Assembly: GCA_002838945.1 (NCBI GenBank) | Contig: PGXB01000005.1 | Span: 1-64,000 of the forward strand | Length of the DNA stretch: 64,000 nt | Reading direction: 5' to 3' | Source of the DNA: a candidate division Zixibacteria bacterium HGW-Zixibacteria-1 | GTDB lineage: Bacteria > Zixibacteria > MSB-5A5 > GN15 > PGXB01 | In this document: positions 1 to 64,000 of the stretch, one piece after another | How positions within the stretch are numbered: position 1 is the stretch's first letter | Layout of the letters: every line of letters starts with the position of its first letter | The notes under the pieces: model-generated | What the model saw: only the letters and a program-made list of their open reading frames with translations | Databases searched by the model: none | What the model was told of the DNA's origin: nothing | Position numbers and translations under genes: made by a program

Positions 1-62
1 CGCCGTCATTCGAGCCTGGGTTTTAAAAATCCAGTTGACTTCGAACGGGCGGCTACCCTATC

Positions 63-1193
63 TTAACTATGTGTCCATTTTTTTAGGGGAAGACCATATA
101 TAAACGCATTATAGTTTCGAAAATACTTCAAGGTATGTTCCCAATATGGGTCGCCCTTAACACGAAACCTTAATCCATCCTTTGGCTTATCAAATTGCCT
201 GTGTCCTTTTGTCTTTTGTAACACCATCTCCATTCCAGCTTCAGATCTATCAGCAGAAATAAGATAATACCTTATTCTGTCATAGCCCAGAGTCCTTATT
301 GCATCTAGCAAAACGTTTATTCTGTTGTCAATTATCTTTTCAGTTACCAGCCTTGAACCCATTTCTATTAGTTTTTCTCTTTCAGTCACATCAATGACTG
401 TATTAATGGCCCCGATGACTTGGCGACCCTTCTTTATAGGGCTTGACGTTATATCAAAATATCTAACCCTTCCGGATGATTCTACCTTCATAGGCACAGG
501 ACATCGATAGGAAACCCCGTTTGCAAAAACCGTAACAGCAGGACAATTATCACATGGACCTGATTGATCATATTTACACAAATATTCTACCCAACAACTT
601 ACTCCCTCTCGGAGTTTACCGCCAGTCTTATTTACGTAGTCAATGCCCTCCAACATTTTTCTATGTTCATCGTTGCGGTACCATATTCCATAAGCCTTAT
701 CAATTATACTAACACCACAACCCAAATTATTGAAATATCGTGGGAGCACATTAAGAACGGTTTCAGGTCGCTTACTAACTAATATCTCCTTTAACTCAAA
801 AAAATGCGGTAAGCTCTTATTGAGTTCCAACACTAATTTGGGAATATCTTTATGATCCTGGACGATGTATCTTTTAGCTCCTGCCTCAAATGCTTTATCA
901 TGTGACGCCTTACTAGGTTTCAAGGTGTAAATAATTATTGTAGTATCATAATCTTTATTGATCTTTTTTGCTATGGCAATACCATTTAATCCATCCTTTG
1001 TAAAAGAATCCTGCAATATTTGATCTATTAGTACGAATTTATATTTTCTTTTTTCCAAATGCGGTTTCGCCTCAGTCCAGTTAGCTGCCTCACTAACATC
1101 AAACTCATTTATAAAACTATTCTTTAACTGGTACCTCGTGCCTACGCTATCATCTATAATTAATAAAGCTGGTTTCCGCTGCTGTTTTTTCAT
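63..1193 (-). CDS. Receiver-PAS protein with truncated GAF-like end
   Basis: Cytoplasmic signalling protein of 376 residues. Residues about 8-118 form a response-regulator receiver domain: acidic pair in LIIDDS, phospho-acceptor Asp in FVLIDQ. Residues about 150-275 are a PAS domain ending in the usual INTVIDVTERE linker; it carries a Cys-rich segment (CWVEYLC, CDNCP), typical of a PAS subfamily. Residues about 285-376 resemble the first half of a GAF domain, then the protein stops at PLKKWTHS. No histidine kinase or output domain is present. It starts 18 bp after the stop of the S1-receiver-kinase gene on the same strand, so the two are probably co-transcribed. The gene is AT-rich and lies in the tRNA-Leu-associated island. 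The early stop follows an A7 run, but no other frame continues the domain. Confidence 0.75.
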   Translation of the reverse strand: MKKQQRKPALLIIDDSVGTRYQLKNSFINEFDVSEAANWTEAKPHLEKRKYKFVLIDQILQDSFTKDGLNGIAIAKKINKDYDTTIIIYTLKPSKASHDKAFEAGAKRYIVQDHKDIPKLVLELNKSLPHFFELKEILVSKRPETVLNVLPRYFNNLGCGVSIIDKAYGIWYRNDEHRKMLEGIDYVNKTGGKLREGVSCWVEYLCKYDQSGPCDNCPAVTVFANGVSYRCPVPMKVESSGRVRYFDITSSPIKKGRQVIGAINTVIDVTEREKLIEMGSRLVTEKIIDNRINVLLDAIRTLGYDRIRYYLISADRSEAGMEMVLQKTKGHRQFDKPKDGLRFRVKGDPYWEHTLKYFRNYNAFIYGLPLKKWTHS

Positions 1194-1211
1194 TTACCTA
1201 ACCTCCCAAGT

Positions 1212-3497
1212 CTATAATATTAGATTATTGGGAATATCAATTTCAAATGCTGTACCACGATACATAATGCTTTCCTTTACCTTAATATAGGCTTCTTCCG
1301 ATTCAAGTTCTTGTTTCGCAATCGCAAGTCCCATTCCATGCCCACCTCTGCGCGTAGTATATAAGGGCTCAAAAATACAGTCAAAGTTTTTTCGATGTAC
1401 TCCAACAGCATTATCACTAATTTCAATAACTATCGGATACTCGCAGTCTGAATGGTATATTGTACTAACAACTATCTCTCCAATTTTATTAATAAACCAA
1501 CTAATTTGTTGAATCGCATTGACCATTACATTCAGTATCACCACAAACAAATCCATTTTTGTTATTTTTATGTTCGGCATATTGCCACAATACCTGGTTC
1601 TTATAATTATGTCTTTGCTGGTAGCTTCATGCCTGGCAAAATCTATAATTGTGTTAAGAAATTCCTCAATATTAATAATTATGCCTACCTTTTCGGATGA
1701 TATTAATGTTAATTTTTTTCCATAATTAACTATTCTTTTTGCAGACATCTGAATGCAATCTATAACATTACTGATCTCCTTATCACTTATATCCCAGTAT
1801 TTTGATTTATTAAAAATATATTCTCGCAGAATATTAATGTTTCCTTCAAGCGCAGATGATTCTTGAAATAAACTATGCCCATATTGGGTCAATAACTCCC
1901 CTTCAAGACTGAATTTTTGTTTATCTTTCGCCCATTGGATATAGTTTTCTTCCATTAATAAATTTCTTATTTCCGCTTGGCCAATATTCGCATTTGCATA
2001 GTCTATTTCACTTAGAGTTTTTCTCCTGGAGTAAAACAGAAAATAACAATATCCAATCTCGGACGGCACGTTTATTTCCTTTCCAATGATTCGCTGAAAA
2101 TCTAGCAGCTTACACAAATATCTAAATTTCCCCGGCAAAGTAAATGGATTCTTGTTGTTCGATTCGAATCTTTCCCCTCGCATAAGAATATCTCTTATTG
2201 GACTTTTATGCAAGTATTTATACCATTTGTTATATCCCTCTTTGATTCTATCATTATTCCATGAAATAAGTCCAACAAACTCACTATGTGGATCATAAGA
2301 AAATATGGCCGCACCATCGGCCCCAGCCAATTCCACTAATATTTTTAGATAATCCCTTATTTTAATCGAAAGAGTAGTCTGTCCATCAGCAGCACCTTCA
2401 TTCTCAGTAGTCTTACGAAGGCCAGTCGGGCTTAGATAACTGCCCTTTATTCGAATACACTCAAAAAGTTCTTCAATGCAAAATGGTTTTAATAAAACAT
2501 CCTGAATACCTAGAGCATTTAGATCATCTATTACCATATTCAATTTGATTGCAGTCATGATAATTATTTTTGCATCCGGATAATTATCTTTTATCAGATT
2601 AGATATCTCTATTCCGGCTTTGGCATTTTGGCCAATCTTAAGATCTACAAAAAACAAATCAATATTTGAAATGGACTCTTTCTGGGCATAATCACTTATA
2701 GATTCATAATCAGTAAAAGTGACAAATTTTATTCCCCAATCATGAAATACCTTATTTACCATATTGACAAGTGCCATATCATCATCTATAAAACATACAT
2801 TTCTAAAGCCAAGATCATGTTTTATATTGCTATGATAAACTGAAGCACCGCCATCGTACTGCGCTGGCATACTTAATGCATCATTAATATCGGTATTATT
2901 TCTTCGACTTTCTATTGGTGCAATAACATCCAACACAACAAGTCTTTTATTTGTGTCAATATTTGATATCTTGCCCGCAATATAGTCTCCCTTATACAGC
3001 ACTTCAGATTGTCGCAAAGCATCCCCACTTAATGGCGTCTCTTTATTACTGTCTTCATACTGTTTTAGCAGATAATCCGTCAAATTCTTAACATTTATAA
3101 TTCCTTTTATGCCTTCATTTATAACACAATATGCATGGTTGCCAAATATATGGAATATTTCACCAATGACTTCATCACCTACAGAATAATATTTGTTGAT
3201 AGAGAGCCACGGGTCTCTCGATTGACCAGTTTTTTGATTTACAAATCGCCGACTCAATAAAATGTTACAAGAATATTTATCCTTATTAAATGCCAAAACC
3301 TGCAACTTATGTGAACTACCAATTTTAAACACATCATTATAGTTTTTATTATCTTCGGTTGACCAAAAGAATTCTTCCTCTGGTACAGTTCCCATATAGG
3401 ATTGTCCACTAGTCACAACAATCTTAAAAAATACTCTATATTCATAGGCTTTAAATACTATTCCATCGATAATACTACCGATGCCTAACATATGCAT
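1212..3497 (-). CDS. S1/OB-fold - receiver - GAF-like - histidine kinase fusion
   Basis: A 761-residue hybrid signalling protein. Residues 1-85 and 100-195 look like two S1/OB-type nucleic-acid-binding folds (VGDEVIGEIF, then YKGDYIAGKIS). Residues about 232-340 are a receiver domain with FIDDD, the acceptor Asp in LFFVDLK and the conserved Lys in LLKPF. Residues about 380-520 are GAF-like. A helical dimerisation segment follows, with a possible phospho-His in QYGHSLFQE. Residues about 620-755 are an intact HATPase_c domain: N box LNVMVNAIQQI, G1 box DNAVGV, G2 box GGHGMGLAIAKQE. Joining S1-like RNA-binding folds to a two-component kinase is unusual. It is the first gene of a two-gene operon behind a good promoter at 3595-3622 and is much more AT-rich than the chromosomal genes. 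The S1 call comes from pattern only and is the least certain part. Confidence 0.72.
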   Translation of the reverse strand: MHMLGIGSIIDGIVFKAYEYRVFFKIVVTSGQSYMGTVPEEEFFWSTEDNKNYNDVFKIGSSHKLQVLAFNKDKYSCNILLSRRFVNQKTGQSRDPWLSINKYYSVGDEVIGEIFHIFGNHAYCVINEGIKGIINVKNLTDYLLKQYEDSNKETPLSGDALRQSEVLYKGDYIAGKISNIDTNKRLVVLDVIAPIESRRNNTDINDALSMPAQYDGGASVYHSNIKHDLGFRNVCFIDDDMALVNMVNKVFHDWGIKFVTFTDYESISDYAQKESISNIDLFFVDLKIGQNAKAGIEISNLIKDNYPDAKIIIMTAIKLNMVIDDLNALGIQDVLLKPFCIEELFECIRIKGSYLSPTGLRKTTENEGAADGQTTLSIKIRDYLKILVELAGADGAAIFSYDPHSEFVGLISWNNDRIKEGYNKWYKYLHKSPIRDILMRGERFESNNKNPFTLPGKFRYLCKLLDFQRIIGKEINVPSEIGYCYFLFYSRRKTLSEIDYANANIGQAEIRNLLMEENYIQWAKDKQKFSLEGELLTQYGHSLFQESSALEGNINILREYIFNKSKYWDISDKEISNVIDCIQMSAKRIVNYGKKLTLISSEKVGIIINIEEFLNTIIDFARHEATSKDIIIRTRYCGNMPNIKITKMDLFVVILNVMVNAIQQISWFINKIGEIVVSTIYHSDCEYPIVIEISDNAVGVHRKNFDCIFEPLYTTRRGGHGMGLAIAKQELESEEAYIKVKESIMYRGTAFEIDIPNNLIL

Positions 3498-3905
3498 TGT
3501 ATTTTACCTGCCATGTCGCCCAATTTTTTGAATAAATTCAGTGGTTGTCGCATTCGCTTTATTAAACTAAAATGCCGCAGATTGCCGTTGTTAAAATATA
3601 AAATAGTATCTATTATTGTCAAGGTCTAAAAGGCAGCGAACAGGTAGTTATTGAACCTTTCTAACTAGCAAAATTATTTTAGGCACTTTTTGCTAGCGCT
3701 TATTTTATAAATTGCCCATTTTATTTTTTAATGTCGTCACTAACTCGCTGTTTATCAATGCCTTGCTTGTCCAATTAGTATTTGGTTGTAGTTGGTTTGG
3801 AAATTTTATAAAACTTTATTTTGAAGAAACCATTCCGAAAAATACATGGTTGGCATCTACATATTTTTTAAGCTGATATTTTCATTATTGGATTAATTAC
3901 CAATT
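3498..3905. other. AT-rich island intergenic region
   Basis: About 400 bp between the signalling operon and the integrase. Apart from the promoter at 3595-3622 I see no gene, tRNA or obvious repeat. Composition is strongly AT-rich, like the signalling genes and unlike the integrase and the chromosome. Confidence 0.5.
3595..3622 (-). promoter_or_regulatory. Sigma70-type promoter for the S1-kinase operon
   Basis: On the minus strand TTGACA (3622-3617) is followed after 16 bp by TATATT (3600-3595). It leaves a leader of about 100 nt before the ATG at 3497. Confidence 0.55.
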
Positions 3906-5009
3906 TTAAGATTTAAATTTCAATTTCCCCACCGCCTTTTCCAGGTGATCTGGGGCCAGGTGGGCGTAGATCATGGTGGTTTGGATGTCGGAGTGGCCCA
4001 GTAGCTTTTTGACGGTGGGCAGGTCGACACCGTTCATGACAAGATGGCTGGCGAAGGTGTGACGTAGAGTGTGGAGTTTGGTTAGGCCTTCAATATCGGC
4101 TTCCTTGGCAATCTTTATTAATTGATCGCGCGTCCAGTTTCGGGAGTGGCTGGAACTCTTGATAGCGAAGACATAATCATCTGGCGACTTCTTTGACCGT
4201 TTATCAAACAGGCTTTTCAACAGCTCATGGAGATTTTCATTTATCGGAATGTCCCTCTCCCCCGATTTAGGCTGCCAGTTCTCTTTGAATCTGATCAGGA
4301 TTCTACGTCTTTCTAAATCCACATCTTTCCATTGCAGGTTCTCAAGCTCCGATCTTCGCATCCCAGTGTTTAGAAATGTGAAATAGACCGGATATAATTC
4401 GGGAGGGCTGGCATCGAGGAACTTTCGGCACTCTCCTATTGTCAGAAACCGCGGCGGTTTGGCATCATCGACTTTTAGACGCTTGGCCCATTTGGTCGGA
4501 TTTTCCTTCAGGTAGCCCCATTTGATGGCCTGATTGAATATCAACCGAAGCGCATCCAATTCAAAGTTGATCGTATGTGCTTTCGCTCCTTTTCGTGTTT
4601 TGTCAGTTGCCTTCTCAGGAGATTCCACAGGTTGGCCGTTGCCATTCACCAGACTACTTTTCCGAAAGATCTTATAGCGGTCAATCTGCTCGGAATTTAC
4701 TTCAGATATGAAGGTTATATCCGGATATTCCTTCAAGAATTCCCGGAAATGGTTTATGACCGCACGGTATCGATCGGTGGTATTGGGACGATGGCTGGCC
4801 CCGGAATATTGCCGAAACAGCTCAAAGAATTTATCCAGGGTTATATCAGTCTTGGAGAATCCAAATTCCTCACGCGCCGCTTGCACCTCGGCGTCCCTGA
4901 GTGCCAATTCGGCAATGCGCTTGGATGAACCAATCCGTTTGCGGACTCTCCGGCCCTTTACCCGGACGTCGACATACCAGATTTTGCCTCTTTTGTAGAT
5001 ATTTCCCAT
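3906..5009 (-). CDS. Tyrosine recombinase / phage-type integrase
   Basis: Site-specific recombinase of 367 residues that would integrate and excise the neighbouring element. An N-terminal arm-binding-like segment (GKIWYVDVRVKGRRVRKRIG) and a SAM-like core-binding domain (about 57-165) precede the catalytic domain (about 185-360). The catalytic set is complete: R218 (TGMRRSEL), K248 (QPKSGERDIP), H313 and R316 (HTLRHTF), H339 (LLGHSDI) and the nucleophile Y348 (MIYAHL). The gene lies 117 bp from the 3' end of tRNA-Leu, the classic arrangement for an element integrated in a tRNA gene. Its composition is closer to the chromosome than the AT-rich cargo, so integrase and cargo may have different histories. 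The full length and intact residues suggest it is functional. Confidence 0.93.
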   Translation of the reverse strand: MGNIYKRGKIWYVDVRVKGRRVRKRIGSSKRIAELALRDAEVQAAREEFGFSKTDITLDKFFELFRQYSGASHRPNTTDRYRAVINHFREFLKEYPDITFISEVNSEQIDRYKIFRKSSLVNGNGQPVESPEKATDKTRKGAKAHTINFELDALRLIFNQAIKWGYLKENPTKWAKRLKVDDAKPPRFLTIGECRKFLDASPPELYPVYFTFLNTGMRRSELENLQWKDVDLERRRILIRFKENWQPKSGERDIPINENLHELLKSLFDKRSKKSPDDYVFAIKSSSHSRNWTRDQLIKIAKEADIEGLTKLHTLRHTFASHLVMNGVDLPTVKKLLGHSDIQTTMIYAHLAPDHLEKAVGKLKFKS

Positions 5010-5125
5010 ATCGAAAAAACCTGAAATTGTTGGTCACAATATGGTCACAGCGTTGATTTAATAGTAATATCGACAATTATAACTGTTTGTCAAGTATAAA
5101 ATTACGGATTTCTCCCAATAAAAAA

Positions 5126-5209
5126 TGCCGAAGGTGGGATTCGAACCCACACACTCGTTCGAGCACTGCGCCCTGAACACAGCGTGTCTACCAGTTTCAC
5201 CACTTCGGC
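5126..5209 (-). tRNA. tRNA-Leu (anticodon CAG)
   Basis: Cloverleaf on the minus strand: acceptor GCCGAAG (5209-5203) pairs with CTTCGGC (5133-5127), discriminator A at 5126. The anticodon stem CTGTG/CGCAG holds the loop TTCAGGG with CAG at 5175-5173. A long class II variable arm and a GGTTCGAATCC T-arm are present. CCA is not encoded, and a T-run follows directly (5125-5121). The 3' end faces the integrase and is the likely attachment site. Confidence 0.95.
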
Positions 5210-5259
5210 ATTAAAGCGTCAGCCAATATAATAGATTTTTCGCCAAGGGCAACTATTTT

Positions 5260-7605
5260 TTACCTGATCTCACCTATATTAAAATAGGAACTGTAATAAG
5301 TCCGGGGAAGCCGGCCTTCTTTTCTGGAAAACAACCCAATATGGAATTTATATCGGCCCGGCTTAAGATCGAGTGATTTCTCAAGCAGCTGGTATTCCCC
5401 TTCAATCCATTTACTGGTCATTTTAACCGGATAAATATCACAATTGACAAAACCATATGATTCCCGACCGCTTTCAAGCATATCTTTATTAACCGGATAT
5501 GCATGGCAGAAAATAGTATAGTCTTCGCCGATGCGTCGATCGGTAGCGAATATCATTCGGAGTTTTGAATGGCCGGCGGCGTCAGAGACGGCTTTAATCG
5601 CCAATAATTTGATGCCTTTGTCAAAGCAGATTTCCGGCTCGAATGAAACCGAATCCTCTAATTCTTCCCCGGCCCGGCTTAAATATGGGCGCAGAGAGTC
5701 AGCATATATTTTCGGCAGAAAGTTTACGGCCATATTAAGACGATTAAATCTTGAGACACATTCGGAAAGCCCGACGGGAGAATCGGTCTTTCCAAAAAGT
5801 TCAAGGATTGATTGCGCGGGCGAGTCAATGGAATATATTCCGAATTTGTGCCTAAGTTTGAAATACTTTGATTTCGTCGTCGTCGTTTCGGGGAATTCCA
5901 GGCGCAGCTTTGTCGTGATCGCAGGATAATATAGAGGGTAAACATCAAAATAGACCGTTTTCGTCGTATCGTCAGTCGGAAGATAAAAATAGTCCACCGG
6001 ATCAAGGCAATTATTCCTTAACAGGAAAGCCGTCCGGGCATCGTTGCAATAGTCCCCGACATATCGAAGAAATGCAATTCTCTTATCGAATCTCGAGGCC
6101 GTATGCGCCGCCGGGCCCCAGTGACCAAGGAAAAAATAATAAGGCAGATAAACAGCTTCCAGATAATGATTAGTAAGGAAAACTTTGCCGCGATAATCAA
6201 CAGTCTTAAGGATATTGATATCATTCACCGGCGGCCGTTGATTTATGGCATTCTTGTAATGCTTTTCAGTAGTAATCTCCGTGTGCGAATTGCCATAGAC
6301 AATAATAAAAAGGGCCGAGACAACCAGAATGACCAGTTTCATTTTCGGCCGTTTAATTCGCACATATCGGAACAAAAATGCCACGCCATAACCTGCAGAT
6401 ACCGTCAGGAATACAGGGAAAAGTTCGAGTATTTTCCGGGCCTGAATCGATGTCTCGAATATATTCAGCATGCGATCTATCAGATACAGAACCAGCATAC
6501 TTGCAAGAAACAAGATGTAACGGCCATTTAGGGGTTTTCTTATTCGAAGCGCCAGATAGATTAATCCGGTAATATAAATCAGACTGTCGAGACTGTAATT
6601 AAAGATAGGCAGACGAAAATCAAGGTAATCCAGATGAAACCATTTATTCTGCATGGAATCGGCGCCGTACTGAATTATACTGATCACCAGTGGCAGCCAG
6701 TAGATTGAGGAAAAAACAGCGACGGCGCTCAGCATGAGAAGCTTGGTTTTAAATGGCGACGTTTCGAGAAATCCTCTGCGGCCCAGAAGCAACTGCAAGG
6801 CCGGCCTCAAAAAGATCGAGATGATACCGATAAAAAACCAGAAGTAATAAGTCATAAAGATCAGGGCACCCAGGAAACCGCCAAGCACGTACCAGCCTAT
6901 GCCCTTATTCTTCCGGTTCCTGACATCCTCCACGAAATAGAGCCACCAGGGCACAAAGAAAGCGGCCGTAATGTGTTCGTAATAAACATAGTCGAGATGA
7001 ATATCCCTTAAAAACAGCGTCAGAAAAGCAATAACAAAAGCGGCGCTTTTCAAGCCAACCTTACTCCAAACATAAAAAAGCATCACCGGGTATAGAGCAT
7101 AGATGACGAAGTATCCATACTTAATGGTCTTGTAGCCTTCGATACCGAATAGCCAGGCCAATTTCCCCTGAAGATATAACCACAGAGGCGGATAGAATGA
7201 AGGCAGATTCTTGTAATACCAATCCTGAAAAGGCGAGGCAAATTCACGAAATTTGGTAACGAGCGCCAGGCGATTACCGTTATCGCCCCAGTGACCATTC
7301 ATACCATAATCAGTGCCCTTAAACAACAGGGCATAAAAGATTACAAAATAAAAGGCCAGTGCAAAAATCCATGCCCATAGTTTTTGAGTTTTATCCAGGG
7401 ACGAATTATAGATAAGGGCAGCCATAATAATTGATAGAAACAGCCAAATCTTTATTTCGACCATATCATTCAGTTTTTTTACGGAGTCTGCGGTATAGTA
7501 TCCGCCACCGGAGAAGGCGAAAAAGGCTCCAGCCAGAAGGAATAAAATTACATAAATATATAAAATACTGTTTTTGTTGATCGGTACGCCTGTTACATTC
7601 TTCAC
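5260..7605 (-). CDS. Polytopic membrane protein, GT-C glycosyltransferase-like
   Basis: About 781 residues, with 11-13 hydrophobic segments over the first two thirds and a soluble C-terminal domain of about 230 residues, presumably periplasmic. After the first membrane segments there is an acidic loop, HWGDNGNRLAL, followed by LPSFYPPLWLYLQGKLAW. This pattern recalls lipid-linked-sugar GT-C enzymes (arabinofuranosyl- or mannosyltransferase types), so transfer of a sugar from a polyprenyl donor is plausible but not shown. I use the GTG at 7605: it has an AGGGAG ribosome site 7 bp upstream, while the longer frame up to 7665 has none. The gene is followed by the tRNA-Leu and appears monocistronic. 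No glycan pathway gene adjoins it, so the substrate is unknown. Confidence 0.6.
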   Translation of the reverse strand: MKNVTGVPINKNSILYIYVILFLLAGAFFAFSGGGYYTADSVKKLNDMVEIKIWLFLSIIMAALIYNSSLDKTQKLWAWIFALAFYFVIFYALLFKGTDYGMNGHWGDNGNRLALVTKFREFASPFQDWYYKNLPSFYPPLWLYLQGKLAWLFGIEGYKTIKYGYFVIYALYPVMLFYVWSKVGLKSAAFVIAFLTLFLRDIHLDYVYYEHITAAFFVPWWLYFVEDVRNRKNKGIGWYVLGGFLGALIFMTYYFWFFIGIISIFLRPALQLLLGRRGFLETSPFKTKLLMLSAVAVFSSIYWLPLVISIIQYGADSMQNKWFHLDYLDFRLPIFNYSLDSLIYITGLIYLALRIRKPLNGRYILFLASMLVLYLIDRMLNIFETSIQARKILELFPVFLTVSAGYGVAFLFRYVRIKRPKMKLVILVVSALFIIVYGNSHTEITTEKHYKNAINQRPPVNDINILKTVDYRGKVFLTNHYLEAVYLPYYFFLGHWGPAAHTASRFDKRIAFLRYVGDYCNDARTAFLLRNNCLDPVDYFYLPTDDTTKTVYFDVYPLYYPAITTKLRLEFPETTTTKSKYFKLRHKFGIYSIDSPAQSILELFGKTDSPVGLSECVSRFNRLNMAVNFLPKIYADSLRPYLSRAGEELEDSVSFEPEICFDKGIKLLAIKAVSDAAGHSKLRMIFATDRRIGEDYTIFCHAYPVNKDMLESGRESYGFVNCDIYPVKMTSKWIEGEYQLLEKSLDLKPGRYKFHIGLFSRKEGRLPRTYYSSYFNIGEIR

Positions 7606-7701
7606 ATTTTCGCTCCCTGTTGAATAAGCAACTAAAATTATTACTTGTATGCAATTTGTCAACATTCAATTTAAAGCCAGGTGGCCGGAAGGATGCAAAA
7701 T

Positions 7702-7725
7702 AAAAAAGCCGCCCGAAGGCGGCTT
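7702..7725 (-). terminator. Rho-independent terminator of the sigma factor gene
   Basis: Perfect 8-bp stem AAGCCGCC/GGCGGCTT with a 4-nt loop. On the minus strand it is followed by a T-run, 22 bp after the sigma factor stop. Confidence 0.9.
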
Positions 7726-7746
7726 AATCATAATGAAAACATCATT

Positions 7747-8601
7747 TTAATTCAAATAAGCTCGCAGCGACCGGCTCCGCGATGCATGGCGCAGACGGCG
7801 GATCGCTTTTTCCTTGATCTGACGCACCCTTTCCCGTGTCAGGGAGAAGCGGGCGCCGATCTCTTCGAGTGTCAGAGCCTTTTCATGATTCAGTCCGAAA
7901 TACAGGCTGATCACTTCGGCCTCACGCGGCGTTAATGTATCCAGGGCCTTTTCGATTTCCATTTTCAGGGATGATTCCAGTAATTCCTCATCGGGAGCGG
8001 GCTGGAATTCATCCTCGAGGATATCGATCAGCGAATTATCCTCGGAAACCGAAAAGGGTGCATCGAGCGAGAGATGCGAATTGGAGATTTTAAGCGTGTC
8101 CGAAACTTCGCCCTCGGAAAGGTCGAGCTCTTTGGCGATTTCATCCGGCGACGGCTCGCGTCCCAGATCCTGTTCTAACGAGCTCGAAATTTTACCTATC
8201 TTGTGCAAAGTTCCGACCCGGTTGAGCGGCAGCCGCACAATGCGGCTCTGCTCGGCCAGTGCCTGCAGGATTGCCTGACGAATCCACCACACGGCATAAC
8301 TGATAAACTTGAAACCGCGCGTTTCATCGAAACGCTTGGCCGCCTTGATCAAACCGATGTTGCCTTCATTGATCAAATCGGCCAGCGACAGGCCCTGGTT
8401 TTGATACTGCTTGGCGACAGAGACGACGAATCTGAGATTGGCCTTGGTCAATGCTTCCAGGGCTTTCATATTGCCCAGCTTGATCTGTTTCGCCAGTCTC
8501 ACTTCCTCGGCAGCGTCGATAAGTGGCGTTTCTCCGATCTCTCGGAGATACAGATCCAGAGATCTGTCTTCATCACGGTACTTTAATGATTGCTTAGCCA
8601 C
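7747..8601 (-). CDS. rpoD: RNA polymerase primary sigma factor, short RpoD type
   Basis: Sigma-70 family protein of 284 residues that directs RNA polymerase to -35/-10 promoters. Region 1.2 ([13 protein letters not shown]), region 2 ([17 protein letters not shown], then [13 protein letters not shown]), region 3 ([25 protein letters not shown]) and region 4 ([20 protein letters not shown]) are complete and close to group 1 consensus. The N-terminal region 1.1 and the non-conserved insert of proteobacterial RpoD are absent, as in Bacteroidetes and Chlorobi primary sigma factors. The start is GTG at 8601; an in-frame stop lies three codons upstream. An AAGGAGG lies 14 nt away, a little far. It sits 58 bp behind the htrA gene, so it may be read from that promoter. 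It could be a group 2 paralogue, but its conservation favours the housekeeping role. Confidence 0.93.
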
Positions 8602-8659
8602 AATATATCAACAATCCTCCTTAAATAAGAGTACCCATAGCATCAGAAGCACCCCTACA

Positions 8660-10150
8660 CTAAGGCCTGACGGCCTTGTACTCAATCGAACCCCCCGGAT
8701 CGACCAGCAGGAACGGTATTGCCGTGCTCTTACTCTGAAGGCTTTCGGCGATTATCTGCAGATCGGCCAGGTTTTTTACTTCTTTGTTATCTACCTGAGT
8801 TATAATCGATCCGGGCATAACACCGGCCAGGTATGCCTGTGAGCCCTTAACCACCCGGTTTATATAAACACCCGGGAAATAATCGGAATTAATTTGCCTG
8901 GCAACATTCTCACTATATGTTTTCAATTCCATTCCCAGCCAGGTCACGAGTTGATTCGGCTGTTCGAATTGCGACGCATGTGTCAATTGGTATGTCTCAC
9001 TGTCAACCAATCTGGCGCTGAATGTCACAGGCTTGCCGTCACGGATACCTTCCATTTGCGAATCCCGGTCCTTGGGAGCGGTCGAAATCAAAACCGAAAA
9101 CTGGTCGGCATCAAGAATAGATTCACCGTTGAATTTTAACAAAATATCGCCGGTCTTGATACCGGCATCGGCCGCCGGCGATTCCTTGAAAACATCTTCA
9201 ATATAAACCCCTTTGACCTTGTCGAGCCCCTGCTGGCGTGCCCGGGCCTCGTTGACGTCGGCGAGATACACGCCCAGCCAGCCGCGCGAAACTTTGCCCG
9301 TGGCAATTAAGTCAGGAACAATCGATCGGGCCAGGTTAATCGGTATGGCGAAACCGATGCCGACCGAAGCGCCGGTCGGACTGGATATGGCGGCGTTGAC
9401 ACCGATTGCTTCGCCCCTGAGATTCAATAGCGGGCCGCCGGAATTGCCGGGATTAATCGAGGCATCGGTCTGAATATAATCCTGGTAACGCGGGGTACCT
9501 TCGCCAAACCGAAGGTTACTGCGGCCCTTGGCCGAGATCACACCCACCGTCACTGTCCTGTCAAGGCCCTGCTGGGGAAAGGGATTACCGATGGCAATGG
9601 CCCAGTCACCCACCATAATTTTGGAGGAGTTGCCGAATGGAATATATTCTATTTTTTCTTGCGGATCTACTTTCAGTACGGCCAGATCGGTCTGAGGGTC
9701 GCCCCCGACAAATGAGCCGTCATAACGATACCCGGATGAGGTCCGCACGACAATTTTCTTGGCATTTTTGACAACGTGATAGTTGGTCAGGATATAGCCG
9801 TCTTCACGGAAGAAAAACCCGGATCCACTCGATATGGATGGCTCCTGGGGAATCTGGAAAAAACGCCAGAATAATTCGTCATGATAACTGTATTCCGTGG
9901 AAACCTCGGCCACAATATTTACCACGGCATCTTGGACGTTGTTGACAACCGCCACAAAAGGCGATTCGTATTCGTCGTCCTCATTCTGAACCACCGGATA
10001 TTTCTGATTCGAAATATTGGCAGCCGATTTTTTGGTAAAATCGAGATTGGACGCGATAAGAATACCTGCAATGATGCAGATGACTACTATTAATCCTAGG
10101 GAGAAAAAACGATACCCTGCCCCCAAGATAGAAAACGACCCGTATCTCAA
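8660..10150 (-). CDS. htrA: HtrA/DegP-family periplasmic serine protease with two PDZ domains
   Basis: Envelope quality-control protease/chaperone of about 496 residues. A single hydrophobic N-terminal segment (signal anchor or signal peptide) precedes a trypsin-like domain with a complete triad, numbered from an upstream TTG: H127 (ILTNYHVV), D157 (QTDLAVLK), S239 (NPGNSGGPL). Two PDZ domains follow (about 290-380 and 405-490). The longest reading starts at TTG 10156, but that codon touches the GGAGG ribosome site (10157-10161); the second TTG at 10150 has a 6-nt spacing and is preferred. Transcription comes from a perfect consensus promoter at 10179-10207. The housekeeping sigma gene follows after 58 bp, so protease and sigma factor may share a transcript. 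Confidence 0.95.
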   Translation of the reverse strand: MRYGSFSILGAGYRFFSLGLIVVICIIAGILIASNLDFTKKSAANISNQKYPVVQNEDDEYESPFVAVVNNVQDAVVNIVAEVSTEYSYHDELFWRFFQIPQEPSISSGSGFFFREDGYILTNYHVVKNAKKIVVRTSSGYRYDGSFVGGDPQTDLAVLKVDPQEKIEYIPFGNSSKIMVGDWAIAIGNPFPQQGLDRTVTVGVISAKGRSNLRFGEGTPRYQDYIQTDASINPGNSGGPLLNLRGEAIGVNAAISSPTGASVGIGFAIPINLARSIVPDLIATGKVSRGWLGVYLADVNEARARQQGLDKVKGVYIEDVFKESPAADAGIKTGDILLKFNGESILDADQFSVLISTAPKDRDSQMEGIRDGKPVTFSARLVDSETYQLTHASQFEQPNQLVTWLGMELKTYSENVARQINSDYFPGVYINRVVKGSQAYLAGVMPGSIITQVDNKEVKNLADLQIIAESLQSKSTAIPFLLVDPGGSIEYKAVRP

Positions 10151-10178
10151 GTTCAACCTCCAAACAACATAGCTTTTT

Positions 10179-10207
10179 ATTATACGACTCTAATTCATTT
10201 CTGTCAA
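10179..10207 (-). promoter_or_regulatory. Perfect consensus sigma70 promoter (htrA)
   Basis: TTGACA (10207-10202), 17-bp spacer, TATAAT (10184-10179) on the minus strand, 18-23 bp before the GGAGG of htrA. Both hexamers and the spacing are exact consensus, so this should be a strong constitutive promoter. Confidence 0.85.
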
Positions 10208-10415
10208 TACAATTATTGACATTTTTTCACAAGCTTCTTAGAGATTATACCGGCCTCGCGCCCCCGTGGTTTCGTATTTTTTTTTATCACTCACACAGCC
10301 TAAATTTTTGAACACCAAGACATTAAAATATACGGAGAGGATTGAGGAAAATTCAAGAATAACTGCCGGCAAGTGATTGACTTTTATAATTTTTAAGTTT
10401 AATATGGTAATTTAT

Positions 10416-11066
10416 ATGAATTATTCCGCAGAAAGAACATTAATGGTCGAAATCGGCCGCCGTTTGTATCGGAACGGTTTTGTCCCCGGAACGGACGGCA
10501 ATATCTCCTGCCTTGTTGCCAGCGATAAAATACTCATAACCCCGTCCGGATCAGCCAAAGGTTTTCTTAAGCCGGAAGACCTGGTTCTGGTCGATCCGAG
10601 GGGTGGGCTGATTTCAGGGGTCGGAAAGCCATCATCGGAAATGCTGATGCATCTCTTTGTCTACCAACGGCGCCCCGATATAAAGGCCTGTTGCCATGCG
10701 CACCCCCCCTATGCCACCGCTATGTCGATTATCGGCCGTGGACTGCCGCCCGATATTCTGCCTGAAGTCATTCTTTCGGTCGGAGATATCCCCCTGACCG
10801 ATTATGCCTCGCCCGGGACCGAAGCCGTCCCACAGGCGCTTGAACCGTTCATAAAAGACCATGTGGCTTTCATGCTTCGAAATCACGGCGTTCTGACAAT
10901 CGGCCGGGACCCGGAAGAAGCCTTTTATCGCATGGAAACGGTTGAACATTTTGCCAAAATATTTTATATTGCCGGCGGCGCCGGAGAAATTGACCCTCTT
11001 GACAACCCCGAGATCGAAAGGCTGAGAAAAATTGCTGAAGCCATAAGACAGGAACGCAAATTATGA
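10416..11066 (+). CDS. Class II aldolase/epimerase (FucA/AraD family)
   Basis: Zinc-dependent aldolase-fold protein of about 216 residues. The family signature is clear: GTDGNIS, ITPSGSAKG, the acidic SSEMLMH motif, the metal ligands HAHPP and the third histidine in RNHGV. The likely reaction is reversible aldol cleavage of a sugar phosphate or a related epimerisation; the substrate cannot be told from sequence. I chose the ATG at 10416 because family members start a few residues before the E-x-x-x-IGRRL helix; in-frame starts at 10377 and 10404 exist and no good ribosome site marks any of them. The stop overlaps the next gene by 4 bp (ATGA), showing translational coupling to the aminotransferase-like gene. 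It opens an operon that continues into folB, folK and panB. Confidence 0.88.
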   Translation: MNYSAERTLMVEIGRRLYRNGFVPGTDGNISCLVASDKILITPSGSAKGFLKPEDLVLVDPRGGLISGVGKPSSEMLMHLFVYQRRPDIKACCHAHPPYATAMSIIGRGLPPDILPEVILSVGDIPLTDYASPGTEAVPQALEPFIKDHVAFMLRNHGVLTIGRDPEEAFYRMETVEHFAKIFYIAGGAGEIDPLDNPEIERLRKIAEAIRQERKL

Positions 11067-12235
11067 TAAAAAAGGTGGTGCTGGACAAAGCCGACAGGCT
11101 GTATCATTTCCCTTTCGACCTGGAGGAATTTTATCCGCGGCGGGCACTGAAGTCCACGGAAAAGCGGATACCGACGGTCGATCTGGGGCATTTTGTATGG
11201 CCGGTCACTGAAACGAATACAGCCGCCTCCGAAAAATCGCTGGAATTGGCCGATGCCGATGATATGCTGAGGCTAAAAGAGGCGATCGCCGGTTGGCTGA
11301 AGCGTGAATATGGAATTAAAGTAGAGGCCCGAAAAGAAATATATATCGGCCAGGGTATTCACCGGATTATTTTTGATATTTTTCTGGCGTATGTCGAATA
11401 CGGCGATATTGTTCTCTGCCCCGAACCGGGGATGCCGTTTTACCGAAGACTGGCGATTGCGGTTGGCGGGGTGCCGGTCACTTATCCGATTTCATCCCAC
11501 ACCGATTATAAGCCGGCATTTGTCAAACTTACCTCAAATTTGGGCAAGGCGGCCAGAATCATCACGCTGAACAATCCCAATAATCCGTTTGGGACAATGC
11601 TCGATGAAACCGAGTTGGCCGAGCTGATTCAGATTGCTTCCAAGCAAAATCTATTTATCATCAATGACGCCGCCTATTGCTCACTGGCCGAAGAAAGATT
11701 CCGGCCTTTGCGCGCTATCCCGGGCGGCGACAAGGTCAGCATGGAAATCTTTTCATTTCCTTTTACCTTCGGGATGCCTTACCTGCCTTTCGGCTTTGCG
11801 GTCGGAACGCCGGAAACAATTGCCGGTCTGACGACTATCAGGCAGACGCTGGCCCTGGCTTTGCCAAAAGGGTGGGTCGAAGCGGCCGTCCGGGCAATCG
11901 AGAATTACCCCTCGGCTGAAATCAAAATGGTCCGAAAGCTAATAACGCAATCCCGCCTTGAAGCTCTCCGGCTGGTTGAAAAAATGAACTGGACACAGGT
12001 CGGCGATCGGTCGGTGCCTTTTCTCTGGATCAAAATACCGGAGAGAAAACAATCCTCGACCTATGCGGCGGCGCTGCTACGGCGCAAAAGAATCCTCACC
12101 CTTCCCGGCACCGCTTTTGGTGAAATCGGCGAGGGCTTTATTCGGTTGTCGCTGACCGCCGGCCCGGAAAGCTATAAAGAAGCATATCAGCGTTTATCAC
12201 GGAAAATGACTATCAGGTCACTAAGCGGAGAATAA
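11063..12235 (+). CDS. Class I/II aminotransferase-fold protein lacking the PLP lysine
   Basis: Fold-type I PLP enzyme homologue of 390 residues. The cofactor-pocket motifs NNPNNPFG (170-177) and INDAAY (D202, Y205) and a C-terminal substrate Arg (FIRLSLT) are present. The segment that should read S-F-S-K-T-F-G-M-x-G-W-R is instead SFPFTFGMPYLP (231-242): the Schiff-base lysine is Phe234 and the phosphate-binding arginine is Pro242. The reading frame is clean on both sides, so this is not an obvious sequencing error. It overlaps the class II aldolase gene (ATGA) and is 2 bp from folB. It may be catalytically dead, may use PLP without a lysine, or may have a binding role. Calling it a normal HisC/AspC-type transaminase would be unsafe. 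Confidence 0.85.
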   Translation: MIKKVVLDKADRLYHFPFDLEEFYPRRALKSTEKRIPTVDLGHFVWPVTETNTAASEKSLELADADDMLRLKEAIAGWLKREYGIKVEARKEIYIGQGIHRIIFDIFLAYVEYGDIVLCPEPGMPFYRRLAIAVGGVPVTYPISSHTDYKPAFVKLTSNLGKAARIITLNNPNNPFGTMLDETELAELIQIASKQNLFIINDAAYCSLAEERFRPLRAIPGGDKVSMEIFSFPFTFGMPYLPFGFAVGTPETIAGLTTIRQTLALALPKGWVEAAVRAIENYPSAEIKMVRKLITQSRLEALRLVEKMNWTQVGDRSVPFLWIKIPERKQSSTYAAALLRRKRILTLPGTAFGEIGEGFIRLSLTAGPESYKEAYQRLSRKMTIRSLSGE

Positions 12236-12237
12236 AT

Positions 12238-12636
12238 ATGGACGTTATCCGTCTCAACAAAATGGTTTTTTACGGCTATCACGGCGTCTCTGCCGCCGAG
12301 AAGGAAACCGGCCGGCGCTATGAGGTCGATTGCGAGCTCGAGGCCGATCTCGCCCCGCCCGGTCAGACCGACTCGATCAAGGACACGATCGACTACGTGG
12401 CGGTTTATCAAAAAATTCAGCAGATTGTCGAGGGTAAGGCCTTTTCGCTGATTGAAAGCCTGGCCCGGGCCATTGCCGACGCCATCCTTGAGGAATTCCC
12501 GGTTTTCAGGGTTACGCTGCGTATCAGGAAGATGATCCCGCCGATCGCCGGGACAATCGATCATATTGAAATCGAAGTAACGCGGCGCCAGCCTGATACT
12601 TCCAAGATTTTGGCCGATACAAAAAGTAAAGAATGA
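12238..12636 (+). CDS. folB: Dihydroneopterin aldolase
   Basis: FolB of 132 residues, close to the usual 120. It converts 7,8-dihydroneopterin to 6-hydroxymethyl-dihydropterin and glycolaldehyde in folate synthesis. Seen: MDVIRLNKMVFYGYHGVSAAEK with the conserved Tyr-His-Gly and the glutamate of the E-K-E/T segment, FSLIESLA with the pterin-binding Glu, and a C-terminal RIRK strand ending in IEVTR. It begins 2 bp after the aminotransferase-like gene and is followed by folK, which uses its product, so the two consecutive folate steps are encoded side by side. Confidence 0.95.
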   Translation: MDVIRLNKMVFYGYHGVSAAEKETGRRYEVDCELEADLAPPGQTDSIKDTIDYVAVYQKIQQIVEGKAFSLIESLARAIADAILEEFPVFRVTLRIRKMIPPIAGTIDHIEIEVTRRQPDTSKILADTKSKE

Positions 12637-12660
12637 AAAATGGCCAAAAAGGAGAAAATA

Positions 12661-13176
12661 ATGCCGCAAACCGTATATCTGGGATTGGGTTCGAACCTTG
12701 GTGACCGTGAGAATAATCTGCTGACCGCCTGCCGGTTGATATCGGCTATGGAAGGTTTCGAAACCATCGACTTCTCCCCTCTTTATGTCAGCGAGGCGGT
12801 CGAAATGGATGAAAATTCTCCGTCATTTCTCAATATGGTGATTAAGGGTCAGTTCAATTATTCCCCGCTGGAGCTTCTCGCCAACATCGAAAAAATAGAA
12901 AAGCAGGTGGGACGCAAAAGCAAGGGCGATTACAAACCGCGTTCACTGGATATCGATATTCTTCTATTCGAGGATCATGTCTGCAGGATGGAGCGCCTGA
13001 CGGTGCCGCACCCCAAATTGACCAAACGGCCCTTTATGCTGGTGCCGCTGCTTCAAATCGAGCCCGACCTGGTCCACCCATTGACAAAGAGGCGGTTTGA
13101 TTCATATCTTAGGAAAAAAGACAGGCAGAGCATAATATTATTCAAGGAAATCAGCATCAAACATGCCAATACCTAA
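12661..13176 (+). CDS. folK: 6-hydroxymethyl-dihydropterin pyrophosphokinase
   Basis: HPPK transfers pyrophosphate from ATP to 6-hydroxymethyl-dihydropterin. About 171 residues, with YLGLGSNLGDRENNL, SPLYVSEAVE, FLNMV, and the Mg/ATP motif RSLDIDILLF followed by VPHPKLTKRPFMLVPL. I chose the ATG at 12661 because an AGGAG lies 6 nt upstream; an ATG at 12640 would add seven residues. It follows folB closely, and its end overlaps the start of the deoxynucleoside kinase gene by 14 bp, so this is one operon. Confidence 0.95.
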   Translation: MPQTVYLGLGSNLGDRENNLLTACRLISAMEGFETIDFSPLYVSEAVEMDENSPSFLNMVIKGQFNYSPLELLANIEKIEKQVGRKSKGDYKPRSLDIDILLFEDHVCRMERLTVPHPKLTKRPFMLVPLLQIEPDLVHPLTKRRFDSYLRKKDRQSIILFKEISIKHANT

Positions 13177-13813
13177 TTATATCGCCATTGAAGGCGTTAT
13201 CGGCGCGGGCAAGACGACGCTGGCAAGGATGCTGGCACAAAAGATCGGCGCCGAGATTTTGCGGGACGATGCAATGAACAATCCCTTCCTGGTCGATTTC
13301 TACAAGGACCGGAAAAGATATTCCTTCTCGGTGCAGATGTTTTTTCTGCTGACCCGCTACCAGCAGCAACAGCAGTCGCTTCTCGTGCGCGATCTCTTTG
13401 CCGAAAAAATCGTCGCCGACTATTCATTCATCCGCGACCACATTTTCGCCACCGTCAATCTTTCCAAACGCGAACTGATACTGTATGAAAAAATTCTGCC
13501 GCTTCTCAAATCCGATATCCCCAAACCGGACCTGACCATATATTTGCAGACATCCACCCCGGTGCTATTGGACCGAATCAAGAAACGAAATTTCGGTTTC
13601 GAGAGAAATATCGATGTCGATTATATCAACGACCTGAATGAAGCCTTCAACTATTTCTTTTTCCACTATGACGACTCTCCCCTGCTGGTCGTCAAGACCG
13701 ATGATATCGACTTTGTCGCCAATCAGGATGATTTCGAGAATCTGGTGGAAGAAATCAACAAACCCATCTCCGGCAAGAAGTACTATGTTCCGGCCGGACA
13801 TGCCATCAAGTAA
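13163..13813 (+). CDS. Deoxynucleoside kinase
   Basis: 216-residue kinase of the dNK/dGK family for nucleoside salvage. P-loop GVIGAGKTT at residues 11-19, family motif region FVQMFFLLTRY-like (SFSVQMFFLLTRYQQQQ), the DRS-type element in ADYSFIRDHIF, and the LID-region arginines (RIKKRNFGFER). It phosphorylates a deoxyribonucleoside at the 5' position; purine or pyrimidine preference cannot be read. The start overlaps folK by 14 bp and the stop is 11 bp before panB. A salvage kinase beside folate and pantothenate genes fits a general cofactor/nucleotide operon. Confidence 0.88.
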   Translation: MPIPNYIAIEGVIGAGKTTLARMLAQKIGAEILRDDAMNNPFLVDFYKDRKRYSFSVQMFFLLTRYQQQQQSLLVRDLFAEKIVADYSFIRDHIFATVNLSKRELILYEKILPLLKSDIPKPDLTIYLQTSTPVLLDRIKKRNFGFERNIDVDYINDLNEAFNYFFFHYDDSPLLVVKTDDIDFVANQDDFENLVEEINKPISGKKYYVPAGHAIK

Positions 13814-13824
13814 ACGAGGCGGTC

Positions 13825-14652
13825 ATGTCGGTGCACAACGAACATAACGGCTCGAAGAAAATCACCGTAAGTACATTCATAAAGAAAAAGAAACAGGGCG
13901 AGAAAATCGCCGTCCTGACCGCTTATGATTATTACACCGCCAAATTTCTCGACCGGGCCGGTATCGACTCGCTTCTGGTCGGCGACTCGGCCGGGATGGT
14001 CGTGCATGGCGAGCGGAGCACGCTCCCGGTCACCATGGATATCATGATCGCCCACACGCGCGCCGTGGCGCGCGGCAGCACCAATGCCCTCGTCATTGCC
14101 GATATGCCGTTCCTGTCATACCAGCCGTCGCTGGAAACCGCCATCACCAACGCCGGGCGCTTTCTCAAGGAAGCTTATGCCGAGGCGGTCAAAATCGAGG
14201 GCGGGATCGAGATGGCCGCGACCGTCAAGCGGCTGTTCGAATGCGGGATTCCGGTGATGGGCCATATCGGCCACACCCCGCAGTCGATTCATCGGTTCGG
14301 CGGCGCCAAAGTGAAAGGGCGCAAGGAAGCCTCGAAACAGTACCTTCTCGAATCGGCGCAGGCGCTCGAGGAAGCGGGCGCTTTCTCGATGGTGCTCGAG
14401 CTGATCCAAACCGCCACCGCCTCCGAGATCACGAAGCTGGTGCATATTCCGACGATCGGCATCGGCTCCGGCAAAGATTGCGACGGGCAGGTGCTGGTAA
14501 TTAATGATATATTGGGTTTGTATGATGAGTTCAAGCCGAAGTTTGTTCGCCGCTACGCTGACCTATCCGGCATCATCGAAAAAGCGGCCAGTGCTTTTAT
14601 CAACGATGTCAAAACCGGCTCCTACCCAAACGACGACGAGTCGTTTGAGTAG
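13825..14652 (+). CDS. panB: 3-methyl-2-oxobutanoate hydroxymethyltransferase
   Basis: First committed step of pantothenate synthesis: it transfers a hydroxymethyl group from methylene-THF to alpha-ketoisovalerate. 275 residues, usual length. Motifs: LTAYDYYTAKFLDRAGID, the metal-binding LVGDSAGMVVHG, VIADMPFLSYQ, AVKIEGG with the catalytic Lys, PVMGHIGHTPQSIHRFGG and GIGSGKDCDGQVLVINDILG. Last gene of the operon starting at 10416; a hairpin followed by T residues lies at 14687-14706. The use of a folate cofactor links it functionally to folB/folK upstream. No panC or panE is in the window. Confidence 0.97.
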   Translation: MSVHNEHNGSKKITVSTFIKKKKQGEKIAVLTAYDYYTAKFLDRAGIDSLLVGDSAGMVVHGERSTLPVTMDIMIAHTRAVARGSTNALVIADMPFLSYQPSLETAITNAGRFLKEAYAEAVKIEGGIEMAATVKRLFECGIPVMGHIGHTPQSIHRFGGAKVKGRKEASKQYLLESAQALEEAGAFSMVLELIQTATASEITKLVHIPTIGIGSGKDCDGQVLVINDILGLYDEFKPKFVRRYADLSGIIEKAASAFINDVKTGSYPNDDESFE

Positions 14653-14686
14653 GTAATAATAGCTCCTATTTACATAGTAATGTCAT

Positions 14687-14706
14687 TCCCGCGACGGCGG
14701 GATTTT
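14687..14706 (+). terminator. Rho-independent terminator after panB
   Basis: Six-bp GC stem TCCCGC/GCGGGA with loop GACG followed by TTTT, 34 bp after the panB stop. Composition falls sharply to AT-rich immediately afterwards. Confidence 0.7.
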
Positions 14707-14715
14707 AGAAAATTA

Positions 14716-14745
14716 TTGACTTTGGATACCATAAATTTTTATATT
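14716..14745 (+). promoter_or_regulatory. Promoter candidate for the membrane-anchored hypothetical protein
   Basis: TTGACT (14716-14721) and TATATT (14740-14745) with an 18-bp spacer, 80 bp before the ATG at 14825. Confidence 0.45.
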
Positions 14746-14824
14746 CTCACAACTGAGGCACTTCAGGCGGTATCAAACATGATAGTTTTTAGAGAAGAAA
14801 TTACTAATGTACTAATTACATAAT

Positions 14825-15301
14825 ATGATTATTAATTTAGATATTACACAAATATTAGCTTGTTATGGAGTAATTGTCTCTACGATTGCAGTGACGTTGA
14901 GCTATATAATTATGGCAAGAGACAGAGGAAAACTTCGTTTATATGGGATGATTGCTCACAAGTATAGGAACGCAGGGATAAACAATGAGGGGCATAGAAT
15001 TTTACAGAGAAGTGAGCTTTGCTTAAGCTTTACAATAACTAATGTTGGCAGGAGAGCAATTTTAGTAAAATGTCTAGCCAGGAAGACAAAATGGATTGGG
15101 AAAATGCATGGTTATATAATGTGCGATGATTTACCCAAGAAATTGGCTGAAGGAGAAGACCTTAATATTATTTTTGATAATTTTGAGGCAATCAAGGACA
15201 AACCATGGAGTATATATATTTGTGACTCCACTGGGAAAACTTATAAAATGAAACGAAAACACATTAAGATACTATATCAATCATATGATAAACTTCAATA
15301 A
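14825..15301 (+). CDS. Hypothetical protein with N-terminal membrane anchor
   Basis: Unrecognised protein of 158 residues. Residues about 8-30 form one hydrophobic helix (ILACYGVIVSTIAVTLSYII), followed by a basic stretch and a soluble domain of about 125 residues with several beta-prone segments (LCLSFTITNVGRRAILVKCL, NIIFDNFE, WSIYICDSTGKTYKM). It is probably an inner-membrane protein with a cytoplasmic domain. The gene is strikingly AT-rich compared with panB just before it and has no clear ribosome site. It pairs with the FRG-domain gene 124 bp downstream and looks like laterally acquired material. No function is proposed. Confidence 0.6.
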   Translation: MIINLDITQILACYGVIVSTIAVTLSYIIMARDRGKLRLYGMIAHKYRNAGINNEGHRILQRSELCLSFTITNVGRRAILVKCLARKTKWIGKMHGYIMCDDLPKKLAEGEDLNIIFDNFEAIKDKPWSIYICDSTGKTYKMKRKHIKILYQSYDKLQ

Positions 15302-15425
15302 TAGGATTTTTAGTATCTGCTTTTGGGATGGTTTTTGTCATGGTTTTGCCAAGTCCTTCTGTGGATCGCCATGTATGTGCTGACACTATTGTCACTGATT
15401 ATTATTCAAGGAAGGAGCCTATAAT

Positions 15426-16139
15426 ATGAAAAAACATCATATAATTAAGACCATGTCGGAATATATGCACCTTCTTGAAAATGAATATGACAGCGACAAC
15501 GATATTCTATTTCGCGGGCAAAATATCGATAAGCCGTTATTGCCCAAAATCGCCCGGATAAAAATGTATCAGCCGGTATTGGCTCGTGAACAAAAAATGT
15601 TTACGGAATTTATCAGACAATCCACGCCTTTTTTGGGTTCGGTCACCCTGAACGCATGGGACTGGCTGGCTCTCGCCCAACATCATGGAATGGCGACTCG
15701 CCTTCTGGATTGGACGATTAATCCCCTGGCGGCGCTTTGGTTTGCGGTCGGGAACCCTCCCCTGAAAGATCAATATGGAGTGATCTGGGCTTTCGAGACA
15801 TTAAGCTCGGATTTCGCGGACCTGATTAATAAAGACCCCTTCAAGATCAAAAGAACAAGGCTGTTCAAACCTCGGAATATTGATGCACGGATTTCGGCCC
15901 AGGGAGGCTGGTTCACGGCGCATTCATTCGATCACAGACTGAAGATTTTTACGGCATTCGAAAAGACAAGAGTATATAAGAAAAGACTATCCAAGATTAT
16001 CATACCCGCGGAAGAATTTTCATCAATTCGAAGAGAACTTGATCGATGCGGATATAATCCAATGACGATGTTTCCCGGGCTGGATGGGTTGTGCCAGCAT
16101 ATTCAGTGGCAAAATTCCTTTTTGGCAGACGAAGATTAA
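15426..16139 (+). CDS. FRG-domain protein
   Basis: 237-residue protein with a full FRG domain. The naming motif is at residues 29-33 (LFRGQ), and the second hallmark is AQHHGMATRLLDWTINPLAA, followed by WFAV. The family is common in accessory and defence-like regions, but its biochemical role is not settled. A strong ribosome site (AAGGAGCC) lies 7 nt upstream of the ATG. The gene follows the AT-rich membrane-anchored hypothetical protein, and its own composition is nearer the chromosome. Both may be an acquired module between the panB operon and the PilZ gene. No toxin, nuclease or integrase partner is visible. Confidence 0.85.
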   Translation: MKKHHIIKTMSEYMHLLENEYDSDNDILFRGQNIDKPLLPKIARIKMYQPVLAREQKMFTEFIRQSTPFLGSVTLNAWDWLALAQHHGMATRLLDWTINPLAALWFAVGNPPLKDQYGVIWAFETLSSDFADLINKDPFKIKRTRLFKPRNIDARISAQGGWFTAHSFDHRLKIFTAFEKTRVYKKRLSKIIIPAEEFSSIRRELDRCGYNPMTMFPGLDGLCQHIQWQNSFLADED

Positions 16140-16163
16140 CCCGACACCACCATCTCTGAATTA

Positions 16164-16529
16164 TTAATCCGAATGCAGGGCAACCGTCTCGGCGAACGAG
16201 CGGCGCTGAAGCAATTGCTCGATCTTTGCAATCTCTGTTTCGGCGATATTGACAATTTTGAAGCCGGCATTGTACAGCTTGGTCTCCTCACTTTGGCGGC
16301 ACCAGACACAGGTCATCGTAAAAAAGATCTCTTTGCTCCCCAGGATTGTCTTTGTCATGGCCAATTTGGCTTGTATGGTCTGAGTGACATCGATAGGAGT
16401 CTCGCCGACAATCATTAATCCTTCGGTTGTCAGATCGGCCAGGCCGCCGAGAAGTTTTTCGCTGGTTCGGTCGTAAACTCCGTAATAGGCGCTGGGACAT
16501 CTACGCTGCTGTTTTCTGCGGTTGTCCAT
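16164..16529 (-). CDS. Single-domain PilZ protein
   Basis: About 121 residues, essentially one PilZ domain, the common c-di-GMP receptor fold. The N-terminal basic element (RRKQQRR) corresponds to the RxxxR part of the binding motif, and the D/N-x-S-x-x-G part appears as ADLTTEGLMI, with Thr in place of Ser. The rest is the usual beta barrel (VTQTIQAKL, NAGFKIV). I chose the ATG at 16529 because GAGG lies 8 nt upstream; the GTG at 16538 falls inside that ribosome site. It is convergent with the FRG gene and separate from the flagellar PilZ genes near 50 kb, so its partner is unknown. Confidence 0.8.
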   Translation of the reverse strand: MDNRRKQQRRCPSAYYGVYDRTSEKLLGGLADLTTEGLMIVGETPIDVTQTIQAKLAMTKTILGSKEIFFTMTCVWCRQSEETKLYNAGFKIVNIAETEIAKIEQLLQRRSFAETVALHSD

Positions 16530-16741
16530 CAGGTTCACCTCAAATATTAGTATTGTCCAAAATCCAAAATGAATCTTGTGATTCCGCTTATATCATCCGA
16601 TTGAAGGAAGCGCGAAAGCGTTTCCTGTCAATAATTTATATTATATCGGCCGATTATTTAAAAATATAATTATGCGGGCAATAGTGGACGTTTAATATCC
16701 TATTATCACCTGCCGCTGAATTTGGCCGATACAGCGCCAAC

Positions 16742-16957
16742 TCATTTCCGGATAAAAAACAGGTAGAATGGGCGGATAATCAGGATAATAAGCAGGCCCA
16801 CAAACCACCAGACGCTTATATTTAGCAGAGCCGGTATTAATTGGGCCAGGATAAGCCCGATCAGTATCCCGACGCCCTGCAACAGCTTGACATCATAGAT
16901 GGTGCATCGCCCGGACCGCTCATTGAAATACCCGATGAAACTTCTTATGAACGACAT
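16742..16957 (-). CDS. Small membrane protein
   Basis: 71-residue protein, unrecognised. Residues about 26-46 (LLQGVGILIGLILAQLIPALL, read as one helix) and 48-69 are two transmembrane helices; the N-terminus is basic and the protein ends in FFIRK. A strong AAGGAGGG ribosome site lies 7 nt before the ATG, supporting expression. It stands alone between the PilZ gene and the divergent arsR-like gene. Confidence 0.65.
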   Translation of the reverse strand: MSFIRSFIGYFNERSGRCTIYDVKLLQGVGILIGLILAQLIPALLNISVWWFVGLLIILIIRPFYLFFIRK

Positions 16958-17107
16958 ATGGCTAACCCTCCTTCATTAAATATACCGACCACAAATAGAC
17001 AAATTCAATAAAATCGTTCGTCCAGACAGGCTATTTTCTCACTTTTTTATTGCCTTTGCGTATAAATATATATAGTTATATGAGGATATTAGAATACTGG
17101 TGAAATT

Positions 17108-17473
17108 ATGACCGACTTGAAACAAATACTGGTGGCCTGCGGGCTGGATGAGAAAAAATACAGCCGGCTTTTTAAGGCATTCGGCGATCCGACCCGCCAG
17201 AAAATCATGGTTTTTCTCTCCACCGGCGAGAAAACGGTCAACGAAATCGCCAAGGCGGTCGGCGTATCGCAGCCGACCACCAGCCGCCATCTGGCCATTA
17301 TGCGTGACGCCGGGATTGTGGTCGACCGCCGCGACGGGCAGCGAATTTACCACCGGCTCGAGAAAGTTTTTATCAAGAACTGCTGTGTCGGTTTCTGCGA
17401 CTGCCTAGAAGTCAAGGTGGTAAAACTGGACGAGAAAAAGCCGGAAAAGAAGCCCCAAAAGGGAAAAAAGTAA
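17108..17473 (+). CDS. ArsR-family winged-helix transcriptional regulator
   Basis: 121-residue dimeric repressor-type protein. Residues about 18-90 form the ArsR winged helix (LFKAFGDPTRQKIMVFL, then TVNEIAKAVGVSQPTTSRHLAIMRDAG shows the recognition helix; DGQRIYHRL is the wing). A C-terminal cluster C-C-x-x-x-C-x-C (NCCVGFCDCLEV) after the wing could bind a thiophilic metal or metalloid; this is inference from Cys spacing. The tail is Lys-rich. AT-rich dyads flank the gene: TATAA/TTATA arms at 17061-17080 upstream and a 9-bp inverted repeat at 17499-17520 downstream, both plausible operators. No resistance pump follows; only a 24-codon Cys-containing reading frame is found at 17618. Confidence 0.88.
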   Translation: MTDLKQILVACGLDEKKYSRLFKAFGDPTRQKIMVFLSTGEKTVNEIAKAVGVSQPTTSRHLAIMRDAGIVVDRRDGQRIYHRLEKVFIKNCCVGFCDCLEVKVVKLDEKKPEKKPQKGKK

Positions 17474-17498
17474 AATAATAATATTTTTATTGAAACAT

Positions 17499-17520
17499 AT
17501 ATATGCATATCTGCATATAT
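17499..17520. promoter_or_regulatory. Inverted repeat, candidate ArsR operator
   Basis: Perfect 9-bp arms ATATATGCA/TGCATATAT separated by TATC, 26 bp after the arsR stop and upstream of the small reading frame at 17618. The length and symmetry suit a dimeric winged-helix regulator. Confidence 0.45.
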
Positions 17521-17617
17521 GTATATAGTAATTATAAAAAGATAAACCGACCGGGGCGGTGTGTGGCCGCTACGGCCGGAATAAAACAGTACCTTAATTT
17601 CAAGAGCGGAGGAAAAA

Positions 17618-17692
17618 ATGAATCGCTTCATGATTCCCAGAGCGGCCCATTGTTGCGAGGGCGCCAGTAGCCGGTCCCGGGTACGACATTAA
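17618..17692 (+). CDS. Possible 24-residue Cys-containing peptide
   Basis: Short frame starting MNRFMIPRAAHCCEG and ending RSRVRH, with a good ribosome site (GGAGG, 5 nt before the ATG). It contains an adjacent Cys pair. It lies downstream of the arsR-like gene and its inverted repeat. It may be a real metal-responsive small protein, a leader peptide or chance; only the ribosome site and context support it. Confidence 0.3.
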   Translation: MNRFMIPRAAHCCEGASSRSRVRH

Positions 17693-17824
17693 ACTGCCCC
17701 GAAACAGACGCCGGCCGGCGGATTGATAAAAATTGAATATTCTATGAATACCCGCCCTGCATTTAGGCGGGGTCGATTATTATCGCTCGCATATGAATAG
17801 GAAATATCCCAAAAACAAATAAAA

Positions 17825-17854
17825 GGTCGGGATCCTTGAAAAGGAATCCCGACC
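17825..17854. terminator. Terminator downstream of the YbaK-like gene
   Basis: Long stem: GGTCGGGAT pairs with ATCCCGACC, extended by CCTT/AAGG around a small loop. A T-rich tract follows on the minus strand. It lies 64 bp after the stop of the YbaK-like gene. Confidence 0.75.
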
Positions 17855-17917
17855 CTTTATAGATGGGGAAAAACCTTACCGAAGCCAGAAGGACGCCAAA
17901 GCTGCAAATTTTTCGGA

Positions 17918-18382
17918 CTAGTAATAAGAAAAACGTAAAATTTTGGGCCGTACCAACCTTTCATAGTCGTCGAATGCCATTTTGACTATTTCAGTATGCG
18001 TGCAGGCATTGAAAGCGATTTCATCCTGATCGGCAAGTTTCTCCGAGACATAGACATCGAGACCATATAGATTTCCAAATGGCGGCATGGCTCCCAGATC
18101 GCAATCCGGAAACATATCACGAAACTCCTGCTCATGCGCCAGTTCGATATTGTCCGAACCAATGACTTCCTTCAGCAAGGCAAAATTGACCCGGGCCGAG
18201 GCCGGCAGCACCACCATGGCCAGCTTTCCCTCAATCCAGACCATCACCGTCTTGGCCAGCTCTCTCCCTGAAACATGGGCCGAGGCCGCCACGCCCTGGG
18301 CGGTATAAGCGGGAGAGTGGCTGATAGTCACATATTTTATGTTATGACTATCAAGGTATTCTTTAAGTTTTGTCAACGGCAT
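17918..18382 (-). CDS. YbaK/ProX-type aminoacyl-tRNA deacylase
   Basis: 154-residue single-domain protein of the YbaK/EbsC family, which hydrolyses mischarged tRNA in trans (Cys-, Ala- or Ser-tRNA depending on subtype). Family marks: the conserved Lys44 in ELAKTVM, the VVLPASARVN strand and the GAMPPFGNLYGL loop (97-108). Length matches free-standing family members. The exact substrate cannot be assigned. It is monocistronic, with a terminator at 17825-17854. Confidence 0.88.
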   Translation of the reverse strand: MPLTKLKEYLDSHNIKYVTISHSPAYTAQGVAASAHVSGRELAKTVMVWIEGKLAMVVLPASARVNFALLKEVIGSDNIELAHEQEFRDMFPDCDLGAMPPFGNLYGLDVYVSEKLADQDEIAFNACTHTEIVKMAFDDYERLVRPKILRFSYY

Positions 18383-18527
18383 GACATACCTCTCATGATA
18401 TAAATATGTTTATTTATACTCAGCCTTCTAGATTTCTGTCATGGCGCTGTAGAGATATCGCAACTGAGACTTATTGAAAAAATCTCTTCTCTAATTTTGA
18501 TACGAATTTGAAAGAAAAAATTGCGCT

Positions 18528-19043
18528 TTATTTTTGCAGTAACCCAAGAATTTGATCTAAGAGATTATCCCGGTTTTCAATCGTTAAATCATATACCTCA
18601 ACATCTGCCCGCCTTTTGACCGACTCAATAAGCCCGCCCCCTTTCAAAGCCACGACGGCCAGGATCGCCTTACCGGAATTCATGACACTGTTTATCCTGT
18701 TTATAAAAACCTGCGAGAAGCATTCCATCTTCCCTATTTCATCAATGATTATCAGATCACAATTGGGTTTGTCAAACTCAAGTCCGGCCAGAAACTCATC
18801 GAATCGCTCAATATCGACCCCATATTTGCCGACCCGAAAGCGACTTTTAATATCGATATGAGCAAGCTGCTGCCTTCGTCCATCCAGGCCGACCAGTTCA
18901 AATCCTTTCCTGATACCGGCTTCTCTTATTTCGACGGTATAGAACCCGGCCGGATTTCGGTCCTTTACACATTCCGCCAATTTCCGCATGAGTGTTGTCT
19001 TGCCGGCGCCCGGCTTTCCCGTGATAAGAATTTTATGCTTCAT
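18528..19043 (-). CDS. THEP1-type nucleoside-triphosphatase
   Basis: About 171-residue P-loop NTPase of the NTPase_1/THEP1 family. Walker A GKPGAGKTTL sits at the N-terminus, the characteristic GFYTVEIREAGIRKGFELVGLDG segment follows, and the Walker B region is CDLIIIDEIGKMECFS. These proteins hydrolyse ATP and GTP slowly; their cell role is unclear. The start at ATG 19043 has AAGG 5 nt upstream; a GTG two codons earlier is possible. No partner gene is obvious; the YbaK-like gene downstream is 145 bp away. Confidence 0.88.
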   Translation of the reverse strand: MKHKILITGKPGAGKTTLMRKLAECVKDRNPAGFYTVEIREAGIRKGFELVGLDGRRQQLAHIDIKSRFRVGKYGVDIERFDEFLAGLEFDKPNCDLIIIDEIGKMECFSQVFINRINSVMNSGKAILAVVALKGGGLIESVKRRADVEVYDLTIENRDNLLDQILGLLQK

Positions 19044-19137
19044 AAGCACCTTACTAACAATGCCTGAGTTTTCATTATATATAACCAGACGAAATTTATC
19101 ACAACAGGCAAGTCAATATTTGCGGTATTTTTCTAAG

Positions 19138-19245
19138 AAAATCTTACCCGGCGTGCGTATAAGATGAAAGCGGCAATCTTGCCGCGTTGCTCCACTTTTG
19201 GTATGTAACAAGGGAGCAGTCACCAAAATCCGCAACGGAAGTTTT
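19138..19245 (+). ncRNA. Candidate structured 5' leader (pseudoknot-like)
   Basis: Read as RNA on the plus strand this segment contains many perfect pairings. They are ATCTT/AAGAT (19141-19145 with 19161-19165), GCGGCAA/TTGCCGC (19170-19185), CGTTGC/GCAACG (19185-19190 with 19232-19237) and TTTTGGT/ACCAAAA (19196-19202 with 19222-19228). TGCTCC (19188-19193) also pairs with GGAGCA (19213-19218) and crosses the previous helix, giving a pseudoknot-like topology. A short TCCG/CGGA hairpin with T5 ends it. I cannot match it to a named riboswitch. Confidence 0.4.
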
Positions 19246-19265
19246 TGTAAATCATGGAGGATTCT

Positions 19266-19304
19266 ATGGAAAGAAACCATTCCTTTATTTGGAAAATACG
19301 GTGA
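19266..19304 (+). CDS. Possible 12-codon leader peptide
   Basis: Short frame MERNHSFIWKIR with a strong GGAGG ribosome site 5 nt upstream, between the structured leader and the TPR gene. It may be a leader peptide; evidence is only the ribosome site and position. Confidence 0.25.
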   Translation: MERNHSFIWKIR

Positions 19305-19344
19305 GTCCATTTTAATATGATTATCACATGAGAGGAGTTATCCC

Positions 19345-20811
19345 ATGAACAAAATGCACTTGGCGGTCCAATCGCTGTCACTGGCAATACTTATTCTTCT
19401 TACAGCGGGAATCGGAATATCCGCTCAGGAAGGTAAGATACCGATAACCACATCATCCGAAACGGCCCGGGAATATTTCCTCAAAGGTCAGGACCTGGCG
19501 GACAAACTGCGAGGCAATGAATCGAGGGAATATTTCGAGAAGGCGGTAGCCGAGGATCCCAATTTTGCCATGGCCTATTTGAATCTTGCTTTTGTGCAGC
19601 CCACGGCGGTCGGCTATTTCAAGATGTTCGATAAGGCCCGTGCCCTGGCGGATAAAGTCTCCGAAGGTGAGCGGCTTCAAATTCTGGCAACCGAGGCCGG
19701 TAACGGGGGGCAATCCGAAAAGCAGATGGAATATGTCCAGCAGCTGGTCAAGGCTTATCCCAATGATGAACGTGCTTACAACCTTCTCGGGACCACTTAT
19801 TTCGGCCGTCAGGAGTATGCCAAGGCCATCGAGGCCTATACTCAGGCGACCAAAATAAATCCGGAATTTTCCCCGCCGTACAATCAACTCGGATATGCTC
19901 ATCGCTTTCTTGAAAACTATGAACTGGCCGAAAAGGCTTTCAAGAAATATCTCGAGCTGATCCCGGATGATCCCAATCCTTATGATTCATATGCCGAACT
20001 TCTCTTAAAAATGGGGCGGCATGAGGAATCAATCGATTATTATAATAAAGCGCTGGCGATTAATCCTCAATTCGTGAATTCATATATAGGCATTGCAACC
20101 GATTATAACTGCATGGGCAAGCACAACGAAGCCCGGGCGCAATTGAATAAGATGCTTGAAAGTGCCCGAGACAATGGCGAGCGCCGAGCCGCTCTTTTCG
20201 GCATGGTTGTATCTTATGTCGATGAGGGCCTGATAGACAAGGCGCTCGAGGTAATGCAGCGGCAATATGCTCTCGCGGAAAAAGACAACGATTTCCCGGC
20301 GATGGCCGGAGATCACATCACTATCGGCAACATTCTTCTCGAGCAGGGTCTTTATGACAAGGCCCGGGAGCACTTCGATAAGGCCATGTTGCTGATTAAA
20401 GAATCGAATTTGTCCGATGCCGTAAAGGAAAATACCGCCCGGATTTATCTTTACAGCACGGGCCATGTCGATGCCATGAGCGGCGATCTGGCGGCGGCAA
20501 AGAAAAAGGCGGCCGAATTTCTTGCTCAAGCGGAGAAAGTCAAAAATGTCGGGCAGATCCGCCTGGCGCATGAACTGGCCGGAATTATCGCGCTTCAGGA
20601 AAAAGCTTATGATGTCGCAGTCGAGGAACTCAAACAGGCCAGTCCACAAAATCCATACAACTGCTACCGCATGATGACTGCTCTTGAAGGTAAGGGCGAG
20701 ACGGAAAAGGCCAGGGAGATGTGCAATAAAGCCTGCCACTTCAATTCCCTTAACGATCTGAATTATGCCTTTATAAAAAGAAAAGCTGAAGAAAGACTGG
20801 CTTCAATGTAG
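19345..20811 (+). CDS. Secreted TPR-repeat protein
   Basis: 488-residue exported protein. A signal peptide (about 1-27, ending ISAQE) is followed by roughly ten tetratricopeptide repeats, clearest in AYNLLGTTYFGRQEYAKAIE, YNQLGYAHRFLENYELAEKA and YDSYAELLLKMGRHEESIDY. Such helical solenoids serve as protein-protein scaffolds; no catalytic domain is present. A GAGAGGAG ribosome site lies 7 nt before the ATG. The next gene, 240 bp away, is a full-length paralogue in the same order of repeats, indicating tandem duplication. A terminator follows at 20818. A possible structured leader lies upstream. Confidence 0.88.
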   Translation: MNKMHLAVQSLSLAILILLTAGIGISAQEGKIPITTSSETAREYFLKGQDLADKLRGNESREYFEKAVAEDPNFAMAYLNLAFVQPTAVGYFKMFDKARALADKVSEGERLQILATEAGNGGQSEKQMEYVQQLVKAYPNDERAYNLLGTTYFGRQEYAKAIEAYTQATKINPEFSPPYNQLGYAHRFLENYELAEKAFKKYLELIPDDPNPYDSYAELLLKMGRHEESIDYYNKALAINPQFVNSYIGIATDYNCMGKHNEARAQLNKMLESARDNGERRAALFGMVVSYVDEGLIDKALEVMQRQYALAEKDNDFPAMAGDHITIGNILLEQGLYDKAREHFDKAMLLIKESNLSDAVKENTARIYLYSTGHVDAMSGDLAAAKKKAAEFLAQAEKVKNVGQIRLAHELAGIIALQEKAYDVAVEELKQASPQNPYNCYRMMTALEGKGETEKAREMCNKACHFNSLNDLNYAFIKRKAEERLASM

Positions 20812-20817
20812 GCCAAC

Positions 20818-20847
20818 AAAGGCCCCACTCTCCGGCGGGGCCTTTTT
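20818..20847 (+). terminator. Rho-independent terminator
   Basis: AAAGGCCCC stem with GGGGCCTTTTT, starting 7 bp after the stop of the first TPR gene. Confidence 0.9.
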
Positions 20848-20965
20848 AGTAATAGGCCGTGATCGCTACTGGCTGTCATGGTCTGCGTCCGGTTCGAAAG
20901 CCTCGAAAGTACCTCCCGTCGGCGCTATCTTGCCGTACTAATCGACATTATCCGAAATATTTTAA

Positions 20966-20993
20966 TTGACTTACTCGACATCTCGTATAAAAT
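20966..20993 (+). promoter_or_regulatory. Promoter candidate for the second TPR gene
   Basis: TTGACT (20966-20971), 16-bp spacer, TAAAAT (20988-20993), about 60 bp before the ATG at 21051. Confidence 0.5.
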
Positions 20994-21050
20994 ACAATGT
21001 GGAATATAAGTCAAAAGTCCGTATAATAGACTGAGCACAGGAGGAATAAA

Positions 21051-22523
21051 ATGAATATTAATAGACGCTCCCTATCCATATGTTCAGTGATCTTGTCCGC
21101 CGTAACGCTCGCGTTTCTTATCGGCTGTTCGGGTGATAAGGGGAAGATGCCGATAACGGCCTCTTCAAAAGAGGCCCTGGACCTGTTTATCCAGGGGCGG
21201 GATTTATCGGAGAGATTGCGAATCAACGACGCCCGGGCTCTCCTGGATTCTGCCACCAGCCTGGACCCGGGATTTGCCATGGCCTATCTCTATAAGGCAT
21301 TAATCGCATCGTCCCCGAAAGATTTCTTCGAAAATCTCGACAAGGCCCGCACCCTGGCGGATAATGTTTCAGAAGGGGAACGCCTTATTATACTTGGTGT
21401 CGAAGCGGGTACCCATGCGAGACCGTTGGAAGGTCGGGAGCTTTATAAAAAACTGGTCGAACTTTACCCCCGTGATGAACGGGCGCACTTCTTCCTGGCC
21501 AGCAATTATTTCGAGCAGCAGGAAAATACCCTGGTTGTCGAGGAATCGAAAATATGCAGCGATATTAATCCTAATTTCTCCCCGTCGTACAACCTGGCCG
21601 GCTATGCCTATCGTTATTTGGGCGATTATAAAAGCGCCGAGGAAGCATTTAAGAAATACATAAAACTCATCCCGGATGATCCCAATCCCTATGATTCGTA
21701 TGCCGATTTATTGATGAAAATGGGCAAGTACGGCGAGTCCATTGAATCATATTATAAGGCGCTGCAGATAGACGAAACATTCGCCGCATCCCATATCGGC
21801 ATTGCCTCGAATCTCAATTATCTGAACAAGCACCAGGACGCCAGGGATCAGCTCCAGGAGCTCTACGACATGGCGGCCAATGACGGCCAGCGCCAGGATG
21901 CACTGCTGGCCATCGCCGTATCCTATATGGATGAAGGTCTGCCTGAAAAGGCGTTGGAGACGATCGACAAACGATATGTTTTTGCGGAAAGAAATGGTGA
22001 CTATGCCGCGATGGCGGGAGATCTGGCACAAAAGGGATATATTTATATTGAGATGGGCAAATATAAAGAGGCTCAGGCAGAATTCGACAGTTCTCTGAAG
22101 ATAGTCGAGAATTCAGATCTATCCGAGGAAATAAAGGATAATGCCAGACGGACCGCGTTCTACTCCAGGACGCGCGTTGCTCTTTCAAAAAATGATCTTG
22201 AAGCGGCCAGGGAAAATATGATCGAGTTCAGAAAGCAGGCCGATGAGATAAACAACCCGGCCCAGATAAGACTTGCCCACCAGCTGGCCGGTTTGATCGC
22301 TCTTGAGGAAGAGAATTATGATATGGCTATTGCCGAATTCAGGCAAACCAGCCAGCAAAACCCGATGAATCTTTATTTTATGGCTCTTGCCTATCTCGGG
22401 AAAAATGACCGGGATAAAGCAAAAGAATGGCTCGTAAAGACGGTTGAGTATAATTCCACCAGCAACATGGGCTATGCTTTTGTCCGCCTGAAAGCGAAAA
22501 AACTCCTCGCAGATATAAAATAG
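21051..22523 (+). CDS. TPR-repeat lipoprotein, paralogue of the preceding gene
   Basis: 490 residues; a lipobox LIGC puts the mature N-terminal Cys at about residue 25, so this copy is a lipoprotein whereas its neighbour has an ordinary signal peptide. The TPR order matches the first copy, with nearly identical stretches such as YIKLIPDDPNPYDSYADLL and the opening MPITASSKEALDLF. It probably acts as an envelope-anchored scaffold. An AGGAGG ribosome site precedes the ATG. A strong terminator shared with the convergent OmpA-like gene follows at 22535-22563. Confidence 0.9.
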   Translation: MNINRRSLSICSVILSAVTLAFLIGCSGDKGKMPITASSKEALDLFIQGRDLSERLRINDARALLDSATSLDPGFAMAYLYKALIASSPKDFFENLDKARTLADNVSEGERLIILGVEAGTHARPLEGRELYKKLVELYPRDERAHFFLASNYFEQQENTLVVEESKICSDINPNFSPSYNLAGYAYRYLGDYKSAEEAFKKYIKLIPDDPNPYDSYADLLMKMGKYGESIESYYKALQIDETFAASHIGIASNLNYLNKHQDARDQLQELYDMAANDGQRQDALLAIAVSYMDEGLPEKALETIDKRYVFAERNGDYAAMAGDLAQKGYIYIEMGKYKEAQAEFDSSLKIVENSDLSEEIKDNARRTAFYSRTRVALSKNDLEAARENMIEFRKQADEINNPAQIRLAHQLAGLIALEEENYDMAIAEFRQTSQQNPMNLYFMALAYLGKNDRDKAKEWLVKTVEYNSTSNMGYAFVRLKAKKLLADIK

Positions 22524-22534
22524 AAGCTAAAAAA

Positions 22535-22563
22535 AAGCCCGCCAAAACCGGCGGGCTTTTTTT
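22535..22563. terminator. Bidirectional terminator
   Basis: AAGCCCGCC/GGCGGGCTT stem with an A-run on one side and a T-run on the other; it serves the converging TPR and OmpA-like genes. Confidence 0.9.
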
Positions 22564-22575
22564 GCAATAATTTAA

Positions 22576-23241
22576 TTATCCGACTTTGTTCTGAGCAACT
22601 TTCTTAAGTTTATCATTGGCGTAAATGGCAATTTCCACGCGCCGGTTAAGCTGTCTTCCCTGGGCGGTATCATTCGAAGATACCGGCTGATCTTCGCCAT
22701 AGCCCATCACATGTAACCGCGTCGCCATAACCTGATTGCCCGTCAATTGATTGGCCACAGACTGGGAGCGTCTGATCGATAAATCCATATTGTGGTCGGC
22801 CGTACCAGTGGAATCGGTATGTCCCTCGACCAGGATTTCGGTATCTTCATATTTATTAAGAATTGCGGCAAGTTTGGTGAGATTCTGTTTGGAAACATCG
22901 CGAAGATCGGATTTGTTGACATCGAACAGAATACCGGATTCAAAGGTAATCTTGATACCTTCGCCGACGCGCGTGATAGTGGCCCCTTCCAGGTCGCGCT
23001 CGATCTCTTCGGCCTGTTTATCCATATAGTTGCCGATATAGGCACCGGCAGCGCCGCCGATAGCTGCTCCCAGAATGGCGCCGACCGCGGTATTGCCCGC
23101 CTTATCGCCGATCACACCGCCGATAACCGCTCCGGCGGTAGCCCCGATTATAGCGCCCTTATCACGTTTTTTCATCGAGGCACAGCCGACCAAACCGATG
23201 ATCAGGACACTAATCAGAAGCATCGTCAGAATTTTTTTCAT
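22576..23241 (-). CDS. OmpA-family lipoprotein with glycine-zipper domain
   Basis: 221-residue outer-membrane lipoprotein. Lipobox LVGC gives Cys20. Residues about 28-72 are two glycine-zipper segments (GAIIGATAGAVIGGVIGDKAG and a second similar run). Residues about 95-215 are an OmpA C-terminal peptidoglycan-binding domain (LVEGHTDSTG, LSIRRSQSVANQL, NRRVEIAI). The architecture matches YiaD-type proteins that tether the outer membrane to murein. A strong AAGGAGG ribosome site precedes the ATG. Confidence 0.92.
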   Translation of the reverse strand: MKKILTMLLISVLIIGLVGCASMKKRDKGAIIGATAGAVIGGVIGDKAGNTAVGAILGAAIGGAAGAYIGNYMDKQAEEIERDLEGATITRVGEGIKITFESGILFDVNKSDLRDVSKQNLTKLAAILNKYEDTEILVEGHTDSTGTADHNMDLSIRRSQSVANQLTGNQVMATRLHVMGYGEDQPVSSNDTAQGRQLNRRVEIAIYANDKLKKVAQNKVG

Positions 23242-23334
23242 GAAACCCTCCTTGTGAATTCTTTGCTGTATTTATCGACACATTTACGAAATAAAAAGCC
23301 AATTTATCAATATAAAAAATAAAAACTTCAGAGG

Positions 23335-24900
23335 TTACTCAATCGGCTTCCGGATAACATCAAGAAGTGTCCCGTCGCGCCACTCAACCAGATGAACGAC
23401 TTCATCGGTGGTCGCAATCGGGGGCGGTATTTCGCCGAACTCACGGGCTTTTTCCATTGATTTCTGATGCAGTTCCTCGATACTTATCAGGTTGACTCCG
23501 AATCTTTCGGCCCGGTCAATTATAGTTTCCCGGCAGCGGCTGCGGCTTCTGGGATTGACAACGGCATCTTCCTCGGTGACAATTACATCGACAACCTCAC
23601 CCGGGGTCGTTTTGGTATATACCTTATCCACCACTTTCGGGAAGCCCTTGCCGTTCTTACCGGCGGCCAGCGGCATAAAGATGATGGTCAACTCGGCTCC
23701 GGCCGCGACATCCTGTCCGCCTCCGATTCCGCCGATTATGCGCCCGCCGGCACAAACAGTGTTCAGATTGAAATCCAGATCAACTTCAAGGGTGGAGAGA
23801 ACCGCCAGATCCAGCAAATTGACGGCACATTCCTTGCTCGCCACCGAAGCATAATAGTTGACGTCGATTTCATGGTGACGCGGATGGTTGAGAAGCGATT
23901 CGAACATATGCGGGCTGGGCTGGAACAACTGACCGTGCATAAGCTGATAAAGGGTGCCGTCATCAAGCATATCGACATGCATCATGGTGCAGCCGCCGAT
24001 GGCGAAATTAGCCCGGATTTTATCTTCCAGCAGCATCTTCCGAATATTTTCCAGAATGAGCAAACCGGCCCCACTGCCGACCTGAAAACTGAAGTCATTT
24101 CTGACGACACCGGAAGCCTTGATAACTCTGGTAACATTATCGGCGACCATGGCATTAAAGGGATGGCTTCTGGCTTTATCCATATCGATAGTTCCGGAGC
24201 CTATACCGGAATTCAACCCGGGACATGCCACCGGAACGACAAAATCGACCCGGCCCATCGTAATCGGCGCCGGCATGACGACCGTCTCGCTGACCGTTCC
24301 GGTCAAGACACAGACATATTCGGCATATTCGACATCGGCGGCGGCCAAGCCGAGCGGGCCACAAAGCTGCTCCGGCTTGCCCATGAGCCCGTTGGCGTTG
24401 CCATAGACATCGGCAATGGGAACCGGGACAAAAGCAACCTTGATGATCACTTCACCGGTTTGCAGCTTTCTGACTCTGTTGCCATGCGAAAAACCGACCG
24501 AAACCCACGGCAGCAAATTACCGGCTACGACACATTCACCGAGCTTGCGATAAGGATTGCCGTACAAACCGGTGATAATGCCGTCATGAATGGCCTCGAT
24601 CAGCCACGGATCGACATTGTCAAAAAAAGCATTACCGTAAAGCTTGATATTCTTTTTGCCGGTCTCACGTAATTTATCCACGACCAGTTTCAGACCCATA
24701 TCGCCGGTGCGATAATAATGCGGATATGAAATAGTATCGCCGGCGGCGATGACTTCCATCACCTCGTCAAGAGTCGAAACTTTATTCCGGCGATGCGGGA
24801 TTTTTCGCGCATGCATCTGGCCGGTAAAGCGGCCGGCGTAGTTATTATTATTGAAAGCAGAACCAAAAGGCTCGTATTTTATACCATTATAAATCATCAC
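23335..24900 (-). CDS. Citrate lyase alpha subunit-like CoA transferase
   Basis: 521 residues, full length for the CitF family, which transfers the acyl-carrier/CoA moiety to citrate. Conserved stretches include AIHDGIITGLYGNPYRKLGE, ISYPHYYRTGD, VPIADVYGNANG, GRVDFVVPVACPGLNSGIGSG and AGGRIIGGIGGGQDVAAGAE, typical of this CoA-transferase superfamily branch. No citD, citE, citC or citX gene is adjacent, so it is an orphan and may act as a stand-alone CoA transferase for another carboxylic acid. A strong promoter lies at 24931-24958. A long antisense frame on the plus strand is a shadow. Confidence 0.85.
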   Translation of the reverse strand: MMIYNGIKYEPFGSAFNNNNYAGRFTGQMHARKIPHRRNKVSTLDEVMEVIAAGDTISYPHYYRTGDMGLKLVVDKLRETGKKNIKLYGNAFFDNVDPWLIEAIHDGIITGLYGNPYRKLGECVVAGNLLPWVSVGFSHGNRVRKLQTGEVIIKVAFVPVPIADVYGNANGLMGKPEQLCGPLGLAAADVEYAEYVCVLTGTVSETVVMPAPITMGRVDFVVPVACPGLNSGIGSGTIDMDKARSHPFNAMVADNVTRVIKASGVVRNDFSFQVGSGAGLLILENIRKMLLEDKIRANFAIGGCTMMHVDMLDDGTLYQLMHGQLFQPSPHMFESLLNHPRHHEIDVNYYASVASKECAVNLLDLAVLSTLEVDLDFNLNTVCAGGRIIGGIGGGQDVAAGAELTIIFMPLAAGKNGKGFPKVVDKVYTKTTPGEVVDVIVTEEDAVVNPRSRSRCRETIIDRAERFGVNLISIEELHQKSMEKAREFGEIPPPIATTDEVVHLVEWRDGTLLDVIRKPIE

Positions 24901-24930
24901 ACACTCCCACTTTCCAGGTACGTAAACGGG

Positions 24931-24958
24931 ATTATATCATATAAATAAAAAATGTCAA
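24931..24958 (-). promoter_or_regulatory. Strong sigma70 promoter of the CitF-like gene
   Basis: TTGACA (24958-24953), 16-bp spacer, TATAAT (24936-24931) on the minus strand, about 30 bp before the start codon. Confidence 0.75.
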
Positions 24959-25053
24959 GCCATGCGAAAAAACGCACAAGACCTGTTAAATTTGTTAATA
25001 TTTTATTATTATACATAATCACGAGATTTAATAAACAGATGCATGGAGTAATT

Positions 25054-25290
25054 ATGGCTGAGATCAGAATGACCGGTGAACTGCGAACCGATTACGACTG
25101 CGAAACCAAGGGCCTTCCGGCCGATCGCTGGGGCGAGGCGGTATTCAATATCGGCGATGAGGAAATCGTTATGGAAATCAGTGTCGAGGATAAAGTCATT
25201 GTCGCGATTTCCGCCGGGGATGATGCTGTCTGGAAAGGAACGCTTGACGGATTAAAGATGCTGTTGCGGGGTGAAATTAAGGCCAGATAG
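25054..25290 (+). CDS. Small acidic hypothetical protein
   Basis: 78 residues, beginning MAEIRMTGELRTDYDC and ending LLRGEIKAR. Unrecognised, with no signal peptide; predicted mostly beta strand, with a Gly/Asp-rich centre. I chose the ATG at 25054 because GGAG lies 5 nt upstream. It is divergent from the CitF-like gene, about 100 bp from its promoter. Confidence 0.6.
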   Translation: MAEIRMTGELRTDYDCETKGLPADRWGEAVFNIGDEEIVMEISVEDKVIVAISAGDDAVWKGTLDGLKMLLRGEIKAR

Positions 25291-25397
25291 TATTCATGAC
25301 CCTGAAAGACCATATATCGTTGATTTTTCCAGAGGTAATTATTAGATTGGGTCATTAGGCCAAATATCAATCAATACTTTTTATACCGGAGGGTAAA

Positions 25398-25913
25398 ATG
25401 ACTCATAAGCGTCATATCTTATATGTAATGCTTTTTGCGATATTATTGTTGTCAGCCGATTCCTTTGCCGGCGGAGAAACCGGGCAGATAGGCATCGGCC
25501 TGTCGGCAACCGATGTCACGCCGACCTTCACATTAAGTTTCTGGAGCAGCGACGTAATGAAGTTGGAGCCGTCATTTTCCTTCGCCAATTTATCGCCGGA
25601 TGAAGGCGACAGTTATACAAGATTTATGCCGGGTTTAGGCTTTTTTTACAGCATGAAGCCGGGTTCATCGATCCGGCCGTATATCGGCGCCCGGTTTATC
25701 ATGGACATGTCAACATTTGATGGTGAAACATATACTGATTATCTGATCGCCCCGACCTTTGGAGCCGAATATTTCTTTTCCGATAATTTCTCGGTAACGG
25801 GCGAATACCGGTTTCATTTCATAATTGCGGATAAACAGTATTCACGGAATCTCCCCGCCGGTTCGACCGCCATCGAAACGGCCGCGGTTCTGGGCGTCAA
25901 CTTTTATTTCTAA
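25398..25913 (+). CDS. Small outer-membrane beta-barrel protein
   Basis: 171 residues. Signal peptide of about 24 residues ending SFAG, followed by alternating amphipathic strands (TFTLSFWSSDVMKLEPSFSF, SIRPYIGARFIMDM, FSVTGEYRFHFII) and a C-terminal aromatic residue (VNFYF), the usual barrel-assembly signal. It resembles 8-strand OmpW/OmpX-like barrels; the specific role is unknown. GGAGG ribosome site. It starts a row of three small envelope genes. Confidence 0.75.
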   Translation: MTHKRHILYVMLFAILLLSADSFAGGETGQIGIGLSATDVTPTFTLSFWSSDVMKLEPSFSFANLSPDEGDSYTRFMPGLGFFYSMKPGSSIRPYIGARFIMDMSTFDGETYTDYLIAPTFGAEYFFSDNFSVTGEYRFHFIIADKQYSRNLPAGSTAIETAAVLGVNFYF

Positions 25914-25931
25914 ACCAGACAGGAGGCAGCC

Positions 25932-26489
25932 ATGAAAATGCTGCTGTTATTTGGCATATTCTCGATACTGATTATTGCAGGATGCTCGGATAAAGAGGGT
26001 GTTATCTTTGACCCGACCTATGTCAACGACGGCTTTAAAGGAATAACCTACACTGCGCCTGACGGAGCCATCCTCGGCCCGGTGGATTCTGACGATTGGA
26101 GAATGTTTAGCGGTTCGCCAACATTTGTCATTTTCAAGGAAAATATTAATGGGCAAGCCACTAATTCCGAAAAAGTTATTCCGGACAGCTTTGCGGCACA
26201 GCCGGCCTTTCCCAACCCGACCAATAGCGAAATCGTTCTTCAGCTATCGATCCCTTTGGCAGGTAAATGGCAAATTATTATCATTGACGATGATTATCGT
26301 TCAATTAAGACTTTTGAAGGAACTTCTGATGCCGGGATTGTTGAAGTGGTATGGGACGGCACTGACCAATCGGGTCGGAAGGTGATCGGCGATGTTTACC
26401 GCGTCGTATATGAGTTTGGCTCATGCTGGGGTTATGGCGATATCTGGCTTACCGACTTCCAGGTGACAGGACCCAGACAGCATAATTGA
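25932..26489 (+). CDS. Lipoprotein with FlgD-like Ig domain
   Basis: 185 residues, lipobox IIAGC with Cys18. The C-terminal half carries the FlgD Ig-like/type IX-type pattern: AAQPAFPNPTNSEIVLQLSIP, VVWDGTDQSGRKVIGDVYRV. Most proteins with this domain are secreted and have it at the extreme C-terminus; here it is in a lipoprotein and lies about 20 residues from the end. A GGAGG ribosome site precedes the ATG, 18 bp after the barrel gene stop, suggesting co-expression. Confidence 0.7.
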   Translation: MKMLLLFGIFSILIIAGCSDKEGVIFDPTYVNDGFKGITYTAPDGAILGPVDSDDWRMFSGSPTFVIFKENINGQATNSEKVIPDSFAAQPAFPNPTNSEIVLQLSIPLAGKWQIIIIDDDYRSIKTFEGTSDAGIVEVVWDGTDQSGRKVIGDVYRVVYEFGSCWGYGDIWLTDFQVTGPRQHN

Positions 26490-26529
26490 GTATAATAATT
26501 GCGATAACCTGTCTTTAAATGGGGAATGG

Positions 26530-27168
26530 ATGTTAAGAACTTGCCTTGTTTTATTACTATTTTCAGCTGTCATTATCGCCGGTTGCAGCGGTGATAATGG
26601 AACCAATCCTGCCAAAACCGTTATTATGCCGCTCAAGATAGGCAATATCTGGACCGGCAAATTATGGACGCTCGACGAGGGCACCAATACATACTACGAG
26701 CGGCAGGGCATTTATCGGGTCTCCGGCGAAAATAGTTATGACAATCAAACCTGGTTTGTTCTGGATAGGATCATTGACAACGACACTGCCAAAAGCATTT
26801 TTACCTTTCGTAATGAAACGGCCGGGTTATACGCCCTGTATGAAACCGACAGCATGACTGCGCTCAAAACCATGTGGGCCAAATATCCGGTCGCCGCCGG
26901 GTACCAGTTTCTTTCCGGATCGGACAACAGCGAAACGGTCACCGTAACCGCGATCGACACCGTCGTCTCGGTCCCCTACGGCGAATTTATTTGCAATGTC
27001 TATAAACGCGAATATCTCTCTACCAGCGGCCCTCGACAGGACATTTATTATCTCGGGACAAATATCGGTTTTATAAAAATAGAATTTTTCCAGACCAATA
27101 TTGATGATCTGCTATATATGAACCAAATGTGGGAGCTGGAAATATATCAGGGGAGCAAAACCCCTTAA
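26530..27168 (+). CDS. Hypothetical lipoprotein
   Basis: 212 residues, lipobox IIAGC with Cys19, then SGDNGTNP, a common opening of FCB-group lipoproteins. The mature part is beta-rich (NIWTGKLWTLDEGTNTYYER, GIYRVSGENSYDN). No known domain recognised. It starts 40 bp after the FlgD-like lipoprotein on the same strand. Confidence 0.65.
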   Translation: MLRTCLVLLLFSAVIIAGCSGDNGTNPAKTVIMPLKIGNIWTGKLWTLDEGTNTYYERQGIYRVSGENSYDNQTWFVLDRIIDNDTAKSIFTFRNETAGLYALYETDSMTALKTMWAKYPVAAGYQFLSGSDNSETVTVTAIDTVVSVPYGEFICNVYKREYLSTSGPRQDIYYLGTNIGFIKIEFFQTNIDDLLYMNQMWELEIYQGSKTP

Positions 27169-27192
27169 ATCTATTTTTTTTGAGGGAAAGAT

Positions 27193-27211
27193 ATTAAATC
27201 ATTGATTTAAT
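27193..27211. repeat. Perfect AT-rich inverted repeat upstream of the M48 protease
   Basis: ATTAAATC - ATT - GATTTAAT, 8-bp perfect arms, about 75 bp before the GTG start of the protease gene. Possible operator or RNA hairpin. Confidence 0.4.
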
Positions 27212-27283
27212 GATTACATCGTCTGATTTTATGGTTATTGTTATCGTATAAGAGTAGATATATTCCCCTAATAGGAGGGTAAG

Positions 27284-28102
27284 GTGAACAGAAAATTATC
27301 AAAATTTATTTCAATTTCCCTGATCGCAGTTTTAATGCTCATTGCCTGCGCCACGGTGCCGATTACCGGTCGCAAAACCATCAATCTGATTCCGGTTGCG
27401 ACCATCAATTCGCTCAGCTTTCAGCAGTATTCTGATTTTATTTCGACCAATAAGTTGAGCACAAATGCCGAGCAGACGGCAATGGTCAAGCGCGCCGGGC
27501 TGAGAATCCAGCATGCGGTCGAGCAGTATTTTGCGCAAAACAATATGTCACATCAACTTCAGGGTTATGAATGGGAATTCAACCTCGTTGAGGATTCCGC
27601 TGTCAACGCCTGGTGTATGCCGGGCGGCAAGGTGGTTGTTTATACGGGGATTCTTCCCATCACTAAGGATGAAAACGGCCTGGCGGTGGTGATGGGTCAT
27701 GAAATCGCTCATGCCGTAGCCAATCACGGAAATGAACGCATGAGCCAGGGGCTGATGGTTCAAATGGGCGGAATGGCTCTCGAAAAGGCGCTGGAGTCAA
27801 AACCGAGCGAAACCCGAAGTCTGGCCATGGCCGCCTTTGGTGTCGGGACCGCCGTCGGCGTCCTTCTCCCCTACAGCCGGCTTCATGAATCCGAGGCCGA
27901 CCATATGGGCCTTATCTTTATGGCTATGGCCGGTTATGATCCCAATACCGCCCCGACTTTCTGGGAAAGAATGGCGGCCGACAGCAAGGGCGCTCCGCCG
28001 GAAATTCTGAGTACGCATCCATCCGATGCCACCAGAATCGAAAATCTGAAAAAATATCTTCCCGAAGCCATGGAATACTATCGCAAGAGCAGAGGACAAT
28101 AA
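27284..28102 (+). CDS. M48-family metalloprotease lipoprotein
   Basis: 272-residue zinc protease attached to the envelope. Lipobox LIAC with Cys22. Catalytic HExxH at residues 139-143 (GHEIAHAVANHG) and the third zinc ligand in LHESEADHMG. The domain is of the LoiP/YcaL or Oma1-like periplasmic type, which degrades misfolded outer-membrane proteins. The start is GTG with a strong AGGAGGG ribosome site. A terminator follows at 28130-28156, so the gene is monocistronic. Confidence 0.93.
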   Translation: MNRKLSKFISISLIAVLMLIACATVPITGRKTINLIPVATINSLSFQQYSDFISTNKLSTNAEQTAMVKRAGLRIQHAVEQYFAQNNMSHQLQGYEWEFNLVEDSAVNAWCMPGGKVVVYTGILPITKDENGLAVVMGHEIAHAVANHGNERMSQGLMVQMGGMALEKALESKPSETRSLAMAAFGVGTAVGVLLPYSRLHESEADHMGLIFMAMAGYDPNTAPTFWERMAADSKGAPPEILSTHPSDATRIENLKKYLPEAMEYYRKSRGQ

Positions 28103-28129
28103 GAATCGCTGATTTATCACAAATTTGAA

Positions 28130-28156
28130 GGCGGCCCTCGACAGGCCGCCTTTTTT
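28130..28156 (+). terminator. Rho-independent terminator of the M48 gene
   Basis: GGCGGCC/GGCCGCC stem with a 7-nt loop followed by six T residues. Confidence 0.9.
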
Positions 28157-28216
28157 ATTTTATTGTATCTCGGAGCCTTATAAAATATTTTTTGTACAAA
28201 TATTCAGGAGGATTCT

Positions 28217-30244
28217 ATGAGAAGGCCGTTATTGCTATTTCTACTATTGGCAATTATCCCATTTATGTCCGCGAATAGCGAAAGAATCACTTTCGATGAC
28301 CTGTATTCATATCCACAAATCAGTGATCCACAGTATTCACCCGATGGAAAGTCGATCGCCTTCGTTATCAAGACGAACGACCTCGATTCCGGCACATCAA
28401 CCAATCAGATATGGATAATGAACAGCGACGGCTCGGACCTGAAACAGCTTATTGATCTGCCGGACGGGTCGAGCCATCCCCGCTGGTCGCCCGACGGCAA
28501 ATGTCTGGCCTTTATAGCAGACGATGATGAGGGAAGCCAATTATACTTAATGACGTATGGGGAATATACTACCCGGCGCGTGACCTCGCTCTGGGGCGAA
28601 GTGTCCGGAGCGGAGTGGTCGGGATCATCCGACAAAATCATCTTTTATTCGTCCGTTTACCGCGACTGCAACAGCGACAGTTGCAATCGAGCACGAAGTA
28701 ACGAGGATGAAAACAATCCGATCAGGGCCAGACTGTACGATCGACTGCTGTTCCGGCATTATGACAGTTGGGACGATGGCACGCAAAACCAGTTGTTTAT
28801 TTATGATATCGCAGGCGACTCTGCCTATCAACTAACCAACGGCGATTACGATGCCCCCACCAATATCCTGGGCGGTAATACCGACTATGCTTTCTCTCCC
28901 GACGGCCGCGACGTTTGCTTTGTGATGAATTGCGATTCGATCCCGGCGCTGAGTACCAATAATGATCTTTTCATTGTTCCCTCGGTCGGCGGCGAACCGG
29001 CTCCAATCACCGACAACAAGGGTCAGGACAACAACCCGGTTTATTCGCCCGATGGTAAGTACATCGCCTATCTGTCGCAGGCGCGTGCCGGATATGAATC
29101 GGACCAGGAAGAATTGATTTTATATGACCGAAAATCGGGTGAACGCATGAATCTGACCGCAAACTTCGACCGCTCGATCGGCAGTTTTATCTGGGGCCCG
29201 AAGTCCGATTTTATATACTTCCTGGCCATAGATCACGGCTATAACAAAGTCTGGCGGATAAATATTAAAACCACAAAGGTCGAATGCCTGCTGGATGATA
29301 TGGTCTATAAAGATTTGCGCATCCCCCCTGACGGGAAAACCTTAATCGTGGCCGGGACGCTTTCGGATCAGCCCTATGAGCTGTTCTCATATAATCTAAA
29401 GTCAAAAAAAAGGTCACGGCTTACTTCCTTCACCAAAGAATGGCGCAAGCGGCTTGATATGAATCGCGCCGAGCAATTCTGGTTCAACGGTTTCAACGGT
29501 GATTCGGTGCAGGGATTTATAATACTGCCCCCCGATTTCGATTCGACCCGGCAGTATCCGCTGGCCTTTCTGATACACGGCGGCCCCCAATGGTGCTGGC
29601 TGAATGATTTCAACTATTACGGCTGGAACACGCAACTGACGGCGGCGCAGGATTATGTCGTGGTGCAGATTAACCCTCACGGTTCTGTGGGATACGGCCT
29701 GGCATTCAAGGAATATGTATCCGGCAACTGGGGCAAGGGAGATTATGATGACCTGATGCTGGGAGTCGATTATGTCCTGAGAAGATTTCCCATTATCGAC
29801 TCCACCCGTATGGCGGCGCTGGGCCGCTCCTATGGCGGCTTTATGACCAACTGGATCAATGGCCACACCGACCGTTTCAAGTGCCTGATTACTATCGACG
29901 GCTCCTTCGACCAGATCAGCGGCTATTACTCGACCGAAGAACTATGGTTCCCGGAATGGGAATACAAAGGGACGCCGTACACCAACCGTGAAGAGTACAT
30001 CCGCTCCTCGCCATCGACCTATGCCGGAAATTTCAGGACGCCGGCCCTGATCATACACGGACAGAAAGATTACCGTATCGATGTCTCCGAAGCATTTCAG
30101 ATGTTCACCGCCCTGCAGCGCCGGGGGGTGCCTTCGCAGCTGTTATATTTCCCCGATGAGGGCCATGCCATAAGGAAATTAAAAAATCATCGGTATGTCT
30201 ATGAAAAGCAATTCGAATGGCTGGCAAGGTGGTTGAAAGAATAA
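28217..30244 (+). CDS. S9-family prolyl oligopeptidase / acylaminoacyl peptidase
   Basis: 675 residues with a signal peptide (ends about residue 20, SANS), so it is probably periplasmic or secreted. Residues about 30-400 form a beta-propeller built from WD40-like PD40 repeats (YSPDGKSIAFV, WSPDGKCLAFI, YSPDGKYIAYL). Residues about 420-675 are the alpha/beta-hydrolase domain with triad S538 (GRSYGGF), D618 (HGQKDYRID) and H650 (DEGHAIRK). It cleaves short peptides entering the propeller. AGGAGG ribosome site; terminator at 30267-30294. Full length, with all residues present. Confidence 0.94.
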   Translation: MRRPLLLFLLLAIIPFMSANSERITFDDLYSYPQISDPQYSPDGKSIAFVIKTNDLDSGTSTNQIWIMNSDGSDLKQLIDLPDGSSHPRWSPDGKCLAFIADDDEGSQLYLMTYGEYTTRRVTSLWGEVSGAEWSGSSDKIIFYSSVYRDCNSDSCNRARSNEDENNPIRARLYDRLLFRHYDSWDDGTQNQLFIYDIAGDSAYQLTNGDYDAPTNILGGNTDYAFSPDGRDVCFVMNCDSIPALSTNNDLFIVPSVGGEPAPITDNKGQDNNPVYSPDGKYIAYLSQARAGYESDQEELILYDRKSGERMNLTANFDRSIGSFIWGPKSDFIYFLAIDHGYNKVWRINIKTTKVECLLDDMVYKDLRIPPDGKTLIVAGTLSDQPYELFSYNLKSKKRSRLTSFTKEWRKRLDMNRAEQFWFNGFNGDSVQGFIILPPDFDSTRQYPLAFLIHGGPQWCWLNDFNYYGWNTQLTAAQDYVVVQINPHGSVGYGLAFKEYVSGNWGKGDYDDLMLGVDYVLRRFPIIDSTRMAALGRSYGGFMTNWINGHTDRFKCLITIDGSFDQISGYYSTEELWFPEWEYKGTPYTNREEYIRSSPSTYAGNFRTPALIIHGQKDYRIDVSEAFQMFTALQRRGVPSQLLYFPDEGHAIRKLKNHRYVYEKQFEWLARWLKE

Positions 30245-30266
30245 TTACGGCAACTGGCAATAAAAA

Positions 30267-30294
30267 AAGGCGGTTCGCCAATACGAACCGCCTT
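30267..30294. terminator. Bidirectional terminator between S9 peptidase and trpB2
   Basis: AAGGCGGTTCG/CGAACCGCCTT, 11-bp perfect stem with 6-nt loop, flanked by A- and T-rich runs; it serves two converging genes. Confidence 0.9.
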
Positions 30295-30300
30295 CGCTTT

Positions 30301-31653
30301 TTATATCTTCGGCAGACCCGCCTTGATATCCTTTATTTTTTCCTCGGGGAAATCGGAATCGATCATCCCTCCGGCCAGATAATTCTCATAAGCCGCCATA
30401 TCGAAGAAACCATGCCCGCTCAGAAGAAAGGCGATGGTCTTCTTCTCCCCGCTTTCGCGGCAACGGATGGCCTCGTCGATGGCCGCTTTGATCGCATGCG
30501 CTGTCTCCGGAGCCGGCAGAATGCCCTCGGTGCGGGCGAACAATAACGCCGCATCGAAAACTTCTTTCTGCCGATAGGCAACCGCCTCTATCAATTTGTG
30601 TTTGTGCAACAGGCACAGCAGCGGGGCATCACCATGGTAACGCAGACCGCCGGCATGAATCGGCGCCGGGACATAATTATGCCCGAGGGTGTACATCTTT
30701 ATCAGCGGCGTCAGACCGACGGTATCGCCGAAATCATAATCATAAATGCCCCTGGTCAGGGTCGGGCAGGCGGTCGGTTCCACCGCCACGAAACGAATAT
30801 TTTTCCCCGCTTTCTTATCCGGAAAAAACGGGAAGGTAAAGCCGGAGAAATTGCTCCCCCCGCCGACACACCCGATCAATACATCAGGGTAATCACCGGC
30901 CATTTCAAGCTGCTTTTTGGCTTCGAGTCCGGTTATAGTCTGATGCAGAAGGACATGATTCAGCACCGATCCCAAAGAATACTTGGTATCGTCATGCGTC
31001 GCGGCGTCTTCGACCGCCTCGCTTATGGCGATGCCCAGACTTCCGCTGGAATCAGGATGCTCGGCCAGAATTTTCCTGCCGGAGTTGGTCAGGTTGGTCG
31101 GGCTGGCGTGGACCTTTGCCCCCCAGCTTTCCATCAGGAGCCGCCGATACGGTTTCTGGTTGAAGCTGACCTTGACCATATAAACCATACACTCCATACC
31201 GAAAATGCTGCAAGCCAGCGACAGGGCGCTTCCCCACTGACCGGCGCCGGTCTCGGTGGCGAGTCTCTTGACACCTTCCATCTTGTTATAGTAGGCCTGC
31301 GGGATGGCGGTATTGGGTTTGTGGCTTCCGGCCGGGCTGACCGATTCATTCTTGAAGTATATTTTCGCCGGCGTATCGAGCGCCTTTTCGAGCCGATAGG
31401 CGCGATGCAATGGGGTCGGCCGCCACATACGGTAGGCATCCAGAACTTCCTCGGGGATATCGATCCAGGATTCCTGGCTGACCTCCTGCTTGATCAGTTC
31501 CATCGGGAATAACGGCGCCAGATCGCCCGGACCGATCGGCTGGTGGGTTTGCGGGTGAAGCGGCGGCGGTAATTGTTCGGGCAGATCGGGCTGGATATTG
31601 TACCAGGCCGTCGGCATTTCCTTATCCGATAAAATTATTCTGCTCCGGCTCAT
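30301..31653 (-). CDS. trpB2: TrpB2-type tryptophan synthase beta chain
   Basis: 450 residues, the longer TrpB2 form. It condenses indole with a serine derivative using PLP. The PLP lysine is K112 ([11 protein letters not shown]), the catalytic Glu is in [13 protein letters not shown], and the phosphate loop is [10 protein letters not shown]. The N-terminal extension ([20 protein letters not shown]) is diagnostic for TrpB2. No trpA adjoins it, as expected for TrpB2, which does not depend on TrpA. Published work shows that some TrpB2 enzymes prefer O-phosphoserine. The gene follows a ParB-like protein of the free-serine-kinase type by 33 bp, which suggests local supply of that substrate. Confidence 0.94.
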
Positions 31654-31686
31654 TTAATCCTCCTTGCATATCTATAATTTCAATTA

Positions 31687-32562
31687 TCATTCATCGAACG
31701 CAAAAGTCGGTTCGCGGTAAAATCGAATTGATTTATCGCGGACCTTCTTCAGGATCATATCATCAAGCCACCGGTTTTTTTCATCCAGCGTCAGCCCCGA
31801 TTTCAGGAACTCGAGCGGAACATTCAAACCCAGCGCCCTCTTGGGAAGAAAGACACGGGTCACACCGGCCGGCAATTTCATCCCGGAATCGACCACCCGG
31901 GCAAAGTCGGTCTTGGCATAATTGGGAAACGAAATCAATGTCCTGAACTCAGGATAATGCTTTCTGAGATGATCGAGATTTATATAGCTGACCCTGTCGT
32001 AATATGAGGTCTGAATGTACAAATCTGCTATCTTGCGCAGTTGTTTCACCTGCTCCAGAATGTCACCGCCATTGTGAGCTACTGCCGACCACCCGTCGGA
32101 GAAAACCATCCGGCAGATAAAACCGTCTTCCCTTAACCCTTCTTCATTTAATTCATTGCCGGAGATGTCTTTTTCACTGATGGTTATTTCAATTCCGGGC
32201 ATCCGGCTGATATTCTTGAGAAAATACTCTTTGTCAAGCTTTTCGATGGCATGATGCCAGCACTGCAAGCTGAGAAGCGGGTCATCAAAATCAACTATCT
32301 GGACAAGCACATGCTTGAAATTGTGCTTCAACAGGGCTGTCACCCGGTTGGCGCCGTCAAGAATGACATACTTCTGCATGCCTTTCATTTTTGCGACAAT
32401 CGGTGGATTCTTAAGAATACCTTCGGTCCCCAGACGATTGACAAGATTGAGCAACCGGCCCGCATCGGGCTCTTCGTGAAAAATGGCTTTGTTGACCGGG
32501 ATGACCTTGAGAGTCGGCAACTCGCCTATTTTGAGATGATTATTCTGTTCTTTATTCGACAT
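31687..32562 (-). CDS. ParB-like protein, candidate free-serine kinase (SerK/SbnI type)
   Basis: 291 residues. The N-terminal 90 residues are ParB/sulfiredoxin-like: a HEE motif at 29-31, GILKNPPIV at 48-56 and the LDGANRVTALL nucleotide-binding motif at 68-78. The C-terminal 200 residues (KHYPEFRTLISFPNYAKTDF and following) resemble no DNA-binding domain I know and there is no parA. ParB-fold proteins of this layout include archaeal SerK and staphylococcal SbnI, which phosphorylate free L-serine. Its position just before trpB2 supports making O-phosphoserine for tryptophan synthesis; this is inference. It could also be a regulator. Confidence 0.6.
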   Translation of the reverse strand: MSNKEQNNHLKIGELPTLKVIPVNKAIFHEEPDAGRLLNLVNRLGTEGILKNPPIVAKMKGMQKYVILDGANRVTALLKHNFKHVLVQIVDFDDPLLSLQCWHHAIEKLDKEYFLKNISRMPGIEITISEKDISGNELNEEGLREDGFICRMVFSDGWSAVAHNGGDILEQVKQLRKIADLYIQTSYYDRVSYINLDHLRKHYPEFRTLISFPNYAKTDFARVVDSGMKLPAGVTRVFLPKRALGLNVPLEFLKSGLTLDEKNRWLDDMILKKVRDKSIRFYREPTFAFDE

Positions 32563-32583
32563 TACTTTTCATATACCGGTTCT

Positions 32584-32772
32584 TCAATAAATCTCAGTCA
32601 TCGCCGGCCAAAACTGCTCGGGGAATCCGGGGACTATCCCCATAAGCTGTTGCAGAATGGGACGATCCTTTAGGTAGGTATCGGAAATGTCAGCCCCGCA
32701 CTTAACCGCCTGAAAAACCACCGGCAGTTCGGAAGAAATAATCGTCCGATTTGCCTTTTCAATTATACGCAT
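32584..32772 (-). CDS. Small hypothetical protein upstream of the SerK-like gene
   Basis: 62 residues, starting MRIIEKANRTIISSEL. An AAGGA ribosome site lies 5 nt before the ATG. It ends 21 bp before the ParB-like gene on the same strand, so it probably opens the same operon. No recognised domain. Confidence 0.45.
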   Translation of the reverse strand: MRIIEKANRTIISSELPVVFQAVKCGADISDTYLKDRPILQQLMGIVPGFPEQFWPAMTEIY

Positions 32773-32806
32773 TCAGGTCCTTGAAACAGCAAATCGAGAT
32801 AGAAGA

Positions 32807-34501
32807 TCAGCTCGAGAATTTCAGGAAATAGATGAGGAGCGCCGCCAGTGTCACGGCAGCAATAACGGCTGAAATCAGCGCGGTTTTTTTGCGCGATTGT
32901 CCGCCTTCTTTCGTGGGCTGAGCCGCCCGGTGCGGCCTCTGGGAATCGGTCAGGAATTTCTGCAATTCATCCCAGTCAAAGAGAAATTCTTCAATCGACC
33001 GATAACGCTGCGTAGCCCGGATGGCCAGAAGTTTTTCCATTATTTTGCGCATCCCGTGAGGTATGATATTATCGGTCCGGCCAAGGAACAAGTGGCTGCT
33101 CCGGTCATAAATCGGGTTCTTCCCAAAGACGATCTGATGCAGCAGCACTCCCAGACTATATATATCGCCCTGCTTGCTGACCCGCTTTTCGGGCGGAGCA
33201 TACCAGTTTTTTTCCATCAGGTTATAATGCGGTGGAAAGCCGAAGTCCGAAACTTTGATATCTTCTTCGGTAGAGAATAATATATTCGACGGACGAATGT
33301 CGCCGTGAACAATGCCGTTTTTATGGGCGAAGTCGAGAGCGTCCGCCACGGCGATGATGATCTCCATCGCTTGTTCGAACGGATATGGCTTCACCATGCG
33401 ATCCGACAGCGACCCGCCGCGGGCATATTCCATGACGATCACAAGGCTCCGGCTGTCGCCTCCGGCGCCGAAAATATTAACGATACTTTTATGTTTCAAA
33501 CTGGACAGCAGTTTGGCCTCTTTCAATCCAGCCGAACTCTTACCGCTTCTTTTTATAATAAACAGTTCGTGCGATTCTTTGTTTTCCACCAGCATGGTTG
33601 AACTGTACTTGGTCTCTTTGAGGGTGTCAAGAAACTGCCCTTTGCCGATAAATGATTCCACGCCCATCTCAACATTCGCGACTGCAGCGACTGCCTGTGA
33701 TTCTTTTGAGAGGGCGTTGAGAATGGCGTCTTTCAGATCAACTGCTTTCTGGAACCGATCGTTGGGATCCTGGGCCAGGCATTTCTTTATGATGTCATCA
33801 TATACCGATGAAATAGTGGGATCGACCTCAGTCGGCAGCTTGAATCGGCCCAATGGCCTGAACCCGACCAGGATTTCATAGATCATGACGCCGACCGAAT
33901 AGATGTCCGAGGCAGGCGATACATTGGCCGCGGAAGTTTTTTGCTCGGGCGACATATATGCAATCGTCCCCATCACGATATCGGAACTGGTATTTTCCGA
34001 AGTCGGCTTTCCGGCAATATGTGCGATTCCGAAATCAGCCACGAGCGCATTGCCGTGCCGGTCGAGCAGGATATTGGCCGGTTTAATATCGCGGTGAATA
34101 ACACCATTTTTATGCGCATAATCCAAACCCTTAAGAACCATGACGATGATGGCCAGTTTTTGCCTGATATCATAGCGGTCCGAAGTTATAATGTCCTTAA
34201 ATGAGGTACCATCGACATGTTCCATGATAAAATAAAAGCGGCCGTCGGCCTCCCCCTTATCGATGACATGGACGATATTGGGATGATTCAGGCGGGCGAT
34301 GGTCGTTGATTCGAGATTAAAGCGATTGACGATATCGGGATCACTCATCAGATTCGAAAACAGGATTTTTACGGCAACATGGCGATCGAGGGAAATCTGG
34401 CGGGCCTTAAAGATTTCCGCAATGCCGCCCTGACCTATCTTAGAGATTATTTCATAATCCCTAATCTCCGGTGCTGTATAGTTTTTTGCTTCCTGCCGCA
34501 T
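32807..34501 (-). CDS. Serine/threonine protein kinase with tandem kinase domains
   Basis: About 564 residues. First kinase domain (about 17-280): Gly loop IGQGGIAEIF, VAVKIL, catalytic loop HRDIKPANILL, DFG. Second kinase domain (about 300-530): no clear Gly loop, Lys in LFIIKR, catalytic loop HGDIRPSNILF (Lys replaced by Arg), DFG present; probably weak or a pseudokinase. A transmembrane helix near the C-terminus (LISAVIAAVTLAALLIYFL) anchors it, with a very short tail outside. The longer frame begins at ATG 34531, but that codon and its GAGGAG site lie inside a strong hairpin, and the extra residues are merely the terminator tail; I prefer 34501. Confidence 0.85.
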   Translation of the reverse strand: MRQEAKNYTAPEIRDYEIISKIGQGGIAEIFKARQISLDRHVAVKILFSNLMSDPDIVNRFNLESTTIARLNHPNIVHVIDKGEADGRFYFIMEHVDGTSFKDIITSDRYDIRQKLAIIVMVLKGLDYAHKNGVIHRDIKPANILLDRHGNALVADFGIAHIAGKPTSENTSSDIVMGTIAYMSPEQKTSAANVSPASDIYSVGVMIYEILVGFRPLGRFKLPTEVDPTISSVYDDIIKKCLAQDPNDRFQKAVDLKDAILNALSKESQAVAAVANVEMGVESFIGKGQFLDTLKETKYSSTMLVENKESHELFIIKRSGKSSAGLKEAKLLSSLKHKSIVNIFGAGGDSRSLVIVMEYARGGSLSDRMVKPYPFEQAMEIIIAVADALDFAHKNGIVHGDIRPSNILFSTEEDIKVSDFGFPPHYNLMEKNWYAPPEKRVSKQGDIYSLGVLLHQIVFGKNPIYDRSSHLFLGRTDNIIPHGMRKIMEKLLAIRATQRYRSIEEFLFDWDELQKFLTDSQRPHRAAQPTKEGGQSRKKTALISAVIAAVTLAALLIYFLKFSS

Positions 34502-34516
34502 AAATTTAACAAAAAT

Positions 34517-34548
34517 AATGAGGGAGCCCATAAAGGGCTCTCCTCATT
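34517..34548 (-). terminator. Terminator/hairpin overlapping the kinase start
   Basis: AATGAGGGAGCCC pairs with GGGCTC-T-CCTCATT (one bulged base) around loop ATAAA. On the minus strand it is followed by a T-rich run. It ends the cohesin-like gene and also buries the first possible start codon of the kinase. Confidence 0.75.
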
Positions 34549-34575
34549 ATTAATCGGCAGGGAGGCAGTAAGAAT

Positions 34576-35430
34576 TTATTTAAGAAGCATCATTTTTCTG
34601 GTAATTGTATGTGCCTCAGCCGTGAGGCGATAGAAATAGACCCCGCTGGGCGATGAACTGCCATCCCAGGCCAGTTCGTGGCTCCCGGCCGGAAAGTCGC
34701 TGTCGGCCAGAACGTCGACGGACTGCCCGAGAAGATTAAATATCTCCAGTTTTACATGCTGATTGGCAGGCAGGTTGAAGGCAATAACCGTGGACGGATT
34801 AAAGGGGTTGGGATGGTTTTGCTCGAGGGCGAAGGTCCCCGGGAGCATATTATCCTCTTCATCATCGGCCGACAGTAATTTATCGATCCAGATTATCCCC
34901 GGTGTAAACAGCGGCCTGATCGCCGTGCCGCCGTCCTGCACGGTTCCCTCCAGCCGTCGCCACTTGTGAAAGGTTACCGAATACTGCTGGAACTGCACAT
35001 CTTCATTCAAAGAGTCAATAAAGGCCAGCGTTGACGGGGCATCGGCCGCTGCAGTAAAATAAAGAGAGGCAATTACGCCCGAGGCGGCCGTGATTTCCGG
35101 TGACGGATCTTCAACCGACGGTATATATGAAATATCGATCTGGTCGCCGTTGATATTAAAATATCCCTGCATCGATGGATCCTTGAGCGAACCGGCGAAA
35201 TCGACGTTGGTGCAGGTCAGGTGACTGTTGTCGAATTTCAACGGCACCCTGAGTGAGGTCAGGCCGGCATTGTTATTTTGGAGCATTATTTTAATAATAA
35301 ATGACTGTCCCGGTTTGACCGTCTTATTCTCGAAATATATTGAGCCGTTATAGACGGCGGGCATGGCCGACCCGGCGGCAAATATGCAAAAAAGTATCAC
35401 AAAAGTGACAATCGTTAACTTTTTTCTCAT
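34576..35430 (-). CDS. Secreted cohesin-like protein with C-terminal sorting domain
   Basis: 284 residues. Signal peptide of about 24 residues (FVILFCIFAAGSAMPA). Residues about 25-165 form a cohesin/carbohydrate-binding-like beta sandwich (GQSFIIKIMLQNNNAGLTSL, VPLKFDNSHLTC). The C-terminal 85 residues are a FlgD-like/type IX-type sorting domain: FALEQNHPNPFNPSTVI, LEIFNLLGQ, HELAWDGSSSPSGVYFYRL, ending MLLK. The start at ATG 35430 has GGGAG 6 nt upstream; the frame is open 15 codons further but without a ribosome site. It could be a cell-surface scaffold, and a dockerin protein is encoded 6 kb away. Confidence 0.85.
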   Translation of the reverse strand: MRKKLTIVTFVILFCIFAAGSAMPAVYNGSIYFENKTVKPGQSFIIKIMLQNNNAGLTSLRVPLKFDNSHLTCTNVDFAGSLKDPSMQGYFNINGDQIDISYIPSVEDPSPEITAASGVIASLYFTAAADAPSTLAFIDSLNEDVQFQQYSVTFHKWRRLEGTVQDGGTAIRPLFTPGIIWIDKLLSADDEEDNMLPGTFALEQNHPNPFNPSTVIAFNLPANQHVKLEIFNLLGQSVDVLADSDFPAGSHELAWDGSSSPSGVYFYRLTAEAHTITRKMMLLK

Positions 35431-35640
35431 AAGTAACTCCCTTCCGATCTGACACTTATCTAAGCCAAATGTCATTATTATCCAGCTTTATGAAGATTTT
35501 ATAATGATCTTCAAGGTTCATTTGCGCAAAGAAGATGCCGCCAAAGACCGAACCGGCGGTCAAAACCGCACGTGAATAAGTCTGTTCAACTTCTGAACAG
35601 CGTGGTCGGGGGCAATCGGTAAACTCGAGGGAAAGAGCAG

Positions 35641-36723
35641 TTATGATTTGCAGATTTTATTCGGGGCGGAAGCTGAAGATAAAATATTTTCTACTTCCGC
35701 GGCCTGGTCTGAAACACAGTTCAGACAGGTGGGCAGTGAGGCCCTCAGGTCACCCGTGTGGGCGTAGGTGATCCCGCGGCAAGCGCCGCGACATACCTGG
35801 AAATACTCGCATTGCCGGCAGTGCCCGGTTATTTCCCGGCGGGGGAAGGAAGAAATGGCAATCATCCGGGGATCATGCCACAAATCCATAAGGGATCGTT
35901 CCTTAATGTTGCCGACAACGAACTTATCGTCAAGCAACGAAGTGCATGGGTAAACACTCCCGTCGTGGGATAGATAAAAAAAACTGACCCCGGCTATGCA
36001 GGGATGGTAATAGTAATCGGGTGGAGTGGGCCCGAATCCGGGATCGAATAATACCAGGGGATCCTCCGACTCGATATATTTCTGCACCAGCGCTTTCAGG
36101 GCGGGAAGTTTCTTATTGAAAAGCAGGCGTTCCTGGACGAAATCCTTGCTGCCGTGACCCGATGGCACAAAACAGCAAAATCTGATCATTTTCACGCCCA
36201 GTGATCCGGCGAGCCGGATGAAATCTTCGGCGTCATTGATGTTTTCCTCACCCAGAAGCATCGCCATGTGAACTTTCATATCAAGTTTATTGCAGATTTT
36301 TATACCCTCGATAATTTTCTCAAAATCGCTTTCTTTGGCAAGTCGGATTTTGCGATTCCTGGCCGGCGTGGACCCATCCAGACTGATTTGTATGGAAGCA
36401 ACTCCGGCTTTTTTAAGGGACTTCGCCCGTTTTTCATCCAGAAGAATGCCGTTGGTCGTAATCCCCGACCGGATGTTTCCCGTTTCCCGTGCATAGGCAA
36501 TCAGATCTTCCAGATCGTCCCTGAGTAACGGCTCTCCGCCGGTCCAGCCAATCACCTTGACCCCCATCTCAACCATCTCATCGATAATACCGAAGCATTC
36601 GAGGGTGGACAGCTCATCGCGTGCGTTTCTTTTGGCCGAACTGTAACAATGGGGGCAGGAAAGATTACATCTGACGGTTATTCCCCATCCGGCAAGGTCC
36701 GGTCGGTGTTTTCTGATCTTCAT
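35641..36723 (-). CDS. Radical SAM/SPASM peptide maturase 1
   Basis: 360 residues. Radical SAM cluster motif CNLSCPHC near residue 19, SAM-binding TGGEPLLR, TTNGILL and ISLDGS. A SPASM domain for extra Fe-S clusters follows at about 255-345: CIAG, YPCTSLL, and CRQCEYFQVCRGACRG. The architecture is that of PqqE/MftC-like enzymes, which modify ribosomal peptides. Its start overlaps the stop of a 27-codon frame (ATGA), and four related peptide genes lie directly upstream, so those peptides are the probable substrates. It is the last gene of the cassette. Full-length and apparently intact. Confidence 0.92.
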   Translation of the reverse strand: MKIRKHRPDLAGWGITVRCNLSCPHCYSSAKRNARDELSTLECFGIIDEMVEMGVKVIGWTGGEPLLRDDLEDLIAYARETGNIRSGITTNGILLDEKRAKSLKKAGVASIQISLDGSTPARNRKIRLAKESDFEKIIEGIKICNKLDMKVHMAMLLGEENINDAEDFIRLAGSLGVKMIRFCCFVPSGHGSKDFVQERLLFNKKLPALKALVQKYIESEDPLVLFDPGFGPTPPDYYYHPCIAGVSFFYLSHDGSVYPCTSLLDDKFVVGNIKERSLMDLWHDPRMIAISSFPRREITGHCRQCEYFQVCRGACRGITYAHTGDLRASLPTCLNCVSDQAAEVENILSSASAPNKICKS

Positions 36724-36803
36724 TTTAATTCTGCAAAAATATGACTTCTTATTTCTATACGTGGGCCGGAATAAATCGGCGCACCATACAAATTGCTTTC
36801 CAT
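36720..36803 (-). CDS. Possible 27-residue peptide coupled to maturase 1
   Basis: Short frame MESNLYGAPIYSGPR...AELK whose stop overlaps the maturase start (ATGA). It begins 3 bp after, and in frame with, the stop of precursor D. There is no ribosome site, so translation would depend on termination at the peptide D stop. It may serve only to couple translation. Confidence 0.3.
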   Translation of the reverse strand: MESNLYGAPIYSGPRIEIRSHIFAELK

Positions 36804-36806
36804 CAA

Positions 36807-36908
36807 TTAAATTTCCGGCGGATCGATTGGCGGCAGGATTTCAAACAATCGGCGGTAGCAGGGGCAAGGGATCCGCTCGATATGTCTCGACTTCTCAATA
36901 AATTTCAT
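36807..36908 (-). CDS. Putative precursor peptide D (33 residues)
   Basis: Starts MKFIEKSRHIERI, core PCPCYRRLFEILPP, ends IDPPEI. It shares the MKxIEK start, the Cys-Pro-Cys motif and the LFxILPP segment with peptides A-C but carries a longer tail in place of the terminal Trp. GGAG lies 9 nt before the ATG. It is the copy closest to maturase 1. Confidence 0.72.
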   Translation of the reverse strand: MKFIEKSRHIERIPCPCYRRLFEILPPIDPPEI

Positions 36909-36939
36909 GGCTGTAACTCCATTCGTGTTAAAATGGTTC

Positions 36940-37032
36940 TTACGGCCAATGGACCGGACTGATTAAAAAGAGCTTGTCCAAACAGGGACATGGTTATTTT
37001 GCTTTGTCCTGCGGTTTCTCGATTATTCTCAT
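36940..37032 (-). pseudogene. Precursor peptide C, interrupted by a stop codon
   Basis: A GGAGG ribosome site and start MRIIEKPQDKAK match peptide A, then TAA (36996-36994) occurs where A has Lys13. The same frame continues PCPCLDKLFLISPVHWP to a TAA at 36942-36940, so one base change (AAA to TAA) would restore a full precursor. Most likely a recently inactivated copy; a 12-residue product could still be made. Confidence 0.75.
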
Positions 37033-37141
37033 CTTAAACCTCCATCGGTTGCCGGCCGTGCCACACAATCATTTCGGCGAAGAGTAAACCATGGTGCCAT
37101 TTTCTCGACAGCCCGTTAATGGTTTTAGTATTGTTCGGCCC

Positions 37142-37175
37142 GGAGAGGGCGCCGATTATGTCGGCGCGTCTCTCC
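37142..37175. other. Inter-peptide hairpin 2
   Basis: Stem GCGCCGA/TCGGCGC with loop TTATG, extended by GGAGAG/CTCTCC with a small bulge. It lies between peptides B and C. The matching hairpin between A and B has a compensating pair change, which supports a conserved structure. It is not followed by a T-run on the minus strand, so it is not a classic terminator. Confidence 0.6.
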
Positions 37176-37186
37176 CAAAAAAAGTC

Positions 37187-37273
37187 TTACCACGGGGGCA
37201 AAATAAGGAATAGTAATTTTATACAAATCTTTGGGTCCTTAGTTTTGTCCTTTGGTTTTTCAATCATTTTCAT
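37187..37273 (-). CDS. Putative precursor peptide B (28 residues)
   Basis: Starts MKMIEKPKDKTKD, continues PKICIK, ends LLFLILPPW. It aligns with peptide A without gaps: the first Cys of the CPC motif is Lys15, the second is kept as Cys17, and the last eight residues are identical to A. GGAGG lies 6 nt before the ATG. Confidence 0.75.
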   Translation of the reverse strand: MKMIEKPKDKTKDPKICIKLLFLILPPW

Positions 37274-37383
37274 CGTAAACCTCCATCGGTTTTCGGCTGT
37301 GCCGCGCATACATTTTGGCGGGGAGTAAATCCATGGTGCCGCAATCATAACAGCCCATTAAGGGTTTTAGTGTTGTCAAACCC

Positions 37384-37417
37384 GAAGAGGGCACCGATCA
37401 TGTCGGTGCACCTCTCC
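37384..37417. other. Inter-peptide hairpin 1
   Basis: Stem GCACCGA/TCGGTGC with loop TCATG, extended by GAAGAGG/CCTCTCC with one bulged A. It lies between peptides A and B; compared with hairpin 2 an A-T pair replaces a G-C pair. Confidence 0.6.
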
Positions 37418-37428
37418 GAATAATAATC

Positions 37429-37515
37429 TCACCAGGGGGGCAGGATTAAAAAGAGCCTATTTAAGCAGGGACAAGGCTTCTTCACACTGTCTTGAGGTTT
37501 CTCCAAGAACTTCAT
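37429..37515 (-). CDS. Putative precursor peptide A (28 residues)
   Basis: Starts MKFLEKPQDSVKK, then P14-C15-P16-C17, and ends LFLILPPW. The ATG overlaps the stop of maturase 2 (ATGA) and an AAGGAGG ribosome site sits 7 nt upstream inside the maturase gene, so translation is coupled. Size, hydrophobic Cys/Pro/Trp-rich C-terminus, charged N-terminus and repetition next to SPASM enzymes fit a leader-plus-core RiPP precursor. The cleavage point and modification are unknown. Confidence 0.78.
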   Translation of the reverse strand: MKFLEKPQDSVKKPCPCLNRLFLILPPW

Positions 37516-38840
37516 GCTTTCACCTCCTTACGCAGTTCACAAAGATGTCTGAGAGCCAGCATCTCCCTTAAGTTATATTTCCAGGAGACACAGGCCCCCC
37601 GTGCCTTATTGCCATCCCGAATATCATGATGCGGACATCCGCCCATGCAGATAGGCAGCATATTACATTCGGGACATTCTTCTTTGTCAAACGGATTAAA
37701 GGAAAGATACCTGTCAAGATTGACTTTTTGATGATCTTTCGGGACGCCCATTAAAATAGACCCGACCGAGTGTTCTTTCGCCTCGGCGATTTCTTCCCAG
37801 CATTTATAAAGAGTGCCGTCGGGTGCCACGACAAATGAATTCTCGGTATCGGCCCCGCAATGACCGCCGGCCGACAGCGACGGATACTCGATTTGATATA
37901 TGCCGTTATCGATCAGCCGCCGGTACATTTCGACCTGGCTGAGTGAAAACTCCTCGGTGCTGAGGCACTTATCATTCATGTCGGCACAGACACCTGCGGC
38001 CGAATTAACCTGGGCGAAATAGACTCTTACTTTATCGAGAGTGCCGCGCTTTTCGAGAATTTCCAGAACTTCATTGGCCAGTCCCTGATTATTCCTGTCA
38101 ACATTGATGCGAATCGTTATGCTCAAAATGTCCGAGGCCTCGGCAAGGTTCTCCACAATCCTGTCGAAAGTGCCACTTCCCCCCGGAAGTTTTCGCCGGG
38201 CATCATGAATCCGCGGCGGACCATCAAGGGTAACCTGCGCCGCCCGGATTCCGGCGTTTTTCAAACGAAGAGCATTTCGGCCGTCAAGCAAGTAGCCGTT
38301 GGTGATAATCGTTGAGGGTTGAAACTCGGTTTCATACTTTCGGGTCAGTTCCCCAAAACCTGCCTGGAGCCGTTCGATCGAATCCAGACAAAGGGTCGGC
38401 TCTCCGCCGAACCAGGTAATGTACAGCTTGTCGGCATCCTTGACCCGCTCATCGGAAAATCGAAGCAGGGCCTTCTCGGTCTCTTCACTCATGCGGCCGC
38501 CGCGGTGACTCTCGAAACAATAATCACAGCGGAAATTACAGGCCAGGGTCGGTGCGATGGTCAGCAAAAATATCGTCCGGTCATAACGCATCCGGGCACA
38601 TTCAGCTTTTAGAGCCGCCAGTTCATCGAGATCATCCTTAACAAGGTAGCCGCCCTCAATCAGATATCCATAGATTTGTTTTTCCTCTTCCGATTGAGGA
38701 GAGCCATGCCCGTTGAGGAGCTTTGTAACGAGATCTATTTTTTCCGATTCTATTTCGGCCAGAGCAGCCGTAGCGCTGTTGAATAGAAGTTTGGAGCCAT
38801 TTGAAGAATCAACGAAAAGATTATATCGTGACGGTTTCAT
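37512..38840 (-). CDS. Radical SAM/SPASM peptide maturase 2
   Basis: 442 residues. The N-terminal 90 residues have a layout like peptide-recognition regions of RiPP maturases (YNLFVDSSNGSKLLFNSATA). The radical SAM motif is CNFRCDYC at about residue 101, with WFGGEPTL, ITNGYLL and VTLDGP. The SPASM domain from about residue 330 has GHCGADTENSFVVAPDGTLYKC, CPECNMLPICMGGCPH and a final Cys in GACVSWK. It resembles the larger maturases (sactionine or thioether-forming and sulfatase-maturase types). First gene of the cassette, with a promoter at 38946-38974; its stop overlaps the start of precursor A. Confidence 0.93.
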   Translation of the reverse strand: MKPSRYNLFVDSSNGSKLLFNSATAALAEIESEKIDLVTKLLNGHGSPQSEEEKQIYGYLIEGGYLVKDDLDELAALKAECARMRYDRTIFLLTIAPTLACNFRCDYCFESHRGGRMSEETEKALLRFSDERVKDADKLYITWFGGEPTLCLDSIERLQAGFGELTRKYETEFQPSTIITNGYLLDGRNALRLKNAGIRAAQVTLDGPPRIHDARRKLPGGSGTFDRIVENLAEASDILSITIRINVDRNNQGLANEVLEILEKRGTLDKVRVYFAQVNSAAGVCADMNDKCLSTEEFSLSQVEMYRRLIDNGIYQIEYPSLSAGGHCGADTENSFVVAPDGTLYKCWEEIAEAKEHSVGSILMGVPKDHQKVNLDRYLSFNPFDKEECPECNMLPICMGGCPHHDIRDGNKARGACVSWKYNLREMLALRHLCELRKEVKA

Positions 38841-38945
38841 GCCAGGTCTCTTTTAATCTTTTAACCCGGCTGCATTCGGAGGGCGTCATAAAGCGGAATG
38901 ACGAGGCATCCGGTGCAGGCCGTTATGTCTCAGTGCTGCCATTTC

Positions 38946-38974
38946 AAATTAACCGAATGAACGGTTCTTGTCAA
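38946..38974 (-). promoter_or_regulatory. Promoter candidate of the peptide cassette
   Basis: TTGACA (38974-38969), 17-bp spacer, TAATTT (38951-38946) on the minus strand, about 105 bp before maturase 2. Perfect -35, weak -10. Confidence 0.55.
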
Positions 38975-39043
38975 GATTTATATTTTCAATCGCTGTCCTA
39001 AAAATGCCTCTGTCATAAACCGCTAATCTTCAGTCAAAATGGC

Positions 39044-39072
39044 TTGATTCCCTGAAGATAATCCTTTAATAT
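39044..39072 (+). promoter_or_regulatory. Promoter with overlapping dyad for the CGGC-domain gene
   Basis: TTGATT (39044-39049), 17-bp spacer, TAATAT (39067-39072). The perfect 8-bp inverted repeat ATCTTCAG (39026-39033) / CTGAAGAT (39052-39059) brackets the -35 box, a plausible operator. Confidence 0.45.
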
Positions 39073-39124
39073 TGCACAAAGGCTGTGATAATATTTCGAG
39101 GACTTTTTATGAGAGGCTTCTAAA

Positions 39125-39481
39125 ATGGCAAAAATCGCAATTATCGGTTGCAAGAGAATTCAGGATCAGCTCTGTGTCGCCTGCGAAAAATGCCTGAAGG
39201 CAATGAGCCTGAAAGACGGCGAATTTTCTCGCTATCAGGACAATATCGAACTGGTCGCCCTGGGCAACTGCGGCGACTGCCCCGGCTTGATAATGCCCAA
39301 ACTGACACTGATAAAGGAAATGGCCGGGTTGCTGGAGCGGGATTTTGACACCATTCACCTGGGGACATGTATTGTCAAAGCAAAAAAAACCGGGAAATGC
39401 CCCCTTGATTTCGAGCAGCTTGCAACTATGGTAAAAGAAAATTTCGACAAAGACCTGGTGGTCGGCACGCATAATTATTAA
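39125..39481 (+). CDS. CGGC-domain protein
   Basis: 118 residues, one CGGC domain: GCKRIQDQLCVACEKCLKA near the N-terminus, the central GNCGDCPGLI (the family's CGGC-type motif, here CGDC) and LGTCIVKAKKTGKCP. The regularly placed cysteines suggest metal or Fe-S binding, but the family's function is not established. It is 110 bp upstream of a flavodiiron protein on the same strand, which hints at a link to anaerobic oxidative-stress handling. Confidence 0.85.
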   Translation: MAKIAIIGCKRIQDQLCVACEKCLKAMSLKDGEFSRYQDNIELVALGNCGDCPGLIMPKLTLIKEMAGLLERDFDTIHLGTCIVKAKKTGKCPLDFEQLATMVKENFDKDLVVGTHNY

Positions 39482-39590
39482 GCGTCCGGAAAACCGGAAC
39501 AGATTCCCGGTAAACATGTTTAAAGATGTTAATAAAACTAAACTATTTGGCAATAATTGAAAAGAAGCCGATTTCTATTGGGGAGCATTT

Positions 39591-40781
39591 ATGAAACCGC
39601 TTGAAATAAAGAAAGACATATTTGGGGTTGGAGCGATCGACTGGAATTTGCGTGACTTCCACGGCTACTCGACCGAAAAAGGAACGACGTACAACTCTTA
39701 TCTTGTCATGAGCGATAAAACCGTACTTTTCGATACGGTCAAAGCCGCCTTTGCCGATGAATTCATAGCCGACTTGAAGTCGGTACTGGGCGACCGAAAG
39801 CTCGATTATATCGTCAGCAATCATGCCGAAATGGATCACTCCGGGGCACTGCCCGCAGTTATGCAGGCCTTTCGGCCCGAAAAAGTTATCTGCACCAAGG
39901 CTTGCCAGGACGCCCTCAACCGGCATTTTCACGGCAATGACTGGCCGTTCGAACTTATCAAGGAAGGTGATGAACTGAATCTCGGCAATCGAACGGTACA
40001 GTTTTTCGGGTCGGCCATGATCCACTGGCCGGAAAGCATGGTGTCGTTGCTCAAAGAAGACAAGCTGTTGATTTCCAATGACATTTTCGGCCAGCACTGG
40101 GCCACCAGCGAACGGTACGACGACGAGGTCGATCAGGGCGAGCTGTCCCGGCAGTCGGCCAAGTACTATGCCAATATCTTTCTGCCCACATCGCCCGCGG
40201 TTAAGAAATTCCTGGAGAAACTCGAAACCAAGGGGCTGGAATTTGATATGATTGCGCCCGACCATGGCTTGATTTTGAGAAAAAACCTGGCCGGCAGCCT
40301 GGCCGCATACAAAGCCTGGGCCAATTGGGAAGCAAAACCTAAGGCAGTTGTAATTTATGATACGATGTGGGAAAGCACCGCCCAAATGGCCCGGGCCATA
40401 ACGCGCGGACTTTCAGGAGAAGGTGTTTCGGTCAAACTATTCGATCTTCGCACCAGTCACCGAAGCGATATCATGACGGACCTGCTCGATGCCAGGGCCG
40501 TGGTGCTCGGTTCATCAATCCTTAACAGCGGTATCCTGCCGAAAATGGCCGACATGATTACCTATATGAAGGGTCTGCGCCCTCTCAACAAAATCGGGGC
40601 GTCATTCGGCTCCTATGGTTGGAAAAACACCATTACCAAAATGCTGAACGAACAATTGGAAGAGATGAAAGTCGAACTGGTTGATGAGGGTTTCAGTGTT
40701 CAGTATGTCCCGAGTGAAGATGATCTGGCTACATGTATCGAATTAGGCCGGAAGATAAAGAATTCAATTTTAGGATCGTGA
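39591..40781 (+). CDS. A-type flavoprotein (flavodiiron protein)
   Basis: 396 residues, a complete FDP: a metallo-beta-lactamase-like diiron domain (about 1-250) and a C-terminal flavodoxin domain (about 255-396). Diiron ligands: HAEMD (H-x-E-x-D), the later His in MIHWPESM, Asp in LLISNDIFG and His in IAPDHG. The FMN phosphate loop is YDTMWESTAQMA. These enzymes reduce O2 or NO to protect anaerobes; electrons come from rubredoxin, which is not encoded here. A terminator at 40807 ends the unit. Confidence 0.95.
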   Translation: MKPLEIKKDIFGVGAIDWNLRDFHGYSTEKGTTYNSYLVMSDKTVLFDTVKAAFADEFIADLKSVLGDRKLDYIVSNHAEMDHSGALPAVMQAFRPEKVICTKACQDALNRHFHGNDWPFELIKEGDELNLGNRTVQFFGSAMIHWPESMVSLLKEDKLLISNDIFGQHWATSERYDDEVDQGELSRQSAKYYANIFLPTSPAVKKFLEKLETKGLEFDMIAPDHGLILRKNLAGSLAAYKAWANWEAKPKAVVIYDTMWESTAQMARAITRGLSGEGVSVKLFDLRTSHRSDIMTDLLDARAVVLGSSILNSGILPKMADMITYMKGLRPLNKIGASFGSYGWKNTITKMLNEQLEEMKVELVDEGFSVQYVPSEDDLATCIELGRKIKNSILGS

Positions 40782-40806
40782 CAAATTTATTTTGACGTAT
40801 ATAATA

Positions 40807-40836
40807 ATGCCGGAATCTCGTTGGTTCCGGCATTTT
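40807..40836 (+). terminator. Rho-independent terminator after the flavodiiron gene
   Basis: ATGCCGGAA/TTCCGGCAT stem followed by TTTT and more T-rich sequence. Confidence 0.88.
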
Positions 40837-40873
40837 AATTTTCTAACGAATAAACTTATACCTTGCCTGCCAC

Positions 40874-41671
40874 CTAACACTTCAAGGCCGGGCCGCTCTT
40901 ATAGAGATAATTAATATAATAAATAATATCCAGAATATTTGTGCCACAGTCACCGTTCGGATCAGAACCGCAGGGGGCAGTTATCGAGCCGCCATTATAT
41001 ATATAGTTAATCATCGCCACGACATCGAGCAGGTTTTCGTTATTGTCGCCATTATAATCTCCGCATATGCACGGTGCATTCTTCACCGGCCAGCAGTACG
41101 GCCCGCCGAATGACAGTGAAGGTTGTTCAAATAACCAATCATACATTCCATATGGAGATATGTTGGGGATGCTGCAGGAATCAATGCAGAAAACACCGCT
41201 GGCATTAAGGTAGGGATACTCAAAATTGATTCTATAAACAAATCGCGGCAATAATGGTGAGCCCGTAGGCATGCCGGTGGTACCGCTGCCGGTCCAGTTT
41301 ATGGTATCGGCACCCATTCCATCCCAGGCCGGTGCATAACCGACATCAGCCCGGGTCCAGAAGGCATTGCGGAAATTCCACCATGAGCCGCCATTCTCAA
41401 AGCCGTTCAACCCATAATATTCAATCACCTTCCATGAGTTGATATCACCGCTCATGTAGAAAGTCAATGGCAGGCTCATCGCCGTTCTGTTAAACCCGTC
41501 ACTGTTATCCATCATAACCCTGAAAGCGGTGCAACCGGGATTGACACTCGGCGTCCCGCCATCATACCAAAGGTCGGCCGGATCGACCTGCACGGTAATT
41601 GTCATGGAACTTGCCGACAAGGCACCGATACATAACGTCAGACAACACAGAAGAATTACTATGAATTTCAT
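40874..41671 (-). CDS. Secreted dockerin-type protein
   Basis: 265 residues. Signal peptide of about 20 residues (IVILLCCLTLCIGALSA). The central part is an unclassified aromatic-rich beta domain (about 25-200). The C-terminus carries two dockerin type I calcium loops: GDYNGDNNENLLDVVAMINY and DPNGDCGTNILDIIYYINY. Dockerins bind cohesins; the cohesin-like protein at 34576-35430 is a possible partner by type, not proven. AGGG ribosome site. No cellulase or other enzyme domain is seen. Confidence 0.85.
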   Translation of the reverse strand: MKFIVILLCCLTLCIGALSASSMTITVQVDPADLWYDGGTPSVNPGCTAFRVMMDNSDGFNRTAMSLPLTFYMSGDINSWKVIEYYGLNGFENGGSWWNFRNAFWTRADVGYAPAWDGMGADTINWTGSGTTGMPTGSPLLPRFVYRINFEYPYLNASGVFCIDSCSIPNISPYGMYDWLFEQPSLSFGGPYCWPVKNAPCICGDYNGDNNENLLDVVAMINYIYNGGSITAPCGSDPNGDCGTNILDIIYYINYLYKSGPALKC

Positions 41672-42651
41672 ACAACCCTCCCCATGATTGAATAACGAAT
41701 GATTGGTAGTTATTTCGCCATGTAAATAGCGTAGACCTTATAATAATCTATTTATTATTTAATCTCGCGATGGACCTTACTATCCTATAATCTATCAACT
41801 ATATGTAAAATACAATTTTACGGAATACTGTCAAGAGATTAATTCGAAGCGGGGAAATCATACAATTATGATATTAATTTAATGCATAGCAGGATAATGA
41901 GATATGCGTGCACGGCATGTATTTCATCCGAGCCTGGGGACTGCTTAAACCTGACGCGGGCTAATATCGAAACTCATGTCCATATAAATTATTCAATGAA
42001 TTCGAATACTTGATTCTTGACATCAATGAATGTTTGGCATATTTTAATAATGTCGTTAAAGGGTGGCATCTCTTTATCGACGATCACATTATTGTAAAAA
42101 CGGCGGCAAGCCCGGCAAGTAATTTATGATTTTCAGAACAAATTACTTGGCTGTCAGGAAGTCATAATCCGGGTCAGTATCAAGCAGCAGGTAAAATAAA
42201 TCTTTAAGTATAATTCAATGACGCTTACAGGTTCGACATAAAATATCGGATTTTTGGGATGCTGAAGATGATTTCAGAACCGTGGGCGAAGTTATTCTCC
42301 TGAAAGTTTCAGATAAGTTCGGCCTGTAACCATAGTATCGCTCGCTCACACAATCCGTTGCCCCACATGCTATTATGTCCACAGGCACAAATTGAACTGA
42401 ATACTTATTTCCCGGAAAATTACGAGAAGCACCCGACTACCCCCCACCGCCTGCCCTGACCATCGTTGCAATCCCGATTTATTCTGCAGTCAAAATTATC
42501 CTGATTAAGTCTATAATTTTCAGTTAAAAGAGAATTGACTTTTGCTAAAGGTTGATTAAATTAAGCGTAATATTTATATATAAGTGAAAGCGGGCTACCG
42601 TGGTCTCGCCACAAAATTTACTGCTTTTAAATACTTCAGGATTAATATCGC
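41672..42651. other. Long AT-rich region with no intact gene
   Basis: About 1 kb without a convincing gene. A stretch at about 41992-42130 reads on the plus strand as EFEYLILDINECLAYF followed by WHLFIDDH, resembling part of a methyltransferase-like domain, but it has no start and stops soon: a likely gene remnant. The perfect 10-bp inverted repeat CAAGTAATTT/AAATTACTTG lies at 42116-42149. Nothing else recognised. Confidence 0.45.
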
Positions 42652-42792
42652 ATGGCGGACAACAAAGAGTATGCCGAGCAGGACTATGGAAAAACACACT
42701 GGCACATTTTCAGCCTTCAGAAGCTTAGTCCGGTCAATTTCGTAAAGATACTCGGCAAAGTACTAAATAATGAATTAAGGCTGATAAAATAG
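42652..42792 (+). CDS. Possible 46-residue protein or gene fragment
   Basis: Frame starting MADNKEYAEQDYGKTHWHIF and ending NNELRLIK. Codon usage looks protein-like, but the ribosome site is weak. It may be the remnant of a longer gene in the degenerate region. Confidence 0.3.
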   Translation: MADNKEYAEQDYGKTHWHIFSLQKLSPVNFVKILGKVLNNELRLIK

Positions 42793-42887
42793 AAGTCGGC
42801 CGCAATTCTATTCTGGTTTTAGCGGGTCGGGTTCGATCCTGCCCTGTTATTATAATTACTTGTTTAAGCGTTTTTACAATTAACTCT

Positions 42888-43688
42888 CTATTCATCAGAT
42901 TTCTGCATCCGGCGCATTTTATGGACCGGCTTGTTCGGGTCAATATTGTCATCATACAGGACCAGGCCCAGGCTTTCGAAAATTATCTCAAACTCCTCAA
43001 AAACGGCGATGGTGATATTCTGCAGGGCGGTGAGATCCTGATACCGACCATTAACGGCTAGATCAAACAACCTCTCAATACTTTTCGGCTTAGTTTGAAA
43101 CTCCCTTGCCTGGGAAATCATTCGCGATGCCGTGACATACGGCTTTTGATTCAGAAATGAGAGCAATTTGAGCGTTTGCATGATCATTTCGAAAAACAGC
43201 ACCGGTATTCCCTCACAGTTTTCCTGGTTGACCGCATTGAGAACTTTCGATACCGTTTCCTGATACTCCGCAAAACAGCCCACGGCCCGGTCCAGACATT
43301 TTTGTTTCAAATCCGGCGGCCGGTAGGCATTCAGTTCGGCGATAAATTCATCATTGATGAGCGGCAACATTCTGTCCGAGCCGGAGAGATACCAGTCCTC
43401 GTTGACATCGAGCGTCGTTTTCAGATAGGTTTCCCTGGTCATCCAGGTAAGCTCGACCAGCATGCCATCGAATATCTTGGCAAAGCCATCCTGCGGCTCG
43501 CCCTCGGGCATCGTCTTGACAAAAGCGGTTAATTCCAGGTCCGAGTAATCGGCATCCTCATTGCGCGCAAATGAACAGCAGACGGCCAGCGGCACCAGAT
43601 TATCCCCGAATTTTTTCCTGATCAGCGGCACCATCTCGAGGATCGCCTTTTCGCGATCTTCATGCGTGTGTTTCTTGATACCTTTCAT
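42888..43688 (-). CDS. Kanamycin-nucleotidyltransferase-like protein
   Basis: 266 residues. The N-terminal nucleotidyltransferase core has CCSFARNEDADYSDLELTAF, matching the GS-x-x-R-x-D-x-x-SD-x-E pattern of ANT(4')/KNTase (the first Gly is Cys), and a later Glu in VELTWMTRE. The C-terminal half is helical, like the KNTase C-terminal domain. The enzyme class adenylylates small hydroxylated molecules or tRNA ends; whether this one gives aminoglycoside resistance cannot be said. It is isolated, with no promoter recognised. Confidence 0.75.
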   Translation of the reverse strand: MKGIKKHTHEDREKAILEMVPLIRKKFGDNLVPLAVCCSFARNEDADYSDLELTAFVKTMPEGEPQDGFAKIFDGMLVELTWMTRETYLKTTLDVNEDWYLSGSDRMLPLINDEFIAELNAYRPPDLKQKCLDRAVGCFAEYQETVSKVLNAVNQENCEGIPVLFFEMIMQTLKLLSFLNQKPYVTASRMISQAREFQTKPKSIERLFDLAVNGRYQDLTALQNITIAVFEEFEIIFESLGLVLYDDNIDPNKPVHKMRRMQKSDE

Positions 43689-43825
43689 GGCTGCGAATCG
43701 ATAATGTTTGATTTCCCAAAAGTATCATGCTTATTCAAAATTGTCAACGAAGATATCTTCGAGTATGACGCAACTGCGCCCGGATTAACATGCCAATCGG
43801 CATTTAGCTATATATTGGACAAATA

Positions 43826-44357
43826 AGACATCTATAAAACTTCGATTACTAAGGGAAAATGATTGCTATGCCAGCCAGAGAGTTATCGCAGGGAAGGAGT
43901 CTCCGGACTCCTGCCGATTCAAAATCTACGATTCACTAAATATATTTTCCGACAGCCAGAATATAAACTAAGGTCGCTAATACGACAATAAATTTATTAA
44001 ATTAAATGGATGGGGATTTTGGGCATAAGAAAATCGGGTTGCAGGGAACATCTATGGAATTTCGATTACTCTGGGAAAATGATCGCTATGGCAGACCGAA
44101 GGCCAAAATGGCGCTGTTGCGCCATGGGACATCTATAGAACTTCGATTACCTTGGCAAAATGACTGCTATGGCAGACCGAAGGCCAAGACCAGATGAATT
44201 CTGGCGGGCACAAGGGGACATCTATAGAACTCTGATTACTTTGGGAAACTGACCGCTATGGCAGACCGACAGGCCAAAAGGCGCTGTTGCGCCATGGGAC
44301 ATCTATAGAACTTTGATTAATCACGGGAAACTGACCGCTAAGGCAGACCGACAGGCC
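43826..44357. repeat. 81-bp-period tandem repeat with internal hairpin
   Basis: Four closely related copies begin near 44047, 44128, 44217 and 44298 (spacings 81, 89, 81), and a degenerate copy begins near 43827. Each contains GACATCTATAGAACT, then CGATTACTTTGG, GACCGCTATGGCAGACCGA and AGGCCAAAA. Copies 1 and 3 end in the perfect hairpin ATGGCGC-TGTT-GCGCCAT. The array lies directly downstream of tRNA-Ser. Because 81 is divisible by three, a frame at 44006-44197 runs through two copies, but it has no ribosome site. Confidence 0.85.
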
Positions 44358-44375
44358 AAAACATACTATTGTATG
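44358..44375 (-). terminator. Terminator of tRNA-Ser
   Basis: On the minus strand CATAC-AATA-GTATG followed by TTTT, directly after the tRNA 3' end. Confidence 0.7.
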
Positions 44376-44460
44376 CGGAGAGGCAGGGATTCGAACCCTG
44401 GATACCTTGCGGTATAACTGCTTAGCAGGCAGCCCCGTTCGACCACTCCGGCACCTCTCC
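44376..44460 (-). tRNA. tRNA-Ser (anticodon GCT)
   Basis: Acceptor GGAGAGG (44460-44454) pairs with CCTCTCC (44383-44377), discriminator G. The anticodon stem GCTGC/GCAGT with loop CTGCTAA gives GCT. A long variable arm (TATACCGCAAGGTATCC) and a GGTTCGAATCC T-arm are present. CCA is not encoded. Confidence 0.95.
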
Positions 44461-44581
44461 GTTGCAATTCGCAGAAGTTCCAATATATCAGAAATTGGAA
44501 GAATTTCAAGCTATTTCTGTAAAAGAAATACCGGCCCAGGTCAGGAACCGGCAGAGATTTTTGTGATTCCGGCAGGCGATA

Positions 44582-44971
44582 TCAGCCTTCGGCGGCCAGA
44601 TGCCAGCAGACCCGCTCGATCACAAGGCTCAAATCCTGGGCATCAAACGGCTTGGTGATAAATTCATCGGCTCCCAGCAGAAAGGCTTTTCTGACGGAAT
44701 CGGCATCGCCGCTGCCGGTGATAAGCACCACCCGAATTTCAGGGTATTCCTTCTTGACCGCCTTCAATACGGCAAATCCATCCATCCCCGGCATAATCAC
44801 ATCACATATCAGCAGATCGACCTGATGCTCCCGAAGATATTCCAGGGCCGCAACGCCGCCGGAGACCGATGAGGCCGCAAATCCGGCCATATGGAGCATC
44901 TCCACGATGGTCCGCACAGCCTCCGGTTCGTCGTCGATGACAAGGATTTCGACCGCTTCCTTCATCAGCAT
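44582..44971 (-). CDS. Stand-alone CheY-like receiver A
   Basis: 129 residues, one receiver domain: VIDDEPEAV, acceptor Asp in LLICDVIMPGMDG, Thr in VVLITGS, Lys in FITKPFDAQDL. No output domain, so it signals by protein contact. It overlaps the next receiver gene by 7 bp and belongs to the row of signalling genes that follows the flagellar operon. Confidence 0.92.
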   Translation of the reverse strand: MLMKEAVEILVIDDEPEAVRTIVEMLHMAGFAASSVSGGVAALEYLREHQVDLLICDVIMPGMDGFAVLKAVKKEYPEIRVVLITGSGDADSVRKAFLLGADEFITKPFDAQDLSLVIERVCWHLAAEG

Positions 44972-45405
44972 CTGGATGAAACCGCTTTCTCGAATGTCAT
45001 CATGACTTCATCGACGAAGTTTTCCATCAAGACCGGCTTATACATGAGCTTGTTGGCGCCCTGCACCCCGGCCTGACGAACCAGACTCTCGGTGGCATTG
45101 CCGGTAATGACGATTACGGGCAGATAAGGTTTCAGTTCCTTGATTTTCGAGACCGCCTCAACTCCGGACATTTCCGGCATGATAAGATCCATGGTAACCA
45201 GATCATAATCCGATTCCTGGACCATCTTCAGCGCCTCGGCGCCGTTCTCGGCCATCGATACTTCCACCGAACCGGTTATTTCGCAGAACTGCTTAAAAAT
45301 GTCCCTGACCCGCGGTTCATCGTCGACAATCAGAACCCTGAAGGCTCTTCCCTGGCGACGCGCCAGATTTTCAATCTTTGCGATATCCATAATATTTCCC
45401 GTCAT
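44965..45405 (-). CDS. Stand-alone CheY-like receiver B
   Basis: 146 residues with an N-terminal extension of about 20. Receiver: LIVDDEPRVRD, acceptor in LVTMDLIMPEMSG, Thr in VIVITGN, Lys in LMYKPVL. Not more similar to receiver A than to ordinary receivers. It overlaps receiver A. Confidence 0.92.
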   Translation of the reverse strand: MTGNIMDIAKIENLARRQGRAFRVLIVDDEPRVRDIFKQFCEITGSVEVSMAENGAEALKMVQESDYDLVTMDLIMPEMSGVEAVSKIKELKPYLPVIVITGNATESLVRQAGVQGANKLMYKPVLMENFVDEVMMTFEKAVSSRC

Positions 45406-45431
45406 ATATCAAAATGTTGTCTGTTGACTGC

Positions 45432-45821
45432 CTAAATCTTCTTGTAATTGTTCAACTGACTTTTACTCTTTTTTATTTCCGAAATCGTATATAAGACCTT
45501 TCGACTCAGGGAATGAATCTCGTTGAGTGTGGTCTCGATACGATCCAGGCTCCGGCTGTCTTTTTGAGGCGAAAAAACCAGCCTGTCCTCATTCTTAAAC
45601 GCCTTCATGATACCGGTTATTTCTTTGACCACCTCCACGGAACCATTAACCAATTTGGTAAATTCCGGTTCCATGAAGGACAGTTCCTTGATCTGCTGCT
45701 TTGACTTGGCCAGATTAATGGCCAGATTGAGAGCCAGCATTTTGACTTCATCGGCCAGATGATCGATCTGCGAGACCCAGTCCTCGAGACCCTGATCGGG
45801 TATGTTGTTATTTTTTTTCAT
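45432..45821 (-). CDS. Helical protein resembling an MCP signalling-hairpin tip
   Basis: 129 residues, all-helical, no membrane segment. The segment IDHLADEVKMLALNLAINLA followed by KSKQQ mirrors the methyl-accepting chemotaxis consensus IxxIAxQTNLLALNAAIEAA, and VNGSVEVVKEITGIM resembles the following arm. It lacks a sensor, HAMP and most of the coiled coil, so it may be a short soluble adaptor that mimics the receptor tip. It lies among three receivers, overlapping the upstream one by 14 bp. Confidence 0.6.
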   Translation of the reverse strand: MKKNNNIPDQGLEDWVSQIDHLADEVKMLALNLAINLAKSKQQIKELSFMEPEFTKLVNGSVEVVKEITGIMKAFKNEDRLVFSPQKDSRSLDRIETTLNEIHSLSRKVLYTISEIKKSKSQLNNYKKI

Positions 45822-46173
45822 GCGTCACCAGCAATGATTCGATTTTATCTTTCAATGGCTTTATGTCGGTCGATTTGACGATATATCCGTCCGCCAGCCA
45901 GGTATGGAAATCGGACTTATACACGGCATAGGCGCTGTTAAGGACTATAAAGATTTCGGGATGCTCCGTCCTGATTTGTTTGAGTAATTCCAGGCCGCTG
46001 ACATCTTCCAATTCTATATCGAGAACTACCAGATCGACTTTTTTCTGTCTCAGCAATGTCAGTGCCTCCTCGCCTCCGGCCGCCGTATCGATATTGTAAC
46101 CTTCACGAGACAGGAACGCTGCATACAGCTTTCTCACATGATTTTCATCATCAACAATAAGGATATCAGGCAT
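45808..46173 (-). CDS. Stand-alone receiver C
   Basis: 121 residues: LIVDDENHVRKLY, acceptor in LVVLDIELEDVSG, Ser in IVLNSAY and Lys in YIVKSTDIKPL (the usual KP is KS). The start at ATG 46173 has GGGGAG 6 nt upstream; the upstream in-frame ATG would add 28 unrelated residues inside the kinase gene. Overlaps the kinase stop by 8 bp, so the two are translationally coupled. Confidence 0.88.
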   Translation of the reverse strand: MPDILIVDDENHVRKLYAAFLSREGYNIDTAAGGEEALTLLRQKKVDLVVLDIELEDVSGLELLKQIRTEHPEIFIVLNSAYAVYKSDFHTWLADGYIVKSTDIKPLKDKIESLLVTHEKK

Positions 46174-47941
46174 TATTTTCTCCCCTATACTCGGGCAGTT
46201 CAATATATATTTCCGGCGGTGTCTTTTCGCCGCCGGCCAGGCCGAAACCGCCCCCATGATATTTTATCGTCTCCCCGGCCACAATAATTGACAGTCTTTG
46301 CGTTCCCGTGGAGGAACCGAATATTTGCTGAAGGGTTTTTTTGACTTTGGCGAGGGCCGCCTCGCTCCCCTGAAAACCGATGACAAAACGCACCAATCCA
46401 TCATCTTTTGCGGTCGAAAAACAGACTTTGCATTCACCGGTCAGTTCCTCGATAGTGAGATTCATGAACTGGAACAGGGCATGCTGCAGCTGATCCGGAT
46501 TACCCCAGACTTCCATAGTTGCATCCGAAACCTGGATTTTCGGGGGTTTGACATTATGCTTCAGCCTTGACAGAAACAGTTCATAAGTCTGCCTGGTAAG
46601 GTGATTGAAGTCTATTGCCCTCGTTTTTGTGCGGCTGGCCCGCGAAAAATCGAGAACCTGATTCAGAACCGATTCCGCCCGCCGGGCTTCCGAAAGAATA
46701 ATATTCAGATATTCGCTGTTGCCGTCGCGCCCGTCCGATGACAGCATCAGGTTGGCAAAACCGCCGATTACCGTCAGGGGGTTGCGCAGTTCATGGGCGA
46801 TCGATGAAGTCAGCTCGCCGATGACCGACATTTTTTCAATGCGTATAATTTGATCCTGCGATTCCGCTATCTGCCGATTTTTTTCTTCGAGACAAGCGGC
46901 ATGCTCGACCAGATCTTCATGCAATTGCGAGCGCTCCATGGCCACGGCGGTATGATTGGCAAAGGTCTGCAGAAGCTGGACATCGGCATCGCGAATGACT
47001 TTCCCGGTGATCTGGTTGTCGGCGGCTATCAGACCCAGCCTTCGCCCGTTACTGATTATCGGAGCCACCGCCAGATTTTGGGTATTGAGTTTCTCCAGAA
47101 TTTTCATGGTGCCGGCATCGATATTGGCACCGAAAAATACATTGATGCCTATTCCCTCATTGACCGCCCGGCTGAAGGCGCAGGTATCGTTCAAAGTTAT
47201 TTCCCAGCCGTTAATCATTGCCCCCAGTGAATTAATCGAACTATTTTCACGTTCGCGATAATCGTTAAGCAACTCAATCAGCGTTTTCTGCTGGCTGGCC
47301 AGCCGGCTCCATATCTCTCCGGCCTCCTGCGGACTCCCCGGACCGATGGCCATTTCCGCCTTGAGTTTGCCTTCCTTCTGATCCAGCAAAAAGAGAAAGG
47401 CCCGGTTAAAACCAAGTCCCTGGTTGGCGGTTACGGCGGTCAATATCATTTGCAGAATCTCAGCATGGGCCACCGCCGATGATAAGGCTTCGGATACCTG
47501 GCCCATGATCGACAGTTCATAGATGGCTTCTTCCAGTTCGGATTTGCGCTTGAAGGTGTCGGTAACATCCTGCAGTATTCCGAGAATCCCCGATATCTCG
47601 CCGTTTTCCTTTCGATAAGGACTGCAGAAAACATTAAGAACCGCATAGTGGCCGTGGCAGTTGCTGCAGCGATGATCATATAGATGAAATGTCCGGCCTG
47701 ATATGACCGATTGAAAGGCCCTGTCCATACCACAATTCATGATTGCATCGACATCATATAACGATTGGCCGGTCGTATCCTTGATAGAATCGACCCCGAT
47801 AATCCGGGCCGCCTCATCATTAAGATATTTTATCCGCCCCCCGTTATCGACGACAAAAATCCCCAGGGGATGATTGTCGAAGGAACTCCTCAGGGATGTC
47901 TCCCCGATTTGCGCCGAAAGGGCATCTGCCACTTCAACCAT
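46166..47941 (-). CDS. PAS-GAF histidine kinase with eroded ATPase domain
   Basis: 591 residues, soluble. PAS (about 15-135, with a Cys cluster CSNCHGHY), GAF (about 150-345), coiled coil, then a HisKA domain with phospho-His in SSIAHELRNPLTVIGG. The catalytic domain has an N-box-like QHALFQFMNLTIEEL, but the G1 box DxGxG is missing (GFQGSEA there), and the G2 region reads STGTQRLSIIVAGETIKYHGG rather than GTGLGL. ATP binding is therefore doubtful. It overlaps the preceding HisKA-only gene by 8 bp and receiver C by 8 bp; partner proteins may phosphorylate it. Confidence 0.85.
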   Translation of the reverse strand: MVEVADALSAQIGETSLRSSFDNHPLGIFVVDNGGRIKYLNDEAARIIGVDSIKDTTGQSLYDVDAIMNCGMDRAFQSVISGRTFHLYDHRCSNCHGHYAVLNVFCSPYRKENGEISGILGILQDVTDTFKRKSELEEAIYELSIMGQVSEALSSAVAHAEILQMILTAVTANQGLGFNRAFLFLLDQKEGKLKAEMAIGPGSPQEAGEIWSRLASQQKTLIELLNDYRERENSSINSLGAMINGWEITLNDTCAFSRAVNEGIGINVFFGANIDAGTMKILEKLNTQNLAVAPIISNGRRLGLIAADNQITGKVIRDADVQLLQTFANHTAVAMERSQLHEDLVEHAACLEEKNRQIAESQDQIIRIEKMSVIGELTSSIAHELRNPLTVIGGFANLMLSSDGRDGNSEYLNIILSEARRAESVLNQVLDFSRASRTKTRAIDFNHLTRQTYELFLSRLKHNVKPPKIQVSDATMEVWGNPDQLQHALFQFMNLTIEELTGECKVCFSTAKDDGLVRFVIGFQGSEAALAKVKKTLQQIFGSSTGTQRLSIIVAGETIKYHGGGFGLAGGEKTPPEIYIELPEYRGENNA

Positions 47942-48815
47942 GTCTTTCTCCCATAGATGATTTTTCCAGATTAAGCATGCTCAGGTCGTCGTCATCAAGA
48001 TATGACTGCGTAACGAGATCCTGTATTTCCAGCAGGCGGCGATTTATATCGGCGATTCTGATAGCCTCGTTGTAGATAATTTTCAGCCGGTCATAAACGC
48101 CCTTTTCGAGATTTTTATTTATGTAGAGAAGGTATTCGGCATTTCCGGTAATAACCGACAACGGATTATTTATTTCATGATTGATCGATGCCGCCAGTTC
48201 CCTGACCGACTTGAGCTTTTCGGCTCCGACAATTTCTTCCTGGGCATGTTTGAGACGCTGCTGCGCCTCTTCCAATTCCCGATTTTTTTCCTCAAGCTCA
48301 CGGTGAGCCCGGGAACGTTCGATGAAGGAAGCTATCTGGTCCCCGATGATGGTGAGTAGTTTTACATCTTTATCCCTGAATGAATTTTCGACGCCGTCAT
48401 AAAACAGGGCAATACCGATCAACCGGTTCTCCACTATGAGAGGTATTATCAGAAGAGCATTGTCGTTCGTCTTGGCATGCTGATCCTTCTCCAGACTGCA
48501 GGAAATCAGGGTCGGCTTTTGCAGCGAAATCAGCCATTTCAGATAATCGGATTCCCCGGTCTGGCTGACCGCATTGGACAAATCTATCTCACCCCCGAAA
48601 GCAGTGACCTCAATCAGTTGCGCGTTGTCGGGATTGTACAGGTACAGGACCGATGATTCAAAAGGAACCACCCTTTGAATCGATTCCAGGGCCCTTTTAT
48701 ATGTCTGGTTGTCCGGCATGGAATTTCTGAACACGGCGGTAATTTCCGCCATAAGGTTGATTTTCGTCCAGAAACGACTGACCGGCTCTTCTGCTTTATT
48801 CCCATTAGCCGTCAA
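47934..48815 (-). CDS. GAF-HisKA protein without ATPase domain
   Basis: 293 residues. GAF domain (about 35-170), coiled coil (ELEEKNRELEEAQQRLKHAQ) and a HisKA dimerisation domain with ASINHEINNPLSVITG. The protein then ends about 70 residues later without any HATPase_c domain. It may be a phospho-acceptor served by another kinase. The start is a TTG at 48815 with GAGG 8 nt upstream. It overlaps the kinase gene downstream by 8 bp. Confidence 0.82.
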   Translation of the reverse strand: MTANGNKAEEPVSRFWTKINLMAEITAVFRNSMPDNQTYKRALESIQRVVPFESSVLYLYNPDNAQLIEVTAFGGEIDLSNAVSQTGESDYLKWLISLQKPTLISCSLEKDQHAKTNDNALLIIPLIVENRLIGIALFYDGVENSFRDKDVKLLTIIGDQIASFIERSRAHRELEEKNRELEEAQQRLKHAQEEIVGAEKLKSVRELAASINHEINNPLSVITGNAEYLLYINKNLEKGVYDRLKIIYNEAIRIADINRRLLEIQDLVTQSYLDDDDLSMLNLEKSSMGERHG

Positions 48816-49404
48816 GGTGATTTCCTCGAGTTAATTTTTTTATCTCTTGGTAGAGCCAGGCCGCGGCCCTCTCCTCCAATTCGTCGAATAAAAGCGGCTT
48901 TTCATCGGCCGGAACCATCAGGTCGGCATCCGTTTTATCGTCATCGACGATCTGCCATTTGTCGGAGGCCTTAACATCGCATTCGATATGTTTCAGGTCG
49001 ATCAAACGGCCCTTTTTCAGATCGATGATTCGCAGCGTTCCCTCCATTACTGCATAGACACGATAGCGGAAAATAACCCATGGTATCAGGGTGACCTTGC
49101 GCTGTTCGAGATCGATGCGGTCGATGGTCACATCCACCAGATACCGCCCCCCCTGCTGCTGACCCCACAGCACCATATCTTCGAAACTCATGGCTGAAGT
49201 CGAAGTCGGGAGGGTCCGACGTATGATCGTCGCGCGATTCATCGACGTCAGCAACATATCAACCTTTTCTTCCAGCTCATTATCCGACCAGGGGCATGCT
49301 GGCGACTTCAGGCTGACTATGATGTCGTTCTGAGCCGACGCGAGGCCGGGGAACAAAAACATCACCGCCAATATGACTATGACAAGAACACTCCTGTAGG
49401 ACAT
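48805..49404 (-). CDS. Exported hypothetical protein of the flagellar region
   Basis: About 199 residues. Signal peptide VLVIVILAVMFLFPGLASAQ, then an alpha/beta domain (VDVTIDRIDLEQRKVTLIPW, VMEGTLRIIDLKKGRLIDL) reminiscent of periplasmic proteins that modify surface structures; no family assigned. Start at ATG 49404 (GAGG 9 nt upstream), not the longer frame. Position between PilZ and kinase genes suggests a motility-related role. Confidence 0.6.
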   Translation of the reverse strand: MSYRSVLVIVILAVMFLFPGLASAQNDIIVSLKSPACPWSDNELEEKVDMLLTSMNRATIIRRTLPTSTSAMSFEDMVLWGQQQGGRYLVDVTIDRIDLEQRKVTLIPWVIFRYRVYAVMEGTLRIIDLKKGRLIDLKHIECDVKASDKWQIVDDDKTDADLMVPADEKPLLFDELEERAAAWLYQEIKKLTRGNHLDG

Positions 49405-49405
49405 T

Positions 49406-49930
49406 TTATTTTTCCTCTTTCGTAACCTTCCGGGTATATATGTATTTATTGAGGATATTGCGAAGGTGTTCATCGAATGAAGTGTAGTCTTGCGGAATCA
49501 GCTCGTACTCCGCCGTACTGAGATAATCGGTCAGCTTCTCACGAGTGATAAATTCGATGCCTATCAGCCATTCGTTTTCATCCGATTCGGCCCGCTTGAC
49601 AAGGCCGATGACGTTGCTGATGACTTCGATTCCCTGCAGCATCATTTTTACGACAACCAGCGTCCCCTCCTCAAGGGGGGCTTCGCTGAGAATGAGAACG
49701 CCGCCGGCCGATACATTCAGAATGGAGCCGGTGTAAGCCGGGCCGTCTCCCTGCGGCCAAAAGCTGTTGGTACGATCCTTCATCACCGAATAACTTAGCG
49801 GGTCGGTTATTTCGAGTCGGATAAAGCGCCTTTTCTCGTCCTTTTCGATTTTGAAAGGAGCCTTAATCGAAATCGTATTCCGATTGTGTCCCGTCCCGGT
49901 ACTATTTCTGGTCTTCTCTTTACTCATCAT
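49406..49930 (-). CDS. PilZ-domain protein 1 of the flagellar cluster
   Basis: 174 residues. A basic N-terminal tail precedes a PilZ domain with EKRRFIRLEI (RxxxR motif) and LNVSAGGVLIL (D/N-x-S-x-x-G). It should bind c-di-GMP. It stands 3 bp after the next PilZ gene upstream. The C-terminal 30 residues are not part of the domain. Confidence 0.85.
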   Translation of the reverse strand: MMSKEKTRNSTGTGHNRNTISIKAPFKIEKDEKRRFIRLEITDPLSYSVMKDRTNSFWPQGDGPAYTGSILNVSAGGVLILSEAPLEEGTLVVVKMMLQGIEVISNVIGLVKRAESDENEWLIGIEFITREKLTDYLSTAEYELIPQDYTSFDEHLRNILNKYIYTRKVTKEEK

Positions 49931-49933
49931 CCT

Positions 49934-50680
49934 TTACTCCTGCAATAAGATATTTCCATATTTTTCTGTCAAAAATTTATCCAGATCATCTCTTGATTTT
50001 TTATCGAAGTCGAAAAGTTTTTCGGGGAGATTTCGTATCAGACTTCTCGGCACGGTATCGTGGCAATATTCCCGGATCACGAATTCAGCCCCGGCATTGA
50101 AATAGTTATCCCGCCCGGGCCGACAGTGCCGGATGCGGCCGACTATCAGATCGGGGATGGTAACCTCGGGCAAACCGAGATTGACTATCATATAGTAATC
50201 ATCCGACAGATTGAGTGGAAGTTCCACCAGCAAGCCGCCGGCACTGAGATTAAGCGTTCTGGTCCTCATCCACCGCAGACGATTGAGCCTGACCATGGCG
50301 ATATTCGCCGAGTCAAAACAGGCCAGCCTGACTTCCATTTCAATATCGATTCGCTGATAGGCACGATTGATTATGGGAAAGATGGTATCGGCCAGCGGTA
50401 TTTGAAGTTTGCCTTTGTGAGGCACCGCGATCTTGGAACAGAAAACAACCGGCTCGCCCTTATATGACAGGTGCACCTCGACATTTTGATTATGAATCAG
50501 GTCGGCGACCAGGCCGGATGAACCCGAACGATCCATCAACAATTTCCCGCCGCTGACTCCGACGATACGGGTGGTAAGGACCTTTCCGGGAAACTGATCG
50601 GTCTTCATTTTCACCTGACATCCGACCAATTCCGAGGAATCTATTTCTGTGCCGGCTATGACGGCTCTTTCGGGACTCAT
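49934..50680 (-). CDS. YcgR-like PilZ protein 2
   Basis: 248 residues. An N-terminal YcgR-N-like beta domain (about 10-115) is followed by a PilZ domain (about 120-225). The binding motif is altered: the RxxxR position reads NRAYQRIDIEMEV and the second motif is LNLSAGGLLVEL. By analogy with YcgR it would slow the motor on binding c-di-GMP at the FliG/FliM interface. One of three consecutive PilZ genes; its start overlaps the stop of the upstream one. Confidence 0.8.
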   Translation of the reverse strand: MSPERAVIAGTEIDSSELVGCQVKMKTDQFPGKVLTTRIVGVSGGKLLMDRSGSSGLVADLIHNQNVEVHLSYKGEPVVFCSKIAVPHKGKLQIPLADTIFPIINRAYQRIDIEMEVRLACFDSANIAMVRLNRLRWMRTRTLNLSAGGLLVELPLNLSDDYYMIVNLGLPEVTIPDLIVGRIRHCRPGRDNYFNAGAEFVIREYCHDTVPRSLIRNLPEKLFDFDKKSRDDLDKFLTEKYGNILLQE

Positions 50681-51429
50681 CAGATCAATCCTTTCTGGCG
50701 TTCTTTGACCTGCTGTTCAAAAATGAACCGGACCACTCTGTTCTGAACGCGGCTGTCAAATTGTCTTATTTGTTTCGGCAGCGATGATATTTCGCCGGGA
50801 GTGAAATAGAGGGCCAGGTTTTCATCCTTGATAAATTCCACACCCGCAAAACGATTTTCATTGATAGAAACGATGCGGCAGCATAGAACCGTCAACAGAC
50901 GCGGCAGCCCCGTGATATTATTATTGCCGATCCTGACCATCAGGATATCGCCCTTTTCGACCCCCTCGCCGACATTCATCAGCATCCCGCCCGCCGAAAC
51001 ATTTTTGGAAAAAGAATCCCGCCAGCAGAGTTCCAGTACATTATTTTTCCTGTCGGAGCTTTTTATGAGACTGAATTTCAGGCCGATTTTCATATCGATT
51101 CGAACGAAGTTGCGCCTCTGCACGCGCTCCATCCGCCCCAGGATATGCAGTTCCACCGATTCACCAGGCTTGCCGTCTCTTGATTTGATCCGGGCCGGGT
51201 AGCGGTACATGGCATCCGGTTTGCGGAACTGCACATGCACCATCGCATTATCGGTCAGTAAACGGCTGCCATCGACATATTCCGGCTTCGAGGCCACGAT
51301 CACATTCGGGCCGATGTCCTCGACGCGAGTGATGTAAAGGCCCCTTTGCCCGTCGCGCTCGATAACAATCTCGATTTTGTCCCAGAGATCGAGCGGCTTT
51401 CTTTTGCCGGTGGCAGTGCTGTTTAACAT
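50680..51429 (-). CDS. YcgR-like PilZ protein 3
   Basis: 249 residues with the same two-domain layout as its neighbour: N-terminal domain KIEIVIERDGQRGLYITRV, PilZ with VQRRNFVRIDMKI (intact RxxxR) and KNVSAGGMLMNV. Probably a flagellar brake-type c-di-GMP receptor. It begins 8 bp after the DUF2225 gene. Divergence between the two YcgR-like copies suggests different signals or partners. Confidence 0.85.
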   Translation of the reverse strand: MLNSTATGKRKPLDLWDKIEIVIERDGQRGLYITRVEDIGPNVIVASKPEYVDGSRLLTDNAMVHVQFRKPDAMYRYPARIKSRDGKPGESVELHILGRMERVQRRNFVRIDMKIGLKFSLIKSSDRKNNVLELCWRDSFSKNVSAGGMLMNVGEGVEKGDILMVRIGNNNITGLPRLLTVLCCRIVSINENRFAGVEFIKDENLALYFTPGEISSLPKQIRQFDSRVQNRVVRFIFEQQVKERQKGLI

Positions 51430-51437
51430 TGACGATC

Positions 51438-52622
51438 TTACCCTGCTTTTACTTCCGCCAGGTTGGCTCTTCCCTGCTCTAGAGCCAGTTCGAGTATTTT
51501 TCTGGCCAGTGCCGTCCTTCCCGGATCACCCTTATGTTTGTAGATAAATTCCTGTCCGGTTCGGATGGTGGTGTTGAAATATTCCTTGGCATTCTGGTTT
51601 TCCCCGATTCGGCGGGAAAGTTCGGCAATCAGATATGACGCCTGTATCTGCTGATTGCCCTTGGCAATATTGCGTCCGTCCTGAAATGCTTTCTTGTAAT
51701 GTTGAACCGATAATTTGAGCGCGTCGCGTTCATTGAGGGGTATTCCTTCATAACCCGCCGCCATCCGGCTCAGAAAATCATAGAACGATCTGTGACTGTG
51801 GAAACCCGGTGTCGCACCGTCTTCGGTCGTTCCCAGAGCCAGTTTGCGATGCTCGGCGACAATCTGGCCCAGGCTTTCACTTTTTCCTTCGAGAATCGAG
51901 AGAACCTCTTTGAATGATGCCAGCTCGATATTGTAGCGATCCCGTATGGGATAAAGCGAGGATTGAATCGCCGCCGGTATGCTGCTGTCATCGAACTGCG
52001 AAGCTACCGATGCCGAAATGTCATTCAGCCGTCCTTCCAGTTCAAAGAGACCCTTTTTGAGCCCCTCGAGTTTGCCGTCGACATCGCTGAGGTACCCCTT
52101 CATGGTGGCGACATTGGGATTTTCGCCGTGCTCCATTTCGCGGAAAATCCAGCCGATGCGAAGATAGTACCGGGCCAGGTCGAGGTTATTATCGGTATCC
52201 GAAATTTTTTCATCGATGACGGCCAGCAACAGTTTCAATACGGCGGTTTCATTGGGAAACCGGTCGATATCAAGCTCGGACCCGACGGCCTTGATAACCG
52301 AGTCGGCCCCGGCCAGCATCTCAAGATGACGCTCTTTAACCGTTTTTAAACGATACGTTTTGAAATAGGCGTCATTTTTCCAGTCTTTGAAGCGGTTATT
52401 GAATTCGCGCGTATAGAAACAGTTGGAGCAGGTGGCCACAAAGAAAAGAAGCGGATTATATGCTTGGTAGCGCGGATTGCGCCAGGTTCGGTTCGTCGGA
52501 CAGAAATCGGTGTCCCGATCGGTTTCACTGTACGCACCGACCTTTATTGTCTCATACTCGTTTATAGTCTTGCAAATCGGGCATTCGACCTTTGTCAGAA
52601 AAAAAGGTGATTCCGTTGTCAT
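51438..52622 (-). CDS. DUF2225-family zinc-ribbon protein
   Basis: 394 residues. The N-terminal 100 residues hold two Cys pairs (CPICKTINEYE, CSNCFYTREF) forming a zinc ribbon typical of DUF2225. The remainder is helical with TPR-like pairs near the end (HYKKAFQDGRNIAKGNQQIQ). The family has no established function. A GGAGG ribosome site is present, and the start overlaps the preceding stop (TAATG). It is an integral part of this flagellar operon tail. Confidence 0.82.
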   Translation of the reverse strand: MTTESPFFLTKVECPICKTINEYETIKVGAYSETDRDTDFCPTNRTWRNPRYQAYNPLLFFVATCSNCFYTREFNNRFKDWKNDAYFKTYRLKTVKERHLEMLAGADSVIKAVGSELDIDRFPNETAVLKLLLAVIDEKISDTDNNLDLARYYLRIGWIFREMEHGENPNVATMKGYLSDVDGKLEGLKKGLFELEGRLNDISASVASQFDDSSIPAAIQSSLYPIRDRYNIELASFKEVLSILEGKSESLGQIVAEHRKLALGTTEDGATPGFHSHRSFYDFLSRMAAGYEGIPLNERDALKLSVQHYKKAFQDGRNIAKGNQQIQASYLIAELSRRIGENQNAKEYFNTTIRTGQEFIYKHKGDPGRTALARKILELALEQGRANLAEVKAG

Positions 52623-53059
52623 TATTTATTCCTCCCTGCTCCCTGCAAATTTAGACGCTGTTTTATCATCGCCAGCTCTCCGTCCGTAATAGGAAGAGAC
52701 TCGGTCGAGCCGGAGCCTCCATCGCCGGACAGCACCTTCTTCGCCATTCGGATGATTTCCTGTCTGTTTCTTATTTTTAAATCATGCTTGCCGTCGGTGG
52801 CATTATTTTTATGTGATGACGACCCGGCCATGTTTGAAAAACTGACAAACTCCGGACCGACCGGCTCGGCTTTCTTTGTTTCCGGTTCCGGTGCCCGTGC
52901 GGCGGCCGTTTGGATATCGGCCGCAACCGCCGGTTTTGGCCTGGGCGTTTTCCCGGAGAAGAACGACCGGATCAGCATTAACAGCATCCCGGCGATGAGA
53001 AACCCGGCCGCATTAAGACCGACATCTATTAATTGCTCGTTTGAAAATCCTATTTCCAT
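52622..53059 (-). CDS. Membrane-anchored hypothetical protein
   Basis: 145 residues with one N-terminal transmembrane helix (AAGFLIAGMLLMLIRSFF), a Pro/Ala-rich linker, and a short conserved-looking C-terminal helix (EIIRMAKKVLSGDG, DGELAMIKQRLNL). Layout recalls single-pass proteins of flagellar operons, but no family is recognised. Confidence 0.55.
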   Translation of the reverse strand: MEIGFSNEQLIDVGLNAAGFLIAGMLLMLIRSFFSGKTPRPKPAVAADIQTAAARAPEPETKKAEPVGPEFVSFSNMAGSSSHKNNATDGKHDLKIRNRQEIIRMAKKVLSGDGGSGSTESLPITDGELAMIKQRLNLQGAGRNK

Positions 53060-53072
53060 TGTTTATTCTCCA

Positions 53073-53378
53073 TCAGGCCTTAAGATCAAGATGTTCCGGC
53101 GGGGCATCTTCCCGCGTCTCCTGATCATCGCCGTTATTTTTATCTTCATCCTTCTTAAATTTCTTCTTTTCCTCGCCCGCTTCCTTCTCTTTGGTTATAA
53201 TCACGAGGTCGCTTTTCTCCGATTCCTTGGTTCTCTTCGGATCGGCGGTGGTCTTTTCCTTGAGGATTGAAGCCGCCTGGCGCTGTTCCATCTCGGGGCT
53301 GGCTTTCTGCATTTGTTTAAGTTTTGCGACTATTTCGGTTTTCGACAAAACATCTGCAATTTCCATCGACCGATCCAT
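53073..53378 (-). CDS. Highly charged small protein
   Basis: 101 residues; about half are Lys, Glu or Asp. The N-terminal 40 residues form a helix (VLSKTEIVAKLKQMQKASPE), the rest is a disordered charged tail. No family recognised. It lies 12 bp after the sigma-28 gene in the same operon, where small regulatory or export-helper proteins are common. Confidence 0.55.
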   Translation of the reverse strand: MDRSMEIADVLSKTEIVAKLKQMQKASPEMEQRQAASILKEKTTADPKRTKESEKSDLVIITKEKEAGEEKKKFKKDEDKNNGDDQETREDAPPEHLDLKA

Positions 53379-53390
53379 GCGAGCACCCTC

Positions 53391-54272
53391 CTAACCACTC
53401 ATTGCAAAACGCTCCTTGATCATTCCCCTGAGCTTAAGGACCGCTTTGGTATGTATCTGCGATACCCGCGACTCGGATATCGACATCACTTCGCCGATCT
53501 CCTTAAGCGTCAGTTCTTCGAAATAATAAAGAGCTATCACAAGCTTCTCCTGGTCGGTCAGGCGGTCGATGGCAATCGCCAGAAACGCCCGGAGTTCGCC
53601 TTTTTCAAGATCGCCAAGCGCATTTTTGTCTTCCGGCTGGGAAATCGTTTCAATGCGCGGCACCTGATGGTTGTCCTCTTCCTTGTAAATGGCCTCATCC
53701 AGTGACAGCAGTGTGGCACAACTGACATCGCTGATCGCCATTTGCAGTTCATGAGTGCTGTAACCCAGCATTTTGGCCAGTTCAGCCTCGGTCGGAGGAC
53801 AGCCGTTGTCGTTTTCGAGTTTAATTATGGCTCTTTCGATCTCGCGCGATTTGGCCCGGGTCGAACGCGGAACCCAGTCGAGCGCTCTCAATTCATCAAG
53901 GATGGCGCCGCGTATTCGCGGCACGGCGTACGTCTCGAATTTGACACCGCGCGCCGGATCGAAATTTTTGAAAGCCTCAACCAGACCGATGACACCGGTG
54001 TTGACGAGATCGGTCAGTTCCACTGATCTCGGAAAACCAATCGCCATGCGTCCGGCAACATTGCGGACCAACGGCAGATATCTCTTAAGTAGCCGCGCGC
54101 GTACTTCCTGACTTCCATGTCTGAAGTAGCGCAGCCATTCCAGGTTGTCATCCATCTGCTTTCTCGCGTTACGAGAACTATCTTCGACTGCGAAGACTGA
54201 AACGCGTGTCGTTTTAGTCTCCTTTTTTGATTCTCGTTTAGAACGAACTTTTTGCGTGCTGGTCATTTGCAT
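53391..54272 (-). CDS. fliA: Flagellar sigma-28 factor FliA/WhiG
   Basis: 293 residues. A non-conserved basic N-terminus of about 45 residues, then region 2 (YLPLVRNVAGRMAIGFP, DLVNTGVIGLVEAFKNFD, YAVPRIRGAILDELRALDWVPRS), region 3 (PTEAELAKMLGYS) and region 4 (LTLKEIGEVMSISESRVSQIHTKAV). These are the standard signatures of the FliA group. It drives late flagellar genes (filament, chemotaxis). It follows flhG with a 1-bp gap. No FlgM gene is visible nearby. Confidence 0.96.
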   Translation of the reverse strand: MQMTSTQKVRSKRESKKETKTTRVSVFAVEDSSRNARKQMDDNLEWLRYFRHGSQEVRARLLKRYLPLVRNVAGRMAIGFPRSVELTDLVNTGVIGLVEAFKNFDPARGVKFETYAVPRIRGAILDELRALDWVPRSTRAKSREIERAIIKLENDNGCPPTEAELAKMLGYSTHELQMAISDVSCATLLSLDEAIYKEEDNHQVPRIETISQPEDKNALGDLEKGELRAFLAIAIDRLTDQEKLVIALYYFEELTLKEIGEVMSISESRVSQIHTKAVLKLRGMIKERFAMSG

Positions 54273-54273
54273 G

Positions 54274-55146
54274 CTATTCCTTTATATCGGCTAGTGCCTT
54301 TAATGAATTAATGTTATCTTCACCTCTGACAGTATTATCGTTGCCCCTGAATTCGCTTTTTGCTGTAAGAATTTTGCACAGGCTGCTCAGCTGACTGACA
54401 GCCGGCGAATCGGGAAATAATTCAACGAGCGGACGCTGTTTTGACACCGATTCGATAACATGCCGGTCGTTAAAGAGATAGCCGGCATTAAGAGGTACCC
54501 GGCCGAGAAACTTCCCGGCCAAAACCGTGAATTTTTGATATACATATTCATAATCCGATTCGCTCTCTATATTGTTAAGAAAAATGTGTGCCGAAAAATC
54601 ATTTTTCGACTTAACCAGGAACTTGAACAGACCGTAAGCATCGGCAATCGAGGTCAGTTCCGGGTTGAGAACGACAAGATTAATGTTCGAATATTCGGCC
54701 GCCTGCCTGATTAACTCAAGATGGCCCGAGATCGTATCCAGTATGATGTAATCGTAACCGGCGGCAAGTCCCTTGAGCTGTTCGAGGAAACGACGGAACC
54801 TGAGGCTGTTGAAATCGTGGTAACGGCCGGTTCCCGATGGTGAGGCAATCAAATCGAGATTGTTATAAATCGGCATCAGGGATTCAGAGAACAGGGCACT
54901 GTTCTCGATCACATCGGCCAGCGTCATTTCCGGAACGACATTGCCCAGGATATGAATGTTTCCGAAATGATAATCACAGTCCAGAATCAATGTCCTTCCG
55001 CCCTGGTGCGCCAGAACCGCGCCGATGTTGAAAGCCAGAACCGATTTCCCCACGCCGCCCTTGCCGGAAATCAGGGAGATAATCTTCGGACCCTCGACCC
55101 GGCCGTCGCCGGTCACACCGTATGTATGAAGACGATTAGTCGGCAT
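54274..55146 (-). CDS. flhG: Flagellar number regulator FlhG (MinD-like ATPase)
   Basis: About 290 residues. Deviant Walker A SGKGGVGKS (conserved signature Lys), switch regions LDCDYHFGNIHILG and IILDTISGH. It acts with FlhF to set flagellar number and position. The ATG at 55146 has GGAGG 8 nt upstream; the ATG two codons earlier is too close to it. The start overlaps the flhF stop. The extended C-terminus (about 260-290) is unlike MinD. Confidence 0.93.
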   Translation of the reverse strand: MPTNRLHTYGVTGDGRVEGPKIISLISGKGGVGKSVLAFNIGAVLAHQGGRTLILDCDYHFGNIHILGNVVPEMTLADVIENSALFSESLMPIYNNLDLIASPSGTGRYHDFNSLRFRRFLEQLKGLAAGYDYIILDTISGHLELIRQAAEYSNINLVVLNPELTSIADAYGLFKFLVKSKNDFSAHIFLNNIESESDYEYVYQKFTVLAGKFLGRVPLNAGYLFNDRHVIESVSKQRPLVELFPDSPAVSQLSSLCKILTAKSEFRGNDNTVRGEDNINSLKALADIKE

Positions 55147-56263
55147 ATGCATGGACCTCCAGTTTCAGAAGACGACGGGCAATCGCTGCGGCGTCGGGAA
55201 CATGCAGTTCCCCGATTCCGCCGGGGCTGTCGGTAGTAAAGGCCATCGGAACATCGAGATATTCGGCCATGGCTGGAATTCCCCCCCACCGATCGGTCTC
55301 ATCCAGATGAGTCGCGACCAGGTAATTGGGTTTAAATTTTTCAAACATGGTGACGGCATCGATCAGATCATTCGAGCGGCTGCAGACCGAAAAGATGAAG
55401 AAGACAATATCGGGAGCTATCGAGACAAGCTCATCCCGGAGTTTTTCCTGCCGCCGTTCCGAACAGCCGACTGCGGGGGTATCGATCAGGCAGATCGAAT
55501 CCTCGTCGACTCCCGCTTTCAACTGGCGGCAAAGACCGGCCTGAAGATCGAGTAGATCGGCATAGGCGCCGATCTCTTCGTACGCCGCAATCTTCATCTG
55601 ATCCAGCGACAGCAGCTTGACTTTCTGACCGAACTTGGTGCAAAGCTGTGCCGCCGTCTTGCCCATAACGGATGTCTTGCCGACTCCGCTCGGCCCGACA
55701 AAAGCGATCTTCATCCCGCGCTCCACCGATACCGCCGCCCCGGAAAGCCGCTTGATTTCATCATGCAGCAGCGCCATTGCGGTTTGTTCGATGTTTCCGG
55801 AAACGCCGTTACTTTCGAAAACTCTCTGCGCGATGCGATGGGCGATCTCGATCGGGACATCGGAATCGAGCAGATTGAAGAAAATCGGTTTGACTTCTTT
55901 CGGAAGAGCCGTAAACAGGTCCGGCGAGCGATGAGCCGAGAGAATACCGTTGAATGTTTTTTCGAGACCGGCCAGATTCATTGGCGCGGTTTCGGTCACC
56001 GGCATAACCTCGACTCTTTTCCGGTTCGCTTTGCCGGATACATCAGCGGTCACGGATTTACTTTTTCTCGATGATTTGTACTGCGAGAAAGCGCCTTCAT
56101 CGATACATGCCGTAACCTCGAACTTCTGCCCGGTAAGAGGGGTCTCTGTTTCCGGGCAGGCCCGGGTCTTGAGAACCACGGCCTCACCGCCAAGTTCTTC
56201 TCTTATCTTCTTGAGCGCCGAGGCAACGGTCGGCGCGCTGAATGACTTAATTATCATTTCCAA
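55136..56263 (-). CDS. flhF: Flagellar SRP-like GTPase FlhF
   Basis: 375 residues. The N-terminal B-like domain (SFSAPTVASALKKIREELGG) is followed by the NG GTPase domain: VGPSGVGKTSVMGKTAA (G1), LLSLDQMKIAAYEE, LIDTPAVG (G3), TH-LDETD (G4). FlhF places the flagellum at the pole in many bacteria. It overlaps flhA at its start (17 bp) and flhG at its end. Confidence 0.95.
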   Translation of the reverse strand: MEMIIKSFSAPTVASALKKIREELGGEAVVLKTRACPETETPLTGQKFEVTACIDEGAFSQYKSSRKSKSVTADVSGKANRKRVEVMPVTETAPMNLAGLEKTFNGILSAHRSPDLFTALPKEVKPIFFNLLDSDVPIEIAHRIAQRVFESNGVSGNIEQTAMALLHDEIKRLSGAAVSVERGMKIAFVGPSGVGKTSVMGKTAAQLCTKFGQKVKLLSLDQMKIAAYEEIGAYADLLDLQAGLCRQLKAGVDEDSICLIDTPAVGCSERRQEKLRDELVSIAPDIVFFIFSVCSRSNDLIDAVTMFEKFKPNYLVATHLDETDRWGGIPAMAEYLDVPMAFTTDSPGGIGELHVPDAAAIARRLLKLEVHAYAD

Positions 56264-58322
56264 ACCCTACTATTCCGTTCGAGATAACCTCGACATTATT
56301 GCTGATCTCATTGTATGAGAGGATCACCAGCGACGGGTAGGTCGCCTCGGCCAGCCTCTTGAGGGCCAGCCGGATATTCGGCGAGCTGAGACAAATCGGG
56401 GTCCGCCCCTGGGCCTCGGTATTGCCCATCTGCTTGCCGATGGCCTTTATCAACTTCTCCGTCTCGGCCGGCGGTGTCACCAGCATCAATCCCTGCTTGG
56501 TATGTTGCACCGAATCGGTCAGCATCTGTTCGACCGATGGGTCAATAGTGAATACATATATTTTATTGTCTTTGTCTTTGTACATTTCGGTGATCTGGCG
56601 CTTCATGCTCATCCGCACATATTCCGCGAGAACATCGGTTTCTTTCGTCCCGGGATATATGTCGGTTATGGTTTCCATGATGGTCGCCATATCGCGAATC
56701 GGTATCCGTTCGGACAGGAGCGTCTGAAGTACTTTCTGCACCACCGACAGCGGGACCACATTGGGTATGATCTCACTCACCAGCGAGGGATTGTCTTCCT
56801 TCAGCGTTTCCATCAAATGGCTGACATCCTGGCGCGAGAGCAGATCGGGGGCGCTGATCTTGATGATTTCGGTAAGATGCGTGGCCAGAACCGCCGATGG
56901 CTCGACAATGGTGTACCCGCGTGATTCGGCCGTCTCCCTGAAATTGGGAATGACCCAGACCGCCGACATGCCGAACGCCGGCTCGGTGGTCCTGAAACCG
57001 TCCAGCTCATCCCTGACGAAACCGGGATTGATGGCCATGATATGATCCAGCATCAGCTCATATTTGGCCGCTTCAATGCCTTTAACTTTGACACGATATT
57101 GATTGGGGTTGAGCTGGACATTGTCCCTGATCCGAATCGGCGGGACAATAATTCCCATTTCTATGGCCAGTTGCCGCCTGATCGACGACACCCGCTCCAA
57201 GAGATCACCGCCCTGGTTGGTATCGACCAGCGGAATCAAACCGTAGCCTATTTCCACTTCGAGGGCATCGACTTTGAGAAGATCCTCGGTCCGCTCCGGC
57301 TGCTCCACCTGGGACGCCTGCAATATGGTCCGTTGCTCTTCAAGTTTTTTCTTCTTCATGCTTTCACTGGTCATATAGCCGACCGCGCCCACCCCGGCAC
57401 CCAGCACGATGAAGGGAATGGTCGGCATTCCGGGAACGATACCGAACAGTATCAGCATCACCGAGGCAATCATGATCGCACGCGGCTGGCCGGTCAGTTG
57501 TTTGGCAAGATCGGTGCCCATATTCGAGGTCGAGGCGGTGCGGGTGACAATTATACCGGCTGAAGTCGAGACTATCAGAGCCGGGATCTGTGTCACCAGT
57601 CCGTCACCGACCGAAAGCAGCGTGTACATCCGCAGTGCCTCGGAAACCGAATGGCCCTGCATCAGGATGCCGATGACGAATCCGCCGACAACATTGATCA
57701 TCGTGATCAAAATGCCGGCGATGGCATCGCCCCTGACAAATTTCGAGGCGCCGTCCATCGCGCCGTAAAAATCGGCCTCGTCGGCGATTTCCTTACGCCG
57801 CGTTTTGGCCTCTGTTTCGTTTATCAAACCGGCGTTGAGATCGGCATCGATCGCCATCTGCTTGCCCGGCATGGCATCCAGAGTGAAGCGGGCGGCCACT
57901 TCGGAAATTCTTCCGGCGCCCTTGGTAATCACGACAAACTGAATAATGACCAGGATCATGAAGACGATAAAGCCGACCACGTAGTTGCCCTTGACAACAA
58001 AGTTGCCGAAGGAATTGATCACTTCACCGGCATACCCGGTTCCGAGAATCAGACGGGTCGAGGCCACATTGAGCGCCAGTCTCAGCAGGGTAACGATCAA
58101 AAGCATCCCCGGGAAAACCGACAGGTCGAGCGGCCGACGGATGTAAAGAGTCGAAAGCAATATTACCAGCGAGAAGGTGATATTGAAGGCCAGGGCGAAA
58201 TCGAGCAGTCCCGGCGGAATCGGAATAACCAGCACGCCGATAATGGCGATTACCGCCACCGCCAGGATAATATCGGAGCGGCCGGTCAGCTTGCCCAGAA
58301 ATGAGTTGCCTTCGAGTTCCAT
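56247..58322 (-). CDS. flhA: Flagellar export gate protein FlhA
   Basis: 691 residues, usual length. Eight transmembrane segments in the N-terminal half, the FHIPEP-type cytoplasmic signature (MPGKQMAIDADLNAG), and the C-terminal ring domain that binds chaperones (RDNVQLNPNQYRVKVKGIE). Forms the nonameric gate of the type III export apparatus. It overlaps flhB by 1 bp. Confidence 0.97.
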   Translation of the reverse strand: MELEGNSFLGKLTGRSDIILAVAVIAIIGVLVIPIPPGLLDFALAFNITFSLVILLSTLYIRRPLDLSVFPGMLLIVTLLRLALNVASTRLILGTGYAGEVINSFGNFVVKGNYVVGFIVFMILVIIQFVVITKGAGRISEVAARFTLDAMPGKQMAIDADLNAGLINETEAKTRRKEIADEADFYGAMDGASKFVRGDAIAGILITMINVVGGFVIGILMQGHSVSEALRMYTLLSVGDGLVTQIPALIVSTSAGIIVTRTASTSNMGTDLAKQLTGQPRAIMIASVMLILFGIVPGMPTIPFIVLGAGVGAVGYMTSESMKKKKLEEQRTILQASQVEQPERTEDLLKVDALEVEIGYGLIPLVDTNQGGDLLERVSSIRRQLAIEMGIIVPPIRIRDNVQLNPNQYRVKVKGIEAAKYELMLDHIMAINPGFVRDELDGFRTTEPAFGMSAVWVIPNFRETAESRGYTIVEPSAVLATHLTEIIKISAPDLLSRQDVSHLMETLKEDNPSLVSEIIPNVVPLSVVQKVLQTLLSERIPIRDMATIMETITDIYPGTKETDVLAEYVRMSMKRQITEMYKDKDNKIYVFTIDPSVEQMLTDSVQHTKQGLMLVTPPAETEKLIKAIGKQMGNTEAQGRTPICLSSPNIRLALKRLAEATYPSLVILSYNEISNNVEVISNGIVGFGNDN

Positions 58323-59392
58323 TATACCATCGTCTCCTGCTTAAGCCGGTAAACGTAAGCGAGCACTTCGGCCACCGCCCGGTACAGCTTGCCCGGAACA
58401 TATGAGCCGATCTCGCACATATTGAACAGCGCCCGGGCCAGCGGCTTGTTTTCCACAACCGGAATATTCGCTTCCCGCGCGATTTCTTTAATCTTCTCAG
58501 CAATCAGCCGTTCACCCTTGGCGACAACCATCGGGGCTTCCATTTCCGTCTGATCATATTTCAGGGCCACCGCGATATGCGTCGGGTTGGTGATGACCAC
58601 ATCGGCTTTCGGAATTTCCTGCATCATGCGGCGGCGCGACATCTCGCGCTGTATCTGCCTGACGCGTGATTTTGTCTGCGGCGATCCCTCGGTATCCTTG
58701 AATTCGTCACGCAGATCCTGCTTGCTCATCCTGATCGACTTTTCGAAATCATATTTCTGGTAGCCGTAATCAAGCAGGGCCAGAAAAAGAATGGCGGCGC
58801 CGATCTGCAGCGTGGTCTTGAGCGCCATAAGGCCCATGGCTCCGGCAAACTCGGCGATGGACTTGTCGGACATGGTGAAAAAGCTGTCGATTTGCGACTT
58901 GATTGAGAAATATCCGACGGTGCCGATCACAATCAGCTTGGCAACATCGCGGACCAGTTGAAACAAGGTGCGGCTCGAAAACAACCGCTTGATGCCGCTG
59001 GTCATGTTCAACTTGTCAAGCTTGGGTTCCAGCGGTTTTCCTGTGAAGAGGATGCCGACCTGAAGAACGTTAATACCATAAGCGATCAGGGCCAGAACGA
59101 TCAAAAGAGGTCCCATCATCAGGAAGAAAGTCATGATGTTGGAAGCCAGCAGCGCCTGCAGGGAATCGAAATCGGTGCGGATATTCGGAGCCTCGGTGAA
59201 AATATATCCCATGTAATCCTTCATTTGATTGACCATAAGCGGGCCGACCAGATAAAGGGTGACAATGCCAAGGCAAAGAATAACCGCCGAATTCAATTCC
59301 TGTGAGCGGGCGACTCGACCCTCTTCGCGCGCCTTCTGGCGGCGGCGTGGGGTCGCTCGCTCGTTTCGTTCCTGAAAGCTGTCTTCTGCCAT
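58322..59392 (-). CDS. flhB: Flagellar export switch protein FlhB
   Basis: 356 residues. Four transmembrane segments and a cytoplasmic domain with the autocleavage motif NPTH (ADVVITNPTHIAVALKYD). The N-terminus has the family SFQERNERATPRRRQKAREEG. Controls the switch from rod/hook to filament export. Lies 4 bp after fliR. Confidence 0.97.
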   Translation of the reverse strand: MAEDSFQERNERATPRRRQKAREEGRVARSQELNSAVILCLGIVTLYLVGPLMVNQMKDYMGYIFTEAPNIRTDFDSLQALLASNIMTFFLMMGPLLIVLALIAYGINVLQVGILFTGKPLEPKLDKLNMTSGIKRLFSSRTLFQLVRDVAKLIVIGTVGYFSIKSQIDSFFTMSDKSIAEFAGAMGLMALKTTLQIGAAILFLALLDYGYQKYDFEKSIRMSKQDLRDEFKDTEGSPQTKSRVRQIQREMSRRRMMQEIPKADVVITNPTHIAVALKYDQTEMEAPMVVAKGERLIAEKIKEIAREANIPVVENKPLARALFNMCEIGSYVPGKLYRAVAEVLAYVYRLKQETMV

Positions 59393-59396
59393 CTTC

Positions 59397-60188
59397 TTAA
59401 CTCACGGACCCGATGTTATAAAGTATTTTGGTCACTTCCCCGTCGAGGAAGTAAACCGTCTTTTCAATCATGTATCTGAATACCGGCAGAGCCGCCGCCA
59501 GTATAAAAAGTCCGATGCCGATTTTGACCGGAATGCCGACAATAAAGATGTTCATCTGAGGAACCGTCCGCGCCACTACACCAAGCGCCACTTCGGTCAG
59601 GAAAAGAGTTATCATGACCGGAGCCGCCAGCTTGACGGCAATCGTAAAAACATAAGCGCTGACACGAATCAACTGCTCCCCGGCCGGCCCGGTAAAATTG
59701 AAAACACCGACCGGAACCAGTTTATAGCTGTCGGAGAAGGCCGAAAGAATGGCATGATGACCGTCAATTGTCAGAAAAATCAGGACGGCCATAACATACC
59801 AGAATTCCCCTATGACCGAAGTCTGGGAATTGGTTTCCGGATCCAGAACGTTGGCAATAATAAGCCCGATCTGGTAACCGACTATATTGCCCGCCATCCT
59901 GACGCCGACAAATAACAGCGAAAATAGTAATCCGATTATAAATCCGACCAGCATCTCCTTGGCCGCCAAAAGGGCCAGCAACCAAACCGATTCGATAACC
60001 GGAACCTGGTCCATGGATACAAGCGGTATCAATATGACAGCCAGCATGATAGCCAGACCGGCCCGAACCATGACCGGGATCGATTTATGGCCCAGAATCG
60101 GTGAAATCAAAAATAATCCGGCGGAGCGGAAGAGTATCAGAAGGAAGACTTGAAGTTTTGCAGTTCCGAATGTTAGAAAGTCAAACAA
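59397..60188 (-). CDS. fliR: Flagellar export protein FliR
   Basis: 263 residues, six hydrophobic segments; conserved RSAGLFLISPILGHKSIP and GYQIGLIIANVLDPETNSQT. Forms the export gate core with FliP and FliQ. The 198-bp gap to fliQ is unusually long for this operon and holds a 9-bp inverted repeat (60204-60252), so a second promoter or regulator site is possible here. Confidence 0.95.
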   Translation of the reverse strand: MFDFLTFGTAKLQVFLLILFRSAGLFLISPILGHKSIPVMVRAGLAIMLAVILIPLVSMDQVPVIESVWLLALLAAKEMLVGFIIGLLFSLLFVGVRMAGNIVGYQIGLIIANVLDPETNSQTSVIGEFWYVMAVLIFLTIDGHHAILSAFSDSYKLVPVGVFNFTGPAGEQLIRVSAYVFTIAVKLAAPVMITLFLTEVALGVVARTVPQMNIFIVGIPVKIGIGLFILAAALPVFRYMIEKTVYFLDGEVTKILYNIGSVS

Positions 60189-60203
60189 TTTATCCTGCCT
60201 AGA

Positions 60204-60252
60204 TTACGGGTTACTCGTCAATACTTTAATCAAGCTTTATGCCAACCCGTAA
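60204..60252. repeat. Inverted repeat between fliQ and fliR
   Basis: Perfect 9-bp arms TTACGGGTT (60204-60212) and AACCCGTAA (60244-60252) with 31 bp between them. On the minus strand the spacer contains TGGCATAAAGCTTGAT, a sigma-54-like string lacking the conserved C of the -12 element. A regulatory site is possible. Confidence 0.4.
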
Positions 60253-60386
60253 CAAGGTCGCAAAATTATTATATTTTATTGATTTACAACGACTTATATA
60301 AATTTAGAAATCAGAGAAAAGACCTGTTTTGGGCAGGCTGCGGAAAGGATTACCCGATGACCGGGAAAATAATTCAAGACGCCTCC

Positions 60387-60650
60387 TTATAAAGTGGGTA
60401 TTATCCCGAATAAACGAATGGTAAACTCCGTCACGACATTTATAATCCAGGGTAAAAAGATAATCAGCGAAACCGCCACCACAACGATTTTTGGAATAAA
60501 TGTCAGGGTCATCTCATGAACCTGGGTAATCGCCTGCAAAATCGAGATGACTAAACCGATTAGCAGTCCCGAAAGCAGCATCGGCGCCGATACCAGCAAC
60601 ATCGTCAGAACCGCATCGCGGCCGATAGATACAACCATTTCCGGTGTCAT
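60387..60650 (-). CDS. fliQ: Flagellar export protein FliQ
   Basis: 87 residues, two transmembrane segments, conserved LLVSAPMLLSGLLIGLVISI and LQAITQVHEMTLTFIPKI. Part of the export gate core. Lies 13 bp after fliP. Confidence 0.96.
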   Translation of the reverse strand: MTPEMVVSIGRDAVLTMLLVSAPMLLSGLLIGLVISILQAITQVHEMTLTFIPKIVVVAVSLIIFLPWIINVVTEFTIRLFGIIPTL

Positions 60651-60663
60651 AATTCATTACCCC

Positions 60664-61413
60664 TCAATAAAATGATCCGACCAGCGATTTCACCAGCAAA
60701 TACCAGCCATCGACCAGGATGAACAGCAAAATCTTGAACGGCAAAGCCACAATAATCGGCGGCAACATCATCATACCCATCGACATCAGAACCGAGGATA
60801 CAATCATATCGATTATCAAAAACGGTACGAATATCAGAAAGGAAATTTGAAACGCAATTCGCAGTTCCGAGATGACAAAACCGGGGATCAAGACGTGAAG
60901 CGGAACATCTTCCGGCTTCTCGGGCGGTTCCATTCCGGCCAGTTCAATAAACAGGCCCAGGTCCTTTTCGCGGGTCTGCTCCAGCATAAATTGCTTGAAT
61001 GGCGCAATACCCTTTTCAAATGCCTCATCCCGGCTGATTTGCTCATCAAGATACGGTTTCAGACCTTCATCATACGCTTTATTGGCCATGGGGCTGACAA
61101 TGAAAAAAGTCAAAATAAGCGCCAGTCCGATTAAGAGCTGATTCGGCGGCAGTTGCTGTGTCCCGATCGCCTGACGCAGAAAACCGAGGACAACCACGAT
61201 TCTGACGAATGATGTCATCATCAGGATAATCGAAGGCGCCAGCGTCAGGACCGTCAGCATCAGGACTATTTGCAATGTTGCCGAGAGATCTTTGGGGCTG
61301 GTTGATTCCCCCAACTCGACCGAAACTTTGGGAATGGCCTGTGCCTCAGCGGCGACAGCCATGATGATTACCGTCAGTATTACATAGACGGCAAGACGTA
61401 ATATGCCTTTCAT
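60664..61413 (-). CDS. fliP: Flagellar export protein FliP
   Basis: 249 residues with a cleavable signal peptide (LAVYVILTVIIMAVAAEAQA), as usual for FliP. Conserved LTLAPSIILMMTSFVRIVVV, LRQAIGTQQLPPNQLLIGLALI and the C-terminal FKILLFILVDGW. Core of the export gate. Upstream gap to fliO is 55 bp. Confidence 0.96.
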   Translation of the reverse strand: MKGILRLAVYVILTVIIMAVAAEAQAIPKVSVELGESTSPKDLSATLQIVLMLTVLTLAPSIILMMTSFVRIVVVLGFLRQAIGTQQLPPNQLLIGLALILTFFIVSPMANKAYDEGLKPYLDEQISRDEAFEKGIAPFKQFMLEQTREKDLGLFIELAGMEPPEKPEDVPLHVLIPGFVISELRIAFQISFLIFVPFLIIDMIVSSVLMSMGMMMLPPIIVALPFKILLFILVDGWYLLVKSLVGSFY

Positions 61414-61468
61414 TTCAATCCTATGAACTTTCTAAAATCCTATTTATCCGGCATCCTGCCGGAAATAA

Positions 61469-62056
61469 TTACAGGGCCGCTTGCGGCCTGTTTCCATCTT
61501 CGGCAGCCTGAAGTGTCTTCAACTTTCCAATGTTAAGACTCATCAGCCTGTCTTTGGCATCTTTCATGATGCCGGCAAAACCGGACGTCGGCTTTTCGAC
61601 CGCAAACTCGGCCAGGACCTTCGATGTTTGCTCGCCATCCAGTTCAGCCAGAACATTGATTCCCGAATCGGCCACGCCGATCAAAACGGCGCGGTCGGCA
61701 AAGCGAATCAATGACACCGATTTTTTCTGCGCCACATAGGTTGTTTCAAGAACCTCGATGATATTATGCTGCTTATTGCCGGAGAGCTTGTTGCCCATCA
61801 TCCGCCGCAGAAGATAAAGAAAACCGTAAATCCCGGCCACGACCGCCATCAATGCGGCCATCAGCTTGGCCAGGGACCAGAAAACCGACTCATTCAGAAC
61901 CGTCGCCGGCTTGGTACTGGCGGCGGCGACATCGGCTCCATCAGTCTTTAAAACATCATTAGCCGAAACATCCCCGAATTTCGATATCAACAGGGCCGAT
62001 GAGACAATGATTATAATGAACATAATCAGCAGAATTTTCTTATTCTTGCGGCTCAT
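61469..62056 (-). CDS. fliO: Flagellar assembly protein FliO
   Basis: 195 residues. Transmembrane segments near residues 8-25 and 66-88 (AALMAVVAGIYGFLYLLRRMM), then the FliO cytoplasmic domain (IEVLETTYVAQKKSVSLIRFADRAVLIGV). Helps assemble the FliP ring. It overlaps fliN by 4 bp. The N-terminal extra segment is longer than in enterobacteria. Confidence 0.9.
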   Translation of the reverse strand: MSRKNKKILLIMFIIIIVSSALLISKFGDVSANDVLKTDGADVAAASTKPATVLNESVFWSLAKLMAALMAVVAGIYGFLYLLRRMMGNKLSGNKQHNIIEVLETTYVAQKKSVSLIRFADRAVLIGVADSGINVLAELDGEQTSKVLAEFAVEKPTSGFAGIMKDAKDRLMSLNIGKLKTLQAAEDGNRPQAAL

Positions 62057-62658
62057 TGCAGGTTCTTCAACCTTTCTTCCGGCGAGATCAACTGCGTGAT
62101 TCGCAAACCGAAATTTTCTTCGACAACAACAACTTCGCCCCGGGCAACCTTTTTCTGATTTACCAGAAGATCGACCGGCTCGCCGACCAGCTTATCCAGC
62201 TCGACAATCGAGCCCGGCCCCAGGGACAGAATATCTGAGATATTCATCCGGGTGCGCCCCAGTTCGATCGAAACCGGCAACTCGACGTCCATGAGAAGTT
62301 CGATATTGCGGCTTCCATGCTGCTCGGAATCGGCGGAAAGCTGCTGAAAATCCGCCTGCTTGATGACCGGCTGTCCCTCGGACGCGTTCAGGCCATTGAG
62401 CGTCAATTCCTCCTCGACCGCCCTCTGCATGGCCGATTCGACATCCTCAGTACTCAACAGGTCGGCGCCGTCCGGCTCGTTGTCCCCGCCTTCATCCGGC
62501 ATATCTATGGAATCACCTTTGGCGGCACCCTGATCTGCCGCCGGAAGGCCGGAGTCCGGAGTCTCCGCCATATTTTCGGGCGGGATCCCTTTGCCGCCGG
62601 CAGCTTCATCCGATGGGCTTCCGTTCATGGGCAGCTCAATCCCGTTTTTTTCATCCAT
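62053..62658 (-). CDS. fliN: Flagellar motor switch protein FliN
   Basis: 201 residues. The C-terminal 80 residues are the SpoA domain: LLMDVELPVSIELGRTRMNI, LSLGPGSIVELDKLVGEPVD, VARGEVVVVEENFGLRITQL. The N-terminal 115 residues are acidic, low-complexity and probably disordered, an extension not found in short FliN. Forms the C-ring rim with FliM and binds CheY-P in many species. Three bp after fliM. Confidence 0.95.
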   Translation of the reverse strand: MDEKNGIELPMNGSPSDEAAGGKGIPPENMAETPDSGLPAADQGAAKGDSIDMPDEGGDNEPDGADLLSTEDVESAMQRAVEEELTLNGLNASEGQPVIKQADFQQLSADSEQHGSRNIELLMDVELPVSIELGRTRMNISDILSLGPGSIVELDKLVGEPVDLLVNQKKVARGEVVVVEENFGLRITQLISPEERLKNLQ

Positions 62659-62661
62659 GTT

Positions 62662-63660
62662 TTATAACTCCTTTGTTATTACCGGATATATTTCGGTAAC
62701 CTGTCCGGCCCGGCGTTTTCCGAGAAGACCGGCCTGGCAATAAAATTTCTTTCTGTTGTTCACGAGCAGTTCCGCCGACTCGTTGATTTTGGCATCGGTC
62801 GCAATTATATCTCCGACTTTCAAACTGAGAAAGTCCTTCATTTTCAGATGTGTCCTGGCCAGCAGAATCGAGATCTCAACCTTGATTTCCTGCAGGTTTT
62901 GCCTGTTCGCGTCCGTCGCCGCTTCGACCGATCTCTTTTTGGTCGCATCGATCCAGTTCTGGGCGGAAAGCCGCGCTATCACCGGCTCGAGCGATACATA
63001 CGGATAACAAATCGTCAGCAAGCCGGTCGCCTTGAACAGTTTCAACTGCAGCGAAACCACAATAACCGTTTCACCTGAAGGGACAATCTGAATGAACTGC
63101 GGGTTGGTTTCGAGTGACTTCTCTTCGATTACTATCGGCGCAATATTATTCCATGACTTTTCGAGATCCTGGTAAAGCTTTTTGGTCACTTTGGCCAGCA
63201 CCGCTTTTTCTATCCCGGTCAATTCGCGCTCGATCTCGAGCATTTTCTCCCCGCCGCCGAAAATCCGGTCGATAAAGGCAAACGACAGCGAGGGGTTGAA
63301 ATCGAGCACGCAAAGCCCTTCGAGCGGCTGTGCCGAAAAAGTGTAGGTGCAGGATGGCGTCACCAGCGACATTATATATTCCGAATAGTTGATCTGATCG
63401 ACCGAGACGAGGTCCACATCAACCATAGTCCGGAACATTGCCGACAGCGTGGAACTGACATGCCCGGCGAAGTTGTCATGCATATTTTCAAGCGTCCGCA
63501 ACTGGTCCTTGGAGACCCGGTTGGGATGCTTGAAGTCATACGTATGGACGGTCTGCGTCGTCCCGTCATTCATCACCGGCGCCGGATTCGGCTGCCCCGG
63601 ATTCGACGACACCGTCGTCAGCAGGGCATCAATCTCATCCTGTGTCAGAATCTTTGCCAA
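62662..63660 (-). CDS. fliM: Flagellar motor switch protein FliM
   Basis: 332 residues, standard length. N-terminal LTQDEIDALLTTV is the CheY-P binding peptide. Middle domain with the GGE loop (FIDRIFGGGEKML) and C-terminal SpoA domain (LKVGDIIATDAKINESAELLVNNRKKF). C-ring component. Eighteen bp after fliL. Confidence 0.97.
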   Translation of the reverse strand: MAKILTQDEIDALLTTVSSNPGQPNPAPVMNDGTTQTVHTYDFKHPNRVSKDQLRTLENMHDNFAGHVSSTLSAMFRTMVDVDLVSVDQINYSEYIMSLVTPSCTYTFSAQPLEGLCVLDFNPSLSFAFIDRIFGGGEKMLEIERELTGIEKAVLAKVTKKLYQDLEKSWNNIAPIVIEEKSLETNPQFIQIVPSGETVIVVSLQLKLFKATGLLTICYPYVSLEPVIARLSAQNWIDATKKRSVEAATDANRQNLQEIKVEISILLARTHLKMKDFLSLKVGDIIATDAKINESAELLVNNRKKFYCQAGLLGKRRAGQVTEIYPVITKEL

Positions 63661-63678
63661 AATCTTCCTCCTGCCCTA

Positions 63679-64000
63679 TTACTGCAGAATAAAATCGGTA
63701 AAGTAAACCGCCGCCAGTTCATCGGTCTGCATCAACTGCTCGACGCGCTTCTTGATCTGATAGCGGGTGATTTCCTTCTCCTTGGGATCGGAAAGCTGCT
63801 CGATCGTCTTAGATCCGAGAATCGTTATTAAGGCATCCTTGATAACCGGCTCTCGTTTCTCGAACTGCAGAACCGTTTCATGCGTGCCGATCTCGAATCC
63901 AATCGAAATCGAAAGAAACCTGGTGCCGCCGGTTCCTGCCGGATTCACAATAATATCTTGCATCATGAACATCTCGGTGGCGGTGAACTGTTTCTTCTTG
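63679..64000 (-). CDS. fliL: FliL, 5' part beyond the window
   Basis: Partial: the C-terminal 106 residues or so are visible, continuing past position 64000 in frame (KKKQFTATEMFMMQDIIVNP precedes the first internal Met cluster). Matches the FliL periplasmic domain (FLSISIGFEIG, EPVIKDALITILGSKT, FTDFILQ end). Stator-associated motor protein and first visible gene of this flagellar operon. Confidence 0.9.
   Translation of the reverse strand, partial: KKKQFTATEMFMMQDIIVNPAGTGGTRFLSISIGFEIGTHETVLQFEKREPVIKDALITILGSKTIEQLSDPKEKEITRYQIKKRVEQLMQTDELAAVYFTDFILQ

Follow-up and report, generated by a model that had tools for sequence, protein, structure and literature searches.

What do two radical SAM/SPASM enzymes do on either side of a row of very short reading frames in a Zixibacteria genome, and are such frames genes at all? 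We addressed this question for a minus-strand locus within the 64,000-nucleotide stretch of candidate division Zixibacteria DNA analysed here (the window), for which a first-pass annotation had proposed a RiPP cassette. The reading that we favour, with a probability of roughly 85%, is a minimal RiPP cassette in which the short peptides are the precursors, maturase 2 recognises their leader and cross-links a cysteine-bearing core, and maturase 1 either introduces a second modification or assists.

Along the minus strand, on which all features of the cassette lie, maturase 2 (37512..38840; 442 aa, with a predicted N-terminal RiPP recognition element at about residues 4-86) comes first, followed by precursor peptide A (MKFLEKPQDSVKKPCPCLNRLFLILPPW; 37429..37515; 28 aa) with an RNA hairpin directly 3′ of it (37380..37421; −31.7 kcal/mol, z −5.7), precursor peptide B (MKMIEKPKDKTKDPKICIKLLFLILPPW; 37187..37273; 28 aa) with a second such hairpin (37139..37178; −24.8 kcal/mol, z −3.4), peptide C (36940..37032), precursor peptide D (MKFIEKSRHIERIPCPCYRRLFEILPPIDPPEI; 36807..36908; 33 aa) and maturase 1 (35641..36723; 360 aa), which has no recognition domain. 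The positions, sizes and strand originally assigned to both maturases and to A, B and D were all confirmed. C had been called broken, and rightly so: it carries a TAA at codon 13 (36994-36996) and has a degenerate tail, LFLISPVHWP, hence we regard it as a pseudogene. Other details of the first description hold in part. The ATGA overlap reported at both ends exists between the stop codon of maturase 2 and the ATG of A; peptide D, however, ends 83 bp before maturase 1, and the frame that does overlap the latter by ATGA is another one (36720-36806), which starts with TTG and does not resemble the peptides. Similarly, the Cys-Pro-Cys motif ascribed to all four peptides is limited to A, D and the dead copy C, since B, whose frame is apparently intact, has PKIC in place of PCPC and a single cysteine. 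The GGAGG ribosome sites of A, B and C are present as described, that of A as AGGAGG, and D has GGAG. A, B and C are the copies of a tandem repeat unit of about 241 bp. A consensus promoter scan of the 64-kb window stayed at chance level.

If the short frames are genes, they should accompany the enzymes in other genomes. A search of 132 Zixibacteria genomes (E<1e-70) located maturase 1 in 19 of them, at 21 places. At 18 of these 21 places, maturase 2 or maturase 1 has a related short frame nearby, preceded by a strong ribosome site; at the other three, the contigs are cut at or near the maturases. One Acidobacteria MAG carries maturase 2, the frame MEILEEGMTDSRACNKYVPPHCVTVYLILPPYLIVSPY and maturase 1 in unchanged order. 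Because the same kind of peptide adjoins the same enzyme pair in most relatives that have the pair, as well as in this Acidobacteria genome, we consider the peptides to be a real family. A profile built from 13 rows, including A, B and D of the window but not C, and run on the 132 genomes returned 16 matches with E<1e-11, each at a locus with maturase 2 and maturase 1; the four copies of the window scored between 8e-12 and 5e-16 (A 4.9e-16, B 3.2e-13, D 2.0e-15 and, with one internal stop, C 8.1e-12). Four weaker matches (2e-7 to 6e-4) are peptides of similar design from one genus (L157, L158), and the remaining ones are at noise level, none other falling below 1e-3.

The L157 and L158 peptides lie on short contigs without a visible maturase, which, together with the single cysteine of B, was counted against the cassette reading. 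As for the spread of the enzymes, the organisms that carry the nearest maturase 2 relatives place the window's genome with Zixibacteria. At E<1e-90, maturase 1 was found in none of 396 Acidobacteria-side genomes beyond the one known MAG, nor in 392 Planctomycetota-side genomes in a search run without a positive control, and the patterns searched revealed no relatives on viral contigs.

The coding sequences themselves bear the mark of selection. Two sister genomes (G014 and G008) share two peptides whose genes, the start codon left out, show 12 synonymous changes and no nonsynonymous ones (dS 0.57, dN 0), an all-synonymous outcome with a chance of about 3e-9; identity is 57% in the spacer between the peptides and 78% in the DNA of maturase 2. 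Comparison of A with B gave a pN of 0.31 and a pS of 0.93. The short frames are real genes under purifying selection. Neither of the two refuting conditions named in the first-pass annotation, loss of the peptides from relatives that keep both maturases and a dN/dS near 1, was borne out, and its RiPP reading is supported. A short, selected frame beside a modifying enzyme, as seen at the 18 Zixibacteria places and in the MAG, is a hallmark of RiPP precursors.

A further hallmark, a conserved leader joined to a variable core, is apparent in the 32 peptides compared. Their N-terminus is kept (M-K/R-x-I/L-like), residue 4 being I, L, V or M in all 32 and residue 7 proline in 20, and the second half varies. 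At least two cysteines, at variable spacing, occur in 31 of the 32 (exactly two in 25), and an ILPP-like stretch in 25. The cores take several forms, PCPC-Y/L-xx-LF-x-ILPP, CPxxC...ILPP, a longer multi-cysteine form and IIC...IIC; core type follows the maturase 2 tree, the IIC cores lying in one supported clade and the long form in another branch. Judged by sequence, this combination of a conserved N-terminus with a variable core is the pattern of a RiPP precursor, in which the leader would comprise the N-terminal 12 or so residues (M-K/R-x-I/L-E-K-P...) and the core the half with the cysteines, the aromatic residue and ILPP. Short frames with a hydrophobic tail, most of them followed by a hairpin, might also be expected of a maturase operon's regulatory leader peptides, or of small membrane peptides encoded in it, yet we hold this to be very improbable, given that the cysteines are kept, the frames often occur in several copies and the hydrophobic run is too short to span a membrane. 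Moreover, the frames may precede, follow or separate the enzyme genes or stand apart from them, a variability that speaks against regulatory leader peptides.

The hairpins are a recurrent feature. Those after A and B share the same shape, and an alignment of the two spacers shows stem bases changed in pairs. Folding z-scores 3′ of the peptide stop codons average −2.76 versus −0.83 after other frames (p 8e-6), with values below −2 at 69% of the 32 peptide sites versus 20% of 137 other frames. Most lack a U-tract, one locus (L140) having a plain terminator, and an Rfam search of the hairpins gave nothing credible. They may be a means of making more precursor than enzyme. Such an excess of precursor is probable, and would be achieved through several gene copies, strong ribosome sites and, at most loci, the hairpin behind the peptide.

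Both enzymes carry the CxxxCxxC motif and a full set of SPASM cysteines, in agreement with their initial designation as SPASM maturases. Maturase 2 matches Pfam Radical_SAM and scores best among NCBIfam models with TIGR04334 (about 341 bits, below the cut-off of 600) and TIGR04463 (309.9 bits, below 525); it also aligns with CefB (NF038107, 219 bits) and the geopeptide maturases (TIGR04280, 186 bits), both likewise below cut-off. Its cluster cysteines are invariant in the alignment, which shows an additional invariant C-x6-C (C285, C292). The nearest full-length solved structures to its model (pLDDT 90.6) are CteB (5wgg; Z 27.6 over 407 residues, rmsd 4.5, residues 4-439, 19% identity) and TigE (Z 23.8). 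The N-terminal domain, predicted as three strands followed by three helices and aligning with the N-terminal parts of both CteB and TigE, has the bbb-aaa layout of a RiPP recognition element, so the model supports the earlier suggestion that this end of the protein could recognise a leader. By its predicted structure, then, maturase 2 resembles the thioether synthase CteB.

Maturase 1 has Pfam Radical_SAM and SPASM matches and reaches no NCBIfam cut-off. Its model (pLDDT 84.4) aligns with SuiB (5v1t; Z 26.5), CteB (Z 26.0) and PqqE (Z 23.7), as well as with anSME and SkfB, but has no N-terminal recognition domain, which marks the predicted protein as a SuiB/PqqE-like SPASM enzyme devoid of that domain. 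AhbD, NirJ2, NirJ1 and mycofactocin models rank among its top NCBIfam matches, and on the strength of the heme-type enzymes AhbD and NirJ its substrate could be something other than the peptide: it might work on a tetrapyrrole or another small molecule and adjoin the RiPP genes through co-regulation only. This is improbable, however, as the scores fall far short of the cut-offs (179.9 of 500 bits for the AhbD heme b synthase model TIGR04545; 151 of 265 bits for the mycofactocin maturase MftC, TIGR03962), the nearest folds are SuiB, anSME and CteB, and maturase 1 recurs with maturase 2 and the peptides and with no other common gene. The pairwise distances of the two enzymes are correlated (Mantel r 0.64, 0 of 5000 shuffles), although this may partly reflect shared species history.

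Within the cassette reading, the work could be divided in more than one way. We suggest that maturase 1 acts on the same precursor, where it would either carry out a second modification or be a partner that maturase 2 cannot do without. Somewhat doubtful, in our view, is the variant of this reading in which maturase 2 alone modifies the peptide, maturase 1 being an auxiliary subunit or one whose radical chemistry can be dispensed with. Such an arrangement has a precedent in TrnD beside TrnC (PMC12093266), and it would suit both the missing recognition domain of maturase 1 and the maturase 2 relatives of Planctomycetota and Acidobacteriota, which adjoin peptides of their own without a type-I maturase 1. 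Against it, every cluster cysteine of maturase 1 is kept in all 19 aligned members, a conservation that fits an active enzyme.

On the favoured reading, the peptides are probably the substrates of the maturases. Maturase 2 would bind the leader through its predicted N-terminal recognition domain, and its radical SAM chemistry, with the auxiliary Fe-S clusters, would act on the core; the leader would be removed, and any export carried out, by enzymes encoded outside the cassette. The likeliest product would have one or two thioether links from cysteine, a first choice because cysteine is the kept residue of the core and CteB the nearest full-length structure to maturase 2. Carbon-carbon or other links (a cyclophane, cyclopropylglycine, epimerised or decarboxylated residues), with the cysteines serving elsewhere, for instance in metal binding, are a less likely variant of the same reading. 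The conserved aromatic residue and ILPP next to the cysteines would accord with such chemistry, as would the lone cysteine of B and the fold neighbours of the enzymes: SuiB, close to maturase 1, makes a carbon-carbon link, and TigE, close to maturase 2, is not known as a thioether enzyme. The retention of at least two cysteines in nearly all peptides while their spacing changes, and the proximity of maturase 2 to CteB, argue for the thioether instead.

Besides the two maturases, no gene is widely common to the neighbourhoods of the loci compared, where three relatives form a group with overall synteny and some common families of surface proteins recur among loci. The first-pass annotation had seen neither a protease nor a transporter at this locus; the same holds across the neighbourhoods, and we therefore take it to be a property of the system. 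That the loci share neither a dedicated protease nor an exporter or immunity gene was counted against the cassette reading. The cassette is a compact, defined test case, its precursors being about 28-33 residues long and its two enzymes accompanied by no further gene in common, and the division of labour between two SPASM enzymes on one peptide could practically be studied with it. We tentatively raise the possibility of a new RiPP class: two different SPASM enzymes would successively modify a core of some 15 residues, which has two cysteines and ends in ILPP, to give an unprecedented bicyclic scaffold, perhaps an intracellular cofactor or signal rather than an exported antibiotic. Such a scaffold would have been kept in a phylum of which few members, if any, have been cultured.

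Related leader-guided peptide systems are found in Zixibacteria (types I and II) and, as type III, in Planctomycetota, Acidobacteriota and Krumholzibacteriota, and their enzymes reach no curated family cut-off among those tested. In keeping with the earlier statement that the precursor could not be matched to a family, no NCBIfam precursor model recognises type I or II peptides, and no Pfam model recognises A, B or D. The closest named system is Clo7bot, with whose maturase model TIGR04334 maturase 2 aligns over nearly its whole length, albeit far below 600 bits, and whose peptides (TIGR04333, cut-off 31 bits) are likewise short and cysteine-containing. TIGR04333 nevertheless matched none of the window's peptides, nothing at the cassette when the whole genome was searched and none of the scanned type-I peptides; it gave a weak match to an Acidobacteriota type III peptide (E 0.005, 16.6 bits, aligned from the first residue) and, in 20 genomes of other phyla, one weak match with an internal stop. 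The Clo7bot models describe neither the PCPC...ILPP core nor the second enzyme of the present cassette. TIGR04463, CefB and the geopeptide maturases are SPASM proteins similar to maturase 2 over most of its length, all of them below cut-off, and CteB, the SCIFF thioether maturase, shares with it the fold of recognition domain, radical SAM and SPASM domains at 19% identity. For maturase 1, the near neighbours in sequence and fold are PqqE, SuiB and SkfB, at about 20% identity and with the difference that maturase 1 has no N-terminal domain. Two conserved cysteines and a CteB-like maturase 2 are compatible with a sactipeptide or a ranthipeptide. Our searches of the open-access literature (Clo7bot; Zixibacteria radical SAM RiPPs; Cys-Pro-Cys radical SAM precursors) found no published description, which is weak evidence of novelty.

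In their design, the nearest parallels are two systems that combine a pair of radical SAM enzymes with ribosomal cysteine-containing precursors, as here: thuricin CD, whose enzymes TrnC and TrnD form a complex in which TrnC alone has a strictly essential radical activity (PMC12093266), and Ruminococcin C, with RumMC1 and RumMC2 (PMC8188230). The likeness is one of two-enzyme design, with no sequence kinship claimed. Both belong to antibiotic producers among the Firmicutes, whereas the Zixibacteria loci have no common transporter or protease; and where TrnC and TrnD form a complex, maturases 1 and 2 are tied by gene pairing and correlated distances only. Set beside these systems, the cassette appears to be a two-enzyme radical SAM RiPP system with an apparently unnamed peptide family.

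The spacers that precede peptide frames B (37274-37428) and C (the decayed copy; 37033-37186) are 77% identical to each other, even though B and C themselves have reached saturation at synonymous positions (pS 0.885), so the non-coding sequence appears to have been either constrained or copied; neither spacer had a match in Rfam. GC-rich hairpins lie about 10-20 nt 3′ of many peptide stop codons, including the hairpins at 37380-37421 and 37139-37178 in the window, and a survey of 32 sites in relatives revealed that they are alike in position but unlike in sequence, with the U-tract mostly absent. At two loci from one genus (L157 and L158), precursors occur on contigs without a maturase; they are preceded by promoter-like sequence of the TTGACA type and followed by a hairpin.

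The region is flanked by genes for a dockerin protein (40874-41671) and for a cohesin-like protein that carries a secretion sorting tail (34576-35475). Relatives are found near a few other loci, which probably reflects how common they are in the phylum.

In maturase 2, the invariant residues C285 and C292 make up a C-x6-C that separates the radical SAM part from the SPASM part and lies within or adjoining an uncertain stretch of the model (pLDDT below 50 at residues 283-288). A distant relative of the two-enzyme set, about 36% (maturase 2) and 28% (maturase 1) identical to the window enzymes, is represented by three enzyme pairs in the window genome alone (L002, L003 and L004; contigs C27 and C6) and by further loci (L023-L036), its precursors lying upstream with the form MIYLIDP...C..C...PLYGI.

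In Butyrivibrio (L055, L057 and L058), a maturase 2-like gene is followed consecutively by two more radical SAM/SPASM genes, and the filter used found no precursor there. In Planctomycetota, Acidobacteriota and Krumholzibacteriota (L043-L052), a maturase 2 relative accompanies divergent precursors (for example, MKFIVKPT...CWKCSEDPAAC) without the window-like (type I) maturase 1, and one of these peptides (L045) weakly matches the Clo7bot peptide model (TIGR04333; E 0.005).
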